Source: Colwellia sp. PAMC 20917 (GTDB lineage: Bacteria > Pseudomonadota > Gammaproteobacteria > Enterobacterales > Alteromonadaceae). Taken from it: a stretch of 64,000 bases of DNA. A program made the position numbers and the translations under genes. Where the stretch lies: NCBI RefSeq assembly GCF_001767295.1, contig NZ_CP014944.1, positions 2,480,001-2,544,000 on the forward strand. The letters run 5' to 3'. Below the pieces are notes generated by a model. That model worked only from the letters and a program-made list of their open reading frames with translations. It did not search any database and was not told the DNA's origin. Shown here in pieces: positions 1-64,000 of the stretch (the stretch's first letter is position 1; the number at the start of each line of letters is the position of its first letter).

Positions 1-615
1 CAAATCGATTTTCAAGCCGGCCAATACTTAAATTTTGTGATGAGTGAGGATGATAAACGTCCATTCTCTATTGCCAGTGCACCCAATGCTGAATTAATTG
101 AACTACAAATTGGTGCTTCAGGTGCTGACAGTTACCCAATGCAAGTTATTGAACATATTAAAGCCAACAATACCGTTACTGTTGAAATGCCACTAGGCAA
201 TGCGCAGCTGCGCAGTGAAAGTGAACGTCCGCTTTTACTTTTAGCGGGAGGTACAGGGTTTTCTTATATAAAATCTATGTATGAATTGTTAGCGTCACAA
301 AGGTCATCGCGAAAGATTACTGTTTATTGGGGTTTGCGTGATCAAAGTGCTTGTTATGAACTAGAAAAAACAGCTAAAATTATTGCAGGTCTAGAGAATG
401 GTACTTTTCACCCGGTGGTAGAGAACCCAGATGACAATTGGCAAGGTCAAGTTGGCATGGTTCACCACGTTGTGATGAAAGATATTAAAAATTTAGCCGA
501 TTATGATATTTATTTGGCCGGACGTTTTGATATGGTAGGCGCAGTTCGCACCGACTTTTTAGCGCAAGGCGCCTTAGTTGAACATATGTTTGCTGATGCT
601 TTTGCCTATATTTAA
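1..615 (+). CDS. fre: NAD(P)H-flavin reductase Fre, 5' truncated
   Basis: The C-terminal ~204 residues of an NAD(P)H:flavin oxidoreductase, open in frame from base 1, so the true start lies before the window. The FAD/flavin-binding motif RPFSIASAP (near residue 20 of the visible part) and the nucleotide-binding LLLAGGTGFSYIKSM are characteristic of Fre/LuxG in the ferredoxin-NADP reductase superfamily. The enzyme is cytosolic and reduces free FMN or riboflavin with NAD(P)H. The gene ends at a hairpin terminator before arfA. Family assignment is firm. The choice of fre over luxG rests on the absence of lux genes nearby. Confidence 0.9.
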   Translation, partial: QIDFQAGQYLNFVMSEDDKRPFSIASAPNAELIELQIGASGADSYPMQVIEHIKANNTVTVEMPLGNAQLRSESERPLLLLAGGTGFSYIKSMYELLASQRSSRKITVYWGLRDQSACYELEKTAKIIAGLENGTFHPVVENPDDNWQGQVGMVHHVVMKDIKNLADYDIYLAGRFDMVGAVRTDFLAQGALVEHMFADAFAYI

Positions 616-647
616 TATCAGATAAAGTTTTTAAATGAATGACCGAT

Positions 648-675
648 AAAGCCATCATACCGATGGCTTTTATTA
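648..675 (+). terminator. Terminator after fre
   Basis: A 9-bp perfect inverted repeat (AAAGCCATC 648-656, GATGGCTTT 662-670) with a 5-nt loop runs into a T-rich tail, 33 bases after the fre stop. Confidence 0.75.
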
Positions 676-691
676 TTGAAGAGAAAAATTA

Positions 692-895
692 ATGAGTAAA
701 AACAAGCAGGGTCAAGTATTGCAAAATACTTTAGCAACAGACTTAGGTCGAGGGAAAATCAAAGATAATTTTTTCGCGGCTCTTGTCACATCGAAAGTTT
801 ACAAACTGCAGGTGGTGCAGGCTAAAAAAGGTAAAGGTTCATTCAAACGTAGCAACAAACATCAAGGTAGAGAACCTTATTTAATGAATGCTTAG
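692..895 (+). CDS. arfA: Alternative ribosome-rescue factor ArfA
   Basis: A 67-residue basic protein. The core GRGKIKDNFFAALV (residues 19-32) and KKGKGSF (45-51) match ArfA (YhdL), which brings release factor 2 to ribosomes stalled on non-stop mRNA when tmRNA fails. E. coli ArfA is 72 aa and is active as a truncated ~55-aa form, so all functional residues here sit before residue ~52. In E. coli the mRNA is cut or ended inside the 3' coding end so that arfA is itself a tmRNA target. A 7-bp inverted repeat (AAGGTTC 834-840, GAACCTT 872-878) lies in the same place here, and a longer hairpin follows the stop. The start has a purine-rich GAAGAGA upstream. Confidence 0.85.
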   Translation: MSKNKQGQVLQNTLATDLGRGKIKDNFFAALVTSKVYKLQVVQAKKGKGSFKRSNKHQGREPYLMNA

Positions 896-929
896 TACGT
901 TAGTATTTATTAAATAGGGCTTTGTGAAG

Positions 930-971
930 ATAGTCATCATGGCGTGGGTGCTGATGACTATGTTATTTTTT
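930..971 (+). terminator. Strong hairpin terminator after arfA
   Basis: A 10-bp perfect inverted repeat (930-939 with 952-961) and a 12-nt loop are followed by GTTATTTTTT. It probably terminates arfA and may also serve as an RNase III substrate. Confidence 0.75.
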
Positions 972-995
972 ATAATGACTGACTAGCTTAAGTGG

Positions 996-1424
996 CTATT
1001 GATTCGCGATTCGATTGATACTTAAACCATCAATTAAAAAGCCATGACTCGCTAACCAAGTTGATGCATCTTCAGCATTGGTAAACACTTGCCGTTCATA
1101 AGACGCATCGGTATGCGGTATTAGCCTTTCTAATTGCATTTCTTTAGCAGCGCTCTCTGTGTAAATATGACAATCTTTGCTGCAACCATTGTTCTTGAAC
1201 CACTGGCAATGTTCTTCAATATGTTTATCAATTGCAGGAACACCGAATTCCCAATCCTCAAAAGAAGAAACAATAGCCCAAGGACTACCTTTAAGCGGGC
1301 TTGTTTTAGCACGAAACTCTTTAACATAGGCAATAATAGCCTCTTCGTTCCAAGTGCCAGAAAACCATTGCACAACAACATTGCCACAAACTTCAATTTT
1401 CCATTCTCCGTGAATGCTAAACAT
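996..1424 (-). CDS. Conserved hypothetical protein, STAS/SpoIIAA-like in outline
   Basis: A 142-residue soluble protein with no signal peptide or membrane segment. The N-terminus (MFSIHGEWKIEVCGNVVVQW) followed by FSGTWNEEAIIAYVKEFR and PWAIVSSFEDWEFG recalls the alternating strand-helix pattern of small STAS/SpoIIAA-like proteins common in marine gammaproteobacteria. That resemblance is by eye only. It contains Cys at residues 12, 73, 81 and 85. It lies 53 bases downstream of the acetyltransferase gene on the same strand and may be the last gene of the heme operon or separate. Function unknown. Codon use looks like its neighbours and nothing suggests transfer. Confidence 0.6.
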   Translation of the reverse strand: MFSIHGEWKIEVCGNVVVQWFSGTWNEEAIIAYVKEFRAKTSPLKGSPWAIVSSFEDWEFGVPAIDKHIEEHCQWFKNNGCSKDCHIYTESAAKEMQLERLIPHTDASYERQVFTNAEDASTWLASHGFLIDGLSINRIANQ

Positions 1425-1477
1425 AGTGGGCCTCTTTTATTTGCTTTCGATATAAGGTGTTTAAGCTCAAAATATTT

Positions 1478-2116
1478 TTAGACTGAGTCTTTTAATATAC
1501 TTTGTGGGCTAGCAACAAAGATTTGATAGGGTAAAGGCTCAGCCAGTAAATTTTCGTCGACAGCAAACTCAACGAAGCCACTTTCAGTAAAAAAGTGAGT
1601 AAGATCATCTATCGCCACTTTTTCAGTTTGTAAATCAGCCGCTTGATAATAAGCTTTAATACCTTCATCCTCACATTCATCGGCATCAACAAAGAGATGC
1701 ATAGGCATGCTTAATACCGTAATAGATTGAGCTTTTTGATGATGTTTAACAATCTCTCTAAGTAGGTATTGCCCAATCGCTTGTCTACGATATTGTGGCA
1801 GAACACTGATCGCTTCTAGTAAAATATGTGTTTTAGCTTTTTTGGTTTCAGCAGTAATGCTTAATTGTTCACATAAGCCCTGCTCGAGGTTTTGGCCTTT
1901 AAAATAAAGGTTAAGTGGAATTTCCCAGTCAGTATCTTCGTTGGCTAATAAAGTATAAGAGCCAACAGCATCACGGTGTTTATTAAGGGTGATTAGCTCA
2001 ATTTCAGCTTTAGCAATAATATCGCCTTGCTCGTTTTTTATATTGATTTCTTGGCATAATTGCCAATCAAAAGCACCAGCAATTTCAGGTTTTTTAAAGT
2101 CGACTGTTAAATTCAT
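1478..2116 (-). CDS. GNAT-family N-acetyltransferase
   Basis: A 212-residue protein. The central stretch LLEAISVLPQYRRQAIGQYLL (about residues 100-120) has the acetyl-CoA-binding motif A pattern (V-x-P-x-x-R-x-x-x-x-G) of GNAT acetyltransferases, with Q/R-x-x-A/G-I-G forming the pyrophosphate loop. The start codon overlaps the hemY stop by 4 bases (ATGA), so it is translationally coupled to the heme genes. The substrate is unknown. The N-terminal ~90 residues do not resemble a known domain. It could act on a small molecule or a protein. Confidence 0.65.
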   Translation of the reverse strand: MNLTVDFKKPEIAGAFDWQLCQEINIKNEQGDIIAKAEIELITLNKHRDAVGSYTLLANEDTDWEIPLNLYFKGQNLEQGLCEQLSITAETKKAKTHILLEAISVLPQYRRQAIGQYLLREIVKHHQKAQSITVLSMPMHLFVDADECEDEGIKAYYQAADLQTEKVAIDDLTHFFTESGFVEFAVDENLLAEPLPYQIFVASPQSILKDSV

Positions 2117-3357
2117 TTTTGTTCGTTTCCGTTATTTATAGCTAAGGTATTATTCTTAAAATTGTCAATTTGACCTACAGCTTTATTTAATACTTGATTG
2201 GCTTTTTTATATTCGCCTTGCTGCTCTAATACTTGAGAGAAATTCAGTAAATCAATAACATCGTATTGTGTACCTGCTAAATTAACCAGGCTATTAAAGG
2301 CTTTTTCTGCCATCGGCAGTTGTCGAGATTTTGCGGCTAAATTAGCTAAACAACTTAACCACTTTCCGCTGTGAGGATCATTATGTAACTGTTTTTGAAC
2401 GGCACTGATTAATTCATCAGTAGCCGAAATAGGTAGCTGGCGAATATTCTTTAAAAAAGTATCGTCTGCGCCTTTTTTAATCACAGGTAATAATATTTTA
2501 TTGAGTGGCTCAGTAATTTTGTGCTCGGCTAATACTCGACAGTAAGCCCAGAGAATAACTTCATTATGTTTTAATTTGCGAGTAAGTTTGTGCCACCGTT
2601 GTGCCAATGAATCGTTATTTTCTTTGCGTATTGTTTCATTAAAAGCACCGTAGAAAGCGCTTGCTTCCCATAGTGCTATTTTTTCATTTGTAATGGCTTT
2701 TTGTTTACGGGCTGAAACAAGTTGCTCTATCACATAATCAAAACGTTTTTCTTGCAAGCTTAAGATGATCTCTAAGCTTAATAACCTTGCATCATGACCA
2801 ATTTGTTTGTGATGCTTATCAATAATACTCCGTGCCTGTGCAAAGTCTTCCTGAGAAATTAATAACTTAATCGTCACGAGTACTGATTCTAAACCCGAGT
2901 CTTTAACGCCATTGTCTTCTTGCGCTAATAAAGCTAAGTAGTGATTCGTGTTTGATCGCAGCGATTGTTTTGACGATGCTGCAGCAGCCAATAGATAAGA
3001 CGTATGAGTAAATCTTGAGGGTTCAGCCGCTTTAGCAAACAAATGCTCTGCCTGTTGGTTGTCCTCAAGAATAAAAGCAGCAATGCCGCGATTAAAGTCC
3101 CTTAAACCTCGACGGCGATTAGCAAAAGCAATTTTGTTCCAGCCGCCAAAACCTAAACGTAGACTGCCACGCACAAGTGTCATCGATAACCCTAAGGCGA
3201 TAAATAATAGCGTTAACATAATACATGCCATTACTACGGTTGATTCTATGGTTAAATCGCCCATCGCAATTAAGATATAACCTTTTTCATTTATTAGCAG
3301 TGGGCTAATAGCAACCGCAGCAAAAAATATTAATATCCACAGTATTAATTTTTTCAT
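2113..3357 (-). CDS. hemY: HemY, TPR-containing inner-membrane protein of the heme cluster
   Basis: 414 aa, close to the usual ~400. Two N-terminal membrane segments (about residues 4-24 and 42-65) are followed by a cytoplasmic helical region with TPR-like repeats. These include RRGLRDFNRGIAAFILEDNQQAEHLFAKAAE near residue 85 and KANQVLNKAVGQI near the C-terminus. This matches enterobacterial-type HemY, a membrane protein of the heme operon whose exact role is unsettled; it is not the HemY protoporphyrinogen oxidase of Gram-positives. The start overlaps the hemX stop by one base (TAATG), and the 3' end overlaps the acetyltransferase start. Confidence 0.9.
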   Translation of the reverse strand: MKKLILWILIFFAAVAISPLLINEKGYILIAMGDLTIESTVVMACIMLTLLFIALGLSMTLVRGSLRLGFGGWNKIAFANRRRGLRDFNRGIAAFILEDNQQAEHLFAKAAEPSRFTHTSYLLAAAASSKQSLRSNTNHYLALLAQEDNGVKDSGLESVLVTIKLLISQEDFAQARSIIDKHHKQIGHDARLLSLEIILSLQEKRFDYVIEQLVSARKQKAITNEKIALWEASAFYGAFNETIRKENNDSLAQRWHKLTRKLKHNEVILWAYCRVLAEHKITEPLNKILLPVIKKGADDTFLKNIRQLPISATDELISAVQKQLHNDPHSGKWLSCLANLAAKSRQLPMAEKAFNSLVNLAGTQYDVIDLLNFSQVLEQQGEYKKANQVLNKAVGQIDNFKNNTLAINNGNEQK

Positions 3358-4766
3358 TATAAGGCCTCATTCGTGCTGTTAGGCTGCACTTTTGACTCTT
3401 GTGGTGCAACTTCTTCAGGTAGTGTCTTAGATGAGCCATTAAGTGCTTTTTCTTTGTCTTCGGGTAATTTATCAGGCATTACTTGAGGCGTTAATGAATC
3501 AAGTGTTGGTTTTAAGGGCGTTTCTGCTAGCACTTTACTCATCGCTTTTAGCGATAAAAGCGTACTGGGGTAATCATAAGTGATTATCTTACCTTTTAGT
3601 TTTTGAATAGCTTGATAAAAGCTTTGATTTTCAACTTTTTGCATATCAAAGTATTCTGTTAACCATAGTTGAATGTCATTTAAGGTTTGATTATAAATTT
3701 TCTGTTTTTTCTCTGTCACTGCCCACTGAGCTAATTGTAACTTTAAGCTAAGGTTTTCAATAAGATTTTGTTGATGTTGTGGCGACATTAATGGCTTTAC
3801 ATTACCGCTACTTCTGCGGACAGTAATAAAATCAGCAAGAATTTTTTGCCATGTTTTTGCAAGATTTTCTCGCCAATCATTGGTGCTTTCAGATAATGTG
3901 AAATCACTGTTCTTGTTGTCATTATCTGGAATTTTAACCATAGCCAAGGGTAAGTTTGCCAGTTGATGACTCATCGCCATTAAGGTCATAACGGTATCTT
4001 CGTTGTCTACAACAGGTATTAATGTTAACTGTGCGATGTCTTGACGAATTAATTGACGAATAGGTAAAAACTGCGGATCTTTAAGTTCTTTGAGGCGCAT
4101 ATCAGCATCTTTTAGCAAGCCAATTGCTGCTCTTGTATCTTGCTCTAGCCACATCGTGCGAGTGGCAATACGAATAAGGTACTCTGCTTCGTGTAATAAC
4201 CAATCACTGGGTTGATTTTGTGATAATCGTTCAACAGCCTTTTCAAGTTGAGCGATTTTAACTTGGCTGTCTGTTGTTATTGTTGCAATCTCACGGTTTA
4301 AACGTTGTGAAAACATGGTTTGTTGCTGAGCAAATAACTGCTTAACTTTTTGCTCACTACTGGCCAAACTTTGTTGGGTTTTTTGCTCACTAGTAGCTAA
4401 AATTTGCTGAGTTTGTTGTAATAATTCTGCCTTGCTCTGTGCTTGTTGCTGCATATCCCAGTAATATAAACCGCCGACACCAACACTTGCTGCTAAAGCT
4501 ATGATTAAGGAAACTACGGCAGTCTTAGATAATTTTTGTTTATGCATCTTTGTATCATTCGCCACCGATGGTTTAGCTTTTTTTTCTGAGGTTTTAATGG
4601 CTGGTTTTTTCTCGTTAACCACAGCTGAGTCTTTATTTTTTTCCGGGGACTTCTGCTCTTCACTCGAGGATGCTAGTGAAATAGAAGTTGAAAAACCTTG
4701 CTCTGACTTTTCGTCAGTCGCTTTTGTTTCTGAAGTATTTGACTCGTTTAGCTTTTTATCAGTCAT
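3357..4766 (-). CDS. hemX: HemX, membrane protein of the heme cluster
   Basis: About 469 aa from the chosen start (MTDKKLNES), which has GGAAA a few bases upstream. Longer in-frame starts up to 4826 would lie deep inside hemD. The N-terminal ~90 residues are a low-complexity S/E/K-rich cytoplasmic tail. One membrane segment follows (LSKTAVVSLIIALAASVGVG, roughly residues 80-105). After it comes a Q-rich coiled coil (QQAQSKAELLQQTQQILATS) and a helical periplasmic domain of the HemX family (DSWLLHEAEYLIRIA-type motif). Older annotations call this uroporphyrinogen-III methyltransferase, but no SAM-methyltransferase motifs are present. It sits between hemD and hemY with overlapping ends. Confidence 0.88.
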   Translation of the reverse strand: MTDKKLNESNTSETKATDEKSEQGFSTSISLASSSEEQKSPEKNKDSAVVNEKKPAIKTSEKKAKPSVANDTKMHKQKLSKTAVVSLIIALAASVGVGGLYYWDMQQQAQSKAELLQQTQQILATSEQKTQQSLASSEQKVKQLFAQQQTMFSQRLNREIATITTDSQVKIAQLEKAVERLSQNQPSDWLLHEAEYLIRIATRTMWLEQDTRAAIGLLKDADMRLKELKDPQFLPIRQLIRQDIAQLTLIPVVDNEDTVMTLMAMSHQLANLPLAMVKIPDNDNKNSDFTLSESTNDWRENLAKTWQKILADFITVRRSSGNVKPLMSPQHQQNLIENLSLKLQLAQWAVTEKKQKIYNQTLNDIQLWLTEYFDMQKVENQSFYQAIQKLKGKIITYDYPSTLLSLKAMSKVLAETPLKPTLDSLTPQVMPDKLPEDKEKALNGSSKTLPEEVAPQESKVQPNSTNEAL

Positions 4767-5517
4767 TATTTTTTCCATATGAAGTGATTGCACTAAGCAT
4801 GGCTTGATCATTAGCACCGTTAGCATTAATGATATTGAGTAATCCTAGTTGTTTCGCTTGTTCGGCAATGCGCTCACTAGCGACAATCCATAAACAAGTA
4901 GTTTGCCAATAACTCTCTGAATGCTTTATTAAGTGTACTATGCTTTCTAGCAAAGCGTTACTGGTTATGACAATACAATTTATTCGCTGATTTCGCCATT
5001 GTTGAACCTGTTTTTGCGTGACGGGAAGCCAGACTTTTTTATAGCTTTCTAAATAGTGAACCTCGGCGCCTCGCAAGGTGAGTTGCTGGGCAATATGCTC
5101 TCGACCACCGTCACCACGAACAATAATAATGGTTTCGCCACTGATTATTTTTTCATCGAGTATATTAAGTGCTAATAAACCTTCGCTGGTATGAAGTTCA
5201 GGGGAAACAGCACTAAGCCCTTTTGCTTTTAAAGCGTTTAGTGTTGCGCTACCGATAGCAATAACGCGTTTTTGTTGCCATTGAGAAAAATCAACAGCGC
5301 AATGAGCAAACTCAACCGCAGCGACACTGACAAAAATAACAATGGCTTGCGGATATTGTTTGATGAGCTTTTTAGTGGTGATTTTACAAGCAAGTGATTG
5401 ATAATCAAAGAACGGTTGGCAGTGACTGTCAATGCCGATACTTTTTAACTGTTGCGCTAAAGCACGTCCTGCTTTTTCAGGACGTGTGATTAAAACGTGT
5501 GTGTTACTGTTGTGCAT
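4759..5517 (-). CDS. hemD: Uroporphyrinogen-III synthase
   Basis: 252 aa from the start [17 protein letters not shown], which has CAGG just upstream and overlaps the hemC stop by 14 bases. HemD closes hydroxymethylbilane to uroporphyrinogen III with inversion of ring D. The N-terminal ITRPEKAG, the middle [16 protein letters not shown] (family motif RG-x-GGRE) and the C-terminal [11 protein letters not shown] with [15 protein letters not shown] are typical of this otherwise poorly conserved family. Second gene product of the hem pathway in this operon, directly after hemC. Confidence 0.92.
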
Positions 5518-6439
5518 AAACCTGACGCAATATTTTATCAGCGCCTTTTTCAAGGAGTTGCTCAGCCAGTGTATTACCTAGTTGTTCCGCATCTTTGCTC
5601 TCACCGGTTATTTCACTGGTCAGTATTTCACTACCGTCAGTTGCGCCCACTAAACCACGTAAAAAAACTTGACCATTGTTTTGAATGACAGCGTAGCTCC
5701 CAATAGGGACCTGGCAACCACCTTCTAAAGCGCGGTTCATCGCTCGTTCTGCTAACACCCGAATACGGGTAGTTTCACAACCCAATGGCGCCAGTAAAGC
5801 TTTAAGGGCTTCATCGTTGGTTCTACATTCAATTCCGACAGCACCTTGTCCGTTTGCGGGCAACATGACCTCGGGTTCAATAAACTCTTGAATTCGTTCA
5901 GGCATCGCCAAACGTATTAATCCGGCTGCGGCAAGTATAATGGCATCATATTCGCCATTATCTAATTTTTTTAAACGGGTATTTACGTTACCGCGCAAAT
6001 CACGAATGTCTAAATCTGGGCGCATGGCTTTAATTTGGCATTGACGACGTAAACTTGAGGTACCAACAACAGCACCCTGTGGCAGTTCGGCTAAACTGTT
6101 AATGGTGTTGGAGACGAAGGCATCACGAGGGTCTTCACGAGGACAAATTACTTCTAAGCCTAGCCCTTCAGGAAATTCTACCGGGACATCTTTCATTGAA
6201 TGAACCGCGATGTCAGCACGGTCTTCTAACATGGCAACTTCGAGTTCTTTAACAAATAAACCTTTACCACCGACTTTAGCTAAAGGTGTATCTAAAATAA
6301 TATCGCCTTTGGTGGTCATGGGAACAAGTTCAACAATAATGCCAGCGTGGAAATGCTCTAATTGTGCTTTTACATATTCGGCTTGCCATAAAGCGAGTGC
6401 ACTTTTACGTGTGGCAATGCGTACGGTTGTTGTGCTCAT
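5504..6439 (-). CDS. hemC: Porphobilinogen deaminase (hydroxymethylbilane synthase)
   Basis: 311 aa, the usual length. It polymerises four porphobilinogens into hydroxymethylbilane on a dipyrromethane cofactor. [20 protein letters not shown] opens the protein. [13 protein letters not shown] and [11 protein letters not shown] follow, then GTSSLRRQ and [11 protein letters not shown] (substrate-binding arginines), and the cofactor cysteine lies in [19 protein letters not shown] is correctly spaced before the start. Only 4 bases separate it from the upstream cyaY stop, so the two are cotranscribed. Confidence 0.97.
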
Positions 6440-6443
6440 TAAA

Positions 6444-6764
6444 TTATCCTGCGCTAATAGTTATTTCGGTGTCGGCCTGAATACTGATCGCTTTTGATAA
6501 GAATTGCCAAAGTTCGCCACCACCACGTTTGTCTGTCCATTGGCCATCTTCACACTGAAAATGATGACCATTAAATTTAGTTGCTACCCATATTTCCTGC
6601 AAGGGTGCTTGTTTATTAATGATGACTTTGCTGCCACTTTTAAAGGTCAGTGTTAACATGCCACCCACACCCTCATAATCAATGTCGGTACCACAATCTT
6701 CAATGGCTTCTTCTATTTGAAGAATAATTTCATCGGCAAGTAAATTGTATTGGCTGTCGTTCAT
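6444..6764 (-). CDS. cyaY: CyaY, bacterial frataxin
   Basis: 106 aa, full family length. Frataxins bind iron and modulate Fe-S cluster assembly at IscS. The acidic first helix ([19 protein letters not shown]) and the central sheet [41 protein letters not shown] match the fold, including the conserved IN-KQ-P-QEIW signature. The start has AGGAAG. It is the first gene of the heme operon here, whereas in E. coli cyaY is separate from hemCDXY, so iron handling and porphyrin synthesis appear to share a transcript. Confidence 0.95.
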
Positions 6765-6845
6765 TAATGCTTCCTTTTCTAGCGCAATGAAATTTATTCA
6801 TCTTTGCTAGCTATTTGTTGGTCATGAGATTATAAAACGTCTATC

Positions 6846-7052
6846 ATGAGAAAAAAATCGAATAAATCAAGTATGCGTAAACAAAATTCAATTATTTTAG
6901 CGTTTTTTATTATATCAGTGCTTTTAAGTGGATGTGGAATTAAAGGTCCACTAACGCAAAAATCTGTGCAAGTAAAAGTACAGCAACAAACTGAACACGC
7001 TAATACACAGCCAAAACAAAACTCACCAGCACCAAAATCGCAGGAAAATTAA
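6846..7052 (+). CDS. lptM: LptM-like small lipoprotein (YifL family)
   Basis: 68 aa with a basic N-terminus, a hydrophobic signal segment and the lipobox LLSGC followed by GIKGPL. This is the hallmark of LptM/YifL, the outer-membrane lipoprotein that helps assembly of the LptD-LptE LPS translocon. The rest is a Q/P-rich tail (QNSPAPKSQEN). It lies just before lysA, two bases from its start, and diverges from cyaY across an 80-bp promoter gap. A second in-frame ATG at codon 10 (MRKQNS) is an alternative start; neither has a strong ribosome binding site. Confidence 0.85.
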   Translation: MRKKSNKSSMRKQNSIILAFFIISVLLSGCGIKGPLTQKSVQVKVQQQTEHANTQPKQNSPAPKSQEN

Positions 7053-7054
7053 TC

Positions 7055-8305
7055 GTGGATTTTTTTAATTACAAAAACACTTCTCTGTATGCTGAAGATT
7101 GTGCCGTTACTCAACTTGTTAAGCAACATGGTACGCCGTTATATATATATTCACGAGCGACTATTGAGCGCCACTGGCATGCGTTTGACCAAGCCGCTGG
7201 TGATAAACCACATTTAGTGTGTTATGCGGTGAAAGCCAACAGTAACCTTGCCGTACTCAATGTGATGGCACGTTTAGGTAGTGGTTTTGATATTGTTTCA
7301 AAAGGCGAACTTGCTCGTGTATTACAAGCCGGCGGTGATGCCCGTAAAGTGGTATTTTCGGGCGTTGGCAAAAAGTCAGATGAAATTGCTTTTGCCTTAG
7401 AAAAGGGTATTTATTGCTTCAATGTTGAATCAGCAGCAGAGCTAACGCGTATTCAGCAGGTAGCCGAGCGCATGAAAATGACTGCACCGGTCTCTTTAAG
7501 AGTAAACCCTGATGTAGATGCTGGTACGCATCCTTATATATCGACAGGCTTAAAAGAAAATAAATTTGGTATTAGCATTGATGATGCCTTTGAGCTTTAC
7601 CAACACGCCAATAGTTTATCAAATATTGCTGTAAAGGGCATTGATTGCCATATTGGTTCGCAGTTAACTGAAGTACAACCCTTTTTAGACGCACTTGATC
7701 GAGTACTCGCACTCGTTGACCGCCTCGCAGAGGTAAATATTAGCTTATCGCATATCGATGTTGGCGGTGGTTTAGGCGTATGTTATAACGACGAAACGCC
7801 ACCTCATCCTAACGAATACGCGAAAGCGATTGCGGATAAGTTAGCCGATCGTGATATTACGCTGATTTATGAGCCCGGTCGTGCCATTATGGCTAATGCT
7901 GGAATTTTAGTGACCGAAGTTGAATTACTAAAAACGAATCAAGACAGACATTTTGCGATTGTTGATGCCGCGATGAATGATTTAATTCGTCCATCGCTTT
8001 ATCAAGCATGGCAAGCGATTATCGAAGTTGAAAAAAATGAACTCACCAGTAAAAAAACTTACGACATTGTTGGTCCTATTTGTGAAACCGGTGATTTTCT
8101 GGGTAAAGCTCGAGAACTAAGTATCGTGGCTGGTGATCTCTTAGCGATCCGTTCATCGGGTGCCTATGGTTTTTCGATGAGTTCAAATTATAATAGTCGC
8201 CCAAAAGCGGCTGAAATTATGGTCGATGGTGAAAAAAATCATTTGATCCGTGCTCGGGAAACACTTGAGCAATTATGGCAAGGCGAGTCTTTGTTACCAA
8301 AATAA
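7055..8305 (+). CDS. lysA: Diaminopimelate decarboxylase
   Basis: 416 aa. PLP enzyme that decarboxylates meso-diaminopimelate to lysine. The PLP lysine is in HLVCYAVKANSNLAVL, the phosphate loop in IDVGGGLGV, and EPGRAIMANAG and GPICETGDFLG are family signatures. The start is GTG, preceded by AGGAAA at the right distance, and lies two bases after the lptM stop. The lptM-lysA-dapF order is common in gammaproteobacteria and links two enzymes acting on diaminopimelate. Confidence 0.97.
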   Translation: MDFFNYKNTSLYAEDCAVTQLVKQHGTPLYIYSRATIERHWHAFDQAAGDKPHLVCYAVKANSNLAVLNVMARLGSGFDIVSKGELARVLQAGGDARKVVFSGVGKKSDEIAFALEKGIYCFNVESAAELTRIQQVAERMKMTAPVSLRVNPDVDAGTHPYISTGLKENKFGISIDDAFELYQHANSLSNIAVKGIDCHIGSQLTEVQPFLDALDRVLALVDRLAEVNISLSHIDVGGGLGVCYNDETPPHPNEYAKAIADKLADRDITLIYEPGRAIMANAGILVTEVELLKTNQDRHFAIVDAAMNDLIRPSLYQAWQAIIEVEKNELTSKKTYDIVGPICETGDFLGKARELSIVAGDLLAIRSSGAYGFSMSSNYNSRPKAAEIMVDGEKNHLIRARETLEQLWQGESLLPK

Positions 8306-8330
8306 GTATTAAATTGAATATGGGAAGTAA

Positions 8331-9161
8331 ATGTTAGTTAATTTTTCAAAAATGCACGGTTTAGGTAACGACTTCCTAGTACTAGACAATGTTACCCAGA
8401 ATGTTTATTTGTCTAATGAGCAAATAAAGCAGTTATCCGATCGTAATTTCGGTGTCGGTTTTGATCAAGTGTTAGTGGTTGAACCACCGTACGATCCCGA
8501 TTTAGATTTTCATTATCGCATCTTTAATGCCGACGGTAGTGAAGTTGGGCAGTGTGGCAATGGTGCTCGTTGTTTTGCTAAATTTGTGCGTTTAAAAGGC
8601 TTAACGAATAAAAATAAAATTAAGGTGTCGACACAGTCAGGCAAGATGACCTTATTTGTTGAACGCGATGGTAACGTTTCAGTGAATATGCCAACACCTA
8701 AGTTTGAACCAAGCCAAATTCCATTTACTGCCCAAAAAGTAGAAGGTACTTACATTCTTCGCAGTGATGAAGACACCGTGTTGTGTGGTGTGGTTTCTTT
8801 AGGTAATCCGCATTGTGTGCTGACAGTTGACTCGGTTGATGAGGCTCCCGTTGAGACGTTAGGTAAGGCTTTGTCACATCACGAACGCTTTCCCCAGCAA
8901 GTGAATGTTGGCTTTATGGAAATTGTTGCCCCTGACTACATTAAACTTCGTGTTTATGAACGTGGTTCCGCTGAAACGTTAGCTTGTGGTAGTGGTGCTT
9001 GTGCAGCGGTAGTTATTGGCCAAATACAAAATAAATTAGGTCGAGATGTTACGGTGGAATTACCGGGCGGTAAGTTAAAGGTTTATTGGAAAGGACCAGG
9101 TAATTCAGTCAAAATGACCGGCCCAGCCGTACATGTATTTGACGGGCAATTAAATTTATAA
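8331..9161 (+). CDS. dapF: Diaminopimelate epimerase
   Basis: 276 aa, normal length. Interconverts LL- and meso-diaminopimelate without a cofactor, using two catalytic cysteines. They are visible in [13 protein letters not shown] and in [14 protein letters not shown]. The opening [15 protein letters not shown] is the classical N-terminal motif. GGGAAG precedes the ATG. It lies 25 bases after lysA, so the two are almost certainly one operon. Confidence 0.98.
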
Positions 9162-9208
9162 TCAGCATAAAGTTAGCTTATTAACTATTCAAGATATAGA
9201 GAATTAAT

Positions 9209-9892
9209 TTGAACGACTCAACCCCAATACAATTAGATGAAGTAAGTTTAACCGATGATCTCATTGTTGATTACTTACATGATAACCCTGAATTTTTTAA
9301 TCGTAATCCTGAGCTGATCACTAGCCTTCGTTTATCCGATGTTCATCGTGGCACAGTCTCGTTAGTGCAAAGACAACAAAGCCAGCAACGTCAAAAAATT
9401 CATGGTCTAGAAGAAGAAATTACTCAACTTATGGCGATAGCTAACCATAATGAACAGCTTTTTGTTTTGTATAGCGACTTATATTTACGCTTATTAGATT
9501 GCAGCTCCGCGCCTGAGTTGCTTGATTGTTTGTATCAAGCCACCACAGAATTATTGTCATTATCGGGTTTAAAAGTCTGGTTAAAAGAAAATACTGAGGT
9601 TGACCATGCTAGCATCGTTAAAAACGATTGTGCAGGGGTGATGAATAATCGTTTATCCAAAGATGATTATTACTTTGGGCGCTTACAAAAAAGTGAGCAA
9701 GAACTTATATTTTCGCAACATCAAGAAGGCTCTGTGGTCTTAATTAAGCTAAATCATATTAATGATGACATTGGTTTTATAGCAATAAGTAGTGCCGACG
9801 CCGACCACTTTGATCCACGCATGGATACTTTATTGCTTAGTCAATTTAGAAAGCTGGTGGCAAAATTACTTTTTCAACAACTGTATAAATAA
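9209..9892 (+). CDS. DUF484 family protein
   Basis: 227 aa, starting with TTG (MNDSTPIQL). The family consists of a short helical N-terminus with the DYLHDNPEFFNRNPEL motif, a coiled coil (QRQQSQQRQKIHGLEEEITQLM) and a GAF-like domain. Both of the first two are clear here. The function is not established, but DUF484 genes sit next to dapF and xerC in many gammaproteobacteria. In this window xerC is missing between this gene and yigB. Confidence 0.88.
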   Translation: MNDSTPIQLDEVSLTDDLIVDYLHDNPEFFNRNPELITSLRLSDVHRGTVSLVQRQQSQQRQKIHGLEEEITQLMAIANHNEQLFVLYSDLYLRLLDCSSAPELLDCLYQATTELLSLSGLKVWLKENTEVDHASIVKNDCAGVMNNRLSKDDYYFGRLQKSEQELIFSQHQEGSVVLIKLNHINDDIGFIAISSADADHFDPRMDTLLLSQFRKLVAKLLFQQLYK

Positions 9893-9900
9893 CACAAACA

Positions 9901-10662
9901 ATGAAATTTTATCGTCGCTTAGCCCCTTTCCAAGCCATTAGTTTTGACCTTGATGATACCCTGTATAGTAATTATCCGGTAATGATGGCAACAGATGCCA
10001 AAATGGTTGCTTATTTTTCGGCACTTTTCTCATTACAGACAATTGCCACTCATGCGACAAAAAATACTCTTTTTGATTACCAGTTTTGGTCACCTTTTCG
10101 CGAGCAAGCTATAGCCGCGAATCCACAATTAATACACCATGTGGGTGATATACGTTTAGCCACTTACACCCTAGGCATGAAAGCATTGGGTTTAGCTGAT
10201 GACATTGCGAGTGACCAAGCACAAAAAGCGTTAGATTATTTTGTTCAACAACGCAGTGATTTTGTTGTGCCAGAAGCTGTGCATCAATTATTGCAAAGCT
10301 TACAAAAAAAATATCCCTTGGTGGCCATCAGTAACGGCAATGTTGATACTGATAAAATAGGTATTTCAGCTTACTTTAGCTATCGATTTCATGCCGGGGA
10401 TTTATCAACGACAGCTTTAAATAAAAATCAACGACTACGGCAAAAGCCCGCAGCAGATATGTTTGTTGAAGCTTGCGAAAAATTAATAATAGAACCGTCA
10501 CAACTATTACATGTTGGTGATTGTGGTCGCTCTGATATTTTAGGTGCTATCGACGCTGGCTGCCAAACCGCATGGATTTCTTGCTATGATGTTGGCAAAC
10601 CACTAACTGTTTTACCTAATATTGAGCTAGCAGATATTAGCGAATTGTGTCACTTGTTATAA
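9901..10662 (+). CDS. yigB: HAD-family phosphatase YigB-like
   Basis: 253 aa. HAD motif I is SFDLDDTLYSN (nucleophile Asp and second Asp), motif II is VAISNGN, motif III is the Lys in RQKPAADMF, and motif IV is LHVGDCGRSDILGAIDAG. In E. coli YigB removes phosphate from 5-amino-6-(5-phosphoribitylamino)uracil in riboflavin synthesis as well as from other small substrates. Its place between the DUF484 gene and uvrD matches E. coli yigB, supporting orthology. The gap to the previous gene is 8 bases. Confidence 0.88.
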   Translation: MKFYRRLAPFQAISFDLDDTLYSNYPVMMATDAKMVAYFSALFSLQTIATHATKNTLFDYQFWSPFREQAIAANPQLIHHVGDIRLATYTLGMKALGLADDIASDQAQKALDYFVQQRSDFVVPEAVHQLLQSLQKKYPLVAISNGNVDTDKIGISAYFSYRFHAGDLSTTALNKNQRLRQKPAADMFVEACEKLIIEPSQLLHVGDCGRSDILGAIDAGCQTAWISCYDVGKPLTVLPNIELADISELCHLL

Positions 10663-10708
10663 TTTCATCTATACTTACTTTCTACTTTTCTAAGGTTATT
10701 TTTCCGTT

Positions 10709-12883
10709 ATGGACGTTTCTGAACTACTTGAGTCACTCAATGAAAAACAACGAGATGTTGTCGCCGCTCCACTACAAAATATGTTGGTATTAGCTGGCGC
10801 AGGAAGTGGTAAAACTCGGGTGTTAGTGCAACGTATTGCCTGGTTAATGCAAGTTGAAAACGCCTCTTCTCATAGTATTTTAGCCGTTACTTTTACCAAT
10901 AAAGCCGCAGCAGAAATGCGAGTGCGTGTTGAAAAAACAGTTGAGGGTAATGTTCATGGTATGTGGGTCGGTACTTTCCATGGTTTAGCCCATCGCTTAC
11001 TCCGTATGCATTTTCAAGAAGCTAAATTACCACAGAATTTTCAAGTGCTTGATTCAGATGATCAACTGCGCTTAGTTAAGCGCATCGTACGTTCGTTAGG
11101 TATTGACGAAAAACGTTGGCCACCCAAGCAGATGCAGTGGTATATCAATGGAAAAAAAGATGAAGGCATTCGTCCACAGCACATAGAGGTTTACGATGAT
11201 CCCACTGAGCAAACATTTGTTAAAGTTTATCAAGGATATCAAGAAGCTTGTGATCGAGCCGGTTTAGTCGATTTTGCCGAGTTATTATTGCGTGCCCATG
11301 AACTTTGGTTGAATAACCCCGTTTTGCTTGCCCATTATCAGCAACGCTTTAAACATATTTTAGTCGACGAATTTCAAGACACCAATGCCATTCAATACGC
11401 CTGGTTAAATATTCTGGGTAACGCATCGAGTAAGGTGATGATTGTTGGTGATGACGACCAATCAATTTACGGCTGGCGTGGCGCAAAAATTGAAAATATT
11501 CAGCGTTTTCTTAATGAATTTGACGACACGAAAACTATACGTTTAGAACAGAATTACCGCTCCACAGCTAATATTCTTAATGCGGCTAATAAACTTATCG
11601 CCAATAATAATAACCGCTTAGGTAAAAAGTTGTGGACCGAAGATGAAGCGGGCGAAAAAATATCTATTTATACGGCATTCAACGAAATAGACGAAGCTCG
11701 CTTTATTGCCGGTCGAATTACGGATTGGCGTAAAGAAGGCAGCTTAGATGATGTCGCTATTTTATATCGCAGTAATGCGCAATCTCGTTTACTCGAAGAA
11801 GCGCTCTTGCAGAGTCGTTTACCTTATCGTATTTACGGTGGTCAACGTTTCTTTGAACGTTTAGAGATTAAGGATGCACTTGCTTACTTACGCTTATTAA
11901 ATAATCGCGATGATGATGCGGCTTTTGAACGTATTATTAATACCCCAACACGTGGCGTTGGTAATACTAGCCTATCGTTAATACGTGACGCTGCGCGCAG
12001 TTTAGAAATGACATTATGGCAAGCGTGTCAATTTATGCTAAAAAATGATGAATTGAAAGGACGAAGTGCGAAAGTCATTCAAAATTTTATTAATATTATC
12101 AACACTCTCGAAGATGACTCTAGCCACCTTGACCTCGACCAACAGGCCAACTATGTTATTCAGCACAGTGGTTTAAAAGCCATGTATCAAGCTGAAAAAG
12201 GTGAACGTGCCGAGGCAAGAATAGAAAACTTAAATGAGCTTGTTACCGCTTGTCAGACCTTCGAAGCGGACCCAGAGTTAATAGAAGAACAAACAAAGCT
12301 CACCTCATTTTTAACCCATGCTGCCCTTGAGGCTGGCGAGTCACAAGCCGATGATTATGAACCCGCTGTGCAGTTAATGACTATGCACTCTGCGAAAGGT
12401 TTAGAGTTTCCATTAGTGTTTATTGCCGGCTTAGAGGAGGGAATGTTTCCCTCACAAAAATCAGTAGAAGAAATAGGACGTTTAGAAGAGGAAAGGCGTT
12501 TATGTTACGTCGGCATGACACGTGCTATGAATAAGCTATACTTGTGTCATGCAGAAAGCCGCCGACTTTATGGACAAGAAAAATTTCATAAAGCCAGTCG
12601 TTTTTTACGGGAATTACCTCCTGAGTGTACCGAAGAAATAAGATTACAAAATCAAGTGACTCGTCCATCAACTAAAGGTAAGTTTTCATCGACCTTTACT
12701 CTGGAAACGTTTGAGAACAGCGGCTTTAGTTTAGGACAGTCAGTTGTTCATGCTAAATTTGGTGAAGGCGTTGTCTTAAATTATGAAGGTTCAGGAGCTC
12801 AAAGCCGTATTCAAGTTAATTTTGCTGGTGTAGGTAGTAAATGGCTGGTGGTCGCCTATGCTAACTTACAAGCCATCGTTTAA
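10709..12883 (+). CDS. uvrD: DNA helicase II UvrD
   Basis: 724 aa, usual UvrD length. Superfamily 1A 3'-5' helicase for nucleotide excision and mismatch repair. Walker [10 protein letters not shown] (motif I), [13 protein letters not shown] (Ia), DEFQDTN (II), [13 protein letters not shown] (III), LEQNYRS (IV), MHSAKGLEF (V) and RLCYVGMTRAM (VI) are all present. The C-terminal ~45 residues (VVHAKFGEGVVLNYEG to the end) form the Tudor-like domain that binds RNA polymerase in UvrD. That separates it from Rep, whose gene is also in this window at 46.6 kb. Confidence 0.97.
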   Translation: MDVSELLESLNEKQRDVVAAPLQNMLVLAGAGSGKTRVLVQRIAWLMQVENASSHSILAVTFTNKAAAEMRVRVEKTVEGNVHGMWVGTFHGLAHRLLRMHFQEAKLPQNFQVLDSDDQLRLVKRIVRSLGIDEKRWPPKQMQWYINGKKDEGIRPQHIEVYDDPTEQTFVKVYQGYQEACDRAGLVDFAELLLRAHELWLNNPVLLAHYQQRFKHILVDEFQDTNAIQYAWLNILGNASSKVMIVGDDDQSIYGWRGAKIENIQRFLNEFDDTKTIRLEQNYRSTANILNAANKLIANNNNRLGKKLWTEDEAGEKISIYTAFNEIDEARFIAGRITDWRKEGSLDDVAILYRSNAQSRLLEEALLQSRLPYRIYGGQRFFERLEIKDALAYLRLLNNRDDDAAFERIINTPTRGVGNTSLSLIRDAARSLEMTLWQACQFMLKNDELKGRSAKVIQNFINIINTLEDDSSHLDLDQQANYVIQHSGLKAMYQAEKGERAEARIENLNELVTACQTFEADPELIEEQTKLTSFLTHAALEAGESQADDYEPAVQLMTMHSAKGLEFPLVFIAGLEEGMFPSQKSVEEIGRLEEERRLCYVGMTRAMNKLYLCHAESRRLYGQEKFHKASRFLRELPPECTEEIRLQNQVTRPSTKGKFSSTFTLETFENSGFSLGQSVVHAKFGEGVVLNYEGSGAQSRIQVNFAGVGSKWLVVAYANLQAIV

Positions 12884-12884
12884 T

Positions 12885-12917
12885 ATCACATGAAAATAAT
12901 TGCTTCTTTCATGTGAT
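12885..12917 (+). terminator. Hairpin after uvrD, weak terminator
   Basis: An 11-bp perfect inverted repeat (ATCACATGAAA 12885-12895 with TTTCATGTGAT 12907-12917) lies just after the uvrD stop. There is no T run after it, so termination may be partial. Confidence 0.5.
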
Positions 12918-12946
12918 GCCATTATAAAAATAAGGTAAGAAATTAT

Positions 12947-14200
12947 ATGTCAATGCAGTTGCTCGTAGTAGAAGACAGTAAGCCTATTGCTCGTGTTATT
13001 AAGCAAATTGGCGAGGCATTAAATTATCAGGTAACTATTGCTACCACACTTGCTGAAGTAGAAGATATTTTACAGGGCAAAAATGACTTTTTTGCTGCCA
13101 CTATAGATTATGCCTTACCAGATGCTCCCAATGGCGAAGCAATAGCCTGTGTGCTCTCTCATGGTATTCCAAGTGTCGTTATGACAGGTAAAATGGATGA
13201 AACTACTCGACAGCAAATACTTGCTCAGCCCGTTGTTGACTATATTCCTAAAGAGAATAGCCAAGCTTTCCTTTATTTAAAACGTATTTTACATTGGCAA
13301 ATAACCAACAGCAGCACAGGTATTCTTGTTGTTGATGATTCTTTAGCGGCACGAAATTATGTTTCTCAGCTCTTAAAACGCCGCAACTTTAATGTTTATT
13401 TAGCCAATGATGGTGTGCAAGCGCTAGAACGCTTAAAGCAGCACAAAGACATTAAATTGGTGATCACCGATCTGGAAATGCCTATCATGGACGGTATCGA
13501 ATTAACCAATGAAATCCGTAAAATTTATAGTCGTGATCAACTCGCTATTATTGGTATATCTGGAGCTGACAATGGTATGCATTCGGCACGTTTTATTAAA
13601 AACGGTGCGGATGACTTTTTACGTAAACCTTTTTGCCCAGAAGAGTTTTATTGTCGAATTACCCAAAACATTGAAAATTTAAACAATATTGAACAAATCC
13701 AAAAAGCAGCAAACGTAGACTATTTAACCGACTTACCTAACAGACGGGCTTTTTTCTCTAAAGCAGAACAACTGGTGCCTCAATATATTAAAAGAGACAT
13801 GCCTTATTGTGTTGCTATGCTCGACATTGATTTTTTCAAAAAAATCAATGATAACTACGGAAATGATGCTGGCGATCAGGTCTTAAAAGTACTGGCATTA
13901 TATATGCGTAAACATCTAGGATCAGGTTTGCTGGCCCGCTTAGGGGGTGAAGAGTTTGCTGTCTTAATGTACGGTACCGATGAGGATCAACTTTACACTA
14001 AATTAGATGATCTTCGTCGAGATATTTCTGTTTCTCAGCTAACTTTTGAAGAGCACCATATTGCCTTTAACATCAGCATAGGCTTAGTTTGTAATAGTAC
14101 AGAGAAGTTTGCTAAACAACTTAATCAAGCGGAAAGTGCGCTTTATAATGCTAAAGAAAATGGCCGCAATCAATTGAGTCTTTTTGGCGTAGATGATTAA
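12947..14200 (+). CDS. Response regulator with two receiver domains and a GGDEF diguanylate cyclase domain
   Basis: 417 aa: receiver 1 (about 4-120, acidic pocket VVEDS, phosphoacceptor D54 in ATIDYALP), receiver 2 (about 124-245, VVDDS, D175 in VITDLEMPIMDG, with KPF near 226), and GGDEF (about 255-415) with YLTDLPNRRAF, MLDIDFFKKIND and the active loop GGEEF at 333-337. No RxxD inhibitory site is seen before the loop. It should make c-di-GMP on phosphorylation. It lies upstream of the YfiR-domain histidine kinase on the same strand (115-bp gap), the likely partner. A paralogue without GGDEF is at 44.4 kb. Confidence 0.92.
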   Translation: MSMQLLVVEDSKPIARVIKQIGEALNYQVTIATTLAEVEDILQGKNDFFAATIDYALPDAPNGEAIACVLSHGIPSVVMTGKMDETTRQQILAQPVVDYIPKENSQAFLYLKRILHWQITNSSTGILVVDDSLAARNYVSQLLKRRNFNVYLANDGVQALERLKQHKDIKLVITDLEMPIMDGIELTNEIRKIYSRDQLAIIGISGADNGMHSARFIKNGADDFLRKPFCPEEFYCRITQNIENLNNIEQIQKAANVDYLTDLPNRRAFFSKAEQLVPQYIKRDMPYCVAMLDIDFFKKINDNYGNDAGDQVLKVLALYMRKHLGSGLLARLGGEEFAVLMYGTDEDQLYTKLDDLRRDISVSQLTFEEHHIAFNISIGLVCNSTEKFAKQLNQAESALYNAKENGRNQLSLFGVDD

Positions 14201-14315
14201 CGCTTTAGTTAAAATTTATATATTAAAGTAATGCGAGCTTGAATTAACTTATAGGTGCTTTTTTTTATAAAAAAAAGTAAAGTGGTTAAACAATTTTAAC
14301 AACAAGGTGCACTAA

Positions 14316-16226
14316 ATGAAGAAAAAAATAATGCTCATGAGCAAACCTTTGCTGATGTTGTTTTGTTTTTTTATTAGCACCTCAAGCTCAATTTTTGCAC
14401 AGAAAATTGATAGTGAGCAAGTTAAAGCCGCTTTTATTTACAATTTTATTAAACATGTTAGCTGGCCAAATGAAAATAACAAACAGCAATTTGTTATTGG
14501 TGTTTATGGTGATGATATTTTTGCTGCTTTGCTTAATAACACCTTAGCTAAGCGTGTCGTTAGAAACAAGCCAATCAAAGTTATTGTCATAAAAAATATC
14601 ACAGCGGGTAAACAAACCGACTTGTTTTTTTCTGCTGCCAATAGCAATACTGAAATAGCCGATATTGCTGCCATTCTTCGCAGTAGCAGCACACTTCTTA
14701 TTACGGATAACAGTATTGATAAGCATAATGTGATGATCAACCTAGTTAACGATGCTGAAAATTCTGCGATAGATTTTGAAGTGAATAAATCAAATATTGT
14801 CTTTGAAGGTTTGGTGATGTCTGCTGAATTATTATTGTCAGGCGGGACTGAACTTGATGTGGCTACCTTGTATAGAGAAACAGAGTTGGCATTACAAGCC
14901 ATTAGGGCGCGTGAAGCAAGATTGAACCAAAAGTTAACCGATCAAGAAAATCAAATATCCTCAGCAAAAGAAAAGCTCAATACCTTAAATAAGAACTTAG
15001 CACAGCAAGAAAAAATGGCGGGTAAGCATCAGCAAGAGCTAAATATCCTACAGATAAATACTGAACAACAGCAACGTTCAATAAAAACTAAAGAGCTACA
15101 ATTACAGCAAGTAGCTACCCAGTTAAAAGCAGCAAAAACGAACTTAGAGAACCAGCAAAGCTCGGTTGACAATAAAGAACAAGAAAATAGGGCTATGGCT
15201 GACAAAATACTGACTAATAAAGATATTTTGCAACAGCAACAGCAACAAATAAGTTTTCAAGGCACGCAATTGAATAAAAAAAATGAGGAGTTAGAAAATC
15301 GCGAAGAACGCATTGATAAACAGCGACTTTATTTGATTGTAATGGCTTCCTTTCTTACCCTGTTAGTATTGATTTCAGGATTGGTGGTTGTACTTTTTGT
15401 TAAAAATAGGCAAACAACACGAACATTAACTCGTACGCTCGAAAATTTACAAAAGATGCAAAAGCAATTAATTCAATCTGAAAAAATGGCGTCGTTAGGC
15501 ACCTTAACTGCAGGGGTTGCCCATGAAATTAATACCCCACTTGGTATTGCGGTAACATCAACAAGTTCAGCTTTAGAAAGTACCCTAAAGATTCGTAAAA
15601 ACTTTGAAACAGGCAACTTAACCCGCACGGCAATGCAACATTACTTTAACGGTATGGAGAAGGCTTCTAACTTGAATACTAACGCTTTAGAGCGTGTTAT
15701 TGAGTTGTTGAATAACTTCAAGCAAGTCGCAGCAGATCAAATGGTGGGTGAAGAGCGAGAAATTGATTTAGTCAGTTATATTGAAGAGGTCATGTCTACG
15801 TTATCGGCAGAAATGAAGCGCTTTAGGGTGAGTTATCAATATAGCGGTGAAAGTGAATTGAAAATAACCACCATTCCTGGAGCGTTAGCGCAGGTGCTAA
15901 CAAATTTAGTCACGAATGCGTTAAAGCACGCTTTTGAAAATACAGCACAGGGCAATATTGCTATCGACTTAACAAAAACCCAAGACGGTCATGTTGTTAT
16001 CGTCTTTAAAGATGATGGCCATGGCATGACTCAACATGTGCTAGATAATATTTTTGAACCTTTCTTCACCACCAAAAGAAATTCCGGCGGTACAGGCTTA
16101 GGAATGAACATTGTTTATAATATTATATGTCAAAAACTACAAGGCAATATCAAAATTAAAAGTAAGCTAGCAGCAGGCTCTAGTTTTCATATTACCCTGC
16201 CAATAAAGCTTAAAGCCAATACTTAA
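14316..16226 (+). CDS. Sensor histidine kinase with N-terminal YfiR-like (DUF4154) periplasmic domain
   Basis: 636 aa. Signal peptide (1-28, ending SSSIFAQ); YfiR/DUF4154 domain (about 30-190, motif KAAFIYNFIKHVSWP and a C-terminal SGGTELDVATLYRE); long Q-rich coiled coil (190-335); one membrane segment (about 339-363); then the kinase core. The phosphorylated His is H403 in GVAHEINTPLG, the N box is LTNLVTNALKHAF and the G boxes are FKDDGHGM and GTGLGMNIVYNI. YfiR is normally a separate periplasmic repressor of the YfiN cyclase, so here that sensor is fused to a kinase. The likely target is the REC-REC-GGDEF protein just upstream. Its 3' end is copied in tandem downstream. Confidence 0.88.
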   Translation: MKKKIMLMSKPLLMLFCFFISTSSSIFAQKIDSEQVKAAFIYNFIKHVSWPNENNKQQFVIGVYGDDIFAALLNNTLAKRVVRNKPIKVIVIKNITAGKQTDLFFSAANSNTEIADIAAILRSSSTLLITDNSIDKHNVMINLVNDAENSAIDFEVNKSNIVFEGLVMSAELLLSGGTELDVATLYRETELALQAIRAREARLNQKLTDQENQISSAKEKLNTLNKNLAQQEKMAGKHQQELNILQINTEQQQRSIKTKELQLQQVATQLKAAKTNLENQQSSVDNKEQENRAMADKILTNKDILQQQQQQISFQGTQLNKKNEELENREERIDKQRLYLIVMASFLTLLVLISGLVVVLFVKNRQTTRTLTRTLENLQKMQKQLIQSEKMASLGTLTAGVAHEINTPLGIAVTSTSSALESTLKIRKNFETGNLTRTAMQHYFNGMEKASNLNTNALERVIELLNNFKQVAADQMVGEEREIDLVSYIEEVMSTLSAEMKRFRVSYQYSGESELKITTIPGALAQVLTNLVTNALKHAFENTAQGNIAIDLTKTQDGHVVIVFKDDGHGMTQHVLDNIFEPFFTTKRNSGGTGLGMNIVYNIICQKLQGNIKIKSKLAAGSSFHITLPIKLKANT

Positions 16227-16960
16227 CTAAATTACATGGTTTTTAAATAGTCTCTACAGCATTACTAACAGTTAAAAACTACAAAGTAAGGTCAAAATTA
16301 AAAGTAAGCTAACACTAGGGTCTAGTTTTCATATTACCCTGCCAATAAAGCTTAAAGCCAATACTTAACTTAACTAAATTACATCGTCTTTTTAAATAGT
16401 GTCTACAGCATTACTAACAGTTAAAAACTACAGAGTAAGATCAAAATTAAAAGTAAGCTAGCACAAGGGTCTAGTTTTCATATTACCCTGCCAATAAAGC
16501 TTAAAGCCAATACTTAACTTAACTAAATGACATCGTCTTTTTAAATAGTGTCTACAGCATTACTAACAGCTAAAAACTACAGAGTAAGATCAAAATTAAA
16601 AGTAAGCTAGCACAAGGGTCTAGTTTTCATATTACCCTGCCAATAAAGCTTAAGGCCAATACTTAACTTAACTAAATGACATCGTCTTTTTAAATAGTGT
16701 CTACAGCATTACTAACAGCTAAAAACTACAGAGTAAGATCAAAATTAAAAGTAAGCTAGCACAAGGCTCTAGTTTTCAGATTACCCTACCAATAAAGCTT
16801 AAAGCCAATACTTAACTAAATGACATCGTCTTTCTAAATAGTGTCTACAGCATTACTAATTGTCAAAAACTACAAGGTAATATCAAGATTAAAAGTAAAC
16901 TCGCAAAAGTTTCTAGTGTTCAGCTTACTCTGGCAAAAAAGCTTAAGGCCAGTACTTAAC
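16132..16960 (+). repeat. Tandem array of six copies of the kinase gene's 3' end
   Basis: Six head-to-tail units begin with AAAAACTAC at 16132, 16274, 16423, 16572, 16721 and 16865, with spacings of 142, 149, 149, 149 and 144 bp. Unit 1 is the real 3' end of the histidine kinase CDS. Each later unit repeats the last ~95 coding bases through the stop codon plus ~50 bases of trailer. Each still has an open frame reading KIKSKL...IKLKANT-stop or a close variant. Units 3, 4 and 5 are almost identical, while units 1, 2 and 6 diverge, a pattern expected from unequal crossing-over. No ribosome binding site precedes the copies, so they are probably not translated. This explains all the gene-free sequence between the kinase and rarD. 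Confidence 0.93.
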
Positions 16961-16989
16961 CAACCTTAGATATAATCCCAGTAATAAAA

Positions 16990-17913
16990 TTAACGGCTTA
17001 ATTGTTCATTTAATGCTAATTTACGTTTTTCATTTCTGGCTTTTAGTGAGTCAAGGCTATAAATAACCAAAGCTAACCAAATAGCAGCAAAGGTGACTAA
17101 TTTAGCGGGCTGCAATGTTTCTTGATAATAGAAGGTTGCTAAAAAAAACATAATACTGGGTCCAATGTATTGAAAAAAACCTAGCGTTGATAATGTTAAC
17201 CTCTTTGCTGCAGCAGTAAAACATAGCAGTGGCGCTGTAGTAACTACGCCTGCAGCGATCAATAGCAGGTTTAAATTTGAACTGTTTTCAAACATGTTAG
17301 CGGTACTAGTATTAACAAATAACAACCAATAAACAATCGCGAGCGGTAGCATCATGCTTGATTCAATTAATAAACCAACAAAAGAGTCAAGGTGCATTTT
17401 TTTACGTAACAAACCATAAATACCGAACGTTCCAGCAAGTGCTAATGAAATTACCGGTAATGAACCTAATGCAACCAGTTGAATTAACACGCCACATAAT
17501 GCCAGTGCAACGGCAAACTTCTGCATTTTTCGCAAACGCTCACCTAAAAAAATAACACCGAGTGCGACACTAAATAAAGGATTGATAAAATAACCTAAGC
17601 TCGCGTCTAGCAGATGATCATTATTTATCGCCCAGATGAATAAAAACCAATTTACTAATAGAAAAGTAGCGGATAAGGCGAGTTTAGCCAATAACCTAGG
17701 CTGTTTGAGTGTATCGATTAATACGCGAGATCTTTTACTGATGATAACGATTAAAAATAACAGCAGGCTCGACCAAATAATACGATGAACCATAATTTCA
17801 TCAGGGCTGATAGAAGAAATTAATTTGAAATAAATGGGCGCTAAACCCCAAAGCAGATAAGCACTAATCGCGTTAATTACGCCATTACGGTCTTTGTTAT
17901 CAGTTACAGTCAT
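16990..17913 (-). CDS. rarD: RarD, EamA/DMT-family transporter
   Basis: 307 aa with about ten hydrophobic membrane segments across the whole length. The opening NGVINAISAYLLWGLAPIYFKLI and VHRIIWSSLLLFLIV, and later DASLGYFINPLFSVALGVIFLGERLR, are RarD signatures of the drug/metabolite transporter superfamily. The substrate is not known; the name comes from an old chloramphenicol-sensitivity phenotype. In E. coli rarD and yigI are also neighbours, close to recQ, and the same three are grouped here. Confidence 0.93.
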   Translation of the reverse strand: MTVTDNKDRNGVINAISAYLLWGLAPIYFKLISSISPDEIMVHRIIWSSLLLFLIVIISKRSRVLIDTLKQPRLLAKLALSATFLLVNWFLFIWAINNDHLLDASLGYFINPLFSVALGVIFLGERLRKMQKFAVALALCGVLIQLVALGSLPVISLALAGTFGIYGLLRKKMHLDSFVGLLIESSMMLPLAIVYWLLFVNTSTANMFENSSNLNLLLIAAGVVTTAPLLCFTAAAKRLTLSTLGFFQYIGPSIMFFLATFYYQETLQPAKLVTFAAIWLALVIYSLDSLKARNEKRKLALNEQLSR

Positions 17914-18166
17914 GATTTTCAGTAAACTTTAGCAGCAAAAATAAAGAGCCGAATTATAGCACAATGATTTTAATTTCAGCGCTTTACTTGTTTGATAATC
18001 ACAAACTGTCGGCTGTATATTGAGAATACTTTTGCTAACGTTATTCACTTTAATTAGCTAATAACTACTCATTTATAATGAATACCTGTTGCATGTTTTT
18101 AACTAGACCTGAAACTAGCTATGGTATGAACACAAAGCCAGCACTTTAAAAACTAACCGGTGAAGA

Positions 18167-18634
18167 TTAACCAACTAAATAAGTGCCGGTGCCAAAAGCA
18201 ATGTGGTCACCTTTTTCGTTATGTAATTCCATGCGAGCAACAGCGACTTTATTGCCACTACGAATAATATGGGCTGTGGCGATAAACTCCTCACCACGAC
18301 CTGGTCGTAAATAATCGGTACGCAGATCTATCGTTCCTAAGCAGCTTAAACTTTGTTGAATCGTTGTTGGTGTTTTGTGCTCAAGTTGTTCAATCATATT
18401 TGCTGCCACGACAACACCACCGGCAAAATCAAGGGCTGATGCAGTGACACCACCATGTAGCGTTTTCTGTAATGGATTGCCCATTAACTTATCTTGCCAT
18501 AAAAAACGTACTTCAGAGGTATTACAATCAAATTTACTAACGGTTAAGCCCAGTAGTTTGTTAAAGGGAAGGTTGTGCGACCAAAAATGAGTAAGTTGCT
18601 CAATCATTTGTTTTTCATCTAAATTATTTGTCAT
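18167..18634 (-). CDS. yigI: YigI-like hotdog-fold acyl-CoA thioesterase
   Basis: 155 aa, the same length as E. coli YigI. The hotdog motif is LHGGVTASALDFAGGVVVAAN (catalytic-site HGG and the following helix), followed by DLRTDYLRPGRGEEFIATAHIIRSG, the PaaI/YigI pattern for hydrolysis of acyl-CoA thioesters. Neighbours rarD and recQ agree with the E. coli arrangement. A relaxed PaaI-type thioesterase is the alternative. Confidence 0.85.
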   Translation of the reverse strand: MTNNLDEKQMIEQLTHFWSHNLPFNKLLGLTVSKFDCNTSEVRFLWQDKLMGNPLQKTLHGGVTASALDFAGGVVVAANMIEQLEHKTPTTIQQSLSCLGTIDLRTDYLRPGRGEEFIATAHIIRSGNKVAVARMELHNEKGDHIAFGTGTYLVG

Positions 18635-18799
18635 AACTCTTCCAATTTAGCCAGCAGATTTTTCTAACTGGTCTAATGTCTTCATTGTAGCTTAGCACTT
18701 ATCTTTCTACGCATTCAAGAAATACTAAAATAGTGCTCTCGACTTTTTTTGTGGCTGGGGTAAAATAACAATAATTGTCGTTTAATAAAGTTTACTCCG

Positions 18800-20611
18800 T
18801 TGCTAAAAGCTCCCCCTACAGTCTCACAAGCTCAGCTTGAAGATGCGTTAAAGCATCATTTTGGTTATCAAACTTTTCGAAGCGGACAATTAGAAATTAT
18901 TCAGCAATTATTTCAGGGTCGAGACAGTTTAGTACTTATGCCAACGGGTGGTGGAAAATCGATGTGTTATCAACTGCCTGCCGTATTATTACCAGGAATA
19001 ACCATAGTTGTTTCACCCTTAATAGCTTTAATGAAAGATCAAGTTGATGGTTTGACTCGACAAGGTATTTCAGCAGCTTTTGTAAATTCGAGTTTAGATC
19101 AAGAAACAATCAATGATATTTTTGAGCGTTTATCTCGTGGTGAGCTTAAGTTGTTATATATAGCTCCAGAGCGTTTAAAAAATTATTATTTTATGCAACG
19201 CTTGGCGAGCATACAGATAAGTTTATTTGCTATTGACGAAGCGCATTGTATTTCACAATGGGGACATGATTTTCGGCCGGCATACACACAACTTCATACA
19301 ATTAAACAACGGTTTCCATCGGTACCGGTTATGGCGTTAACAGCAACTGCCGACGTTACAACCCGTAGAGATATTCTTCTTCAACTCGCATTGACTGATC
19401 CTTATATTCATCTTGATAGCTTTGATCGGCCTAATATTCGTTTTACCTTAGCTGATAAATATAAGGGCGATCACCAGGTGTTACGCTACATTAAAAAGCG
19501 TGGTGATGATTGTGGCATTGTTTACTGTAGTAGCCGCTGGCAAGTTGAAAAATTATCTAAAATGTTAGCAAGTGCGGGTATAAATTGTTCTGCCTATCAT
19601 GCTGGTATGGAAACAGAGATGCGCAATATTGTCCAAGATGGTTTTGCCAAAGATAATATTCAAGTGGTTATTGCCACCGTAGCTTTTGGACTGGGCATCA
19701 ATAAATCAAATATCCGCTTTGTGATTCATTTTGAACCTCCGAGAACACTTGAGTCATATTATCAAGAAATTGGCCGTGCTGGCCGAGACGGTTTAGCGGC
19801 AGAAGCGTTATTTTTGTATGATGAAAAAGATGTAGAACGCATTACCAAGTATATAGCGGATGGCGATAATGAAGAAAGGGTGAGTGTTGAACAACAGCGT
19901 TTTCAAGCGTTAAAAGGCTTTATTGAAGCTCAAACCTGTCGTCGACAAGTTGTACTTAATTACTTTGCAGAATTTACCACTAAAAAATGTGGTAACTGTG
20001 ATATTTGTTTAGATCCACCCACTCAATTTGACGCTACTGAAGCGGCACAAAAAGTATTATCTTGTGTGTTTCGTATCCAGCAACAAGGTGATATTGAACA
20101 TGTTGTGCAAGTGCTCAGAGGGGAGTTAACCGAAAAAGTTAAGCAACTGCAGCATGAAAAAGTGTCAACTTTCGCTATCGGTAAAAGTAAAACTCCGGGA
20201 TATTGGTTTGCTATTATTAGACAATTGATTCATTTGGGATTTTTACAACAAGATATTTCTCAACAATCTGCGTTATTTTTAACACAAGCATCGCGCTCGG
20301 TGTTGAAAGGCGATGAACCCTTAATGTTAGCTTCACCAAGGTTGCAAAAAGCGAGCTATTGGCAGCAAGATAAAACCGATAAACGTTATGACCGTGTCTT
20401 ATTTGTTAAATTAAGAAGTTTGCGTAAAACGATTGCAGATGCAGAGGATATTGCGCCATTTATTGTTTTTAATGATGCAACGTTGTCAGAGCTTGCGCGT
20501 ATAAAGCCAAAAACATCACAGCAAATGCTAAATATTAATGGCATTGGAGATACAAAACTTGCCCGTTATGGACATGACTTTTTGCAAGTTATTCAACAGC
20601 ATCATGCTTAA
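18800..20611 (+). CDS. recQ: ATP-dependent DNA helicase RecQ
   Basis: 603 aa starting with TTG; no ATG is available near the expected N-terminus. 3'-5' helicase of the RecF pathway. Walker A is MPTGGGKSMCYQLPA, motif II is AIDEAHCISQWGHDFRP, and motif VI is QEIGRAGRDG. The zinc-binding cysteines are in TCRRQVVLNYFAE...KKCGNCDICLD, followed by a winged helix, and the C-terminal HRDC domain runs about 525-603. Divergent from yigI with a ~165-bp gap. The weak TTG start suggests low translation. Confidence 0.97.
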   Translation: MLKAPPTVSQAQLEDALKHHFGYQTFRSGQLEIIQQLFQGRDSLVLMPTGGGKSMCYQLPAVLLPGITIVVSPLIALMKDQVDGLTRQGISAAFVNSSLDQETINDIFERLSRGELKLLYIAPERLKNYYFMQRLASIQISLFAIDEAHCISQWGHDFRPAYTQLHTIKQRFPSVPVMALTATADVTTRRDILLQLALTDPYIHLDSFDRPNIRFTLADKYKGDHQVLRYIKKRGDDCGIVYCSSRWQVEKLSKMLASAGINCSAYHAGMETEMRNIVQDGFAKDNIQVVIATVAFGLGINKSNIRFVIHFEPPRTLESYYQEIGRAGRDGLAAEALFLYDEKDVERITKYIADGDNEERVSVEQQRFQALKGFIEAQTCRRQVVLNYFAEFTTKKCGNCDICLDPPTQFDATEAAQKVLSCVFRIQQQGDIEHVVQVLRGELTEKVKQLQHEKVSTFAIGKSKTPGYWFAIIRQLIHLGFLQQDISQQSALFLTQASRSVLKGDEPLMLASPRLQKASYWQQDKTDKRYDRVLFVKLRSLRKTIADAEDIAPFIVFNDATLSELARIKPKTSQQMLNINGIGDTKLARYGHDFLQVIQQHHA

Positions 20612-20614
20612 AAC

Positions 20615-20640
20615 AAAAAACGCTCAATTGAGCGTTTTTT
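20615..20640 (+). terminator. Bidirectional terminator between recQ and the cytochrome c gene
   Basis: CGCTCAATTGAGCG is a perfect palindrome flanked by six As on the left and six Ts on the right, placed between two convergent genes. Confidence 0.88.
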
Positions 20641-20684
20641 AATAGTATTTTTTGATGAACCAGGTTCAACAATAATTATTGAGT

Positions 20685-20984
20685 TTATTTTAAACTAGCG
20701 TAATAAGCTGAAATATTTGCGATATCTTCATCACTTAAACCCATAGACATAGGTCCCATAACAGGATCTTTACGTTTACCCGCTTTAAAGTCTTTCAACT
20801 GCTTAGCAAGATAAGCTTCTTTTTGACCAGCAAGGTTTGGGTACATAGGTACCGCAGAGATACCAGCAGCACCATGACAAGCAGCACACATACCCGTTTT
20901 TGCTTTACCAGCAGCAGCATCACCAGCAAAAACAGGAGACGCCATCATTAAAGTAGCAGCAACAGCTAAAGTAATTTTTTTCAT
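20685..20984 (-). CDS. Periplasmic class I cytochrome c (c553/c5 type)
   Basis: 99 aa with a clear signal peptide ([20 protein letters not shown], cut before GDAAAGKAK). The heme-attachment motif is CAACH (residues 33-37), and the distal methionine is probably in [17 protein letters not shown]. The C-terminal helix [10 protein letters not shown] is typical. It is a small soluble electron carrier in the periplasm. Monocistronic, convergent with recQ. The redox partner cannot be told from context. Confidence 0.9.
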
Positions 20985-21236
20985 AAATTATTTCTCTCTT
21001 AGTCGTTAGGAATTTTACACTGCATTCAGTATATGAGAAAACAAGGAGGCTGTCGTCGACTTTTTTTAGCTAAGCACTAGCAATGTAATCTTCTTTGATT
21101 TACCACTGACTATATTAGGATTATTACCGATTATATTGAGTAAAGGTGGGGCATACTATCACTGATGTTATTTATTGAAGTGAAAATATCAGCGATAGAA
21201 CAAATGCAATCTAGCAAAAAGTATCTTGTTGAGCGA

Positions 21237-22238
21237 TTAAGAACTTAATGTATTATTTTTTTTGTATAAATCGGGCAGCAACAGACGTGATTTTTTTAAG
21301 ATACTGTTGGCATTTTCAGCAACATTAAAGGTGTCTACACCAGTAGATAATGTCATTTGAGGTAATCTAATACCAGACTTACTACTAACAAAGCGCAGCT
21401 TTTCAACACCATGTGTTATTTTATCGGCAATCTCTTGAGCACTTCCTTTGTCAATACCAGGTAACAGAATTAAAAATTCATCGCCACCAGAACGTATTGG
21501 TAGGCCGCTGCCATCAACATAACTACTTACTTTACTGGCTATTTTTGATAAGAGAACATCACTAATTAAATGACCGAATTGCAGATTAACTTCTGAAATT
21601 TGATCAACACAGACGACAATTGCAGCAACTTGCCGACTTGGATCTTCTGTTAGCCATAAATCTAAATGCTTAGACATGGCTTTACGATTATATAGACCGG
21701 TAAGTGGATCCATGTAAATTTCTTCACGTACTTCTTTTAATTCAACTTTCAACGCTTGTGTCTTTTTACGGGTAAAAGAAATATGTTCAGCAAATTTTTG
21801 TTGGTGTAGTTTAAAGGCTTTAGATGCATGGCGAATACTATTTACCGCAACGATTATTTTTTCTTTATCGGTAGATTGTAAATCAGAAATATTGCTGTCT
21901 AGCGTGGTAATAAGTTTATTAATACTCTGCGATGATTTTTGGCTGTTTTTTTCAACATGGGTGACAACATCATCAAGATCGTCAATGAGTTCATCTCTGA
22001 ATTTACTTTGGCCTAAAATGAATTGACGATAGTTTTCTTCAATGAAAAAATCATCAAGCTTTTTACCCGTGGCAAGTTTATTTTCAATGGCAGTATTAAG
22101 CAGAATGTTTTTTTTATTAATATATTCGTAGCTAACTGAATAATTAATTGGGCTGACAGGTAAAAACCACCGCTGTAATTGTTTTACGGCCATGTTCATT
22201 TTTAGTTCAGCTTGTTTTATGGAATCATGATATTTCAT
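21237..22238 (-). CDS. GGDEF diguanylate cyclase with helical N-terminal sensor region
   Basis: 333 aa, soluble, with no membrane segment. Residues 1-170 are helical (heptad-like, KKTQALKVELKEVREEI leading into the cyclase). The GGDEF domain (about 173-330) has MDPLTGLYNRKAM, the metal-binding Asp in VVCVDQISEVN, and an intact GGDEF at 251-255. The RxxD product-inhibition site is absent. The gene is read from a promoter and a c-di-GMP-I riboswitch about 230 bases upstream on the same strand, so output is likely controlled by c-di-GMP at the RNA level. GAGATGGA sits before the ATG. Confidence 0.9.
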   Translation of the reverse strand: MKYHDSIKQAELKMNMAVKQLQRWFLPVSPINYSVSYEYINKKNILLNTAIENKLATGKKLDDFFIEENYRQFILGQSKFRDELIDDLDDVVTHVEKNSQKSSQSINKLITTLDSNISDLQSTDKEKIIVAVNSIRHASKAFKLHQQKFAEHISFTRKKTQALKVELKEVREEIYMDPLTGLYNRKAMSKHLDLWLTEDPSRQVAAIVVCVDQISEVNLQFGHLISDVLLSKIASKVSSYVDGSGLPIRSGGDEFLILLPGIDKGSAQEIADKITHGVEKLRFVSSKSGIRLPQMTLSTGVDTFNVAENANSILKKSRLLLPDLYKKNNTLSS

Positions 22239-22470
22239 TGTTCCATCTCAATTTGTACACCCAATTAACAATATCAATAGACCATTTTCTAGTAAAAACA
22301 AGTAAAGTACCACATATATTTTTTGTCTATAAAAAACATACATTTAGTTATATAGTGTTTTAAATGAAGGAAATATATGGCAGAAGATAATTAAAAAGAA
22401 GGGAAGGACCGCAAAGTATACCGAAAGCAAACTGTTCAAAATAAAGACAAGCCCCCACTATATCTATACT

Positions 22471-22550
22471 TGGCAGTTCCGCTATCCTAGGTTTCCCCTT
22501 AGACCGGTAACTTTGCGTCTCTAGCTTTCACTAGATTTGCCCTTTTCGAG
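22471..22550 (-). promoter_or_regulatory. Class I cyclic-di-GMP riboswitch (GEMM-I)
   Basis: Read on the minus strand, the segment has the GEMM-I core in order: AGGGCAAA, a P2-type stem (TCTAGT/GCTAGA) closed by a GAAA tetraloop, the invariant GACGCAAAG, an ACCGG-CTAA segment with its own GGAAA-capped stem, and a GGATAGCGG 3' strand. It lies downstream of a sigma70 promoter and upstream of the GGDEF gene. No clear terminator was found between it and the start codon, so control may be translational or act through a less obvious structure. Recognised by eye; a covariance-model search would settle it. Confidence 0.9.
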
Positions 22551-22569
22551 TTTTAGAAACTCTAAATTC

Positions 22570-22597
22570 ATTATAAGCGTTGAACTATGCTTGTAAA
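22570..22597 (-). promoter_or_regulatory. Sigma70 promoter of the riboswitch-cyclase transcript
   Basis: On the minus strand TTTACA (22597-22592) is separated by 16 bp from a perfect TATAAT (22575-22570). The predicted start near 22563 is immediately before a small hairpin (22548-22562) and the riboswitch. Confidence 0.75.
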
Positions 22598-22710
22598 CCT
22601 TTATTATGAATAATTTGTTGAGCCGTAACGAAAACCTATAAGTAATAGTTAAATTTATAGGTTATGGCTAATCACTCTATTGATCATTAGATAAAGGATT
22701 TTAGTTAATA

Positions 22711-24543
22711 ATGCCCTGTAAACTGTTGTTGATCCTTTGTTTTTTTATAGCCACTTCATTTTGTTTTGCCAATGATGCTTTAAACGTTGAGCAAAACATT
22801 AAAGATATTGAACGCTATTATTTACAAGACGCTGAAAACCTTCCCTACGAAGAGATCATTACGCTTTCAAAAAAAATTTTGGGATCTCAAGAAAATTATA
22901 CCGTCCAAATTCGCGGAAAAACCTTCATCCTTCTTGCTGATGTTGCCAATAATAAGGGCGAAAATAGTGAGGCATTTCATTTTGCGCAAGATGGAATTTC
23001 TCTGCAAGGACTTGAACCAGCCATAAAGTTTAATTTATTGCTGAAAGTTGCAGATGGTTATTATTTACAGGAGAATTATGAGCAAACTCAAAATATGGCA
23101 ACCAATGTCATTTTAATGGCGGATTCTCCACAAGTGCTAAAATATCGCTTAATTGCTTTGAGTTATCGAGCTGTTACCTATGCGTTGCAAAATAAAAACG
23201 ATTTATCGATGAATGATCTTAATCAAGTTAAGGTGCTGATTTCGGTAAATCCTCAGTATGAGGATCACCTTTGTCTTTTAGACATTTTAGCAACGGCACA
23301 TTATTATTTAGGCGATTATCAAGCATCGCTAACCATGCAAAATAAGTTATTAACGTTAAAATTTGATTTAGATAAATTAGCTAATATCGACCAAACATAT
23401 TTACACTTAGGCCGTGCTTATTTTCAGTTAAATTTATTTGATGATGCTTACAATGCTTTTTGGGAAGCACAAAAACACGGTAAAAATAAAAATGCGCCAA
23501 TTAGTGCTGCCTATGCTGAATTAGGATTGGCTGAGGTGTTATTAAAACAGGGAGAGTTTAGGGACTCACATAATTGGCTATTATCAGCCAGCGCTACATT
23601 TAATGAAAAGAGCTTAAGTAAGCCTTATTTAACCTCGTTAATTTTATTAGCAGAGACCTCAAGTCTATTAAACAATAAAGCTTTATATCAACATTATCTT
23701 CAATTAGCTGAATTAAATGCTAAACACATAAAGCTATCAAAAAAGCAGGCTAGATTATTACTTTTATTAAGTAATATGTATCAGCAAAACGGGGATTATA
23801 AAAATGCGTTAATGGCCCATGAAAATTATCTTGAATTACTTCAACAGTTTCAGAAAAAGGCTGAGCCCTCATTAGTTATTGACTCCAGTCAAATGTTAAG
23901 TGCAAATGATAAAAGTCGAAATTTAATCCTGAATCTCGCTGAACAGAGTAAGTTACAAACTCAATTCAGTGCAAAATTTATCGCGCAAAAAGAGGTCATA
24001 TATTTATTGATTGTGATCGTTGTTTTATTATTCATTACGTTGGTTTTTTTGGGATTAAGACAAAGAACGTTGCGCTTAAATCAAGTATATGATGAAGTGG
24101 AACAGCCATTATCTTATTTGGTAACGCCCTCTCAAACTAAAAGAAATTATCAACTAAATTATAAAATGGCGAGGAAATACGACTATCCCTTAGCGATTGG
24201 CTACTTATCAGTCGTTAACTGGCAAGAGCTTACCTTTCACTTTAATCATAAAATTATGCTCGAAGTCTCAAAGACATTAGCGATCTTACTTAATGAGTCA
24301 AAAGGTGAATTTGATGAAGCGGGTACGATTAATGATGGTGAATATTTACTGATAGGTCCTCACCAAACACAAGCTGAAATAGCGATTAAGTTAAATAGTT
24401 TAGCTAACGCAATTAAACTTAGATTCTTCGCTAATTTAGGTGATTATTCACTTAAAATTCGCTACGCCTATGGCTCACCCACAGCACAAGATATTGACCC
24501 TTACATATTTTTATCGCGTTTAAGTGAAACCACTAAAGCGTAG
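22711..24543 (+). CDS. TPR-repeat membrane protein with degenerate GGDEF-like domain
   Basis: 610 aa. Signal peptide (about 1-20, FCFA-ND), then a long periplasmic region of TPR-like helical repeats (about 25-400; e.g. ANIDQTYLHLGRAYFQLNLFDDAYNAFWEA). One membrane segment (about 430-450, IYLLIVIVVLLFITLVFLGL) leads to a cytoplasmic C-terminal domain shaped like GGDEF. In that domain the signature is NDGEY in place of GGDEF and no metal-binding Asp motif is evident. It is therefore probably catalytically dead and could bind nucleotide or protein. Divergent from the riboswitch-controlled cyclase. Confidence 0.75.
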   Translation: MPCKLLLILCFFIATSFCFANDALNVEQNIKDIERYYLQDAENLPYEEIITLSKKILGSQENYTVQIRGKTFILLADVANNKGENSEAFHFAQDGISLQGLEPAIKFNLLLKVADGYYLQENYEQTQNMATNVILMADSPQVLKYRLIALSYRAVTYALQNKNDLSMNDLNQVKVLISVNPQYEDHLCLLDILATAHYYLGDYQASLTMQNKLLTLKFDLDKLANIDQTYLHLGRAYFQLNLFDDAYNAFWEAQKHGKNKNAPISAAYAELGLAEVLLKQGEFRDSHNWLLSASATFNEKSLSKPYLTSLILLAETSSLLNNKALYQHYLQLAELNAKHIKLSKKQARLLLLLSNMYQQNGDYKNALMAHENYLELLQQFQKKAEPSLVIDSSQMLSANDKSRNLILNLAEQSKLQTQFSAKFIAQKEVIYLLIVIVVLLFITLVFLGLRQRTLRLNQVYDEVEQPLSYLVTPSQTKRNYQLNYKMARKYDYPLAIGYLSVVNWQELTFHFNHKIMLEVSKTLAILLNESKGEFDEAGTINDGEYLLIGPHQTQAEIAIKLNSLANAIKLRFFANLGDYSLKIRYAYGSPTAQDIDPYIFLSRLSETTKA

Positions 24544-24575
24544 TCAATATTACTTTTTATTTTAATAGGCTTAAT

Positions 24576-25061
24576 ATGATTTTTGTATTGTCCATTGCTG
24601 CTATTTTTGTAGCTTTGAGTATTTATTTTTATTTTCGAGCGGAAGGTCTACAGCGCGCATTATTTAGTGTTAAAAAAGAGTTCAGTAGTAGTCAGAAAGA
24701 AAATAAGTTTTATATAGACTCTATGGCAATAATTGCCAAGCGACACGAAGATTTTGTTAAAAATCGATTACAAATAATTAAAAATTGTCAGGCATTAGAA
24801 CCTGAGACGATTGAAATTATTTCACCACTGATTAATAACTATGCAGCAATTTTTATTGAGTGTTTAAAAGGAAAAGGCAAACTGCAGTCAATCACTAAAA
24901 AGTGTTATGAAAATTTTGACGATGACGCTTTTAGAAGGTTCGTGGCGCATATCGCTAAGCAAGATGCGAGCGTAAGGCGTATGTGGTCAAGTAATAATTT
25001 GACGGGGTATATTTCTTTAATTGAAGCTTTATTACTGACTAAAACTCAAAAAGATGCCTAA
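24576..25061 (+). CDS. Hypothetical membrane-anchored protein
   Basis: 161 aa with one N-terminal membrane segment (about residues 2-20, FVLSIAAIFVALSIYFYF), a short basic helical stretch, and a cytoplasmic domain with no family I recognise. It starts 32 bases after the TPR/GGDEF-like gene and ends at a terminator, so the two are very likely cotranscribed and may work together. Function unknown. Confidence 0.65.
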   Translation: MIFVLSIAAIFVALSIYFYFRAEGLQRALFSVKKEFSSSQKENKFYIDSMAIIAKRHEDFVKNRLQIIKNCQALEPETIEIISPLINNYAAIFIECLKGKGKLQSITKKCYENFDDDAFRRFVAHIAKQDASVRRMWSSNNLTGYISLIEALLLTKTQKDA

Positions 25062-25078
25062 CAGGGGCATCTTTTCAT
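25049..25078 (+). terminator. Terminator after the hypothetical membrane protein
   Basis: AAAAGATGCC (25049-25058) pairs with GGCATCTTTT (25066-25075). The left arm overlaps the last codons of the gene. Confidence 0.8.
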
Positions 25079-25127
25079 GTATCTCTGAAAGTAGGCTAGG
25101 TATTTGCCTTTAATCAAGGATGAACGA

Positions 25128-25382
25128 CTAAGGACGAATAATTATACTTGGTGTTGAGTCTACTTCACCTTCACCGTTAATGGTTGCTGTTTTACCATTG
25201 CATTGTAATATGGCTAAGCTGCCGTTATTGCTGTTTCTAATAAAAGATAAGTCGTAACCAAACTGAGTCATGCTACTGGCGGCAAATTTTTGTGCAAGAG
25301 AAAGCCTGTCCCATAGCGACTGCTCCTCATTACTACCTTGCCTTCTTTCTAACAATACTTCTCTTTCTAATAGCGCTTCCAT
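25128..25382 (-). CDS. Small conserved-looking hypothetical protein
   Basis: 84 aa. The N-terminal half is a charged helix (MEALLEREVLLERRQGSNEEQ) followed by LWDRLSLAQKFAASSMTQFGYDLSFIRN. The C-terminal half looks like a short sheet (GSLAILQCNGKTATINGEGEVDSTP). It has no signal peptide or membrane segment. I do not recognise the family. Codon use is like its neighbours, and the gene fits between the upstream terminator and the tesB promoter, so it is probably real. Confidence 0.55.
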   Translation of the reverse strand: MEALLEREVLLERRQGSNEEQSLWDRLSLAQKFAASSMTQFGYDLSFIRNSNNGSLAILQCNGKTATINGEGEVDSTPSIIIRP

Positions 25383-25534
25383 TGAGATCTCTTCGTATTT
25401 TTAGTCAATAATTTTCTTATTGCCTAGATACTACCTTGCAGCGTATGAATTTTCAACAATTTTAAAATGTCGCTAAAGATATAAATTATAAATATGCTAT
25501 AGTCAAAATTTCATATCAGTGAGTGCTAAATATT

Positions 25535-26392
25535 ATGAGTCAAGTGTTGGATGATTTATCTTCATTATTAGAATTAGAGGTAATCGAACAAGGAATTTAT
25601 CGTGGTCAAAGTCAAGATTTAGGCTTTCGTGCGCTGTTTGGTGGTCAAGTAATGGGACAAGCTGTTTCTGCCGCTCAAGAAACAGTAGATTCAGCACGTA
25701 ATGTTCACTCTCTTCATTCTTATTTTCTACGTCCAGGCGATGCGAGTAAGCCGGTTGTTTATGAAGTCGAAAGTATCCGTGATGGAAAAAGTTTTAGCAC
25801 TCGCCGTGTTAAAGCAATTCAAAACGGTAAAGATATATTCTATATGACGGCCTCTTTTCAACAATATGAAAAAGGCATTGAGCATCAAGATCTCATGCCT
25901 GATGTACCCGCACCTGAAGATTTAGCGTCTTACACCGATTTTATTTTCGATAACCAAGATAAAATACCTGAAGAAATTAGAGGTAAATTTTTAGCTGAAA
26001 AGCCCATCGAAATGCGTCCTGTTGAACCTTATAATTGGCTGCAACCCGAAAAGACAGCACCTAAGTCTCAGATGTGGATAAAAGCAAACGGCACCTTATC
26101 TGATGATTTACGTATTCATACCTATATGCTGGCTTATACCTCTGACTTCTTGTTTTTACCAACGGCTTTATTTCCGCACGGCTTGAGTCATTGGCAACCC
26201 AATTTACAGATTGCCACTATTGACCATGCAATGTGGTTTCATCGCCCATTTCGTTTTGATGATTGGCTGCTTTACGTTATGGATAGTCCGTCAGCAAGTG
26301 GCGGCCGCGGCTTAGTTAAAGGGCAAATTTTTAATCGTCAAGGACAGCTTGTTGCCTCAACGATGCAAGAAGGCGTGATTCGTCAACGTTAA
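25535..26392 (+). CDS. tesB: Acyl-CoA thioesterase II
   Basis: 285 aa from ATG at 25535; an in-frame GTG 12 bases upstream is a weaker choice. Double-hotdog thioesterase that hydrolyses medium- and long-chain acyl-CoAs. YRGQSQDLGFRALFGGQVMGQAVSAA, SLHSYFLRPGD and, in the second half, HTYMLAYTSDFLFLPTAL (active-site Asp) and TIDHAMWFHRPFRFDDWLLY are TesB signatures. It ends 4 bases inside the stop of the convergent MscS gene, so the two 3' ends overlap. Confidence 0.95.
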   Translation: MSQVLDDLSSLLELEVIEQGIYRGQSQDLGFRALFGGQVMGQAVSAAQETVDSARNVHSLHSYFLRPGDASKPVVYEVESIRDGKSFSTRRVKAIQNGKDIFYMTASFQQYEKGIEHQDLMPDVPAPEDLASYTDFIFDNQDKIPEEIRGKFLAEKPIEMRPVEPYNWLQPEKTAPKSQMWIKANGTLSDDLRIHTYMLAYTSDFLFLPTALFPHGLSHWQPNLQIATIDHAMWFHRPFRFDDWLLYVMDSPSASGGRGLVKGQIFNRQGQLVASTMQEGVIRQR

Positions 26393-27642
26393 AATTTTCG
26401 ACTCGAGCGACTTTTTTGCCAGTCATAGCCGGTAGGATGTTGAAAAACACGTAAACTGAATACCGGTGCCATAGCGAATAAATGGTCAAAAATATCGGCT
26501 TGTATACCCTCATAATTCTTCCAGTTTTGGTCATTACTGAAACAATATATCTCCAGCGGTAAGCCTGAGTCAGTTGCCGCTAATTGCCTGACCATACAAG
26601 TCATCTCATCATGTATTTTTTCATGTTTAGCCAAATAAGCGGTAATATAAGCGCGAAAAGTTCCGACATTGGTTAACTGCCGGCTATTAACATTATCGTT
26701 AGATAAATTAGCCGTTTTTAAACTCGTGGTGATTTCATCAGATTTTTGCTGTAAATAATCTTTTAATAAACTAATTTCTTTGAGTTTTTCAATCTCTGCA
26801 TTTTGATAAAATGAAATACTGTTAATATCAATAATAATGCTACGCTTAATGCGTCGACCACCTGAATTGAGCATGCCTCGCCAATTCTTAAATGAGCCGT
26901 TTATTAAGGCGTATGTAGGAACGGTTGTCACGGTATTATCAAAGTTTTTTACTTTAACCGTATTTAAACCAATCTCAATCACATCACCATCAGCACCATA
27001 ATTAGGAATTTCAATCCAGTCACCAGGCGCGACCATTTTGTTCGCTGATATTTGAATACTAGCGACTAAGCCTTTAATCGTGTCCTGAAATACTAATAAT
27101 AAAACAGCAGTTAATGCACCTAAACCACTGAGTAAATAAATAGGTGACTTATCTAAAATAAATGAAATAGATAAAATAGTGGCAACCAAATAAATAGCCA
27201 GTTTTATCACTTGTATCGTTGAGCTTAAGGGTAAGTAACGGTCACGCGCCGTATTTTGATAGAGACTTCTAATGACGTTTAAAACAGCACTGATAGAACG
27301 TGCAATTTGAAAGCTGAGAGCTATTTTTACAAAAACTACTAAAACGGCGCCAAGTAATGCCTGTTCGGGCAGTAAAATAGGCGTTAAAAACAGTAGTACG
27401 AATAACGGGATTAAAAAAGCGAAGCGAGAAAAAACATTATGCTCTAATAAAACATCATCCCAAGTGTTTTTTGTTCTGCTGACCATTTTGTTAACAAAAG
27501 CTAATACCTGATATTTTGCGAGGTAGTAACCCAATGCCGAAATGACAAAAATGAGCATGCAACCAACAAAAATGGTGGTCATCGCTAAATACGCTTCGGC
27601 GATACCTTGGTCAGTTAACCATGTGCTAATGAGTTCACTCAT
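26389..27642 (-). CDS. MscS-family mechanosensitive channel, YbdG-like
   Basis: 417 aa with five predicted membrane segments in the first ~190 residues. The pore helix and MscS domain are in LSGLGALTAVLLLVFQDTIKGLVASIQIS, and the beta domain is in VAPGDWIEIPNYGADGDVIEIGLNTVKVKNFDNTVTTVPTYALI. The length and the long C-terminal domain (about 250-417) match the YbdG subfamily, whose members open on mild hypo-osmotic shock. It lies upstream of tesB in convergent orientation and 26 bases after yihG on the same strand, probably as a pair. Confidence 0.88.
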   Translation of the reverse strand: MSELISTWLTDQGIAEAYLAMTTIFVGCMLIFVISALGYYLAKYQVLAFVNKMVSRTKNTWDDVLLEHNVFSRFAFLIPLFVLLFLTPILLPEQALLGAVLVVFVKIALSFQIARSISAVLNVIRSLYQNTARDRYLPLSSTIQVIKLAIYLVATILSISFILDKSPIYLLSGLGALTAVLLLVFQDTIKGLVASIQISANKMVAPGDWIEIPNYGADGDVIEIGLNTVKVKNFDNTVTTVPTYALINGSFKNWRGMLNSGGRRIKRSIIIDINSISFYQNAEIEKLKEISLLKDYLQQKSDEITTSLKTANLSNDNVNSRQLTNVGTFRAYITAYLAKHEKIHDEMTCMVRQLAATDSGLPLEIYCFSNDQNWKNYEGIQADIFDHLFAMAPVFSLRVFQHPTGYDWQKSRSSRKF

Positions 27643-27668
27643 TTAAGTTTCCTTTTTCAATTTCAATG

Positions 27669-28586
27669 TTATTTAGCGGTATTATCATTATTAAACTCGA
27701 TAAGTTTTTGGTCTTTATCAAGCCATAATTGATTAACCCACTTTTGAAATTTTATTTTAAAATTTCGATCGCGCACATAGTCTCCAAGAAGCTCATCGCC
27801 AATATTTGAAACCTCTACATTGACATTTACCTGTTTAATTTTCCCCGCTAAAAAATCACTAAAAGTAGGGATGCCCTCTGGGTAATGAATGGTAATATTG
27901 ACTATTTTATGCAAGTTGCCACCCATGGCTTCTAGCACAAAACCTATGCCACCCGCTTTAGGTTTAAGTAGATGTTTAAACGTGGAATTTTGCTTATCGT
28001 GCTTTTCGTTAGTGAAGCGTGTTCCTTCTATAAAGTTCATTATACTGACGGGTTTATGCTTGAATTTAGCACAAGCTTTACGTGTGGTTTCAACGTCTTT
28101 ACCTTTTAAATGGGGATTCTTTTTAATGAAAGATTGGCTATAACGCTTCATAAATGGAAAGTCGAGAGCCCACCAAGCCAAGCCTAAAAAAGGCACAAAA
28201 ATAAGTTCTTTTTTTAAGAAAAATTTCAAAAAAGGAATTTTGCGATGCATGACTCGCTGCAAGATAACAATATCAACCCAGCTTTGGTGATTACAGATGA
28301 CCAAATACCATTCTTTCATGGTTAGTTGATCTAAGCCGGTTACCTTAATTTCTGTTTTATTAAAGAGTTTTTGAATGAAGGTGTTAACACCCACCCAATT
28401 GCTTGCCATTTGATCTAATAAATAGCTGAACATTTTTTTAGCAAAGGTTAAGGGAATAATAGCCTTACAAAATGAAAATATAATAATAGGTATTAACCAG
28501 AAAAGCGTATTAACGGTATAAATTGTTAGCGAAATAATATGAATAAGTAGCGGAGGTAAAAAATTCAACATGGAATACTTGCTCAA
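27669..28586 (-). CDS. yihG: Acyltransferase of the YihG family (1-acyl-sn-glycerol-3-phosphate type)
   Basis: 305 aa, near the E. coli YihG length. PlsC-like motifs: CNHQSWVDIVIL (H-x4-D catalytic dyad), FPFMKRYS (motif II) and FIEGTRFT (motif III, EGTR). There is an N-terminal hydrophobic stretch (about 10-50). It transfers acyl chains to lysophosphatidic acid at the inner membrane; YihG is a poorly understood PlsC homologue. It heads a two-gene unit with the MscS channel. Confidence 0.88.
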   Translation of the reverse strand: MSKYSMLNFLPPLLIHIISLTIYTVNTLFWLIPIIIFSFCKAIIPLTFAKKMFSYLLDQMASNWVGVNTFIQKLFNKTEIKVTGLDQLTMKEWYLVICNHQSWVDIVILQRVMHRKIPFLKFFLKKELIFVPFLGLAWWALDFPFMKRYSQSFIKKNPHLKGKDVETTRKACAKFKHKPVSIMNFIEGTRFTNEKHDKQNSTFKHLLKPKAGGIGFVLEAMGGNLHKIVNITIHYPEGIPTFSDFLAGKIKQVNVNVEVSNIGDELLGDYVRDRNFKIKFQKWVNQLWLDKDQKLIEFNNDNTAK

Positions 28587-28991
28587 TATAACAAAAATAA
28601 ATAGATGTTAGATCATAATCTGATTTGAAGTAATTTTCAGCAAAAACAGTGAAATAAATTAATCCCGATTAACAACCGTTTGAAATCGATTAATCATCAA
28701 GCTGTTGAAATGAGTGAAAGTTAACAAGGCTTAATGTTAATAATTAGCAGAAATAGGCGTTTTAGGCGTCTATTATTGATATTTTAGAATGAGGTAAAAA
28801 CCACCATCTTGTTATTTCAAGTTAAGTAACTCGCCATTTCTTAAGTTTTAAAGGATATAAATACCGAATTAATTCGATATAACAAGTCAACAGCCTAAAA
28901 ATGACAAACTCATCTATATTATGGCAAAAAGTTGATTGCAAATTACCTGCATATCGAGGCATGCTAGGGGCTGGATCATAGGGGAACAACA
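28587..28991. other. Gene-free region between yihG and proB
   Basis: 405 bases, divergent promoters of yihG (minus) and proB (plus). It is AT-rich with an imperfect ATTAAT/GATTAA inverted repeat near 28657-28694. No ORF, RNA or repeat element is recognised. Confidence 0.5.
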
Positions 28992-30089
28992 ATGAATTTT
29001 AATCGTGCGGTAATTAAAGTAGGCAGTGCTTTGGTTGCACCAGACAATAACGGCTGTAGTGGTAAGTATATTCTTGCTATTGCTCGTTTTATTACCGAAT
29101 GCCAACAGGCAGGTAAAGAAATTATTATCGTTTCATCGGGCAGTGTTGCTGCAGGACGACAATTGATTAAGCACGGCTCTCCCGTTCCCTCTATTCCCAC
29201 TAAACAAGCGATGGCATCCGTTGGGCAAATGAAAATGATGGCGAATTGGCAGCGCTTTTTTGATGTTCCTTGTAGCCAGTTACTCATTACCCATGGAGAT
29301 TTAAAAGATCGCCAGCGCTACATCAATATTAAAAACACCCTACGTATTTTATTAGAAAATGGTGTTATCCCTATTGTTAATGAAAATGACACGGTCGCGA
29401 CTGATGAATTGAAAGTCGGTGATAACGATAATTTAGCCGCCTTAGTCGCTTTAGTGAGTGAGGCTGACTGCTTATTCATCTTAAGCGATATCGATGGTGT
29501 TTATGACCAAGACCCGCGTGAAAACCCTAAAGCAAGGTTACTCCCTGAAATTCATGAAATTACCGCTGAAATTCATGCCATGGCTGGAACAACAAATAAC
29601 GTTATTGCCACCGGTGGTATGAAAACAAAAATTCAGGCCGCGGAAAAAGCGGTTGAAAATGGCATAGAGACTTATATTTTAAATGGCAGTCGTAGTGAAG
29701 TTTTTCAACAGATATTAAAAGGTGAAAACCCTGGTACACATTTTAGTGCCAAACAAGCGGCGACCAAAGCACGCAAACACTGGTTAAAACATACCTTAAA
29801 AAGCAGTGGAAAAGTACATCTTGATGCGGGTGCAGTGCATGCTGTGGTTAATGAAGGTGCTTCGCTATTACCCTCAGGTGTCAGTCAAGTTGACGGTGAT
29901 TTTGTCGCTGGAGAGTCTGTTGATATTATTGACGCGCATTCTAAAAAGCCGATTGCCAAAGGTATTTGCCAATACAGTCAACGAGATTTGTTGCGTATTA
30001 TGGGCTGTAATAGTGAACAGATAATCACTTTATTAGGTTGTTGTCCCAGTAAAGTGATTATTCATCGTGATGATATGGTTGTTTTATAA
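28992..30089 (+). CDS. proB: Glutamate 5-kinase
   Basis: 365 aa, with the usual amino acid kinase domain (1-260) and C-terminal PUA domain (about 275-360). First committed step of proline synthesis, making gamma-glutamyl phosphate. VIKVGSALVAPD, IIVSSGSVAAGR, NENDTVATDELKVGDNDNLAALVA and GTGGMKTKIQAA-type motifs are clear (here ATGGMKTK). GGGGAACA precedes the ATG. proA, usually adjacent, is not here; the next gene is on the other strand. Confidence 0.97.
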   Translation: MNFNRAVIKVGSALVAPDNNGCSGKYILAIARFITECQQAGKEIIIVSSGSVAAGRQLIKHGSPVPSIPTKQAMASVGQMKMMANWQRFFDVPCSQLLITHGDLKDRQRYINIKNTLRILLENGVIPIVNENDTVATDELKVGDNDNLAALVALVSEADCLFILSDIDGVYDQDPRENPKARLLPEIHEITAEIHAMAGTTNNVIATGGMKTKIQAAEKAVENGIETYILNGSRSEVFQQILKGENPGTHFSAKQAATKARKHWLKHTLKSSGKVHLDAGAVHAVVNEGASLLPSGVSQVDGDFVAGESVDIIDAHSKKPIAKGICQYSQRDLLRIMGCNSEQIITLLGCCPSKVIIHRDDMVVL

Positions 30090-30119
30090 GGCTAGGAAAC
30101 GGGGTAACTACCTGAGGCT

Positions 30120-30515
30120 CTAGCGACCAAACTGTTTACTTTGTGTTGGCTTTTGCTTAGTCACTCTTAATTTTAGACGTTCAGGCCATTGACCACTATG
30201 GTCACGTAAGCAAGATTCCTCACTATCTAAATGCACATTGTGGCGAACGTTTTTTAAGACAATACCCACTTTGAGTAACTGCTTTTGAATGACATCACGC
30301 AAGTGGTCATCAACTTTTTGTTCTTTGGCTGCAATCACTTCTGCATCGATATTGAAAATACAGGTCACCACTAAACTCGCGGGAAAATTAGTGTAATTAG
30401 CGCGATGGGTTAACCAACAGAAACCATCAACCTCGCTAGTGAAGTCTTCGCAGGCTAATTTAAGTGCTTTACAAACATTATTATCGATTTTTTGCGTGGT
30501 TTTATTGAGTTTCAT
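30120..30515 (-). CDS. Conserved hypothetical protein
   Basis: 131 aa, soluble. KIDNNVCKALKLACEDFTSEVDGFCWLTHRANYTNFPASLVVTCIFN resembles a family present across Vibrio, Shewanella and Alteromonadales that is sometimes labelled Fis-family regulator. I see no helix-turn-helix to support that label. The C-terminal ~20 residues are basic (LKLRVTKQKPTQSKQ). Convergent with proB; the 285-bp gap upstream of it holds several short inverted repeats but no gene. Confidence 0.65.
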   Translation of the reverse strand: MKLNKTTQKIDNNVCKALKLACEDFTSEVDGFCWLTHRANYTNFPASLVVTCIFNIDAEVIAAKEQKVDDHLRDVIQKQLLKVGIVLKNVRHNVHLDSEESCLRDHSGQWPERLKLRVTKQKPTQSKQFGR

Positions 30516-30800
30516 TATTTATATTCAGCAATGGCTATTAAAGATGATTTTTTCATTAAATGAATATGATTGATAGTAAATCAGCAATGTTTTTAGTGGC
30601 GAGGTGTTAAATAAGGTTTAGCGGTTATCGGCAAGGACGAGGTCAATTACAATGATAACTTAACGTTAAATGTCGGTGCTTGTTTTAAGGAGGTGTCACT
30701 TTTAAGGTATCAGTGATTTTTTGTCGGTAAGGGTGACTTAAGTTAATGATAAGCACCTCCATTATTCACGGAGGTACGGTTAAAGCCTATAGATGTGGCT

Positions 30801-31118
30801 TTATGCTGCTATGTAAGAACAACAATAATCAGCTAACGTTTTTACTTTGATATCAAATTTAGCATCGGCGTCGACATAAAAGTGTCCACCTGCAGAAATG
30901 CTTTGCCATTGCGTCTCATTAGGTAATAATATTTCAACCTCACCAGCGATAATTTCCATCAATTCTTTTTCCGCTGTAGCAAAGGTATACTCACCAGGCA
31001 TCATAATGCCTAAGGTTACTACTGAGCCATCTGCTAACGTTACTTTTCTGCTAGTTACGTTGCCGTCAAAATAAACATTAGCGGCCTTGGTCAGTGTTAC
31101 ATTCTTTAATTCTGTCAT
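30801..31118 (-). CDS. ppnP: Pyrimidine/purine nucleoside phosphorylase PpnP
   Basis: 105 aa, slightly longer than E. coli YaiE/PpnP (94). Single cupin barrel: NVYFDGNVTSRKVTLADGSVVTLGIMMPGEYTF and EIIAGEVEILLPNETQW...GGHFYVDADAKFDIKV match the family throughout. PpnP phosphorolyses a broad range of nucleosides. The C-terminal ADYCCSYI is conserved. Apparently monocistronic, with a hairpin (AAAGCC/GGCTTT) directly after the stop. Confidence 0.92.
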   Translation of the reverse strand: MTELKNVTLTKAANVYFDGNVTSRKVTLADGSVVTLGIMMPGEYTFATAEKELMEIIAGEVEILLPNETQWQSISAGGHFYVDADAKFDIKVKTLADYCCSYIAA

Positions 31119-31247
31119 GATAATTTTCCTCTTTGATATAAAATAAAGCGCTGCAGTTTAACACTTGCTGGCCAGAAAATAATACCACTAGATTATCTGG
31201 CTTAAGTGTTTACCTTTCGTGATCTACAACGCTCGTTTTATTTTATT

Positions 31248-32732
31248 TTATTGATTTGACTCTACAATGCGTTTCATATCGGTCATGTAACCACGTAATT
31301 TTTTACCTACGCTTTCGACACCATGGCTGCGAATTGCTTCGTTAACCTCAATCAAGCGCACGTTATCAACGCCATTTGAGCTTTCCTTTAAGCCTTCACC
31401 TAATTCTTCAAGTGACAATTTACTGGCGAAATCACTAAGTAAAGGTTGTGCAGCATGGGTAAATAAATAGTTACCGTATTCAGCGGTATCTGAAATGACT
31501 ACGTTCATTTCGTACAATTTGTTACGGGCAATACAGTTAGCAATTAACGGTGTTTCGTGTAATGACTCGTAATACGCTGATTCTTCAATGATACCCGCAG
31601 CAACCATAGCTTCAAAGGCTAGTTCAACACCGGCTTTTACCATAGCAACCACAAAGATGCCTTTGTCGTAGTATTCTTGTTCGGTAATTTCAATGTCGCA
31701 ATCAGCTGCTTTTTCAAAAGAAGACTCAGCTGTTTCTTCACGCCATTTTAATAAGTTCACATCATCATTTGCCCAATCTTCCATCATAGTGGCAGAGAAG
31801 CGACCTTCGATAATGTCGTCCATATGTTTTTCAAATAACGGACGTAAGATGACTTTTAATGCTTCAGACATATCAAACGCTTTAACTTTAGCAGGGTTTG
31901 ATAAACGGTCCATCATATTGGTGATACCGCCATGCTTTAAGCCTTCTGTTGTTGTTTCAATGCCGTATTGTAATAGCTTACGTGCATACGCAGCATCCAT
32001 ACCTTGCGCAACTAACTGCTTATGGCCAAGTACTGCTGCGGTTTGCAACATGCCACATAAAATAGTTTGCTCGCCCATTAAGTCAGACTTCACTTCAGCA
32101 ATAAATGATGATTCAAGTACGCCGGCACGATCGCCACCAGTAGCTGATGCGTAAGCCTTAGCTATTGCTAAGCCGTTACCTTGTGGATCATTCTCAGGGT
32201 GAACAGCAATTAAAGTAGGTACACCAAAACCACGTTTGTATTCTTCACGTACTTCAGTACCCGGACATTTAGGGGCAACCATGACTACAGTGATATCTTC
32301 ACGAATTTTCATACCTTCTTCAACGATATTAAAACCGTGTGAGTAGGCTAAAGTTGAACCCTGTTTCATATGAGGCATAACAGCAGTAACAGCAGAGGTA
32401 TGTTGCTTGTCTGGTGTTAAATTAAGCACTAAGTCAGCTTGTGGTATTAATTCTGCGTATGTACCTACGGTAAAACCGTTCTCTGTCGCCCATTGCCAAG
32501 ATTGACGTTTTGATGAAATGGCAGCTTCACGTAATGCGTAAGAGATATTTAAACCCGAATCACGCATGTTCAAACCTTGGTTTAGCCCTTGCGCGCCACA
32601 ACCGACAATGACAATATTCCAGTCTTTAATAAAATTACAGCCATCGCTGAATTCTTCACGCTGCATAAAACGACATTTGCCTAACTGACCTAATTTTTCG
32701 CGTAAACTTAAGGTGTTAAAATAATTGCTCAT
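31248..32732 (-). CDS. ilvC: Ketol-acid reductoisomerase (class II)
   Basis: 494 aa from [18 protein letters not shown], with AGGAT ahead; a 7-codon longer start is less likely. It rearranges and reduces acetolactate or acetohydroxybutyrate with NADPH and Mg. Nucleotide-binding [27 protein letters not shown], and the metal ligands in [15 protein letters not shown] and the duplicated knotted C-terminal domain are those of the long, enterobacterial-type class II enzyme. Divergent from its activator ilvY. Confidence 0.98.
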
Positions 32733-32931
32733 TGGGTTATCCTTTTGTCTCAAATCGACTCAACGTAATGCTGGCGATGTGATTATTTAATGGCTTTATC
32801 GGTCTTTCCGACGATGGAGTTATCATAGCGCAAGATTAATGTTGCTTAAAATGATATATTCGCAAGGTGGTGTTGCATAAAGTGCAACGATTGGTGGGTA
32901 AAATGTTGTCAATGAATGGTAAGAGTAAATA

Positions 32932-33810
32932 ATGGATCTTAAATCGTTAAAAATGTTTGTGCATTTAACCCACAGTCTTCATTTTGGGAAAACCGCTGAA
33001 GCCCACCATGTCAGTACTTCTACCTTAAGTCGAATTATCCAAAGGCTGGAAGATCAGTTAGGTTGTTTGCTATTACATCGTGATAATCGTTCAGTCGTGT
33101 TAACTGAAGCAGGCATGTTATTTTATAAATATGCCGAACAGCAACTTGAACAATGGCAATTATTGCAATTGTCGCTCGACCAAAAGCAGGCTGAACTACA
33201 GGGTAAACTTCACATTTATTGTTCTGTTACTGCCGCTTATAGTCATTTACCACCGCTATTGGAACGCTTTCGCCAACAACACCCGCTAGTTGAAATTGTA
33301 TTAACGACCGGTGATGCTGCTGATGCCTTTGACCAAGTACAGCAAAAGTTGGTAGATTTTGCTTTTGGTGTAAAACCTGAAAGCTTATCAAGAATGTTTT
33401 ATTTTCAGCATATTGCTACTGTGCCGTTGGCCGTAATTGCACCGACGATGGCTTGTCGAGTTCAGCAACAATTACAAGACGAAACGATTATTTGGTCTGA
33501 AGTACCGATTATTTTAGCTGAGCATGGTGCGGCGCGTAAGCGTTTTGAGCTTTGGTATCGTAAAAAACAACAAGGTAAACCCAATATTTATGCAACAGTT
33601 TCGGGTCATGAAGCGCTTGTTAGCATGGTTGCTTTAGGTTGTGGTGTCGGCATGGCCCCAAAAGTTGTTGTTGAAAATAGCCCGGTAAAAGACCGGGTGC
33701 AATATTTACAAAATGTTGGTGATATTGAGCCGTTCGACCTCGGCATTTGTTGTTTAAACCAAAGTCGAGAACAAACCTTAGTCAAAGCCTTCTTTGAGGC
33801 AATTAAATAG
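32932..33810 (+). CDS. ilvY: LysR-type regulator IlvY
   Basis: 292 aa. N-terminal winged helix-turn-helix (MDLKSLKMFVHLTHSLHFGKTAEAHHVSTSTLSRIIQRLEDQLG) and a C-terminal effector domain of the LysR family. Its head-to-head position with ilvC across a 199-bp gap is the classical IlvY-ilvC arrangement. In E. coli IlvY activates ilvC when acetolactate or acetohydroxybutyrate is bound and represses itself. The shared gap should contain its operators, which I could not delimit. Confidence 0.95.
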   Translation: MDLKSLKMFVHLTHSLHFGKTAEAHHVSTSTLSRIIQRLEDQLGCLLLHRDNRSVVLTEAGMLFYKYAEQQLEQWQLLQLSLDQKQAELQGKLHIYCSVTAAYSHLPPLLERFRQQHPLVEIVLTTGDAADAFDQVQQKLVDFAFGVKPESLSRMFYFQHIATVPLAVIAPTMACRVQQQLQDETIIWSEVPIILAEHGAARKRFELWYRKKQQGKPNIYATVSGHEALVSMVALGCGVGMAPKVVVENSPVKDRVQYLQNVGDIEPFDLGICCLNQSREQTLVKAFFEAIK

Positions 33811-33868
33811 TCTCAGCAACCGCTTTATCACTAGAGAATAGCCATTGTTATTGGCTAGAAGGCTTTTT
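33784..33868 (+). terminator. Candidate terminator between ilvY and comM
   Basis: AAAGCCTTCT (33784-33793, inside the last ilvY codons) is perfectly complementary to AGAAGGCTTT (33857-33866), which is followed by TT. A smaller TAGCCA/TGGCTA hairpin (33839-33857) lies inside. Either could end ilvY transcription. Confidence 0.5.
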
Positions 33869-33933
33869 GATAAGATGCTAATGCCAGATATATTCAATAT
33901 GACGACTTTAATCTTATTAATTGTGATGTCCGG

Positions 33934-35457
33934 TTAAAAAGAAACAGCATCGGTTAGGTGTCTCAGTAATCGGTCCATTGCGCGATAAGACAGCGCTTCA
34001 ATGATATGTTCATGTTGAATATCTTCAATACTATTCATGTCTGCCAAGGTGCGCGCTATCTTTAATATTTTATGGTGGGCGCGGGTAGACAAACCAAGTT
34101 TTTCAACGGCAAGCTCTAAAAACTCATGCTCATCAGTACTCAGTTTGCAAAATATCCGTGTTTCAGCACTCCCTAAGTGAGCATTTGCTTTCCCTTGCCG
34201 CTCTAATTGTAATTCTCTACACAGCGCAACCCTTTTCTGTATTTGCGCAGAACTTTCATTGTTATGATCATCCTTTGCCCACATACCCTTGGGTAAACGG
34301 GTCACCTCAATTTGAATATCAATTCGGTCAAGAAAAGGCCCCGATAGGCGATTTAAATAACGTAGCACTTGTTCGGGTGTGCTGCGGTTATCATTGTAAA
34401 ATCCGGTTGGGCTAGGATTCATCGCAGCTACTAATTGAAATTTTGCTGGAAAGGTTTGTTTGTACATTGCTCTAGAAATGGTAACTTCTGCTGATTCCAT
34501 GGGCTCACGTAAAACATCGAGCACTTTACGAGCAAATTCAGGTAATTCATCCAGAAATAATACGCCATTATGCGCTAATGAAATCTCTCCCGCTTGTGGT
34601 TGGCTGCCACCACCAACCAGTGCCGCAGAAGAAGCCGTATGATGGGGAGCGCGAAAGGGGCGAGTTAACCAAGATTTATGATTGATTTTTTGATGGCTAA
34701 TCGAAGCGATAGCTGCTGCCTCTAACGCTTCACTTTCGCTCATTGGTGGTAATATTCCAGGTAAACGGCTCGCTAGCATGGTTTTGCCCGTACCAGGTGG
34801 CCCAATAAAAAGTAGGTTGTGCGCGCCACAAGCGGAGATTTCTAGAGCTCTTTTTGCCAGTGGTTGGCCAATAACATCAGCAATGTCTTTGCTGGTAGGC
34901 ACTTGATAATACTCTACTGCTTTTGCAGACACCAAAGGTAGCGAGCGTTGCTTTAAAAAGTGTGGATATAATTGACTTAAATGTTCTATTGATAAAATAT
35001 TGGCCTGCTTAACCCAACTCGCTTGTTCAGCATTTTGTTTAGGAATAACTAAGGTTCTTTTAGCGTTAGCGCAAGCAATTGCCATTGGAATTTCACCAAT
35101 AATTTCACGCAATTCACCAGAAAGCGCAAGTTCGCCAGCAAACTCATATTGGCTTAAATCTGTATTAGGCAGTTGCTTACTCGCAACCAAAATACCAAGC
35201 GCTATCGGTAAGTCGAAGCGACCTCCTTCTTTAGGTAAATCAGCGGGGGCTAGATTTATGGTAATTCGCTTTGCTGGGAACTGATAACCACAATTGATGA
35301 TAGCGCTGCGCACCCGATCTTTTGATTCACGTACCGAGGTTTCTGGTAAACCGACAATATTAAATACCGGCAGTCCATTGGCTAAATGCACTTCGACAGT
35401 GACAAGGGGAGACTCAAGCCCAACCCGGGCTCTGCTATAAATACAAGCTAAGCTCAT
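33934..35457 (-). CDS. comM: ComM/YifB, Mg-chelatase-like AAA+ helicase
   Basis: 507 aa from MSLACIYSRARVG, with GGA six bases upstream. N-terminal Lon-protease-like domain (about 1-170), then the AAA+ module: Walker A LLFIGPPGTGKTMLASRLPG, Walker B GVLFLDELPEF, and arginine finger region LDRIDIQIEVTRLP. ComM drives branch migration during integration of transforming DNA, though the gene also occurs in species not known to be competent. It lies next to the ilv operon, divergent from ilvG, as in E. coli (yifB-ilvL). Confidence 0.93.
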   Translation of the reverse strand: MSLACIYSRARVGLESPLVTVEVHLANGLPVFNIVGLPETSVRESKDRVRSAIINCGYQFPAKRITINLAPADLPKEGGRFDLPIALGILVASKQLPNTDLSQYEFAGELALSGELREIIGEIPMAIACANAKRTLVIPKQNAEQASWVKQANILSIEHLSQLYPHFLKQRSLPLVSAKAVEYYQVPTSKDIADVIGQPLAKRALEISACGAHNLLFIGPPGTGKTMLASRLPGILPPMSESEALEAAAIASISHQKINHKSWLTRPFRAPHHTASSAALVGGGSQPQAGEISLAHNGVLFLDELPEFARKVLDVLREPMESAEVTISRAMYKQTFPAKFQLVAAMNPSPTGFYNDNRSTPEQVLRYLNRLSGPFLDRIDIQIEVTRLPKGMWAKDDHNNESSAQIQKRVALCRELQLERQGKANAHLGSAETRIFCKLSTDEHEFLELAVEKLGLSTRAHHKILKIARTLADMNSIEDIQHEHIIEALSYRAMDRLLRHLTDAVSF

Positions 35458-35683
35458 AAAAATCCATTTAGTTAGCATCCTGTAAGTTAAGTTTAGGCAG
35501 GATTTATCTAAAGTGCTAACGCATCATATAACTAAATTATTTATTTCAATTAAAAAACGCTAGTAAAAAAACTTGCACTTAATATTAGAGCTATGGTACT
35601 AATTTAAATAGGCAGTGCAATAGCCAACAAATTTAAAAGTTTTTCATTTTGTTTTTATAAAGAATCAAGGTAATTGAATAAAC

Positions 35684-35764
35684 ATGCAAAAATTTAGTTC
35701 AGTGATTATTAACATTCTCGTCGTGGTGATTATTAAATCATCGCGAGGTTGTTTGTTGAGCTAA
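35684..35764 (+). CDS. ilvL: ilv operon leader peptide
   Basis: A 26-codon ORF (MQKFSSVIINILVVVIIKSS...CLLS) with ten Val, Ile and Leu codons among residues 7-17 and a Leu pair at the end. It is placed just before a terminator and upstream of ilvG. The branched-chain residues are the control codons of an attenuator: shortage of any charged Ile, Val or Leu tRNA would stall the ribosome there. AAGG lies about 12 bases before the ATG. Confidence 0.9.
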   Translation: MQKFSSVIINILVVVIIKSSRGCLLS

Positions 35765-35820
35765 GAAAAACTAAAGCAAAAAACAAACCCTCGCTCCGAA
35801 AGGAACGGGGGTTTTTTTAT
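35743..35820 (+). promoter_or_regulatory. ilv transcription attenuator (antiterminator and terminator)
   Basis: Terminator: an interrupted stem from 35785 to 35814 (AAACCC...TCC, GAAA loop, GGA...GGGTTT) followed by a T run. Antiterminator: 35743-35748 and 35751-35757 pair perfectly with 35782-35794 except for a 2-nt bulge. The two structures share 35785-35794 and exclude each other. A GGTGAT/ATCATC hairpin across the leader-peptide control codons is a candidate pause structure. Confidence 0.88.
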
Positions 35821-35957
35821 AGATAAAGATGAAAATAATGATGGTCAGTTTTAATATCAATATTTTATATCAATAAATCATACCAACTCAGCGCAAAGGA
35901 GAAAGCTCAAACTAACGGTTATGCAAAATGTATTCAGTTGGGTGGGTTAAAAAAAAG

Positions 35958-37622
35958 ATGACAAGTGAAAAGAAACAAACAGGCGGTTCATTACTTTTTG
36001 ACGTACTTCAGCAGCACGGTGTTGAGCATGTTTTTGGTTATCCTGGTGGCGCTATAATGCCAATTTATGATGCACTTACCGACAGTGACATCCAACACTT
36101 CTTGTGTCGCCATGAGCAAGGTGCGGCATTTTCAGCAGTAGGTTATGCAAGAGCATCCGGTAAAGTAGGGGTTTGTTTTGCGACTTCTGGACCGGGGGCA
36201 ACTAATTTAATTACTGGCCTTGCTGACGCCCTTGCCGATTCAATTCCTATTGTTGCCATAACTGGACAAGTTGCTACTTCGGTGATGGGCTCTGATGCTT
36301 TTCAGGAAATCGATATTTTTGGTTTATCACTCGCCTGTACTAAGCATTCTTTTCAGGTAACAGATATTAATGATCTTGAAAAAGTTTTACATCAAGCCTT
36401 TGCTATAGCATTGGAAGGGAGACAAGGTCCTGTTCTTGTCGATATCCCAAAAGACATTCAAATTGCGCATGTGGTTAGCCAAGGCAGTGTAGTTTCAACC
36501 TTGAAAAATAAAGTTAATTTACCACCGGCTAATGTTGGTTCTGCAATCGCTATGCTTTGTCATGCAAAACAGCCTGTTTTGTATGTGGGTGGCGGTGTAG
36601 GTATGGCAAACGCGGTCGATGAATTACGCGATTTTATTGATATTACCCATATACCGAGTGTTTCAACATTAAAAGGTTTAGGTGCTATTTCGCCTAATAA
36701 TGAAAACTATCTTGGCATGTTAGGCATGCACGGCACTAAAGCGGCAAACTTAGCGGTACAAGAAAGTGATTTATTGGTGGTTGTTGGTGCACGTTTTGAT
36801 GACCGAGTTACTGGGAAATTAACTGAGTTTGCGCCCCATGCGAAAGTTATTCATTTTGATATAGATACAGCCGAGATTAATAAACGCCGAGCCGCTGATT
36901 CAGCGATCTTAGGTGATTTAAAAACTAATCTACCTGCCTTATCGATTCCTTTAGAAATCAAAAGTTGGCAACAAAAATGTCAGCAAATGAAAGCTGATTT
37001 TTCTTGGGATTATAATCATCCTGGCAGCACTATTTTTGCACCAGCGGTACTTAAAGAGTTGAGCGATAAAATGCCGCTAAACAGTTGTGTTACCACTGAT
37101 GTTGGTCAACATCAAATGTGGGCGGCACAGCATATGTCATTTGATCACCCTAGTAACTTTTTAACCAGTGCTGGAATGGGCACCATGGGCTTTGGCTTAC
37201 CGGCCGCGATCGGTGCACAAGTTAGCCGACCAACAGATTGTATTATTACTGTTTCAGGCGATGGCTCTATCATGATGAATGTGCAAGAACTCTCAACAAT
37301 AAAGCGTTTTCAGTTACCGGTAAAAATTGTCCTCATTGATAATGCCAAATTAGGTATGGTCCGCCAATGGCAAGATTTATTTTTTGATGGACGTTTAAGT
37401 GAAACAGATCTTTCTGATAACCCTGATTTTGTCATGCTTGCAAATGCATTTGACATTAAAGCTAAACAGATAAGCTCTAAGGCAGAGGTTTCTGAGGCGA
37501 TTGAAGAGATGTTAGCGCATAACGGGCCTTATCTTTTACAAGTTAAAATAGATGCCGCAGATAATGTTTGGCCACTAGTTCCACCCAATACAGCCAATGA
37601 TAAAATGATGGAGAGTACTTAA
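35958..37622 (+). CDS. ilvG: Acetolactate synthase isozyme II, large subunit
   Basis: About 554 aa from [10 protein letters not shown]; an upstream in-frame ATG at 35928 is an alternative. Neither start has an ideal ribosome binding site. ThDP enzyme condensing pyruvate with pyruvate or 2-oxobutyrate. The catalytic Glu is in [11 protein letters not shown], the FAD region follows, and the ThDP/Mg motif is [17 protein letters not shown]...[11 protein letters not shown]. Unlike E. coli K-12 ilvG, which is frameshifted, this gene is intact. First structural gene after the attenuator; its stop is 1 base from ilvM. Confidence 0.95.
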
Positions 37623-37623
37623 G

Positions 37624-37869
37624 ATGAACCATTATCAATTACGTATAAAGGCTGATGATAAGCAAGTGGTGTTAGAGCGTATTTTACAAGTCACCCGCTA
37701 CCGAGGCTTCCTAATCGAAGGCATTAAGGCGCGAGTTAATACCGGTACAAATATCGGCACTATAGAATTAATGGTGCGAAGTGAGCGACCTATTTCACTT
37801 TTAGTTGATCAAATTAATAAACTGATTGATATCAAAGACGTCAAGGTAGACAAAAATACCACGAAGTAA
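37624..37869 (+). CDS. ilvM: Acetolactate synthase isozyme II, small regulatory subunit
   Basis: 81 aa with an ACT-type fold: YQLRIKADDKQVVLERILQVTRYRGFLIEGIKAR and a short C-terminal half. Its length and its place directly after ilvG identify IlvM, required for stability and full activity of IlvG. GAGAG before the ATG lies inside the ilvG 3' end, so the two are translationally coupled. Confidence 0.93.
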   Translation: MNHYQLRIKADDKQVVLERILQVTRYRGFLIEGIKARVNTGTNIGTIELMVRSERPISLLVDQINKLIDIKDVKVDKNTTK

Positions 37870-37984
37870 TGTCGCTCATAACCAGTTATAATAATTGCGC
37901 AACAAGCACCCATAAAAATTCAGAGTTGGTTGGGTAATTAAACTACAGCTAACTCGTTAAAAATATTATAAATTAGGAAGAAAA

Positions 37985-38911
37985 ATGGCTAAAGTAAATG
38001 CAGAACTAATTTGGTTTAATGGTGAACTCATGCCTTGGAAAAATGCTACCGTGCATGTAATGAGTCACGCTTTGCATTATGGTTCCTCGGTATTTGAAGG
38101 TATCCGTGCTTATGATACTCATAAAGGTACGTGTATTTTTCGTTTAGAAGAACATATTAAACGTTTATTTGATTCAGCAAAAATCTATCGAATGAATATC
38201 CCTTTTACCCAAGAAGAAATTGTTCAAGCCTGTAAAGATGCCGTTGCTGAAAATGGTTTAGCTTCTGCTTACTTACGTCCGTTGGCTTTTTTAGGTGATA
38301 TCGGTATGGGGTTACGTCCACCTATTGATGCAAAAGCTGATGTAATGATTGCTGCATTTAGTTGGGAAGCTTACCTAGGCGCTGATGCTATTGAGAATGG
38401 TGTAGAAGTTGGAGTGTCAAGTTGGAATCGATTAGCACCTAACACTATGCCAACAGCAGCAAAAGCCGGTGGTAATTACCTTTCATCACAACTGATTTCA
38501 GCTGAAGCTGCTCGTCATGGTTATGCTGAAGGTGTCGCACTTGATATCAATAATATGGTTAGTGAAGGAGCCGGTCAAAACTTATTTTTGATCCGCAAAG
38601 GTATTCTTTATACCCCTCCTGGAACGGCTTCGATTTTACAAGGTTTAACCCGCGATACTGTATTTTTTCTTGCAGAACAATTGGGTTATGAAGTACGTGA
38701 AGAGCCAATTTCTCGTGAGTCATTGTACTTAGTTGATGAGTTCTTTATGTGTGGCACAGCAACGGAAGTTGTACCAGTAAAATCAGTGGACGGAATGCTT
38801 GTCGGTAATGGTACCCGTGGACCGATCACTAAAGCTATTCAAGAAGCATTTTTTGGTATTTTCAACGGAACGACTACTGTTCCTGATAATTGGTTAGATC
38901 CCGTTAAATAA
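37985..38911 (+). CDS. ilvE: Branched-chain amino acid aminotransferase
   Basis: 308 aa, normal length. Class IV PLP transaminase for the last step to Ile, Val and Leu. HALHYGSSVFEGIRAYDTHKG and YLRPLAFLG are present. The PLP lysine is in PTAAKAGGNYLSSQLIS, and EGAGQNLFLIRKG and FFMCGTATEVVPV complete the family set. AGGAAG precedes the ATG. There is a 115-bp gap after ilvM, room for an internal promoter, and a 236-bp gap to ilvD holding an inverted-repeat element. Confidence 0.97.
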   Translation: MAKVNAELIWFNGELMPWKNATVHVMSHALHYGSSVFEGIRAYDTHKGTCIFRLEEHIKRLFDSAKIYRMNIPFTQEEIVQACKDAVAENGLASAYLRPLAFLGDIGMGLRPPIDAKADVMIAAFSWEAYLGADAIENGVEVGVSSWNRLAPNTMPTAAKAGGNYLSSQLISAEAARHGYAEGVALDINNMVSEGAGQNLFLIRKGILYTPPGTASILQGLTRDTVFFLAEQLGYEVREEPISRESLYLVDEFFMCGTATEVVPVKSVDGMLVGNGTRGPITKAIQEAFFGIFNGTTTVPDNWLDPVK

Positions 38912-39034
38912 CGGTAATAAAAGCAACTCGTTGTCATTACCACTTTACCGGCATCGGCAATACTCGCTTCTCGCGATAAGCCCGTTACGCCTTCTTTGCT
39001 AAAGTGGCAAATGTTGAAGAGTTGCTATCACCGT
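38911..39034. repeat. Long interrupted palindrome between ilvE and ilvD
   Basis: Nested inverted repeats over 124 bp: ACGGT/ACCGT (38911, 39030), AGCAACTC/GAGTTGCT (38922, 39019) and CCACTTTA/TAAAGTGG (38940, 39000). The arms are related over ~27 bp with few mismatches. The centre contains a smaller CTCGCTTCTCGCGAT hairpin. It may be a REP- or MITE-like element or an mRNA stem that separates ilvE from ilvD. No second copy was seen in this window. Confidence 0.65.
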
Positions 39035-39041
39035 AAACTAT

Positions 39042-39070
39042 AAATAAAACCGATAAGGTTTTATTTTAAG
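39042..39070 (+). terminator. Candidate terminator between ilvE and ilvD
   Basis: AAATAAAACC (39042-39051) pairs with GGTTTTATTT (39057-39066) around a 5-nt loop. It is inside the operon, so it may lower ilvDA expression or mark a separate ilvD promoter. Confidence 0.55.
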
Positions 39071-39147
39071 AGCTTCTTGGAACAGTAGCTTTCAAAATAA
39101 AATTTTTCACAATATTAATTCACATTATCAATTGGAATGTAAATATC

Positions 39148-41010
39148 ATGCCTAAATTAAGATCTGCAACTTCTACTCAAGGCCGTAATATGGCTGGGGC
39201 TCGTGCTTTATGGCGCGCAACAGGAATGACGGATAATGATTTTGGCAAACCAATTATTGCGGTTGTTAACTCCTTTACTCAGTTTGTACCCGGTCATGTA
39301 CATTTAAAAGATATGGGGCAGCTTGTTGCTGGCGCTATTGAAAAAGCGGGTGGTGTCGCTAAAGAATTTAATACCATTGCGGTTGATGATGGCATTGCCA
39401 TGGGTCACAGCGGTATGCTTTACAGTTTACCTTCGCGTGATTTAATTGCCGACTCGGTTGAATATATGGTTAATGCGCATTGTGCCGATGCTATGGTCTG
39501 TATTTCAAACTGTGACAAAATCACGCCGGGTATGTTAATGGCGGCTATGCGCTTAAATATTCCAGTGATTTTTGTTTCCGGTGGCCCAATGGAAGCTGGT
39601 AAAACTAAGCTTTCTAACCAAATTATCAAACTTGACCTTGTTGATGCGATGATCCAAGGTGCTGACCCAAAAGTCTCTGACGCGCAAAGTGACCAAGTTG
39701 AACGTTCGGCTTGTCCTACTTGTGGCTCTTGTTCGGGTATGTTCACTGCTAATTCAATGAACTGTTTAGCAGAAGCGTTAGGTTTAGCACAACCGGGGAA
39801 CGGTTCAATGCTTGCAACCCATGCTGACCGTGAACAACTGTTCTTAAACGCGGGTAAAGAAATTGTTAAATTAACTAAGCGCTACTATCAAGAAAATGAC
39901 GAGTCGGCGTTGCCACGTAATATTGCTAACAAAGCGGCGTTCGAAAATGCCACTTGTTTAGATATTGCTATGGGTGGTTCAACAAATACCGTGTTGCATT
40001 TAATCGCCGCTGCGCAAGAAGCTGATATTGATTTCACCATGAAAGATATGGATCGCTTATCAAGAGTTGTCCCGCAGTTATGTAAAGTTGCTCCTTCTAC
40101 ACCTAAATACCATATGGAAGACGTACATCGCGCTGGTGGTGTCATTGCAATTTTAGGTGAATTAGCTCGCGCTAATTTATTAACCATGGACATCAAAAAC
40201 GTACTGGGTTTAACACTTGATGAAATGCTTGAAAAATACGATATAACGTTAACTAAAGACCAAAGCGTAATCGACTTTTTCCGTGCAGGCCCTGCAGGCA
40301 TTCGCACCACTAAAGCTTTTAGTCAAGATTGTCGTTGGGATACTGTTGATGACGATCGTGAAAACGGCTGTATACGTTCACTTGAACACGCGTATTCATT
40401 AGAGGGTGGCTTAGCGGTATTAGCCGGTAATATTGCCCCTGATGGTTGTGTTGTTAAAACGGCGGGTGTATCAGATGATAATTTAGTCTTTACCGGTCCA
40501 GCTCATGTTTTTGAAAGCCAAGATGATGCGGTTTCAGGTATTTTAGCGGGCAAGGTTGTTGCTGGCGAAGTGGTTGTTATTCGTTACGAAGGCCCTAAAG
40601 GGGGTCCTGGTATGCAAGAAATGCTTTACCCAACCACTTACTTAAAATCTATGGGGTTAGGTAAAGAATGTGCCTTATTAACCGATGGCCGTTTCTCTGG
40701 TGGCACTTCTGGTTTATCTATTGGCCATGTTTCTCCTGAAGCTGGCAGTGGCGGTATGATTGCCTTAGTTGAACAAGGTGACATTATTCATATCGATATT
40801 CCTAATCGCGATATTACATTAAACGTCAGCGAAGCAGTTTTAGCTGAACGTCGCACTAACATGGAAGCAAAAGGCAAGGATGCTTGGAAACCACTTAACC
40901 GTGTACGCCCAATTAGCTATGCCTTGAAAAATTACGCGATGTTAGCAACAAGTGCTGACAAAGGTGCTGTACGTAACCGTGATTTACTTGACGGTTTAGT
41001 TGGGGCGTAA
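39148..41010 (+). CDS. ilvD: Dihydroxy-acid dehydratase
   Basis: 620 aa, family length. Fe-S enzyme that dehydrates dihydroxyacids to 2-oxo acids in Val and Ile synthesis. The cluster cysteines lie in [15 protein letters not shown] and [18 protein letters not shown], and the C-terminal signature is [29 protein letters not shown] precedes the start. 35 bases before ilvA. Confidence 0.98.
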
Positions 41011-41045
41011 GGTGAATTTCTTGATGACCTTTTGGAATAAATATA

Positions 41046-42617
41046 ATGACTGAAGCTGAACAGCAAGCTTTAGTGCTTGCGAAAGAAACTCAAGAACAAG
41101 GGCTCGACTATTTACGAAGAATTCTATTGGCACCCGTTTATGATGTTGCTATAGAAAGTGAATTAACATCATTAACTAAGTTGTCATCACGTTTAGGCAA
41201 TCAAATTTTCCTTAAACGTGAAGACCAGCAACCGGTTCATTCTTTTAAGATCCGTGGTGCTTATAATAAGCTTGTTAATTTAACTGAAGAGCAGTGTATT
41301 CATGGGGTGATTGCCGCTTCTGCCGGTAATCATGCTCAGGGCTTGGCACTTGCAGCAAATAAGCTCGGTATTAAAGCCACGATTGTTATGCCAATAACAA
41401 CACCTGATATAAAAGTTGATAATGTACGTCGTTTTGGCGCCGAAGTGCGTTTAGTCGGTAAAAGTTTCAATGAAGCGCAAGTTGCTTCATTAGATTTTGC
41501 CCGAGATGAAAATAAAACAATAGTTCCTCCTTTTGATGATATCGATATTATCGCTGGACAAGGCACGGTTGCCAAAGAACTTTTACAGCAGCACCCAAAA
41601 ATTGACGTTGTTTTTGTTCCAGTCGGTGGTGGCGGTTTACTAGCAGGTATGTCGGTTTATTTAAAGCAACTACGACCCAATATAAAAGTTATCGGTGTTG
41701 AAGCAGAAGACTCTGCTTGCTTGAAAGCCGCTATGGAAGCCGGTAAACCGGTCGACTTAGAACAAGTGGGACTGTTTGCTGATGGGGTTGCCGTAAAGAG
41801 GATTGGTGAAAACACCTTCAATGTCATTAAACATTATTGCGATGACGTCATCACGGTAACAACCGATGAAATTTGTACTTCTATCAAAGACATCTTTGAA
41901 CAGACGCGCGTGATTTCAGAACCTGCTGGCGCATTGTCACTGGCGGGCTTACAGAAGTATTGTAAAACCAGTGCTGGAGATGAAGCATTAGTTGCTATTC
42001 TGTCTGGCGCTAATATGAATTTTCACACGTTACGATATATTTCAGAGCGATGTGAATTAGGTGAGCAAAAAGAAGCGGTGCTCGCAGTAAAAATTCCAGA
42101 AAAGAAAGGTAGTTTTAGAACCTTCTGTCATGCCTTAGATGGACGAGTGATCACTGAGTTTAATTACCGTTATGCAACAAAAGCCGATGGCAGCCATAAA
42201 AGTGCTAATATTTTTGTAGGTGTTAGAACCAGTGGTGAAGATGATCGAAATCACTTACTGTCACAGTTAACTAAAAGAGATTATCGAGCAACAGATCTTA
42301 CTGATAACGAATTAGCTAAACTTCATGTCCGCTATATGATTGGTGGCCAAAACTCTTCACCAACGCCAGAGCGTATTTTTCGTTTTCAGTTTCCTGAATA
42401 TCCAGGTGCATTGGAAAAGTTCTTAGATACCTTAGGTGAGCATTGGAATATTACTTTATTTCATTACCGTAATCATGGTGCGGCTTTCGGTCAAGTATTA
42501 GCTGGCTTTGAAGTGAAGAATGATGATCAGCTTGCCTTTTTTAATCATCTAAAAGATTTAGGTTATGAGTGGCAAGAAGAAACCGAAAATAAAGCCTATC
42601 AAGCATTTTTAAATTAA
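41046..42617 (+). CDS. ilvA: Biosynthetic threonine deaminase
   Basis: 523 aa, the long allosteric form. PLP enzyme making 2-oxobutyrate from threonine. The PLP lysine is in HSFKIRGAYNKL, the phosphate-binding glycines in VGGGGLLAGMS, and SAGNHAQGLALAA is present. Two C-terminal ACT-like regulatory repeats (about residues 330-515, e.g. AVLAVKIPEKKGSFRTFC and FRFQFPEYPGALEKFLD) bind Ile and Val. Last gene of ilvGMEDA, followed by a terminator. Confidence 0.97.
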   Translation: MTEAEQQALVLAKETQEQGLDYLRRILLAPVYDVAIESELTSLTKLSSRLGNQIFLKREDQQPVHSFKIRGAYNKLVNLTEEQCIHGVIAASAGNHAQGLALAANKLGIKATIVMPITTPDIKVDNVRRFGAEVRLVGKSFNEAQVASLDFARDENKTIVPPFDDIDIIAGQGTVAKELLQQHPKIDVVFVPVGGGGLLAGMSVYLKQLRPNIKVIGVEAEDSACLKAAMEAGKPVDLEQVGLFADGVAVKRIGENTFNVIKHYCDDVITVTTDEICTSIKDIFEQTRVISEPAGALSLAGLQKYCKTSAGDEALVAILSGANMNFHTLRYISERCELGEQKEAVLAVKIPEKKGSFRTFCHALDGRVITEFNYRYATKADGSHKSANIFVGVRTSGEDDRNHLLSQLTKRDYRATDLTDNELAKLHVRYMIGGQNSSPTPERIFRFQFPEYPGALEKFLDTLGEHWNITLFHYRNHGAAFGQVLAGFEVKNDDQLAFFNHLKDLGYEWQEETENKAYQAFLN

Positions 42618-42658
42618 ATCGAGAGATTATTTAAATAACCTTTACTGATCATATACTA

Positions 42659-42690
42659 AAGCCACTTTAATTGAAGTGGCTTCTTATATT
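42659..42690 (+). terminator. Terminator of the ilvGMEDA operon
   Basis: AAGCCACTT (42659-42667) and AAGTGGCTT (42674-42682) form a 9-bp stem with a 6-nt loop and a T-rich tail. Confidence 0.85.
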
Positions 42691-42754
42691 TTATACTTTT
42701 CAATTACAGAAAAATTAGTTTATTCTATATCCATAAAAACTATATGGACAATTC

Positions 42755-44188
42755 ATGATGCAAGTAAGCCAAGAAGATGAATCGGTAATACCCCCCCCTA
42801 AGTTAAAACCCTTGGATAAACATAAACGTGTTGATGCCTTAGATATTTTACGCGGCCTAGCTCTCGTTGGTATTTTATTGATGAATATTGAATGGTTTAA
42901 CCGTGCAATTATTTCTTTAGGCGGACACGATACAACCTTAACGGGTATTGACCATGCAATTGGTTGGTTAATTCGTTGTTTTGTTGAAGGTAAATTTTAT
43001 AAATTATTTGCCCTTATCTTTGGAATGGGCTTTGCTGTTATGTTGTTACGTGCCAAAGATGCAGGTCGACCCTTTGGTGCTTGGTTTGTTCGTCGTATGT
43101 TGGTGTTGCTGCTCATCGGTATAGCCCATATGATTTTTTTATGGGGCGGTGATATTTTACACCAGTACGCTATCGCGGGTTTAATCCTATTAGCTTGGGT
43201 TACCTATAAAAAAACAGAAGACCCAAAAGCTTATTTAAAATTAGCCTTAATGTGGCTAATGATCCCTCTTTTTTTGGTGAGTTTTTTGGGTTCTATATTG
43301 GGCATGGTTTTTAACGAGTCTAAGTATCAAGAAATATGGCAAAACGAACTTGATATATATACAGCAGTTGAACAGCAATTACTGATAAATACTGATGTTA
43401 TATTAGAAAAGAACAATGCTATTGATAGTGAAGAGTCTAGTCCTGAAGAAGTTATACTTACCGATGAAGAACTGAGAGAAATCACTATTGCTGAAACTAT
43501 TGAGCAACGTAAAGTATTACAGGCGGATATTGCTGAAGAAGATAGTGCCTTTATGCAAAATAGTTATTGGCAAGCTACAGAATACCGGCTTGGCTTTCTG
43601 GGATTTATGTTGATGTTCACGCCTATTATGTCGTTGGTCGTTTTAATACCAATATTTATCTTAGGTTTTTGGCTGGTGGTGACAGAAAAAATAACCAAAC
43701 ACCAAGAGCATCATAAATTTTTTAGTCTCTTGGCTAAAGTTGGTTTATGCGTTGGTATTCCATTAAATGTTGCTAGCATCTTAATTATTCAACACCCTGC
43801 CGCAGCTATTTCAGTCATGCTGCAAGGTGTTGGGCAAACACTTTTTTATATCGGCCAATATTTACTCTCGGCAGGATATTTAGGTCTCGTTGTTTGTGCG
43901 TTAAACAAACAAAAGTGGCAGCAGTTTTTTGTCGCATTTTCACCCATGGGGCAAATGGCATTAACCAATTATTTAATGCACTCAGTTATTTTAACGAGTA
44001 TCTTTTATGGTTATGCGGGAGGGCAATACGGTGAGATATCAAGAGCACCGCAAATGCTTATTGTTATAGCCATTATAGTGATTCAAATAATATTATCTAA
44101 ATGGTGGTTAAACCGCTACCGCTTTGGTCCCATGGAATGGTTATGGCGTAGCCTAACCTATAAACAAATGCAGCCAATGAAGTTGTAA
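42755..44188 (+). CDS. DUF418 family membrane protein (YeiB-like)
   Basis: 477 aa. RVDALDILRGLALVGILLMNIEWFNR at the N-terminus is the signature of the DUF418/YeiB acyltransferase-like membrane family. About eight to ten membrane segments surround an acidic loop (residues ~205-270, rich in E, D and S). The C-terminal FSPMGQMALTNYLMHSVI and RYRFGPMEWLWRSLTY are conserved family motifs. The substrate is unknown. Monocistronic, between two terminators. Confidence 0.88.
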   Translation: MMQVSQEDESVIPPPKLKPLDKHKRVDALDILRGLALVGILLMNIEWFNRAIISLGGHDTTLTGIDHAIGWLIRCFVEGKFYKLFALIFGMGFAVMLLRAKDAGRPFGAWFVRRMLVLLLIGIAHMIFLWGGDILHQYAIAGLILLAWVTYKKTEDPKAYLKLALMWLMIPLFLVSFLGSILGMVFNESKYQEIWQNELDIYTAVEQQLLINTDVILEKNNAIDSEESSPEEVILTDEELREITIAETIEQRKVLQADIAEEDSAFMQNSYWQATEYRLGFLGFMLMFTPIMSLVVLIPIFILGFWLVVTEKITKHQEHHKFFSLLAKVGLCVGIPLNVASILIIQHPAAAISVMLQGVGQTLFYIGQYLLSAGYLGLVVCALNKQKWQQFFVAFSPMGQMALTNYLMHSVILTSIFYGYAGGQYGEISRAPQMLIVIAIIVIQIILSKWWLNRYRFGPMEWLWRSLTYKQMQPMKL

Positions 44189-44225
44189 CCTGTGGTAAAT
44201 TGAAGCGAGTTTACCTTTAAAAGTT

Positions 44226-44250
44226 AACAAGCAGCCATTGGCTGCTTGTT
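44226..44250 (+). terminator. Terminator after the DUF418 gene
   Basis: An 11-bp perfect stem (AACAAGCAGCC 44226-44236, GGCTGCTTGTT 44240-44250) with a 3-nt loop. Confidence 0.8.
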
Positions 44251-44423
44251 ACATAAAGAAGATAGATTAACTTGTTTTATTGTTTACTTTAATGACGACA
44301 ATTCTCTTTGTTTAGCAGAAGCAGTTAAGCAAAGAAGAGCCACCGGGTAATATAAGTTTACTTAGTGAAACTCTCAGGTATAGTAATTTATAATTAAGTT
44401 TTACTAATGCGAGTGAGTTTTAT

Positions 44424-45194
44424 ATGACCCAAAAAAGATTGCTCGTTGTTGAGGACAGTAAGTCAATTGCGCTAGTTATTGAAAAAATTGCTGTTTCCTT
44501 AGGATATTCCGTGACCATCGCTCACACCTTTGCTCATGTTAAAGTGTTGCTCGCCCAAGAGCATAGTTTTTTCTTAGCGACGCTTGATTATGGTTTACCT
44601 GATGCGCCTAATGGTGAAGTTGTTCCCTATATTGTTCAACACAATATTCCCAGTATTATCATGACGGGCCGAATTGATGACGCTACACATAAGAAATTAC
44701 TTAACCAACCCATTATTGATTACATTACAAAAACGAATGCTCAGGCTTATCATTACTTACTTCGAATCCTTCATGGTCAACTTCATAACCCAAAAATTGG
44801 TGTTTTAGTCGTTGATGATTCTTTAGCCTCAAGAAATCATGTTTGTCAGTTACTTAAACGAAGAAACTTTACAGTTTATGATGTTGAAGATGGTACCAAA
44901 GCAATTAAAAAGCTTGAGGAGCAACCAGATATAAAAATTGTGATCCTTGAGCAAGATTTAACCGGGGTGAGTGGCTTAGAATTAGTGCATAAAATTAGAG
45001 CCAAACACCCAATTAATGAGTTAATCATTATAGCGGTAGCGAGTTCAGAAAAGAGTTTTCAATCAGCACGATTCATTAAAAATGGTGCCGATGATTTTCT
45101 ACGAAAACCTTTTTGTCCCGAAGAATTCTATTGCCGCGTTATGCTAAATATTGAGAAGCTACAATATATTGAGAAACTAAAAGATATCAATTAA
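44424..45194 (+). CDS. Response regulator of two receiver domains, no output domain
   Basis: 256 aa, two receiver domains only. It is a clear paralogue of the N-terminal 245 residues of the 12.9-kb REC-REC-GGDEF protein (shared LPDAPNGE, VVDDSLA-RN, QLLKRRNF, SARFIKNGADDFLRKPFCPEEFYCR). Receiver 1 keeps its phosphoacceptor (D55 in ATLDYGLP). In receiver 2 the aligned position is Glu (E176 in VILEQDLTG) where the paralogue has D175, so this domain is probably fixed in an active-like or unphosphorylated state. It ends at a strong terminator. It may act through protein binding, or compete for a shared histidine kinase. Confidence 0.88.
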   Translation: MTQKRLLVVEDSKSIALVIEKIAVSLGYSVTIAHTFAHVKVLLAQEHSFFLATLDYGLPDAPNGEVVPYIVQHNIPSIIMTGRIDDATHKKLLNQPIIDYITKTNAQAYHYLLRILHGQLHNPKIGVLVVDDSLASRNHVCQLLKRRNFTVYDVEDGTKAIKKLEEQPDIKIVILEQDLTGVSGLELVHKIRAKHPINELIIIAVASSEKSFQSARFIKNGADDFLRKPFCPEEFYCRVMLNIEKLQYIEKLKDIN

Positions 45195-45214
45195 ATTAAG
45201 TTTATCCTTAAAAT

Positions 45215-45241
45215 AAAAAAGCAGCCGGTGGCTGCTTTTTT
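45215..45241 (+). terminator. Terminator after the two-receiver regulator
   Basis: AAAAAAGCAGCC and GGCTGCTTTTTT pair over 12 bp with a 3-nt loop. Strong intrinsic terminator. Confidence 0.9.
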
Positions 45242-45403
45242 ATGGGTAAGCAATGACAATAAACATTTATGTCAAATAACCCTAACAACATTTCTATATT
45301 CAACAATATTCTTAAATATTCACCTTTATATTATTGCAGGAATAACCAAGAATAAGTCTGCTGTCGACGGCATTTTAATACTTAATCTAAAAAGGAAAAG
45401 CAA

Positions 45404-46126
45404 ATGACGCTTGGTGAACAGTTAAAAAAACTTAGAAATGAAAAAGCATTAAGTCAGCCTGATTTAGCTGATTTAACGGGAATAGAGCAATCTTATTTAT
45501 CAAAGTTAGAAAATGATAAGTCAATGCCATCAAATGATATTTTTAGAAGGTTATTAGCCGCTTATGAGTTATCTTTAGCTGATTTTATAGCTGCATTCGA
45601 CAGACGCTACGCTGAGACTCAGCTTAAGCAGATACCTGATATAGAGCATTGGTTAAAGCAGCAACAGCAATCACAAATGTTAAATCAAAGGCGTTATCTT
45701 TATATATGCAGTGCACTGATTGTCCTTGCGCTTACTGTATTCTATGTTGGGCAAAGTAAAATATTGTTTCCAGAGGTACAGTTTGGATACTATTCTCAAG
45801 GCGTTGTTTTAGCGGGAGAGCCAAAAGATATATTTGATGATTGGGAGAAGATGATCCCGCGAGAAGATGTAAAAAATCAGCTTTACTATAAAAAGAAGAT
45901 GGAGATGACACAACGTAAGGATGAAAAATTCATATTGTCTGAGAAATTCTTAGGGAAAAACTATGTCGTAACATTACCAGAAGGGCTTCGGCTTTATCGT
46001 GCTGATAGTGAAAAAATCATTGCTCAGCCAATAAATGCATGGCTACGAATAGCGGGTGTATTCTTGTTTTTCATGGGAGTTATGGGCTTTATTTTAGAGC
46101 GGCGTGTCTATAAAATAGTCACTTAG
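45404..46126 (+). CDS. XRE-family regulator with membrane anchor
   Basis: 240 aa. N-terminal helix-turn-helix of the Cro/C1 type (about 3-62: LGEQLKKLRNEKALSQPDLADLTGIEQSYLSKLENDKSMPS). Two hydrophobic segments (about 97-116 and 208-228) follow with a ~90-residue loop between them, so the loop may face the periplasm and the DNA-binding domain the cytoplasm. Such membrane-anchored regulators sense envelope signals, but no known target is nearby. AAAGGAAAAG precedes the ATG. Confidence 0.8.
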   Translation: MTLGEQLKKLRNEKALSQPDLADLTGIEQSYLSKLENDKSMPSNDIFRRLLAAYELSLADFIAAFDRRYAETQLKQIPDIEHWLKQQQQSQMLNQRRYLYICSALIVLALTVFYVGQSKILFPEVQFGYYSQGVVLAGEPKDIFDDWEKMIPREDVKNQLYYKKKMEMTQRKDEKFILSEKFLGKNYVVTLPEGLRLYRADSEKIIAQPINAWLRIAGVFLFFMGVMGFILERRVYKIVT

Positions 46127-46140
46127 TCATACTCTTCGAA

Positions 46141-46175
46141 GCGATAAGTTAGTTGTACCAATAATAACTTATCGC
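46141..46175 (+). terminator. Bidirectional terminator between the XRE gene and ubiK
   Basis: A perfect 11-bp inverted repeat (GCGATAAGTTA 46141-46151, TAACTTATCGC 46165-46175) between two convergent genes. Confidence 0.7.
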
Positions 46176-46186
46176 TATTTGTGACT

Positions 46187-46435
46187 TTATTCAGCTAACT
46201 TAGTTTCGATTTCAGCGAGCTTATTTTCTAACTCAGCCAGTTTCTGACGTGTTTTTAATAATACTTGTGTTTGAACATCAAACTCTTCACGAGAAACTAC
46301 GTCAAGCTGTGTTAATTTTCGTTGTAACACCACTTTGGTTTTTTCTTCAATATCTGCAGCTATATCTTTGAATTTAGGTGGAATTGCATCAGAAACTTGT
46401 TTGGCGATTTCTTCAATCTTTTTAGCGTTAAACAT
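46187..46435 (-). CDS. ubiK: Ubiquinone biosynthesis accessory factor UbiK
   Basis: 82 aa from MFNAKKIEEIAKQV; AGGA is 8 bases before this ATG, while the ATG two codons earlier is too close to it. KKIEEIAKQV, LTQLDVVSREEFDVQTQVLLKTRQKLAELE and a C-terminal coiled coil match YqiC/UbiK (BMFP domain). UbiK binds UbiJ and is needed for aerobic ubiquinone synthesis; ubiJ is at 57.5 kb in this window. Confidence 0.93.
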   Translation of the reverse strand: MFNAKKIEEIAKQVSDAIPPKFKDIAADIEEKTKVVLQRKLTQLDVVSREEFDVQTQVLLKTRQKLAELENKLAEIETKLAE

Positions 46436-46621
46436 AATCATTATCCTTAGTTCATCAATGAGCTCATTGTAATGTATTTAATGGTTTTGCCAATGGCTAA
46501 TTTATTAACTACAAGATATTTAACAATGTAGAGTTTGACCTGTGCGCGGGTATATACGATATAGAGCAAACAAGGTAAAATCATCGCCCTGAAAATCTAA
46601 TTATCTGAAAAACTGAACACT

Positions 46622-48643
46622 ATGAAACTTAACCCCGGACAAAATGAAGCGGTAAAATATGTTACTGGCCCCTGCTTAGTATTAGCCGGCGCGGGTAGTG
46701 GTAAAACAGGGGTTATCTGTAAGAAAATTGCTTATCTTATTGAAAAATGTGATTACAAAGCTCGTAATATTGCGGCAGTAACCTTTACCAATAAAGCCGC
46801 ACGAGAAATGAAAGAACGTGTGATTAAGATGATGGACAAAAGTTTAACGCGAGGTCTCACCGTTTCGACTTTTCACTCGCTGGGTCTTGATATTATTCGT
46901 AAAGAAATTAAAACCTTAGGTTATAAACCCGGTTTTACCTTATTTGACGACCAAGACACGTTGTCTTTATTAAAAGAATTAACACATGATGAGCTTGATG
47001 GTGATAAAGATTTACTGAGTAAATTACAGAGCATGATTTCCAATTGGAAAAATGACTTAATGTTACCTGACTCCGCGATAAAAATGGCTGGTGATGCAGA
47101 TACCACGATGTTTGCTGAATTTTACCAGCTCTATCAAAAACATATGAAGGCCTATAACGCGCTTGATTTCGATGACTTAATTTTAATCCCTACCTTGTTA
47201 TTAAAAAACTTTCCTGACGTTAAAGCACGCTGGCAGAAAAAAATTCAATACTTACTGGTTGATGAATATCAAGATACCAATGCTAGCCAATATGAGTTAG
47301 TAAAATTAATCGCCGGTGAACGGGCTTTGTTAACGGTTGTTGGCGATGACGATCAATCTATATATTCATGGCGTGGTGCAAAACCGCAAAATCTTGTTTT
47401 ACTCGGAGAAGATTTTCCGCAACTTAAGTTGATTAAGTTAGAACAAAATTACCGATCAAGTGGTCGTATTCTTAAGTGTGCCAATACATTAATCGCGAAC
47501 AATCCTCATGTTTACGACAAAGCGTTGTTTAGTGAGTTGGCTTACGGCGTTGAACTGCGCGTTATTCAAGCGAAAAATGAAGAGCATGAAATTGAGCGAG
47601 TGGTCGGTGAATTAATTGGTCATAAGTTCTTAAACAAAAGTAAATTTAAAAATTATGCGATCTTGTATCGTGGTAATCATCAATCACGCTTATTAGAAAA
47701 AGCATTAATGCTTAACCGTATTCCTTATAAGATCAGCGGCGGGACTTCATTCTTCTCACGCAGCGAAATTAAAGACATGATGGCATTTTTACGTGTTTTG
47801 GTGAACCCGGATGATGACAATGCATTTCTAAGAATAGTTAATGTACCACGCAGAGAAATTGGACCCACGACACTAGAAAAACTGGGTAATTACGCCAATA
47901 TGCGGCAAATAAGTATGTTCGCCGCTAGTTTTGAGTTGGGGCTTGAACAGCATTTAACCGGTCGTGGTTTAGTACATGTGCAAAGGTTTACTCGTTGGTT
48001 AGTTGAAACTGGCGATCACGCGGAGCGAGGTGATACGCCTGCAGTGCTTAGAGCGATGATCCGTGAAATAAATTATGAAGATTGGCTGTACGACACTTCG
48101 CCTAGCCCAAAAGCAGCAGAAATGCGCATGAAAAACGTTACGCAACTTTTTAGTTGGGTAACTAATATGCTTGAAGGGGATGATGAAGAAGAGCCTATGT
48201 TATTGCCAGCCATTGTAACCCGCTTAACCTTGCGCGATATGATGGAACGTGGCGAAGATGAAGACGATGCTGACCAAGTACAATTAATGACACTACACGC
48301 TTCTAAGGGGCTAGAATTTCCTTATGTCTTCTTGATTGGCATGGAAGAAGGTTTATTGCCACACCAAACAAGTATGGACGAAGGTAACGTTGAAGAAGAG
48401 CGTCGATTGGCTTATGTGGGAATTACCCGTGCGCAACGTGAATTAATTTTTACTTATGCCAAAGAGCGCCGACAATATGGTGAAGTTTCTCGCACCGAAG
48501 CGAGTCGATTTTTACACGAATTACCGCAAGACGATTTAAGTTGGGAGCTAACAGAAACTAAAAAAAGCCAAGAGCACAAAGACAAAACCACTAAAATGGG
48601 TGTGGCGAATTTGCGTGATATGCTCAAGAATAAAAATAAATAA
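46622..48643 (+). CDS. rep: ATP-dependent DNA helicase Rep
   Basis: 673 aa, the usual Rep length. Superfamily 1A helicase that clears proteins ahead of the replication fork. [86 protein letters not shown] and [12 protein letters not shown] are present. The N-terminus [23 protein letters not shown] and the lack of UvrD's C-terminal Tudor domain assign it to Rep. A good terminator follows. Confidence 0.96.
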
Positions 48644-48717
48644 GTACTTTTTTATGTTTTGGCTAAAGATAACTAAAACAAAAAATTTCAATTAAGCCCG
48701 CCATTAATGATTATAAA

Positions 48718-48757
48718 AATAACGCCTCTTTGCTTCAATGAGGCGTTATTTTTTATT
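48718..48757 (+). terminator. Terminator after rep
   Basis: AATAACGCCTC (48718-48728) pairs with GAGGCGTTATT (48740-48750), followed by TTTTTATT. Confidence 0.9.
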
Positions 48758-48948
48758 AACAATTAGCCATGAAAATTAAAATAATCTTACAAAGTTAAAC
48801 AAATGAAATACAAAAACTGAACAGTTAATGTTTTGTATTTCATTATAATTAATCTACACAAAGTTCGACCTCTAACTTAATAAAAGCTGATAAGTCTTTT
48901 ATTGGTCAAACTTTTAATGAAAAATTAATTATATGGATATCGCAGTTG

Positions 48949-49242
48949 ATGAGTTTAAAGAAAGTGCTGTTGAGTTGTTTTATTTGTATTTCCGTCAGTT
49001 CATGTGCATTCGTTCCTTCTTCTTCACCTGACCAGCCTTACTATTATGACTGCGATATGGTGACAAAAAAACTAACCTTAAAATCCACTCAAATGGGGGA
49101 GCTAGGAGATTGTGACGATGGCGGTATAGCGGAATGTATCATTATGACGGGTATTTTGAGTACAGCAATCTTGATTGTTTCTGGCAGTGTCGTTTTGTTA
49201 GGTAATACTTTGCATTGGTCAGAATATAAGTTGAAATGTTAG
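48949..49242 (+). CDS. Small putative lipoprotein with a membrane segment
   Basis: 97 aa from ATG at 48949. Signal segment with lipobox (LSCFICISVSSC, acylated Cys near residue 19), then SSSPDQPYYYDCDM and a second hydrophobic segment near residues 62-85 (CIIMTGILSTAILIVSGSVVLLG). Cys residues at several places may form disulfides. I do not recognise the family. It begins the accessory stretch before the insertion sequence. Confidence 0.55.
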   Translation: MSLKKVLLSCFICISVSSCAFVPSSSPDQPYYYDCDMVTKKLTLKSTQMGELGDCDDGGIAECIIMTGILSTAILIVSGSVVLLGNTLHWSEYKLKC

Positions 49243-49494
49243 ACATACAATAAGGTCATCTAAAATTAAAACAGCCCAACAGATATAATTTATTGTTGGT
49301 GGATTTCCTATTCATTATTTTACGGGCTTGTAAAAATAACTTACGCGCTTTATGAAAGCGAGTAACGCACAAATTACAACGTTCACTTCAAGTTCATTGC
49401 TGTCTTTGGTATTTCGCCTCTTAACGCTAACTAAAGCCACAAACCTGACCTAATGCAGAAATAAAAAAGCAGCCATTAAAGACTGCTTAGTACC
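49243..49494. other. Gene-free region before the insertion sequence
   Basis: A hairpin CCAACA/TGTTGG (49276-49299) may end the lipoprotein transcript. Another short hairpin, AAGCAG/CTGCTT (49467-49488), lies immediately before the target site of the insertion sequence. No ORF. Confidence 0.5.
49491..49494. repeat. Target site duplication, left copy
   Basis: TACC directly outside the left inverted repeat; the same four bases follow the right end at 51258-51261. Confidence 0.8.
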
Positions 49495-51257
49495 CAGCCT
49501 GTGTGAAAACTAATTATTGTAAGTTTTCATTATTGAGGGTTTATATCAGCTATTTAGAAGGCTTCGCGTAGCGAAGCCGATATTTATGAATATCCATGCT
49601 TTATATTTTTTATTCGTTCAAAATTGCTGATATTGGCTCCTATTTGAAACATATTTGGGTCTTTTAAGGAAAGAGTTACCTCTTACGGCAACATCACTTC
49701 CTTCATCAACTTTTCTATTCCAAATATATTGAGCATTCTTTTTAAATTATACGCCAATACATGCAGGTTCAATTCTGTACTGACATTTTTAAACCCTCTT
49801 GTTAAAAGGTGCGTGGCTCCTGCCCACAACTTAATCGTACCAAAGGGATGTTCAACCGTTTGTTTTCGTTGAAGCATCGCATCAGGCGTTGCTTTGAGCA
49901 AGGCTTCCATTTTTTCCATATCAGCTTCATGGATCCAACGTCTCATTCTTCTTGGGTCTTTTTTAGAACGGGTACATTGGCTTCGGATAGTGCAATTTTT
50001 ACAAGCCATACCATTGAAGTAAATTTTGATATCTAACCCTCCTTCTATCGCATTGAATCGATGTTGAAGCTCATTGCCCGCAGGGCAAATATAAACATCA
50101 TTATCTTGATTATATTCAAACAGTGACTTGTTAAAAATTCCCTTCTTTTCTGAGCCTGATGTATCGGTTTTTGGTACAAGCGTCGATACACCTAAATCTT
50201 GAGTATCTTTAATATCTTGTCGGCTGTAATAACCCTTATCTGCCAATATTGTTGTAACACTTTTCCCTAACGCTTTAAGTGTCAGTTTGGTCATATTGCA
50301 CAACTGCCCCCTATCTGTTGTATTGGTGACTTCGTGAGCAACAATTAAATGATGTTTAGTATCGACAGCGCTTTGTATGTTATAGCAAATCGCTCGTGTC
50401 ATGCCCTGTGTTTTCATCAAGCGAGAATCAGGATCGACTGTTGATACTTGTTTATCAGGATGATTATTGACGGCTAATTCCATCTCTTTTAGTTCAACGA
50501 GGTGTTGTTTTAAGAAATCTAATTTAGATTCAATATTAGCAATGTATTGTGATGTGTTCTCTTGTGAATCTGACTGTTCAAGCTTCAAAAAATAATTATT
50601 AATATGCTTTTCTACTCGCTCAATATGAGACTTCATTTTACTTGGAGTGTAGTTTTTATCTTTGTTGTTGGATGCCTTAAACTTACTACCATCTATAGCA
50701 ACAGTCGCTTCACTAAACATATTGAATTTATGGCACATTTGAACGAAGGTTTTACAGGTGTTTTTAATTCCACTGTGGTTATCTTTTCTAAAGTCAGCAA
50801 TCGTTTTAAAGTCTGGGGATAAACGCTCCGTGAGCCACATAAGTTCAACATTACGTTGTGTTTCTCGCTCTAGACAGCGTGATGACTGAATTCGGTTTAA
50901 ATAACCATAGATATAAATTTTGAGTAATATGGCGGGGTGATAACCAGGTCGGCCAGTTGCTTTAGATTGAACACCTTTGAAACCAAGGTTTTCTAAATCT
51001 AAACCATCGACAAATACATCAATTACTCTAACAGGATTTTCTTTAGCGACAAAATCTTCAAGCATTTCTGGAAAGAGGGTTGCTTGGGAGCGAGATAAAC
51101 CTTTAATATGACGTGACATACAGCCAACATATAATCAATTAACCTAATGAATATTATAGCAAATATTGAGTGATATATTATCTTGTTTTGAGATTGATTG
51201 ATCATAAGTATCCGGTGCTTATTCGAAAAAGTGATCAAAACGTTTTCACACAGGCTG
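49495..51257 (-). mobile_element. Complete IS1182-family insertion sequence
   Basis: 1763 bp. Terminal inverted repeats of 16 bp are identical (CAGCCTGTGTGAAAAC at 49495-49510 and its complement at 51242-51257). They are flanked by the direct repeat TACC (49491-49494 and 51258-51261), the target duplication. One intact transposase gene occupies most of it. A strong 8-bp hairpin (49560-49578) lies in the 3' part, downstream of the transposase. Intact ends and gene suggest recent arrival. Confidence 0.93.
49683..51119 (-). CDS. IS1182-family transposase
   Basis: 478 aa, intact, DDE-type. The N-terminal DUF772 region (RHIKGLSRSQATLFPEMLEDFV...GRPGYHPAILLKIYIYGYLNRIQSSRCLERETQRN) and C-terminal DDE domain (TILADKGYYSRQDI, VEHPFGTIKLWAGATHLLTRGF) are those of IS1182/IS5-like elements. 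A cysteine cluster (CPAGNELQ...CKNCTIRSQC) is typical of the subfamily. The only gene in the element. Confidence 0.95.
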   Translation of the reverse strand: MSRHIKGLSRSQATLFPEMLEDFVAKENPVRVIDVFVDGLDLENLGFKGVQSKATGRPGYHPAILLKIYIYGYLNRIQSSRCLERETQRNVELMWLTERLSPDFKTIADFRKDNHSGIKNTCKTFVQMCHKFNMFSEATVAIDGSKFKASNNKDKNYTPSKMKSHIERVEKHINNYFLKLEQSDSQENTSQYIANIESKLDFLKQHLVELKEMELAVNNHPDKQVSTVDPDSRLMKTQGMTRAICYNIQSAVDTKHHLIVAHEVTNTTDRGQLCNMTKLTLKALGKSVTTILADKGYYSRQDIKDTQDLGVSTLVPKTDTSGSEKKGIFNKSLFEYNQDNDVYICPAGNELQHRFNAIEGGLDIKIYFNGMACKNCTIRSQCTRSKKDPRRMRRWIHEADMEKMEALLKATPDAMLQRKQTVEHPFGTIKLWAGATHLLTRGFKNVSTELNLHVLAYNLKRMLNIFGIEKLMKEVMLP

Positions 51258-51886
51258 TACCAATTGCGGACATTAAGCCTTTGTAAAACCATAAACACAT
51301 TAGGGGGCAATTTAAGCCAGAAATTACTATATGTTTGAGGGATAGGCGTAAGCTCAATATAGTCTGGAGAGTTTAAGTTTTAGATGCCAACTATAAGGCT
51401 AAATTTTCGTTCACAGAATGATTAGTGACAGTTCGCTTTGCCTATTATCTGGCTTTCACTAACAACGGAGAATAATCCGCTAGTATGCATATATTGATTT
51501 TTATCCTCTGGTTTTATTCTAACTTCACGAATATAGAAATTGATAACTTATTTTATAAAATCTACTTGTTGATTTTATAACAATACCAACGGATGACATA
51601 TCAAGACAAGTGATTACAAGTCAGTTGCTAGGTCGTAGTGTTGTGTTGAATATACTGGCCTGTAATTATGCTTTGGTAATTCATTACAACAATTAACACT
51701 ACTCAGCTCTAATCAATTACACTACTAAAATACGTGTTTTAGGAAGTTTAACATGATTCTTTTGATGATTTATATTTGGTTTTAGCTGAAATTCAATCAC
51801 CTTATGACGTTTTTATACTAAAGTTAACTTAAATTATTGTTCCTTAAAATCAAGCTGTAAATTCAAACAGTTGATGAATGTTTATG

Positions 51887-51903
51887 TGTCAGTTTTTTTT
51901 ACA
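51887..51903 (+). promoter_or_regulatory. Upstream motif of the first PEP-CTERM gene
   Basis: TGTCAGT-(TTT)-TTTTACA lies 81 bp before the GG of the -24 element. The same motif with AAA in the middle lies 79 bp before the -24 element of the second PEP-CTERM gene. Probable activator (UAS) site; the protein is unknown, PrsR being the obvious candidate. Confidence 0.5.
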
Positions 51904-51966
51904 GTATTATTATATATAAATTTTATCGAACTTCCATAATATTGAAATAATTAAGTTTTATAAGTT

Positions 51967-51981
51967 TGGCGTATTTTTTGT
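51967..51981 (+). promoter_or_regulatory. Candidate sigma54 promoter of the first PEP-CTERM gene
   Basis: TGGCGTA-TTTT-TTGT: GG at 51968-51969 and GT (instead of GC) 10 bases later at 51980-51981, 86 bp from GG to the ATG. The last base departs from the usual -12 GC; the position is matched by the second gene. Confidence 0.5.
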
Positions 51982-52053
51982 ATTAAAATAAAGATATCAA
52001 TAAATTACTATTACCTACCAAAGTTTATGGAAAGGGATTAAAAGGAAGATTAA

Positions 52054-52650
52054 ATGAAGTTTAAATTTTTAAAAATCGCAATAGCAGCCTTAGTCGTACT
52101 ATCAACGACAGTCACTCATGCGAACTTGATTGTAGATGGTGGATTTGAATTTGGACAAGCCACAGGTACTGCTAGCACATCAAGCGGTTATGGTGCGTGG
52201 TCAACTATAAGCGGTCAAACGTACCTGCTAGGTATGCCTTATGCGGGGATGTCGACTCTTGAAGGATTAAATGCAATGCATGTTGGGAATGGCTATGGCT
52301 TTGGCTATGTCGAACAATCCTTCGCAACCAACATCGGGTCCTTATACGAGCTCACGTATTCAATGATAGGTTGGAGCGGAGGAGCCGGTCGTGTTAGTGC
52401 TCATCTCTACAACACAGGGACTACAGATCTAATTACCGGTCTATCGACGGGCGGGGGATGGGTTACTGGGAGTTTCACTTTTACGGCTAGCAATACTTTA
52501 ACTACATTAAAGCTCCAAAATGTTAGTGGTGCATCAACTGTCGATGATGTCAGTTTGATAAGTGTCGCAGTACCAGAGCCATCAACAATTGCTATTTTTG
52601 CATTAGGAATGATTGGTTTAGTATCACGTCGATTTAAGAAACAAGCTTAA
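52054..52650 (+). CDS. PEP-CTERM surface protein
   Basis: 198 aa. Signal peptide (1-23, VTHA-NL), then a beta-rich domain beginning NLIVDGGFEFGQATG that resembles the DUF642/choice-of-anchor galactose-binding fold. A PEP-CTERM sorting tail follows: VPEPSTIAIFALGMIGLVSRR, i.e. PEP motif, hydrophobic helix and basic end. Exosortase should cleave it and anchor or release it at the cell surface; no exosortase gene is in this window. GGAAGATTAA precedes the ATG. Possibly part of a biofilm or extracellular matrix set with the next PEP-CTERM gene. Confidence 0.88.
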   Translation: MKFKFLKIAIAALVVLSTTVTHANLIVDGGFEFGQATGTASTSSGYGAWSTISGQTYLLGMPYAGMSTLEGLNAMHVGNGYGFGYVEQSFATNIGSLYELTYSMIGWSGGAGRVSAHLYNTGTTDLITGLSTGGGWVTGSFTFTASNTLTTLKLQNVSGASTVDDVSLISVAVPEPSTIAIFALGMIGLVSRRFKKQA

Positions 52651-52674
52651 TAATTTAAAATTGTTTTACTACGG

Positions 52675-52706
52675 AAAACATCAATTGTCATGACTGATGT
52701 TTTTTT
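52675..52706 (+). terminator. Terminator after the first PEP-CTERM gene
   Basis: AAAACATCA (52675-52683) with TGATGTTTT (52695-52703), followed by further Ts. Confidence 0.85.
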
Positions 52707-53635
52707 GTTTCTGGTGATTGGTAACTGTAAAAAATATCGACACCTAATGGTTTCTTAATAGTTAATTCATTAAAAACCACTACCGTAGGATTAAGTATCC
52801 TTTGTTATATCATACGTGTAAAAGCCTTCAGGCACTTTAACTGATTATTCAGCACGACTTGTGTGATTTTTATAGTTTTTGACAAAAAGCCATCCATATA
52901 TAACCAATCCTTTTTACGAATAATTGTCGAAATGGTAGCAGTTAAATAAGCAAAGGCTTATGTCAGCTATCGTATCTAAGAAGACATTAAGCTTTTCAGA
53001 ACATTAGATCAACTAAGCGCACTTTTTTGACGTTAGCTTTTGGTGAGGGCAAAGCTACCAGTGATCATTGTTCTAAGGTCACTAGCTGCCACATTCGAGA
53101 CCTTTTCTAACACCCTAAATCAGCACTAAAATGGTCTTCTCTGATACGAAAGAAGACCTTAACCTTGGCTTATCTATCGACATTTGAACCGATGAAAATC
53201 AGTCCTGCGTTAGATAATAGAATTGTTCTAAATTTCATCAGGAATCTATAAAGTCAAAAATTATAATTTGATTAGAAAATACCAAAGCGGACATTAGGTT
53301 AATATGATTTTAGGTATTAAATTTTTGTGATTCTATGGCGCTTCGGGTCGGATAGACGACACCTGTCACCTAATTTTATTAACATTGCATTAAGTGCCAC
53401 TTAGACCCAACGCCCTGTAAAATATGGAGTTATAAAAATAAAAATAAAAACAAAATATAACTGTTCATAACTAAATTTTTGTCCCGTATTTGACCCAACA
53501 AAAAAAGTACAATTTAAGTATAAGTGCGCGTAGTCTAGCTGTTTTAATCTCGGAAAATATTCTGATCACTATTTACTAGCTAATCATCTTATTCAACAAA
53601 GTTATTTATTTTAAAATTAATATGTTAGGGCAAAC

Positions 53636-53652
53636 TGTCAGTAAATTTTACA
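53636..53652 (+). promoter_or_regulatory. Upstream motif of the second PEP-CTERM gene
   Basis: TGTCAGT-(AAA)-TTTTACA, identical to the motif before the first PEP-CTERM gene at 14 of 17 positions (all but the middle triplet). It lies 79 bp before the -24 element. Confidence 0.5.
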
Positions 53653-53713
53653 CTTTTAAGAAAACACAAGAAACCAAAATTAAAAAACCATAAGCATCAA
53701 TGAATTACAAATT

Positions 53714-53728
53714 AGGCATACATTTTGC
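53714..53728 (+). promoter_or_regulatory. Sigma54 (-24/-12) promoter of the second PEP-CTERM gene
   Basis: AGGCATA-CATT-TTGC: GG (53715-53716), ten bases, then GC (53727-53728), the canonical spacing. The GG is 87 bp from the start codon, one base different from the first PEP-CTERM gene. Confidence 0.65.
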
Positions 53729-53801
53729 CTGCACCTGTCAAGTTGGATTTTTTACATACTTATCATAATCATATAAATAAAAATAAAGAAAAGGATTTTC
53801 A

Positions 53802-55202
53802 ATGAAAGTTACATTTCTCCCCCTTGCCTTAGTGTGCTTTACAAGTTTTAATGCGGTTTCAAGCTTAATTGAACCCAAAGTTTCTTACTGGAAAGTTACC
53901 ACCAAATCAACCGCAATTAACGCTGATGCTCATACATCAGGAGCTGAAGGCGACAGTTACAACGGACACACCATACAAGATGGTACTTACCAATATGATT
54001 CTCAGGCAAATTATGGAGTTTCTCAGGCAAATAGTAGCGTTGAGCTGAAAGTTAATGATGGGACGACAACAATGTCTGGAGCAGTTTCAGGTAGTAAAGG
54101 AACTCAAACTAGAGAAGTTCCTACATGCCCAACAAATGATTGCGTTTATCTAACAGATGATCCAAATGGATACCCTGATCCATATACAACTGTTATTGAA
54201 GAAGTAGATGGAGGCGCACATAGTATGGGTAATTCTAGGATTACTTATAATAATATAGATTCCAAAACTGGTGACTATGCAAGGACGTCAAAAGAAAAAT
54301 TTGTCGCTACAATACAGTTTCAGGCTGATGGAGATAACGGAGATCTAGGGTGTGGTCTAAACTGTGATGGCTCCTATGATATAACTTCATGGGCCGATTA
54401 TTGGCGACTAGGCGGACTGGGAGTAGAAGATTTATCTATTTCAGTAATAAATGAGTTTGGTAAAGCCACTAGTTACTACGAGGAGTTAGGAGGTTCTATG
54501 CTTAGTAGCGGGATACTATCAAGTAAGAACATTGAAAGCCAAAACTCCACAATAGTAATAGAAGGTACTTATGAGGGAGCTATAGATCTTACAGTAGGTT
54601 CTCGTGGGAATTTATGGCTAGACGGTTGGTCTAACGATAGTGGTAAAAGAGCATACCAAGATTCATATACTGCTTCAATAATTACGGGTGAAGGGGCAAC
54701 TCAAGAAACCCCTTTCATGCCTGATGATATTGGTGAAGATGGAACATTCTTTTTCACTGATGCTGTCTCTGGCGGTTGGTATGACCCAGATCCATGGGAA
54801 TCATTTTTATTCGAAACAACTGATGGTGGTTTGTTTAGCGATATTTTAGGTTTCCCCGCTGGTTTTGGTGATATGTTTGATATTTTCTACCAGCAAGGCG
54901 ATGAGTGGAACTTGCTTGGTGATTTTGACTTAACTGAAAATGTTGATTTCAGTAGTTTAATAGGCTTTGACGTAGATAAGTTTATTGTATCAGGAATTGA
55001 TAGTAATGATGATCAACATCAATTTCCAATACAGCTTGGCTTTGCACAAAGTTCTACAGATTTTTCAATGAAAGGCGTAAAGATAAGTGACTATTACTCT
55101 CAAAATTCATCAGGTAATTCAACTGAAGTACCAGAGCCAAGCTCTTTAGCAATCTTTGCTTTATCACTACTAGGTCTTATGCGCTTAAGAAGAAAAGTTT
55201 AA
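53802..55202 (+). CDS. PEP-CTERM surface protein
   Basis: 466 aa. Signal peptide (about 1-20), then a long beta-rich, acidic and G/S/T-rich region without a domain I recognise. It includes a paired-cysteine stretch (CPTNDC near 111, CGLNC near 182) and a D/E/F-rich segment (residues ~310-400). The C-terminus VPEPSSLAIFALSLLGLMRLRRKV is a textbook PEP-CTERM anchor. AAAGGA precedes the ATG. Presumed exosortase substrate exported to the outer surface; partner of the 52.0-kb gene by shared promoter architecture. Function unknown. Confidence 0.87.
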   Translation: MKVTFLPLALVCFTSFNAVSSLIEPKVSYWKVTTKSTAINADAHTSGAEGDSYNGHTIQDGTYQYDSQANYGVSQANSSVELKVNDGTTTMSGAVSGSKGTQTREVPTCPTNDCVYLTDDPNGYPDPYTTVIEEVDGGAHSMGNSRITYNNIDSKTGDYARTSKEKFVATIQFQADGDNGDLGCGLNCDGSYDITSWADYWRLGGLGVEDLSISVINEFGKATSYYEELGGSMLSSGILSSKNIESQNSTIVIEGTYEGAIDLTVGSRGNLWLDGWSNDSGKRAYQDSYTASIITGEGATQETPFMPDDIGEDGTFFFTDAVSGGWYDPDPWESFLFETTDGGLFSDILGFPAGFGDMFDIFYQQGDEWNLLGDFDLTENVDFSSLIGFDVDKFIVSGIDSNDDQHQFPIQLGFAQSSTDFSMKGVKISDYYSQNSSGNSTEVPEPSSLAIFALSLLGLMRLRRKV

Positions 55203-55235
55203 TATTCATTCAAGCGTTATGATGAACCAAGTTAA

Positions 55236-55259
55236 TGGCACCTAAGTGGTGCCATTTTT
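55236..55259 (+). terminator. Terminator after the second PEP-CTERM gene
   Basis: TGGCACC (55236-55242) and GGTGCCA (55248-55254) with a 5-nt loop, then TTTTT. Confidence 0.88.
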
Positions 55260-55530
55260 AATTAGGTGATGGTTTATATCGCATCGGTTTAAGTTGTCTT
55301 TTCGAAGCAGAGCCAGAGCTACACTCCCCACTCCCTTGCTCCGAATCACTATTTTTTTTCATCAACATTTCCTGATAAACACTGGTATAGTTGATGTTCC
55401 ATGCAATTTTTTGTTCATTATTGTAACGATGATCGAAGCAATAATTGAGCGACTGATTAAGGTTCTGAACTGTCGTTAGTAACTCAAAAGCTAACTTCCG
55501 CTTTTGGCTAATTATCGACCTAAAGAACAA
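55258..55530 (-). CDS. Doubtful small ORF
   Basis: 90 aa, rich in N, Q and S (LNQSLNYCFDHRYNNEQKIAWNINY, SEQGSGECSSGSASKRQ) with no recognised domain, no signal peptide and no clear ribosome binding site. It ends directly behind the terminator of the PEP-CTERM gene on the other strand. It could be a real accessory gene or a chance ORF in decayed sequence; the second seems as likely. Confidence 0.25.
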   Translation of the reverse strand: MFFRSIISQKRKLAFELLTTVQNLNQSLNYCFDHRYNNEQKIAWNINYTSVYQEMLMKKNSDSEQGSGECSSGSASKRQLKPMRYKPSPN

Positions 55531-55907
55531 CCACTAGCTAACGTCAGCAAAGCGCATAGAGTGATCGTTAATAATTCAAAATTGACTGGCAGCAATGGTG
55601 GTAAAAAGGACTGTTTTTAGGGTTAATTAAGGCCAAAACAGGTAGGTTTTGGCATTAGTCGTCGTTAAAGTAGTTACGTTAGCGATTATATTGTCGGTTA
55701 GTAGCCTTTATAACACTAGTAGTTATGACCTCAAATAGGCACAAAATAATAATTTTTTTCTGTCTCAAAAAATTTATTGCGTCTCAAGCTGATAACGTCA
55801 ACTTAGATTTAGTCCTCGAACGGATAACTCCTGCAGTAATTATCTCAGCTTAGGTTAATGTGAGATAACTCCATTACTGATATTTACTCAGACAGTTGAA
55901 GCTGGTA
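55531..55907. other. Gene-free region before the 3' end of ubiB
   Basis: 377 bases, AT-rich. Nested inverted repeats AGTAAT-TATCTCA / TGAGATA-ATTACT (55835-55878) could form a hairpin that ends the ubiEJB transcript. GATAACTCC occurs twice within it. No ORF. Confidence 0.5.
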
Positions 55908-57473
55908 TTAGTGAAATATAATAGCTGCACAAATACATAAGGTACTAAAAAGCAAAGTACCAATAATAACTTTATGATTTTTGTGTTGCTGCGTTTTTAA
56001 TTCAGTGAATAAGTGCATTTGCTTTTGACGGCTTACTTGGGTCGTTTTTAAATAATCATAAAGCAGGTCTGGCATTTCAGGCAGTTTTTCATTCCAAAAA
56101 GGTAGATTCTCTTTTATCTTTTTGAATACGGCTTTAACACCCATTTGCTGTTTTACCCAATTCTCTAAGAAAGGTTTAGCGGTTTGCCATAAGTCGAGTT
56201 GTGGGTATAGTTGTCGGCCTAAGCCTTCGATATAGAGTAAGGTTTTCTGTAATAAAACTAATTGTGGTTGCACTTCCATATTGAATCGTCTGGCGGTGTT
56301 AAAAAGGCTTACCAGCACTTGCCCGAAAGATATTTCTGATAAGGGTTTGTTGAATATCGGTTCGCAAACGGTGCGAATAGCAAATTCAAACTCATCAACA
56401 CTAGTCTCGCTTGGTACCCAGCCAGAGTCGACATGGAGCTCGGCAACTTTCCGATAATCTCTATTAAAAAACGCGACAAAATTTTCGGCCAAGTAGCGTT
56501 TATCTTCACGGTTTAACGTACCACAGATACCACAATCTATTGCTATCCATGTTGGATCGGCAGGGTTTGTTGCATCGACAAAAACATTGCCTGGATGCAT
56601 ATCAGCATGAAAAAAACTGTCACGAAATACTTGGGTAAAAAACACTTCAACACCACGTTCAGCAAGTAATTTCATGTCTACGCCAAGCCCTTGAAGTGTC
56701 GCTATCTCTCCAACGCCAATACCATAAATACGTTCCATAACCATTACGTTTTCATGGCTAAAATCACTATAAACCTTGGGTACATATAATACGCTATCGC
56801 TGGCATTACCCTGGGAAAAATTGTGCTTTAATAAGGTTGCATTCGCGGCTTCACGGTTGAGATCTAGTTCGTCAACAATCGTTTTTCGGTATTCATTAAC
56901 GACCTCTTTTGGACGTAGTCGTTTACCATCAGGTAAAAATTTAGCAACAACACCCGCAAATAGCGACATGACTTTTACGTCAGCTAAAATTGTCTCAGTA
57001 ATGTTGGGGCGTAAAACTTTAAGGACTACTTCAAAAGGTTGTCCGTCTTGCAGCAAGGTGGCTGTATGCACTTGGGCAATTGACGCCGAAGCAAGAGGTT
57101 TACTATTAAAATCACTAAAATGCTGATTAAATGTTTCTTCACCTATGGCTTCTAAAACAATAGCTTTGGCTAATTCACCATCAAAAGCAGGTACTTGATC
57201 TTGCAGCAATGCTAGTTCGTTGGCAAAATCTTCAGGAAGTAAGTCACGACGGGTTGACAACATCTGGCCAAACTTTACAAACACCGGACCTAAAGATTCA
57301 ATCGCTAGGCGAAGTCGCAAGGCTGAAGGCTTATCTTGGTGTTTATTACGTAACCAGAATAATGTGAAGCGAATGAATTTTGCATACCAAGGTATCATAT
57401 GGCTTGGGATCAGTTCATCAAGACCAAATTGAAGAAATGTTTTAATGATGCGATAAAGTCGTAAACTGCTCAC
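55908..57473 (-). CDS. ubiB: UbiB, ABC1/ADCK-family ubiquinone biosynthesis protein
   Basis: 521 aa. Atypical kinase-like fold: the KxGQ motif is in [18 protein letters not shown], the A-rich loop in [13 protein letters not shown], the ATP lysine in [11 protein letters not shown], and [14 protein letters not shown] and IAIDCGICG are catalytic-loop and metal motifs. A C-terminal membrane segment (about 500-518) anchors it. UbiB is needed for ubiquinone synthesis, probably as an ATPase that helps extract or deliver intermediates. Third gene of ubiE-ubiJ-ubiB; 15 bases after ubiJ. Confidence 0.97.
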
Positions 57474-57488
57474 AATGTTCCTTGAGAA

Positions 57489-58127
57489 TTAAGTTAAGGG
57501 AGTTATTTTTTCAGCAAGTCGCTGAATACGTTCCGCTACTGTATTTGTTTGCTTAGTTATTTCAGTAACCTGTTCACTAAAACTACCGAGTTGACTGGCT
57601 GTTACCACTAATCGTTTTTCATGCACTAGCCATTCGCTGGCGTCTGCTTGTATCTGTTGTGTGGCAAAATTAATTTTCTTCGCCCAGCGCTTACCTAACT
57701 GTGACAACTTATAAGTAGGAATATCACCAATATGCTGAGCAATTTCGCTTTGCCAATCGATTTCTAATGATTGGGCAATATTAGCAAACTGTTGAGCAAC
57801 TTTAATGTCACCTTGAACATCGAGTTTCTCTTGCTTGATTAACTCCGTAATTTGTTGCTCTTTCTTTAGTTCACGTAAGGTTTTTATACTCGTATTTATT
57901 GTACAGTCGCTACGTTCAGTTAGACCAGTCACTAACACTTTGTTGTTATTAATAGAGAAACTTAGCGGAAAACCTAACTCAGATAATAAAATGGTCAATG
58001 TTTTTTCTTCTAAGGTCTGCAAAACACTGGCACCCTTAACATTGATTGCGAGTGCTTGATTAAAGGCAAACTCTACGGTTGAACAAAGCGTTTGTTGAAA
58101 CATTAACTGACTACTGAAGTTTGTCAC
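57489..58127 (-). CDS. ubiJ: UbiJ, SCP2-domain ubiquinone biosynthesis factor
   Basis: 212 aa. SCP2-like lipid-binding domain in the N-terminal ~120 residues (LTILLSELGFPLSFSINNNKVLVTG, LDVQGDIKVAQQFANIAQSLEIDWQSEIAQHIGDIP), with a C-terminal coiled coil (QLGSFSEQVTEITKQTNTVAERIQRLAEKI). UbiJ binds ubiquinone intermediates and, with UbiK (46.2 kb here), organises the Ubi enzyme complex in the cytosol. Two bases separate it from ubiE. Confidence 0.93.
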   Translation of the reverse strand: MTNFSSQLMFQQTLCSTVEFAFNQALAINVKGASVLQTLEEKTLTILLSELGFPLSFSINNNKVLVTGLTERSDCTINTSIKTLRELKKEQQITELIKQEKLDVQGDIKVAQQFANIAQSLEIDWQSEIAQHIGDIPTYKLSQLGKRWAKKINFATQQIQADASEWLVHEKRLVVTASQLGSFSEQVTEITKQTNTVAERIQRLAEKITPLT

Positions 58128-58129
58128 GA

Positions 58130-58921
58130 TTAAAATTTATACCCTTTGTGCAGAGCAACAACACCACCGGTAAGGTTTTTGAAGCTTGTCTGTTCAAAAC
58201 CCGCCGAATCCATCATCTCTTTTAATGTTTCTTGATCAGGGTGCATGCGAATAGACTCGGCTAAATATTGATAGCTATCACCATCTTTAGCCACTAATTC
58301 GCCCATTTTAGGAAGAATATTAAAAGAATAAAAGTCGTAAGCCTTACTGATTAACTGATGTTCTGGTTTTGAAAATTCTAGCACCAATAAACGACCACCG
58401 GGTTTTAATACACGGTAAATAGACCTTAGCGCCATATCTTTGTCAGTAACGTTACGTAAACCAAAAGCTATGGTGACAATATCAAAGGTATTGTCTTCAA
58501 AGGGTAAGTATTGTGCATTGGCTTGTACGTATTCAATATTTTGTACTAAACCTTTGTCACGTAACTTATCTCGACCAACATTGAGCATAGAGCTATTAAT
58601 ATCAGCAAGAATAACCTTGCCTTCACGACCAACTAGCTGTGAAAATTTTGCGGTTAAATCGCCAGTACCACCGGCTAAATCTAGTACTTTGTTACCAGGA
58701 CGTACGCCACTAGCATCTATGGTGAAGCGTTTCCAAAGGCGATGAATACCAAAAGACATTAGGTCATTCATCACATCATATTGGGCGGCGACAGAGTGAA
58801 ATACACTGGCAACCTTTGACTCTTTCTCGTTTTTATCTACCGTTTGAAAGCCAAAATGTGTGGTGTTGTCACTTGAAGAATTTGATCCATTTTCTTGATG
58901 ATTATCTTGTTGAGCGGCCAT
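58130..58921 (-). CDS. ubiE: Ubiquinone/menaquinone C-methyltransferase UbiE
   Basis: 263 aa. Class I SAM methyltransferase: motif [17 protein letters not shown], motif [17 protein letters not shown], motif [44 protein letters not shown] is the UbiE N-terminal signature. It methylates the ring of ubiquinone and menaquinone precursors. First gene of ubiE-ubiJ-ubiB. The N-terminal ~20 residues (N, S, Q-rich) are not conserved. Confidence 0.97.
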
Positions 58922-59094
58922 CTAACATTCACTTATCACTAAAATTACTGACAGTTTACCGTATTTTTTAGCAATTATTAACACTTGAAATCAAGTGGTG
59001 GGGTTTTTTATTAAATGGACTGTGTTGGTTAAACTTTATCCACTAATTAATATGCTGTATTATGGTTATTATTATTGTTATATACGGCGATGTT

Positions 59095-59370
59095 ATGAAA
59101 TTTTATTTAGGGGTCGTGATGACTTTATTACTGGGGTGTCAGCAAGCAGTAGCACCACTAACCACTAAAAATAGCAGCGAACAAGTTATTATAAAAAAAG
59201 TTGTTTGTCGTCAGTCAACGATACCACCACTTAAAAACACGCAAAAGTTAAAAGAGCGGTTAATTGCCAATGGTAAAATTGATGGTTCATTATCTAATGA
59301 AGAAATAGAGCATGCAGTTAATAACTATATTCGTAAGAAAAACGCGGCTTTGAAAAACTGTGCTAAATAA
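59095..59370 (+). CDS. Small putative lipoprotein
   Basis: 91 aa from MKFYLGVVM; an upstream ATG at 59062 would add a stretch that breaks the signal peptide. Lipobox LLLGC (acylated Cys near residue 15). The mature part is short and basic, with KLKERLIANGKIDGSLSNEEIEHAVNNYIRKKNAALKNC at the end. A similar E-R/K-x-x-I-x-x-W/Y pattern (KERILYWLEKRGELSINATDQQKKQALSNYL) occurs in the N-terminal region of the metalloprotease 22 bases downstream, so the two may be functionally linked. Not recognised as a named family. Confidence 0.65.
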   Translation: MKFYLGVVMTLLLGCQQAVAPLTTKNSSEQVIIKKVVCRQSTIPPLKNTQKLKERLIANGKIDGSLSNEEIEHAVNNYIRKKNAALKNCAK

Positions 59371-59391
59371 CAAGTGACACGAGGAAAACTC

Positions 59392-62012
59392 ATGAAGATA
59401 CCCTATCTATTAGCTTTGTTGGTCTTGATAAGTCAGCTGCCTTTACGAGCAGAAAATACTGATGATATAAAACGTTTTTCAAAAAGTTCACCAGCAGATG
59501 CTGGTGTTATTAACAAAGAGCGTATTCTCTATTGGTTAGAAAAAAGAGGTGAATTGTCAATAAACGCCACTGACCAACAAAAAAAACAAGCACTGTCTAA
59601 TTATCTGATAAAAAAATCATTTCAACCTAAAGTTTTGCCTCAGGCCTTATCAAAAAAAGTGGTAGCCGCTGAACGTTTTAGTAGTGGAGAACGCCGTGAA
59701 AAGATGGGCTTCAATAGTCAATTGAAAAAAACTCAAATAGCCCATTATTTATTACAAGAAACAGCGGATGCTGACGTTGAAACCACGGTTAATATTTTAG
59801 CGATACTGATCGATTTTAATGATTTAAAGCATAACGATAATGGTTTGTCAGCGAATGATACCGATATGTTTTATGCGAATTATTCGCCTGCTCATTATAA
59901 TGAGCTCTTATTTTCTACGAGTGGATTTGATGGTCCATCAGGACAAAATATTGAATCGGCTTATCAATATTATCAACATGAGTCTGGTCAGAAATTCTTT
60001 TTTACCGGCCAAGTTAAGGGCTGGGTGACTGCAGAGAATAATGCCAGTTATTATGGTAGTAACGACGAAGAAACCGAAAATGATCAAAATGTTAAGGCGC
60101 TTGTTGTTGAAGCAGTTACACAACTTGTTGCTAATGGTTTAGATTTATCCCCTTACGACAAAACTGATTTATTTGATTTTGACGGAGACGGAAATGTTAA
60201 TGAACCTGACGGTATTATTGATCATATTATGCTTTTCCATGCCAGTATCGGTGAGGAAGCCGGTGGTGGTAATTTAGCCGAAGATGCTATTTGGTCACAT
60301 CGAAGTTTTGTGCTCAATGATGCGGGTGATCAACCAGCCACTATTCCTGGCTCTGAGATAAAAGCGTTTGGTTATACTATTAATCCGATTGATGCGGCTC
60401 CGGGCGTTGTTGTCCATGAATTTGGTCATGATTTAGGTTTACTTGACGAATATGATATCGATAGTAGTGATATTGGGGCGCCCGTTTCAGAATGGTCAGT
60501 CATGGCTTCTGGTACTTGGCTAGGCTCTCCAGCAGGAACTCGCCCGTCAGCCTTTAGTCCTCTGGCCCGTGATTATCTACAGGAGCGTTATCAAGGCAAC
60601 TGGATAACTCAACGGCAAGTTGATTTTGCGACATTAAACAATGAGAGTATCTCCTTGGTTAGTACGGTTGATCATACTGCGGTTAACCAGATTAAGGTGA
60701 ACTTACCGCCCTCTGTATTAGATTTTCCAGCTGCTTACGCGGGAGAATATCAATTTTATTCGAATAAGGGTGATATGTTGGAAAACAGTATGTCGTTCTC
60801 AGTCGACCTGCCAGCAGGTACCCCGACATTGTCGATGAAAGCGCGCTGGGAAATAGAACAAGACTATGATTACCTGCAGGTATTAGTAAACGACACCGTG
60901 ATTAAGGGAAATCACAGCCAAAATAGCAATCCATATTACCCCAGCATAGGTGAATATATCAGCGGAAATTCAGCGGATATTGCCAATGCAGAAGGTGATT
61001 TAAAATGGACTGATTTAACCTTTGATCTTGCTAGCTTTGCTGGACAAAGTGTTGTCATTAAAATTAATTATGTTACCGATCAAGCGGAAGGTGGTTATGG
61101 CTTTGTCGCAGATGAAATAAAAGTATTCAATGGTGCGAGTGAGATCTTTGCTATCGATGGCGAAGTAGAAAATCAAGCTACACTTGCGGGCTTTAGCCGT
61201 TTAGCTGATAAAATTGCCGGTTTACCCCATTACTATTATGTTCAATTACGCAGTCATACCAGTGTTGATAGCCGCTTAAAAAATATCGGCTACGATGCGG
61301 GCGTTTTACTTTGGTATCGTAATGACAATATTGCTGACAATAAGGTAGATGAACATGCTGGCCAGTTATTTATCGGTGTGATTGATGCCGATCAAAACTT
61401 AGTAAAAGCGTCTAATGGCAGTAACAGAAATTCGGCATATCAGATACACGACGCTGCATTTAGTTTATACGACCAACAACCTTTTAACGGTGATGTGCAT
61501 AATGTTGCAAAGAGTTTCTTTAGCGATTCCAATGATTACTCTTCGCCAAGTCAACCTGAGTCTGGTGTTATCCTACCCAAACTCGACTTTAGCATGAAGG
61601 TCGACTTGCAAAGCTCTGATAGTACTTCGGCAACCGTAACACTTTCAAGCTCCTCGGAAGCGTCCGATTTAAGGGTTTCATTTTCTCATTCAGCTAATGA
61701 TTTAGTGGTGACCTTTACTTCAAGTCCAGTCGGGGGGATTCACAATATAGTTATGCTTGGGATTTTGATGATAATAGTACCAGTAACATACAAAACCCTA
61801 GTTACACTTTTTCTCAGGCTGGTACCTATAGTGTTGAATTAACGGTAATGGATAGCACAGGCCTTAGCGTTAAAACGACCAGAAGCATCACGGTTAGTAA
61901 AGCACTTGCTGTTGTTGTTACCGCACCAGCAAAAGTGAAAACCTCAGGTGGAGGAGCAATAAGCTTTGGTTTATTGTTGAGCTTGTATTTATTGAGAATA
62001 ATAAGAAAGTAA
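59392..62012 (+). CDS. Secreted M6-like metalloprotease with PKD and GlyGly-CTERM, frameshifted
   Basis: Start MKIPYLLALLVLISQ, with a signal peptide of about 20 residues. The zinc site is VVHEFGHDLGLLDEYD (H342, E343, H346) and the Met-turn SVMASG, as in M6/immune inhibitor A-type peptidases. A beta-sandwich region follows. In the first frame the protein ends at 61842 with a nonsense tail. A shift of -1 at a run of six Gs (61732-61737) opens a PKD domain (YAWDFDDNSTSN...YTFSQAGTYSVELTVMD). A GlyGly-CTERM sorting tail (SGGGAISFGLLLSLYLLRIIRK) then ends at 62012. Without the shift the enzyme would lack its anchor. Read as a frameshifted gene; sequencing error, slippage or decay cannot be told apart here. 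Confidence 0.85.
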
Positions 62013-62060
62013 TTTGCGCTTTCGTCTTGGCTTAGCTGTTTTATTTCTATATAAAGCAGC

Positions 62061-64000
62061 TTAAGCATTGGTAAAGTATTCGCGGTCTCCCATCCAACGC
62101 TGAATAATCGCTTGGGCATTTTGTGGGTGTTTTTTCCAAATAAGATAAGCATGTTGCTGTACTTCTGGAATTAAATGCGCATCTCTGAGCAAGTCTGCTA
62201 TTTTTAGATCGGCGAGACCCGTTTGCTTGGTACCTAAAAATTCACCTGGTCCTCGTATTTCTAAGTCTTTTTGTGCGATAACAAAGCCGTCATTACTTTC
62301 ACGTAATACCGCTAAGCGTTTGGTTGCGGTTTTAGAGAGTGGGCTTTTATACATTAATACACAATGTGAAGCGACTGTACCTCTTCCTACACGACCACGT
62401 AGCTGATGGAGTTGCGCTAAGCCTAACCGTTCAGGGTTTTCAATGACCATTAAGCTGGAATTGGGGACATCAACACCGACCTCAATAACGGTTGTCGCCA
62501 CTAACAAGTCTAGTTCGCCTTTTTTAAACGTTTCCATTACTGACTGTTTTTCAACGGCTTTCATTCTTCCGTGTATCAAACCAATTTTTAATTCTGTTAG
62601 TTGCTCTTGTAAATACACCGCCGTATCTTCTGCTGCTTGGCATTGTAATACTTCAGACTCTTCAATTAATGTACACACCCAATAAGCTTGTCGGTTGTCT
62701 TCTACACAGCCTTTTCGAATGCGTTCAACTACATCTTCACGGCGTGTGTCAGGTAAGGCGATGGTATTTATCGGGGTTCTTCCTGGGGGAAGTTCATCAA
62801 TAATAGAGGTGTCTAAATCGGCATAGGCAGTCATGGCTAACGTGCGAGGGATCGGAGTTGCTGTCATAATCAATTGATGCGGATAATTACCCTCAAAAGC
62901 GCCTTTCTCGCGCAGTGATAAACGCTGATGTACACCAAAGCGATGTTGTTCATCAATAATAATCAGTGTTAAATTATGAAAGATAACTTTATCTTGAAAT
63001 AAAGCATGGGTACCAACAATCATCTGCATACTACCATTTTCGATATGCTCTAGTGCGCTACGTCTTGCTTTTGCCTTCGTTTTTCCAGCTAGCCAGCCGA
63101 CGCTAATATCAAGCGGTTCAAACCAGTTTTTAAAATTAAGGGCATGTTGTTCTGCTAATATTTCTGTTGGCGCCATTAAGGCAACCTGAAAGCCTTTACT
63201 GATAGCGGTGAGTGCTGCAAGTGCTGCTACTAAGGTTTTTCCTGAACCCACATCACCTTGTACTAGGCGCATCATTGGCTGAGTTTTCATCAGGTCCTGA
63301 CGAATTTCTTTTACCACTCTCACCTGGGCATTGGTGGGTGAAAAAGGTAATGAGGCTAAAAATTTATCACTGAGTACTTGATCATCGATTAAAGAGATTG
63401 AACGATGAGCATCACTAGACTGGCGTAATTTCAGCATACTTAAATTATGCGCCAATAATTCTTCTTTTATTAATCGCAACTGTGCTGGATGCTTACCCTC
63501 TTCCAGTTGTATCACTGAAGTTTCAGGGGGTGGACGATGAATAAGCGCCAAAGCTTGTGCAAGAGAATAATTTTGCAAATTAAACTCATCAGGTAATAAC
63601 TCTTCAACTTGGCCTCGTTCTAATCTAATTAACGCTTGCTCGGTTAAGTTACGTAAAGTTATTTGCCGTAAGCCTTCAGTTGTTGGGTAAACGGGGGTTA
63701 GTGTTTCTTCTACCTCGGTTAAATGCTGGTCTTCATCAAGGGATTTATACTCAGGATGAATTATTTCAAAACCACGAGCGCCACGTTTAATTTCACCATA
63801 ACAGCGAATGTTCAGCCCTAATGCTAAGCTATTTTTTTGTGCAGCGCTAAAGCGAAAAAAACGTAAGGTTACTGTTCCTGAAGCATCTTGAACGGTAACC
63901 AGTAACATACGTCCCTTGCCATTAATGATTTGGCTACCGGTGATTTCACCAATAATATTAGTGAAAACACCAGGAAAACAGTCTCGTATTGCGGTAACAC
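62061..64000 (-). CDS. recG: ATP-dependent DNA helicase RecG, 5' truncated
   Basis: The frame is open to the window end, so the N-terminal part is missing; about 646 of the usual ~690 residues are present. OB-fold wedge domain (MLLVTVQDASGTVTLRFFRFSAAQKNS), then Walker A VQGDVGSGKTLVAALAAL, DEQHRFGVHQRL (motif II), MTATPIPRTLAM (III), VATTVIEVGVDVPNSSLMVIENPERLGLAQLHQLRGRVGRG (V-VI) and the TRG region near the C-terminus. It remodels stalled forks and Holliday junctions. Convergent with the metalloprotease gene, 48 bases away. Confidence 0.97.
   Translation of the reverse strand, partial: VTAIRDCFPGVFTNIIGEITGSQIINGKGRMLLVTVQDASGTVTLRFFRFSAAQKNSLALGLNIRCYGEIKRGARGFEIIHPEYKSLDEDQHLTEVEETLTPVYPTTEGLRQITLRNLTEQALIRLERGQVEELLPDEFNLQNYSLAQALALIHRPPPETSVIQLEEGKHPAQLRLIKEELLAHNLSMLKLRQSSDAHRSISLIDDQVLSDKFLASLPFSPTNAQVRVVKEIRQDLMKTQPMMRLVQGDVGSGKTLVAALAALTAISKGFQVALMAPTEILAEQHALNFKNWFEPLDISVGWLAGKTKAKARRSALEHIENGSMQMIVGTHALFQDKVIFHNLTLIIIDEQHRFGVHQRLSLREKGAFEGNYPHQLIMTATPIPRTLAMTAYADLDTSIIDELPPGRTPINTIALPDTRREDVVERIRKGCVEDNRQAYWVCTLIEESEVLQCQAAEDTAVYLQEQLTELKIGLIHGRMKAVEKQSVMETFKKGELDLLVATTVIEVGVDVPNSSLMVIENPERLGLAQLHQLRGRVGRGTVASHCVLMYKSPLSKTATKRLAVLRESNDGFVIAQKDLEIRGPGEFLGTKQTGLADLKIADLLRDAHLIPEVQQHAYLIWKKHPQNAQAIIQRWMGDREYFTNA

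Follow-up and report, generated by a model that had tools for sequence, protein, structure and literature searches.

Two adjoining PEP-CTERM genes in a 64,000-nucleotide stretch of Colwellia sp. PAMC 20917 DNA (the whole stretch is called the window below) are each preceded by a similar pair of short motifs, which raises the question of what type of promoter drives them. A comparable motif pair was reported by Haft et al. in 2006 (PMC1569441), who found a 17-nt motif 1 ending in TTTACA upstream of proteobacterial PEP-CTERM genes, followed after a spacer of 62.8 +/- 10.6 bp by a -24/-12 motif 2 located 71 +/- 38 bp from the start codon. Their set pooled Colwellia psychrerythraea among others, and PrsK/PrsR were proposed, with PrsR as the binder (PMC1569441; TIGR02915, TIGR02916). 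The motif pair and its assignment to PrsR are already published, and the window promoters are a further instance. We assign to each of the two genes, with a probability of about 0.9, a sigma-54 promoter of its own that serves that gene alone, is of the PrsR class (PrsK-PrsR regulon) and belongs to the exosortase/PEP-CTERM system.

The two promoters of the window

The features of both genes are collected in Table 1, and a check of the sequence located both boxes and both sigma-54 elements where the initial annotation had placed them. Both products are signal-peptide-like, with a PEP-CTERM tail, and that of gene 1 additionally shows sub-threshold similarity to choice-of-anchor C / DUF642. The sigma-54 element starts 86 bp ahead of the ATG in gene 1 and 87 bp ahead in gene 2, and the distance from the start of the box to the GG is 81 and 79 bp, respectively. 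The -12 element of gene 1 is GT, not GC, with an otherwise strong match to the matrix described below. The box had been annotated as TGTCAGT-N3-TTTTACA, with which both copies agree exactly, but the T at position 7 is coincidental and varies randomly across the larger set of sites analyzed. This set comprises 117 intergenic sites, kept from 120 composite sites (PrsR box plus sigma-54 promoter) of PrsR-positive relatives and five of the own genome; the box reads TGTCA(G/A)-N-[AT]3-T-TTTACA across them, and, as the sites were selected by motif, conservation of the box within the searched pattern does not count as independent evidence. A weaker box-like copy, TGTCGATATTTTTTACA (window 52726-52742, minus strand, 16.7 bits), lies between genes 1 and 2, with no sigma-54 site.

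Table 1. Features of the two PEP-CTERM genes and of their upstream regions, in window coordinates
Feature	Position	Strand	Evidence or remarks
PrsR box, gene 1 (motif 1 of Haft 2006), TGTCAGTTTTTTTTACA	51887..51903	+	Sequence, imperfect dyad TGTCA-N7-TTACA; relatives' matrix 26.3 bits
IHF-like site, gene 1	51935..51947	-	Reverse orientation at -33 relative to the GG; scores 9.5 of 12 at this register
Sigma-54 promoter, gene 1, TTGGCGTATTTTTTGTATT	51966..51984	+	Sequence and matrix; GG-N10-GT, GG 51968, GT 51980
Gene 1, 198-aa PEP-CTERM protein	52054..52650	+	PF07589 30.1 bits, TIGR02595 24.5 bits, both above cut-off
PrsR box, gene 2 (motif 1), TGTCAGTAAATTTTACA	53636..53652	+	Sequence; relatives' matrix 23.8 bits
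IHF-like site, gene 2, CATCAATGAATTA	53695..53707	+	Forward orientation at -20 relative to the GG; scores 11 of 12 at this register
Sigma-54 promoter, gene 2, TAGGCATACATTTTGCCTG	53713..53731	+	Sequence and matrix; GG-N10-GC, GG 53715, GC 53727
Gene 2, 466-aa PEP-CTERM protein	53802..55202	+	PF07589 26.0 bits, TIGR02595 21.3 bits, both above cut-off

The two upstream regions agree closely with the description of Haft et al. Both window boxes are 17 nt long and end in TTTACA, the spacers are about 62 and 60 bp when motif 2 is counted from 2 bp before the GG, a -24 GG is combined with a -12 GC in gene 2 (GT in gene 1), and about 70 bp separate motif 2 from the start codon of the PEP-CTERM gene in both cases. 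As to prsK-prsR, the genome has an intact prsK and a prsR that is split into two frames in the Colwellia sp. PAMC 20917 assembly. A further difference is that the spacer was given in 2006 as a mean with an SD of 10.6, without helical phasing or IHF. The pepA gene of Aquincola tertiaricarbonis RN12 is also a PEP-CTERM gene with a -24/-12 element, in this case mapped and RpoN1-dependent, and a predicted upstream enhancer (PMC9850573); this promoter, of another bacterium, was tested experimentally, whereas those of the window are known from their sequence.

The initial annotation considered the motif pair unlikely to arise by chance, and our controls bear this out. TGTCAGTN3TTTTACA occurs in the window only at 51887 and 53636, is absent from all 100 dinucleotide-preserving shuffles of the window, and has no other exact copy in the whole 4.68 Mb genome. 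Moreover, with a weight matrix derived from 112 sites in other genomes, the own genome being excluded, the window sites rank first and second (42.8 and 40.0 bits), more than 23 bits ahead of the next score of 16.7. The one observation that would favour chance matches in AT-rich DNA is that GG-N10-GY alone occurs at chance frequency (485 window matches versus 478.5 expected). It was consequently rejected as evidence in its own right, and becomes informative only when it is read as the extended element and in relation to its spacing from the box; chance as an explanation of the whole arrangement has a negligible probability. A recent local duplication, in place of functional constraint, might also explain why the upstream regions of two adjoining genes, both encoding PEP-CTERM proteins, are alike. 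We regard this as very improbable, because nothing outside the motifs is alignable beyond a weak AT-rich similarity: blastn between the two regions returned no match below E = 0.1, and in an ungapped comparison they are 33-44% identical outside the motifs, compared with 26 +/- 6% for random 64-mers of the window. The regions are thus not an obvious recent duplication as judged by their sequence. In addition, the two IHF-like sites are oppositely oriented, and the module also precedes nine other PEP-CTERM genes around the chromosome.

Distribution of the module and association with PrsR

A scan of the whole genome for the motif pair, proposed in the initial annotation, was carried out by pattern searches and by the analysis of extracted stretches, and it revealed the expected enrichment. 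The strict composite had five matches (control: 1), all before PEP-CTERM genes, and the relaxed composite (TGTCN7WTTACA, 46-76 bp, GGN9TGY) had eight (control: 2), seven of them before PEP-CTERM genes. The eighth (G000:C1:4435575-4435663, L316) has no convincing downstream gene and was taken as a chance match. PF07589 has 23 matches above cut-off in this genome, of which five belong to a single gene, as its terminus and the tandem copies of its tail, and three to degraded or truncated reading frames, and 16 PEP-CTERM genes were judged intact. With a threshold of 32 bits, the relatives-only matrix detected the module before 11 of these 16; at this threshold it was not found before the other five (L005, L009, L010, L017 and L023).

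The five tandem copies, at G000:C1:1203872-1204726 (L021:727-1581), have a period of about 173 bp and reproduce a PEP-CTERM gene's 3' end, each encoding a variant sorting tail. By its sequence this array resembles a cassette array, in which recombination could exchange or remove the tail. PEP-CTERM tails ending truncated or degraded genes were observed in L014, L015 and L018 (G000:C1:224127, 18376 and 3244592, respectively), and an IstB-like transposition gene adjoins L015.

As regards the regulator, the initial annotation suggested a PrsR binding site and control by RpoN and PrsK-PrsR. This suggestion is supported by the positions of the composites before PEP-CTERM genes, by the presence in the genome of an intact PrsK (713 bits) and of RpoN (510 bits), and by the distribution of the composites among relatives. 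IHF-alpha (160 bits) and one exosortase (TIGR02602, 193 bits) are also encoded. PrsR (TIGR02915) was found in 38 of 60 related genomes, and the mean number of composite matches per genome is 4.4 with PrsR and 0.36 without it, the 22 PrsR-negative genomes having eight matches in total. At least two composite matches were found in 34 of the 38 PrsR-positive genomes and in one of the 22 PrsR-negative genomes (Fisher P = 3e-11), and the association was kept within the family (30 PrsR-positive versus 6 PrsR-negative genomes, P = 3e-4); both P values overstate independence, as the genomes are mutually related.

It is important to mention that prsR itself is frameshifted in the own genome while the sites look intact, and that several other NtrC-family regulators score below the PrsR cut-off in this genome. 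Both facts would fit a sigma-54 regulon run by another NtrC-type activator, with PrsR merely correlated. We nevertheless consider this improbable, because the composites track PrsR among the relatives, also within the family, and because prsK-prsR lie within the XrtA/PEP-CTERM locus.

In the PrsR-class assignment, a signal would be sensed by PrsK, a membrane histidine kinase, which would phosphorylate PrsR, an activator of the NtrC type. The dyad TGTCAG-N4-TTTTACA, some 80 bp before the -24 GG, would be the binding site of PrsR. IHF would introduce a bend at a fixed position immediately ahead of the promoter, and the looped PrsR would then drive open-complex formation by the RpoN-dependent (sigma-54) polymerase at GG-N10-G(C/T). 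Several surface-matrix proteins would consequently be made together.

Helical phasing and the IHF-like site

The spacing between box and promoter, the register of an IHF-like site and the identity of the downstream genes were not used in selecting the 117 sites, apart from the allowed gap range. The box-to-GG distances fall into three groups, 67-71 bp (18 sites), 77-83 bp (88 sites) and 90-92 bp (11 sites), and no distance of 72-76 or 84-89 bp was observed among the 117 sites; clusters would be visible within the searched span of 65-95 bp only. The distance from box to promoter moves in steps of about one helical turn.

Between enhancer and promoter, an IHF-like site, resembling the E. coli consensus WATCAANNNNTTR, is present at a conserved register in both window promoters. 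In the 117 sites it recurs at two mirror-image registers, in reverse orientation at -33 to -31 and in forward orientation at -21 to -18 from the GG, which have one footprint in common. In each of the three distance classes, the register is tied to the promoter and not to the box. A score of at least 9.5 at -34..-30 (reverse) or -22..-18 (forward) was reached by 71% of the 117 sites and by 9% of dinucleotide shuffles, as well as by 8 of 11 own-genome sites and by 4 of 8 matrix matches in prs loci, which were collected by PrsR similarity and are mostly from other gammaproteobacteria.

The sequence of this middle element suggests that it is probably a functional IHF site. It could instead be AT-rich curved DNA, since the region is AT-rich, gene 1 has a moderate match (9.5 of 12) and the IHF site is a sequence prediction; the promoter class would be unaffected. 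We find this unlikely in view of the difference between observed and shuffled spacers and of the two mirror-image registers with a single footprint. Moreover, sigma-54 promoters commonly have IHF placed between the enhancer and the promoter (PMC7962754); in IHF-assisted promoters, such as those of the nif type, the site lies between the enhancer and the -24/-12 element, as does the IHF-like site of the window promoters. The difference is that the window site is predicted and that its register is constant throughout one regulon, whichever its orientation. Neither IHF nor helical phasing at these promoters is mentioned in PMC1569441, and searches of the open-licence literature on PEP-CTERM or exosortase together with IHF yielded nothing on these promoters, which is weak evidence of absence.

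Targets in relatives and the split prsR gene

The genes downstream of the 117 sites mostly encode PEP-CTERM-like tails: 95 were classed as such by script (65 via a P-x-P pattern and 30 via a hydrophobic-plus-basic tail) and about seven more by eye, compared with 2 of 531 control ORF starts. Many of the targets (L113-L232) end in variant tails such as SAPAS, SEPS or NEP in place of PEP, so that searches with the strict PEP-CTERM consensus may miss substrates. Some targets of the relatives are not PEP-CTERM proteins. Three of them (L123, L126 and L207) form a Tat-signal family with a common GACSVSGAMSGN stretch, no PEP-CTERM tail and no Pfam or NCBIfam family above cut-off, and each of these genes is followed by a small ORF and then by HprK-related kinase A (TIGR04352). 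Homologues were found in 12 of the 60 genomes (L322-L333), all 12 PrsR-positive, and not in the own genome. The composite, at 29.6 bits or more, lies upstream of 10 of these 12 genes, four of which were already among the composite matches and six of which were found by protein similarity alone.

The helical steps, the fixed-register IHF-like site and the presence of the Tat-signal family in the regulon of relatives are additions to the 2006 account; the IHF-like site, the phasing and the split prsR frame were also absent from the initial annotation. It is likely that the PrsR promoter of the Colwelliaceae, and of some other gammaproteobacteria, is a phased module of three parts, in which the box shifts by whole helical turns and an IHF bend site, in either orientation, is fixed to the sigma-54 promoter, and that the regulon reaches beyond exosortase substrates to the Tat-signal family, at three loci clustered with HprK-related kinase A.

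The prsR gene of Colwellia sp. PAMC 20917 (G000:C1:2206134-2207458, minus strand; L317:10117-11468) is, as assembled, split by a one-base frameshift into a first frame of 320 aa, which spans positions 1-311 of the model, and a second of 121 aa with the DNA-binding end. The break falls where the conserved IPPLRDR stretch is encoded, within five consecutive C. Programmed frameshifting was rejected, as the other 37 PrsR-positive genomes (of 60) encode PrsR in one frame. Seven neighbours of prsR were compared with Colwellia sp. DT_20 (L233), the nearest relative found, and align in single frames, so the prs region is not generally error-ridden; a homopolymer miscall could still be the source of the frameshift. 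The maintained appearance of the promoters and of the other PEP-CTERM genes favours a recent event or a sequence error. Because of the frameshift, the regulon may be silent in the strain as sequenced. Additionally, a gap of about 830 bp, composed of repeating GTCATGCTGAAC.../GATCCTGAAATAAATTCAGGATGACG units (G000:C1:2207468-2208299; L317 about 11469-12300), separates prsK from prsR; the gap is some 30-55 bp in the relatives L233-L235.

The split prsR reflects either the loss of the regulon or an error in the sequence. A regulon that dates as a prediction from 2006 and has seen little testing since then is confirmed here with controls, and two testable mechanistic parts, the predicted IHF site and the helical phasing, are added to it, as is a family of targets other than PEP-CTERM proteins. 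The matrix is also a practical finder of exosortase-linked surface-matrix genes, including those whose C-terminal tails are off the PEP consensus.
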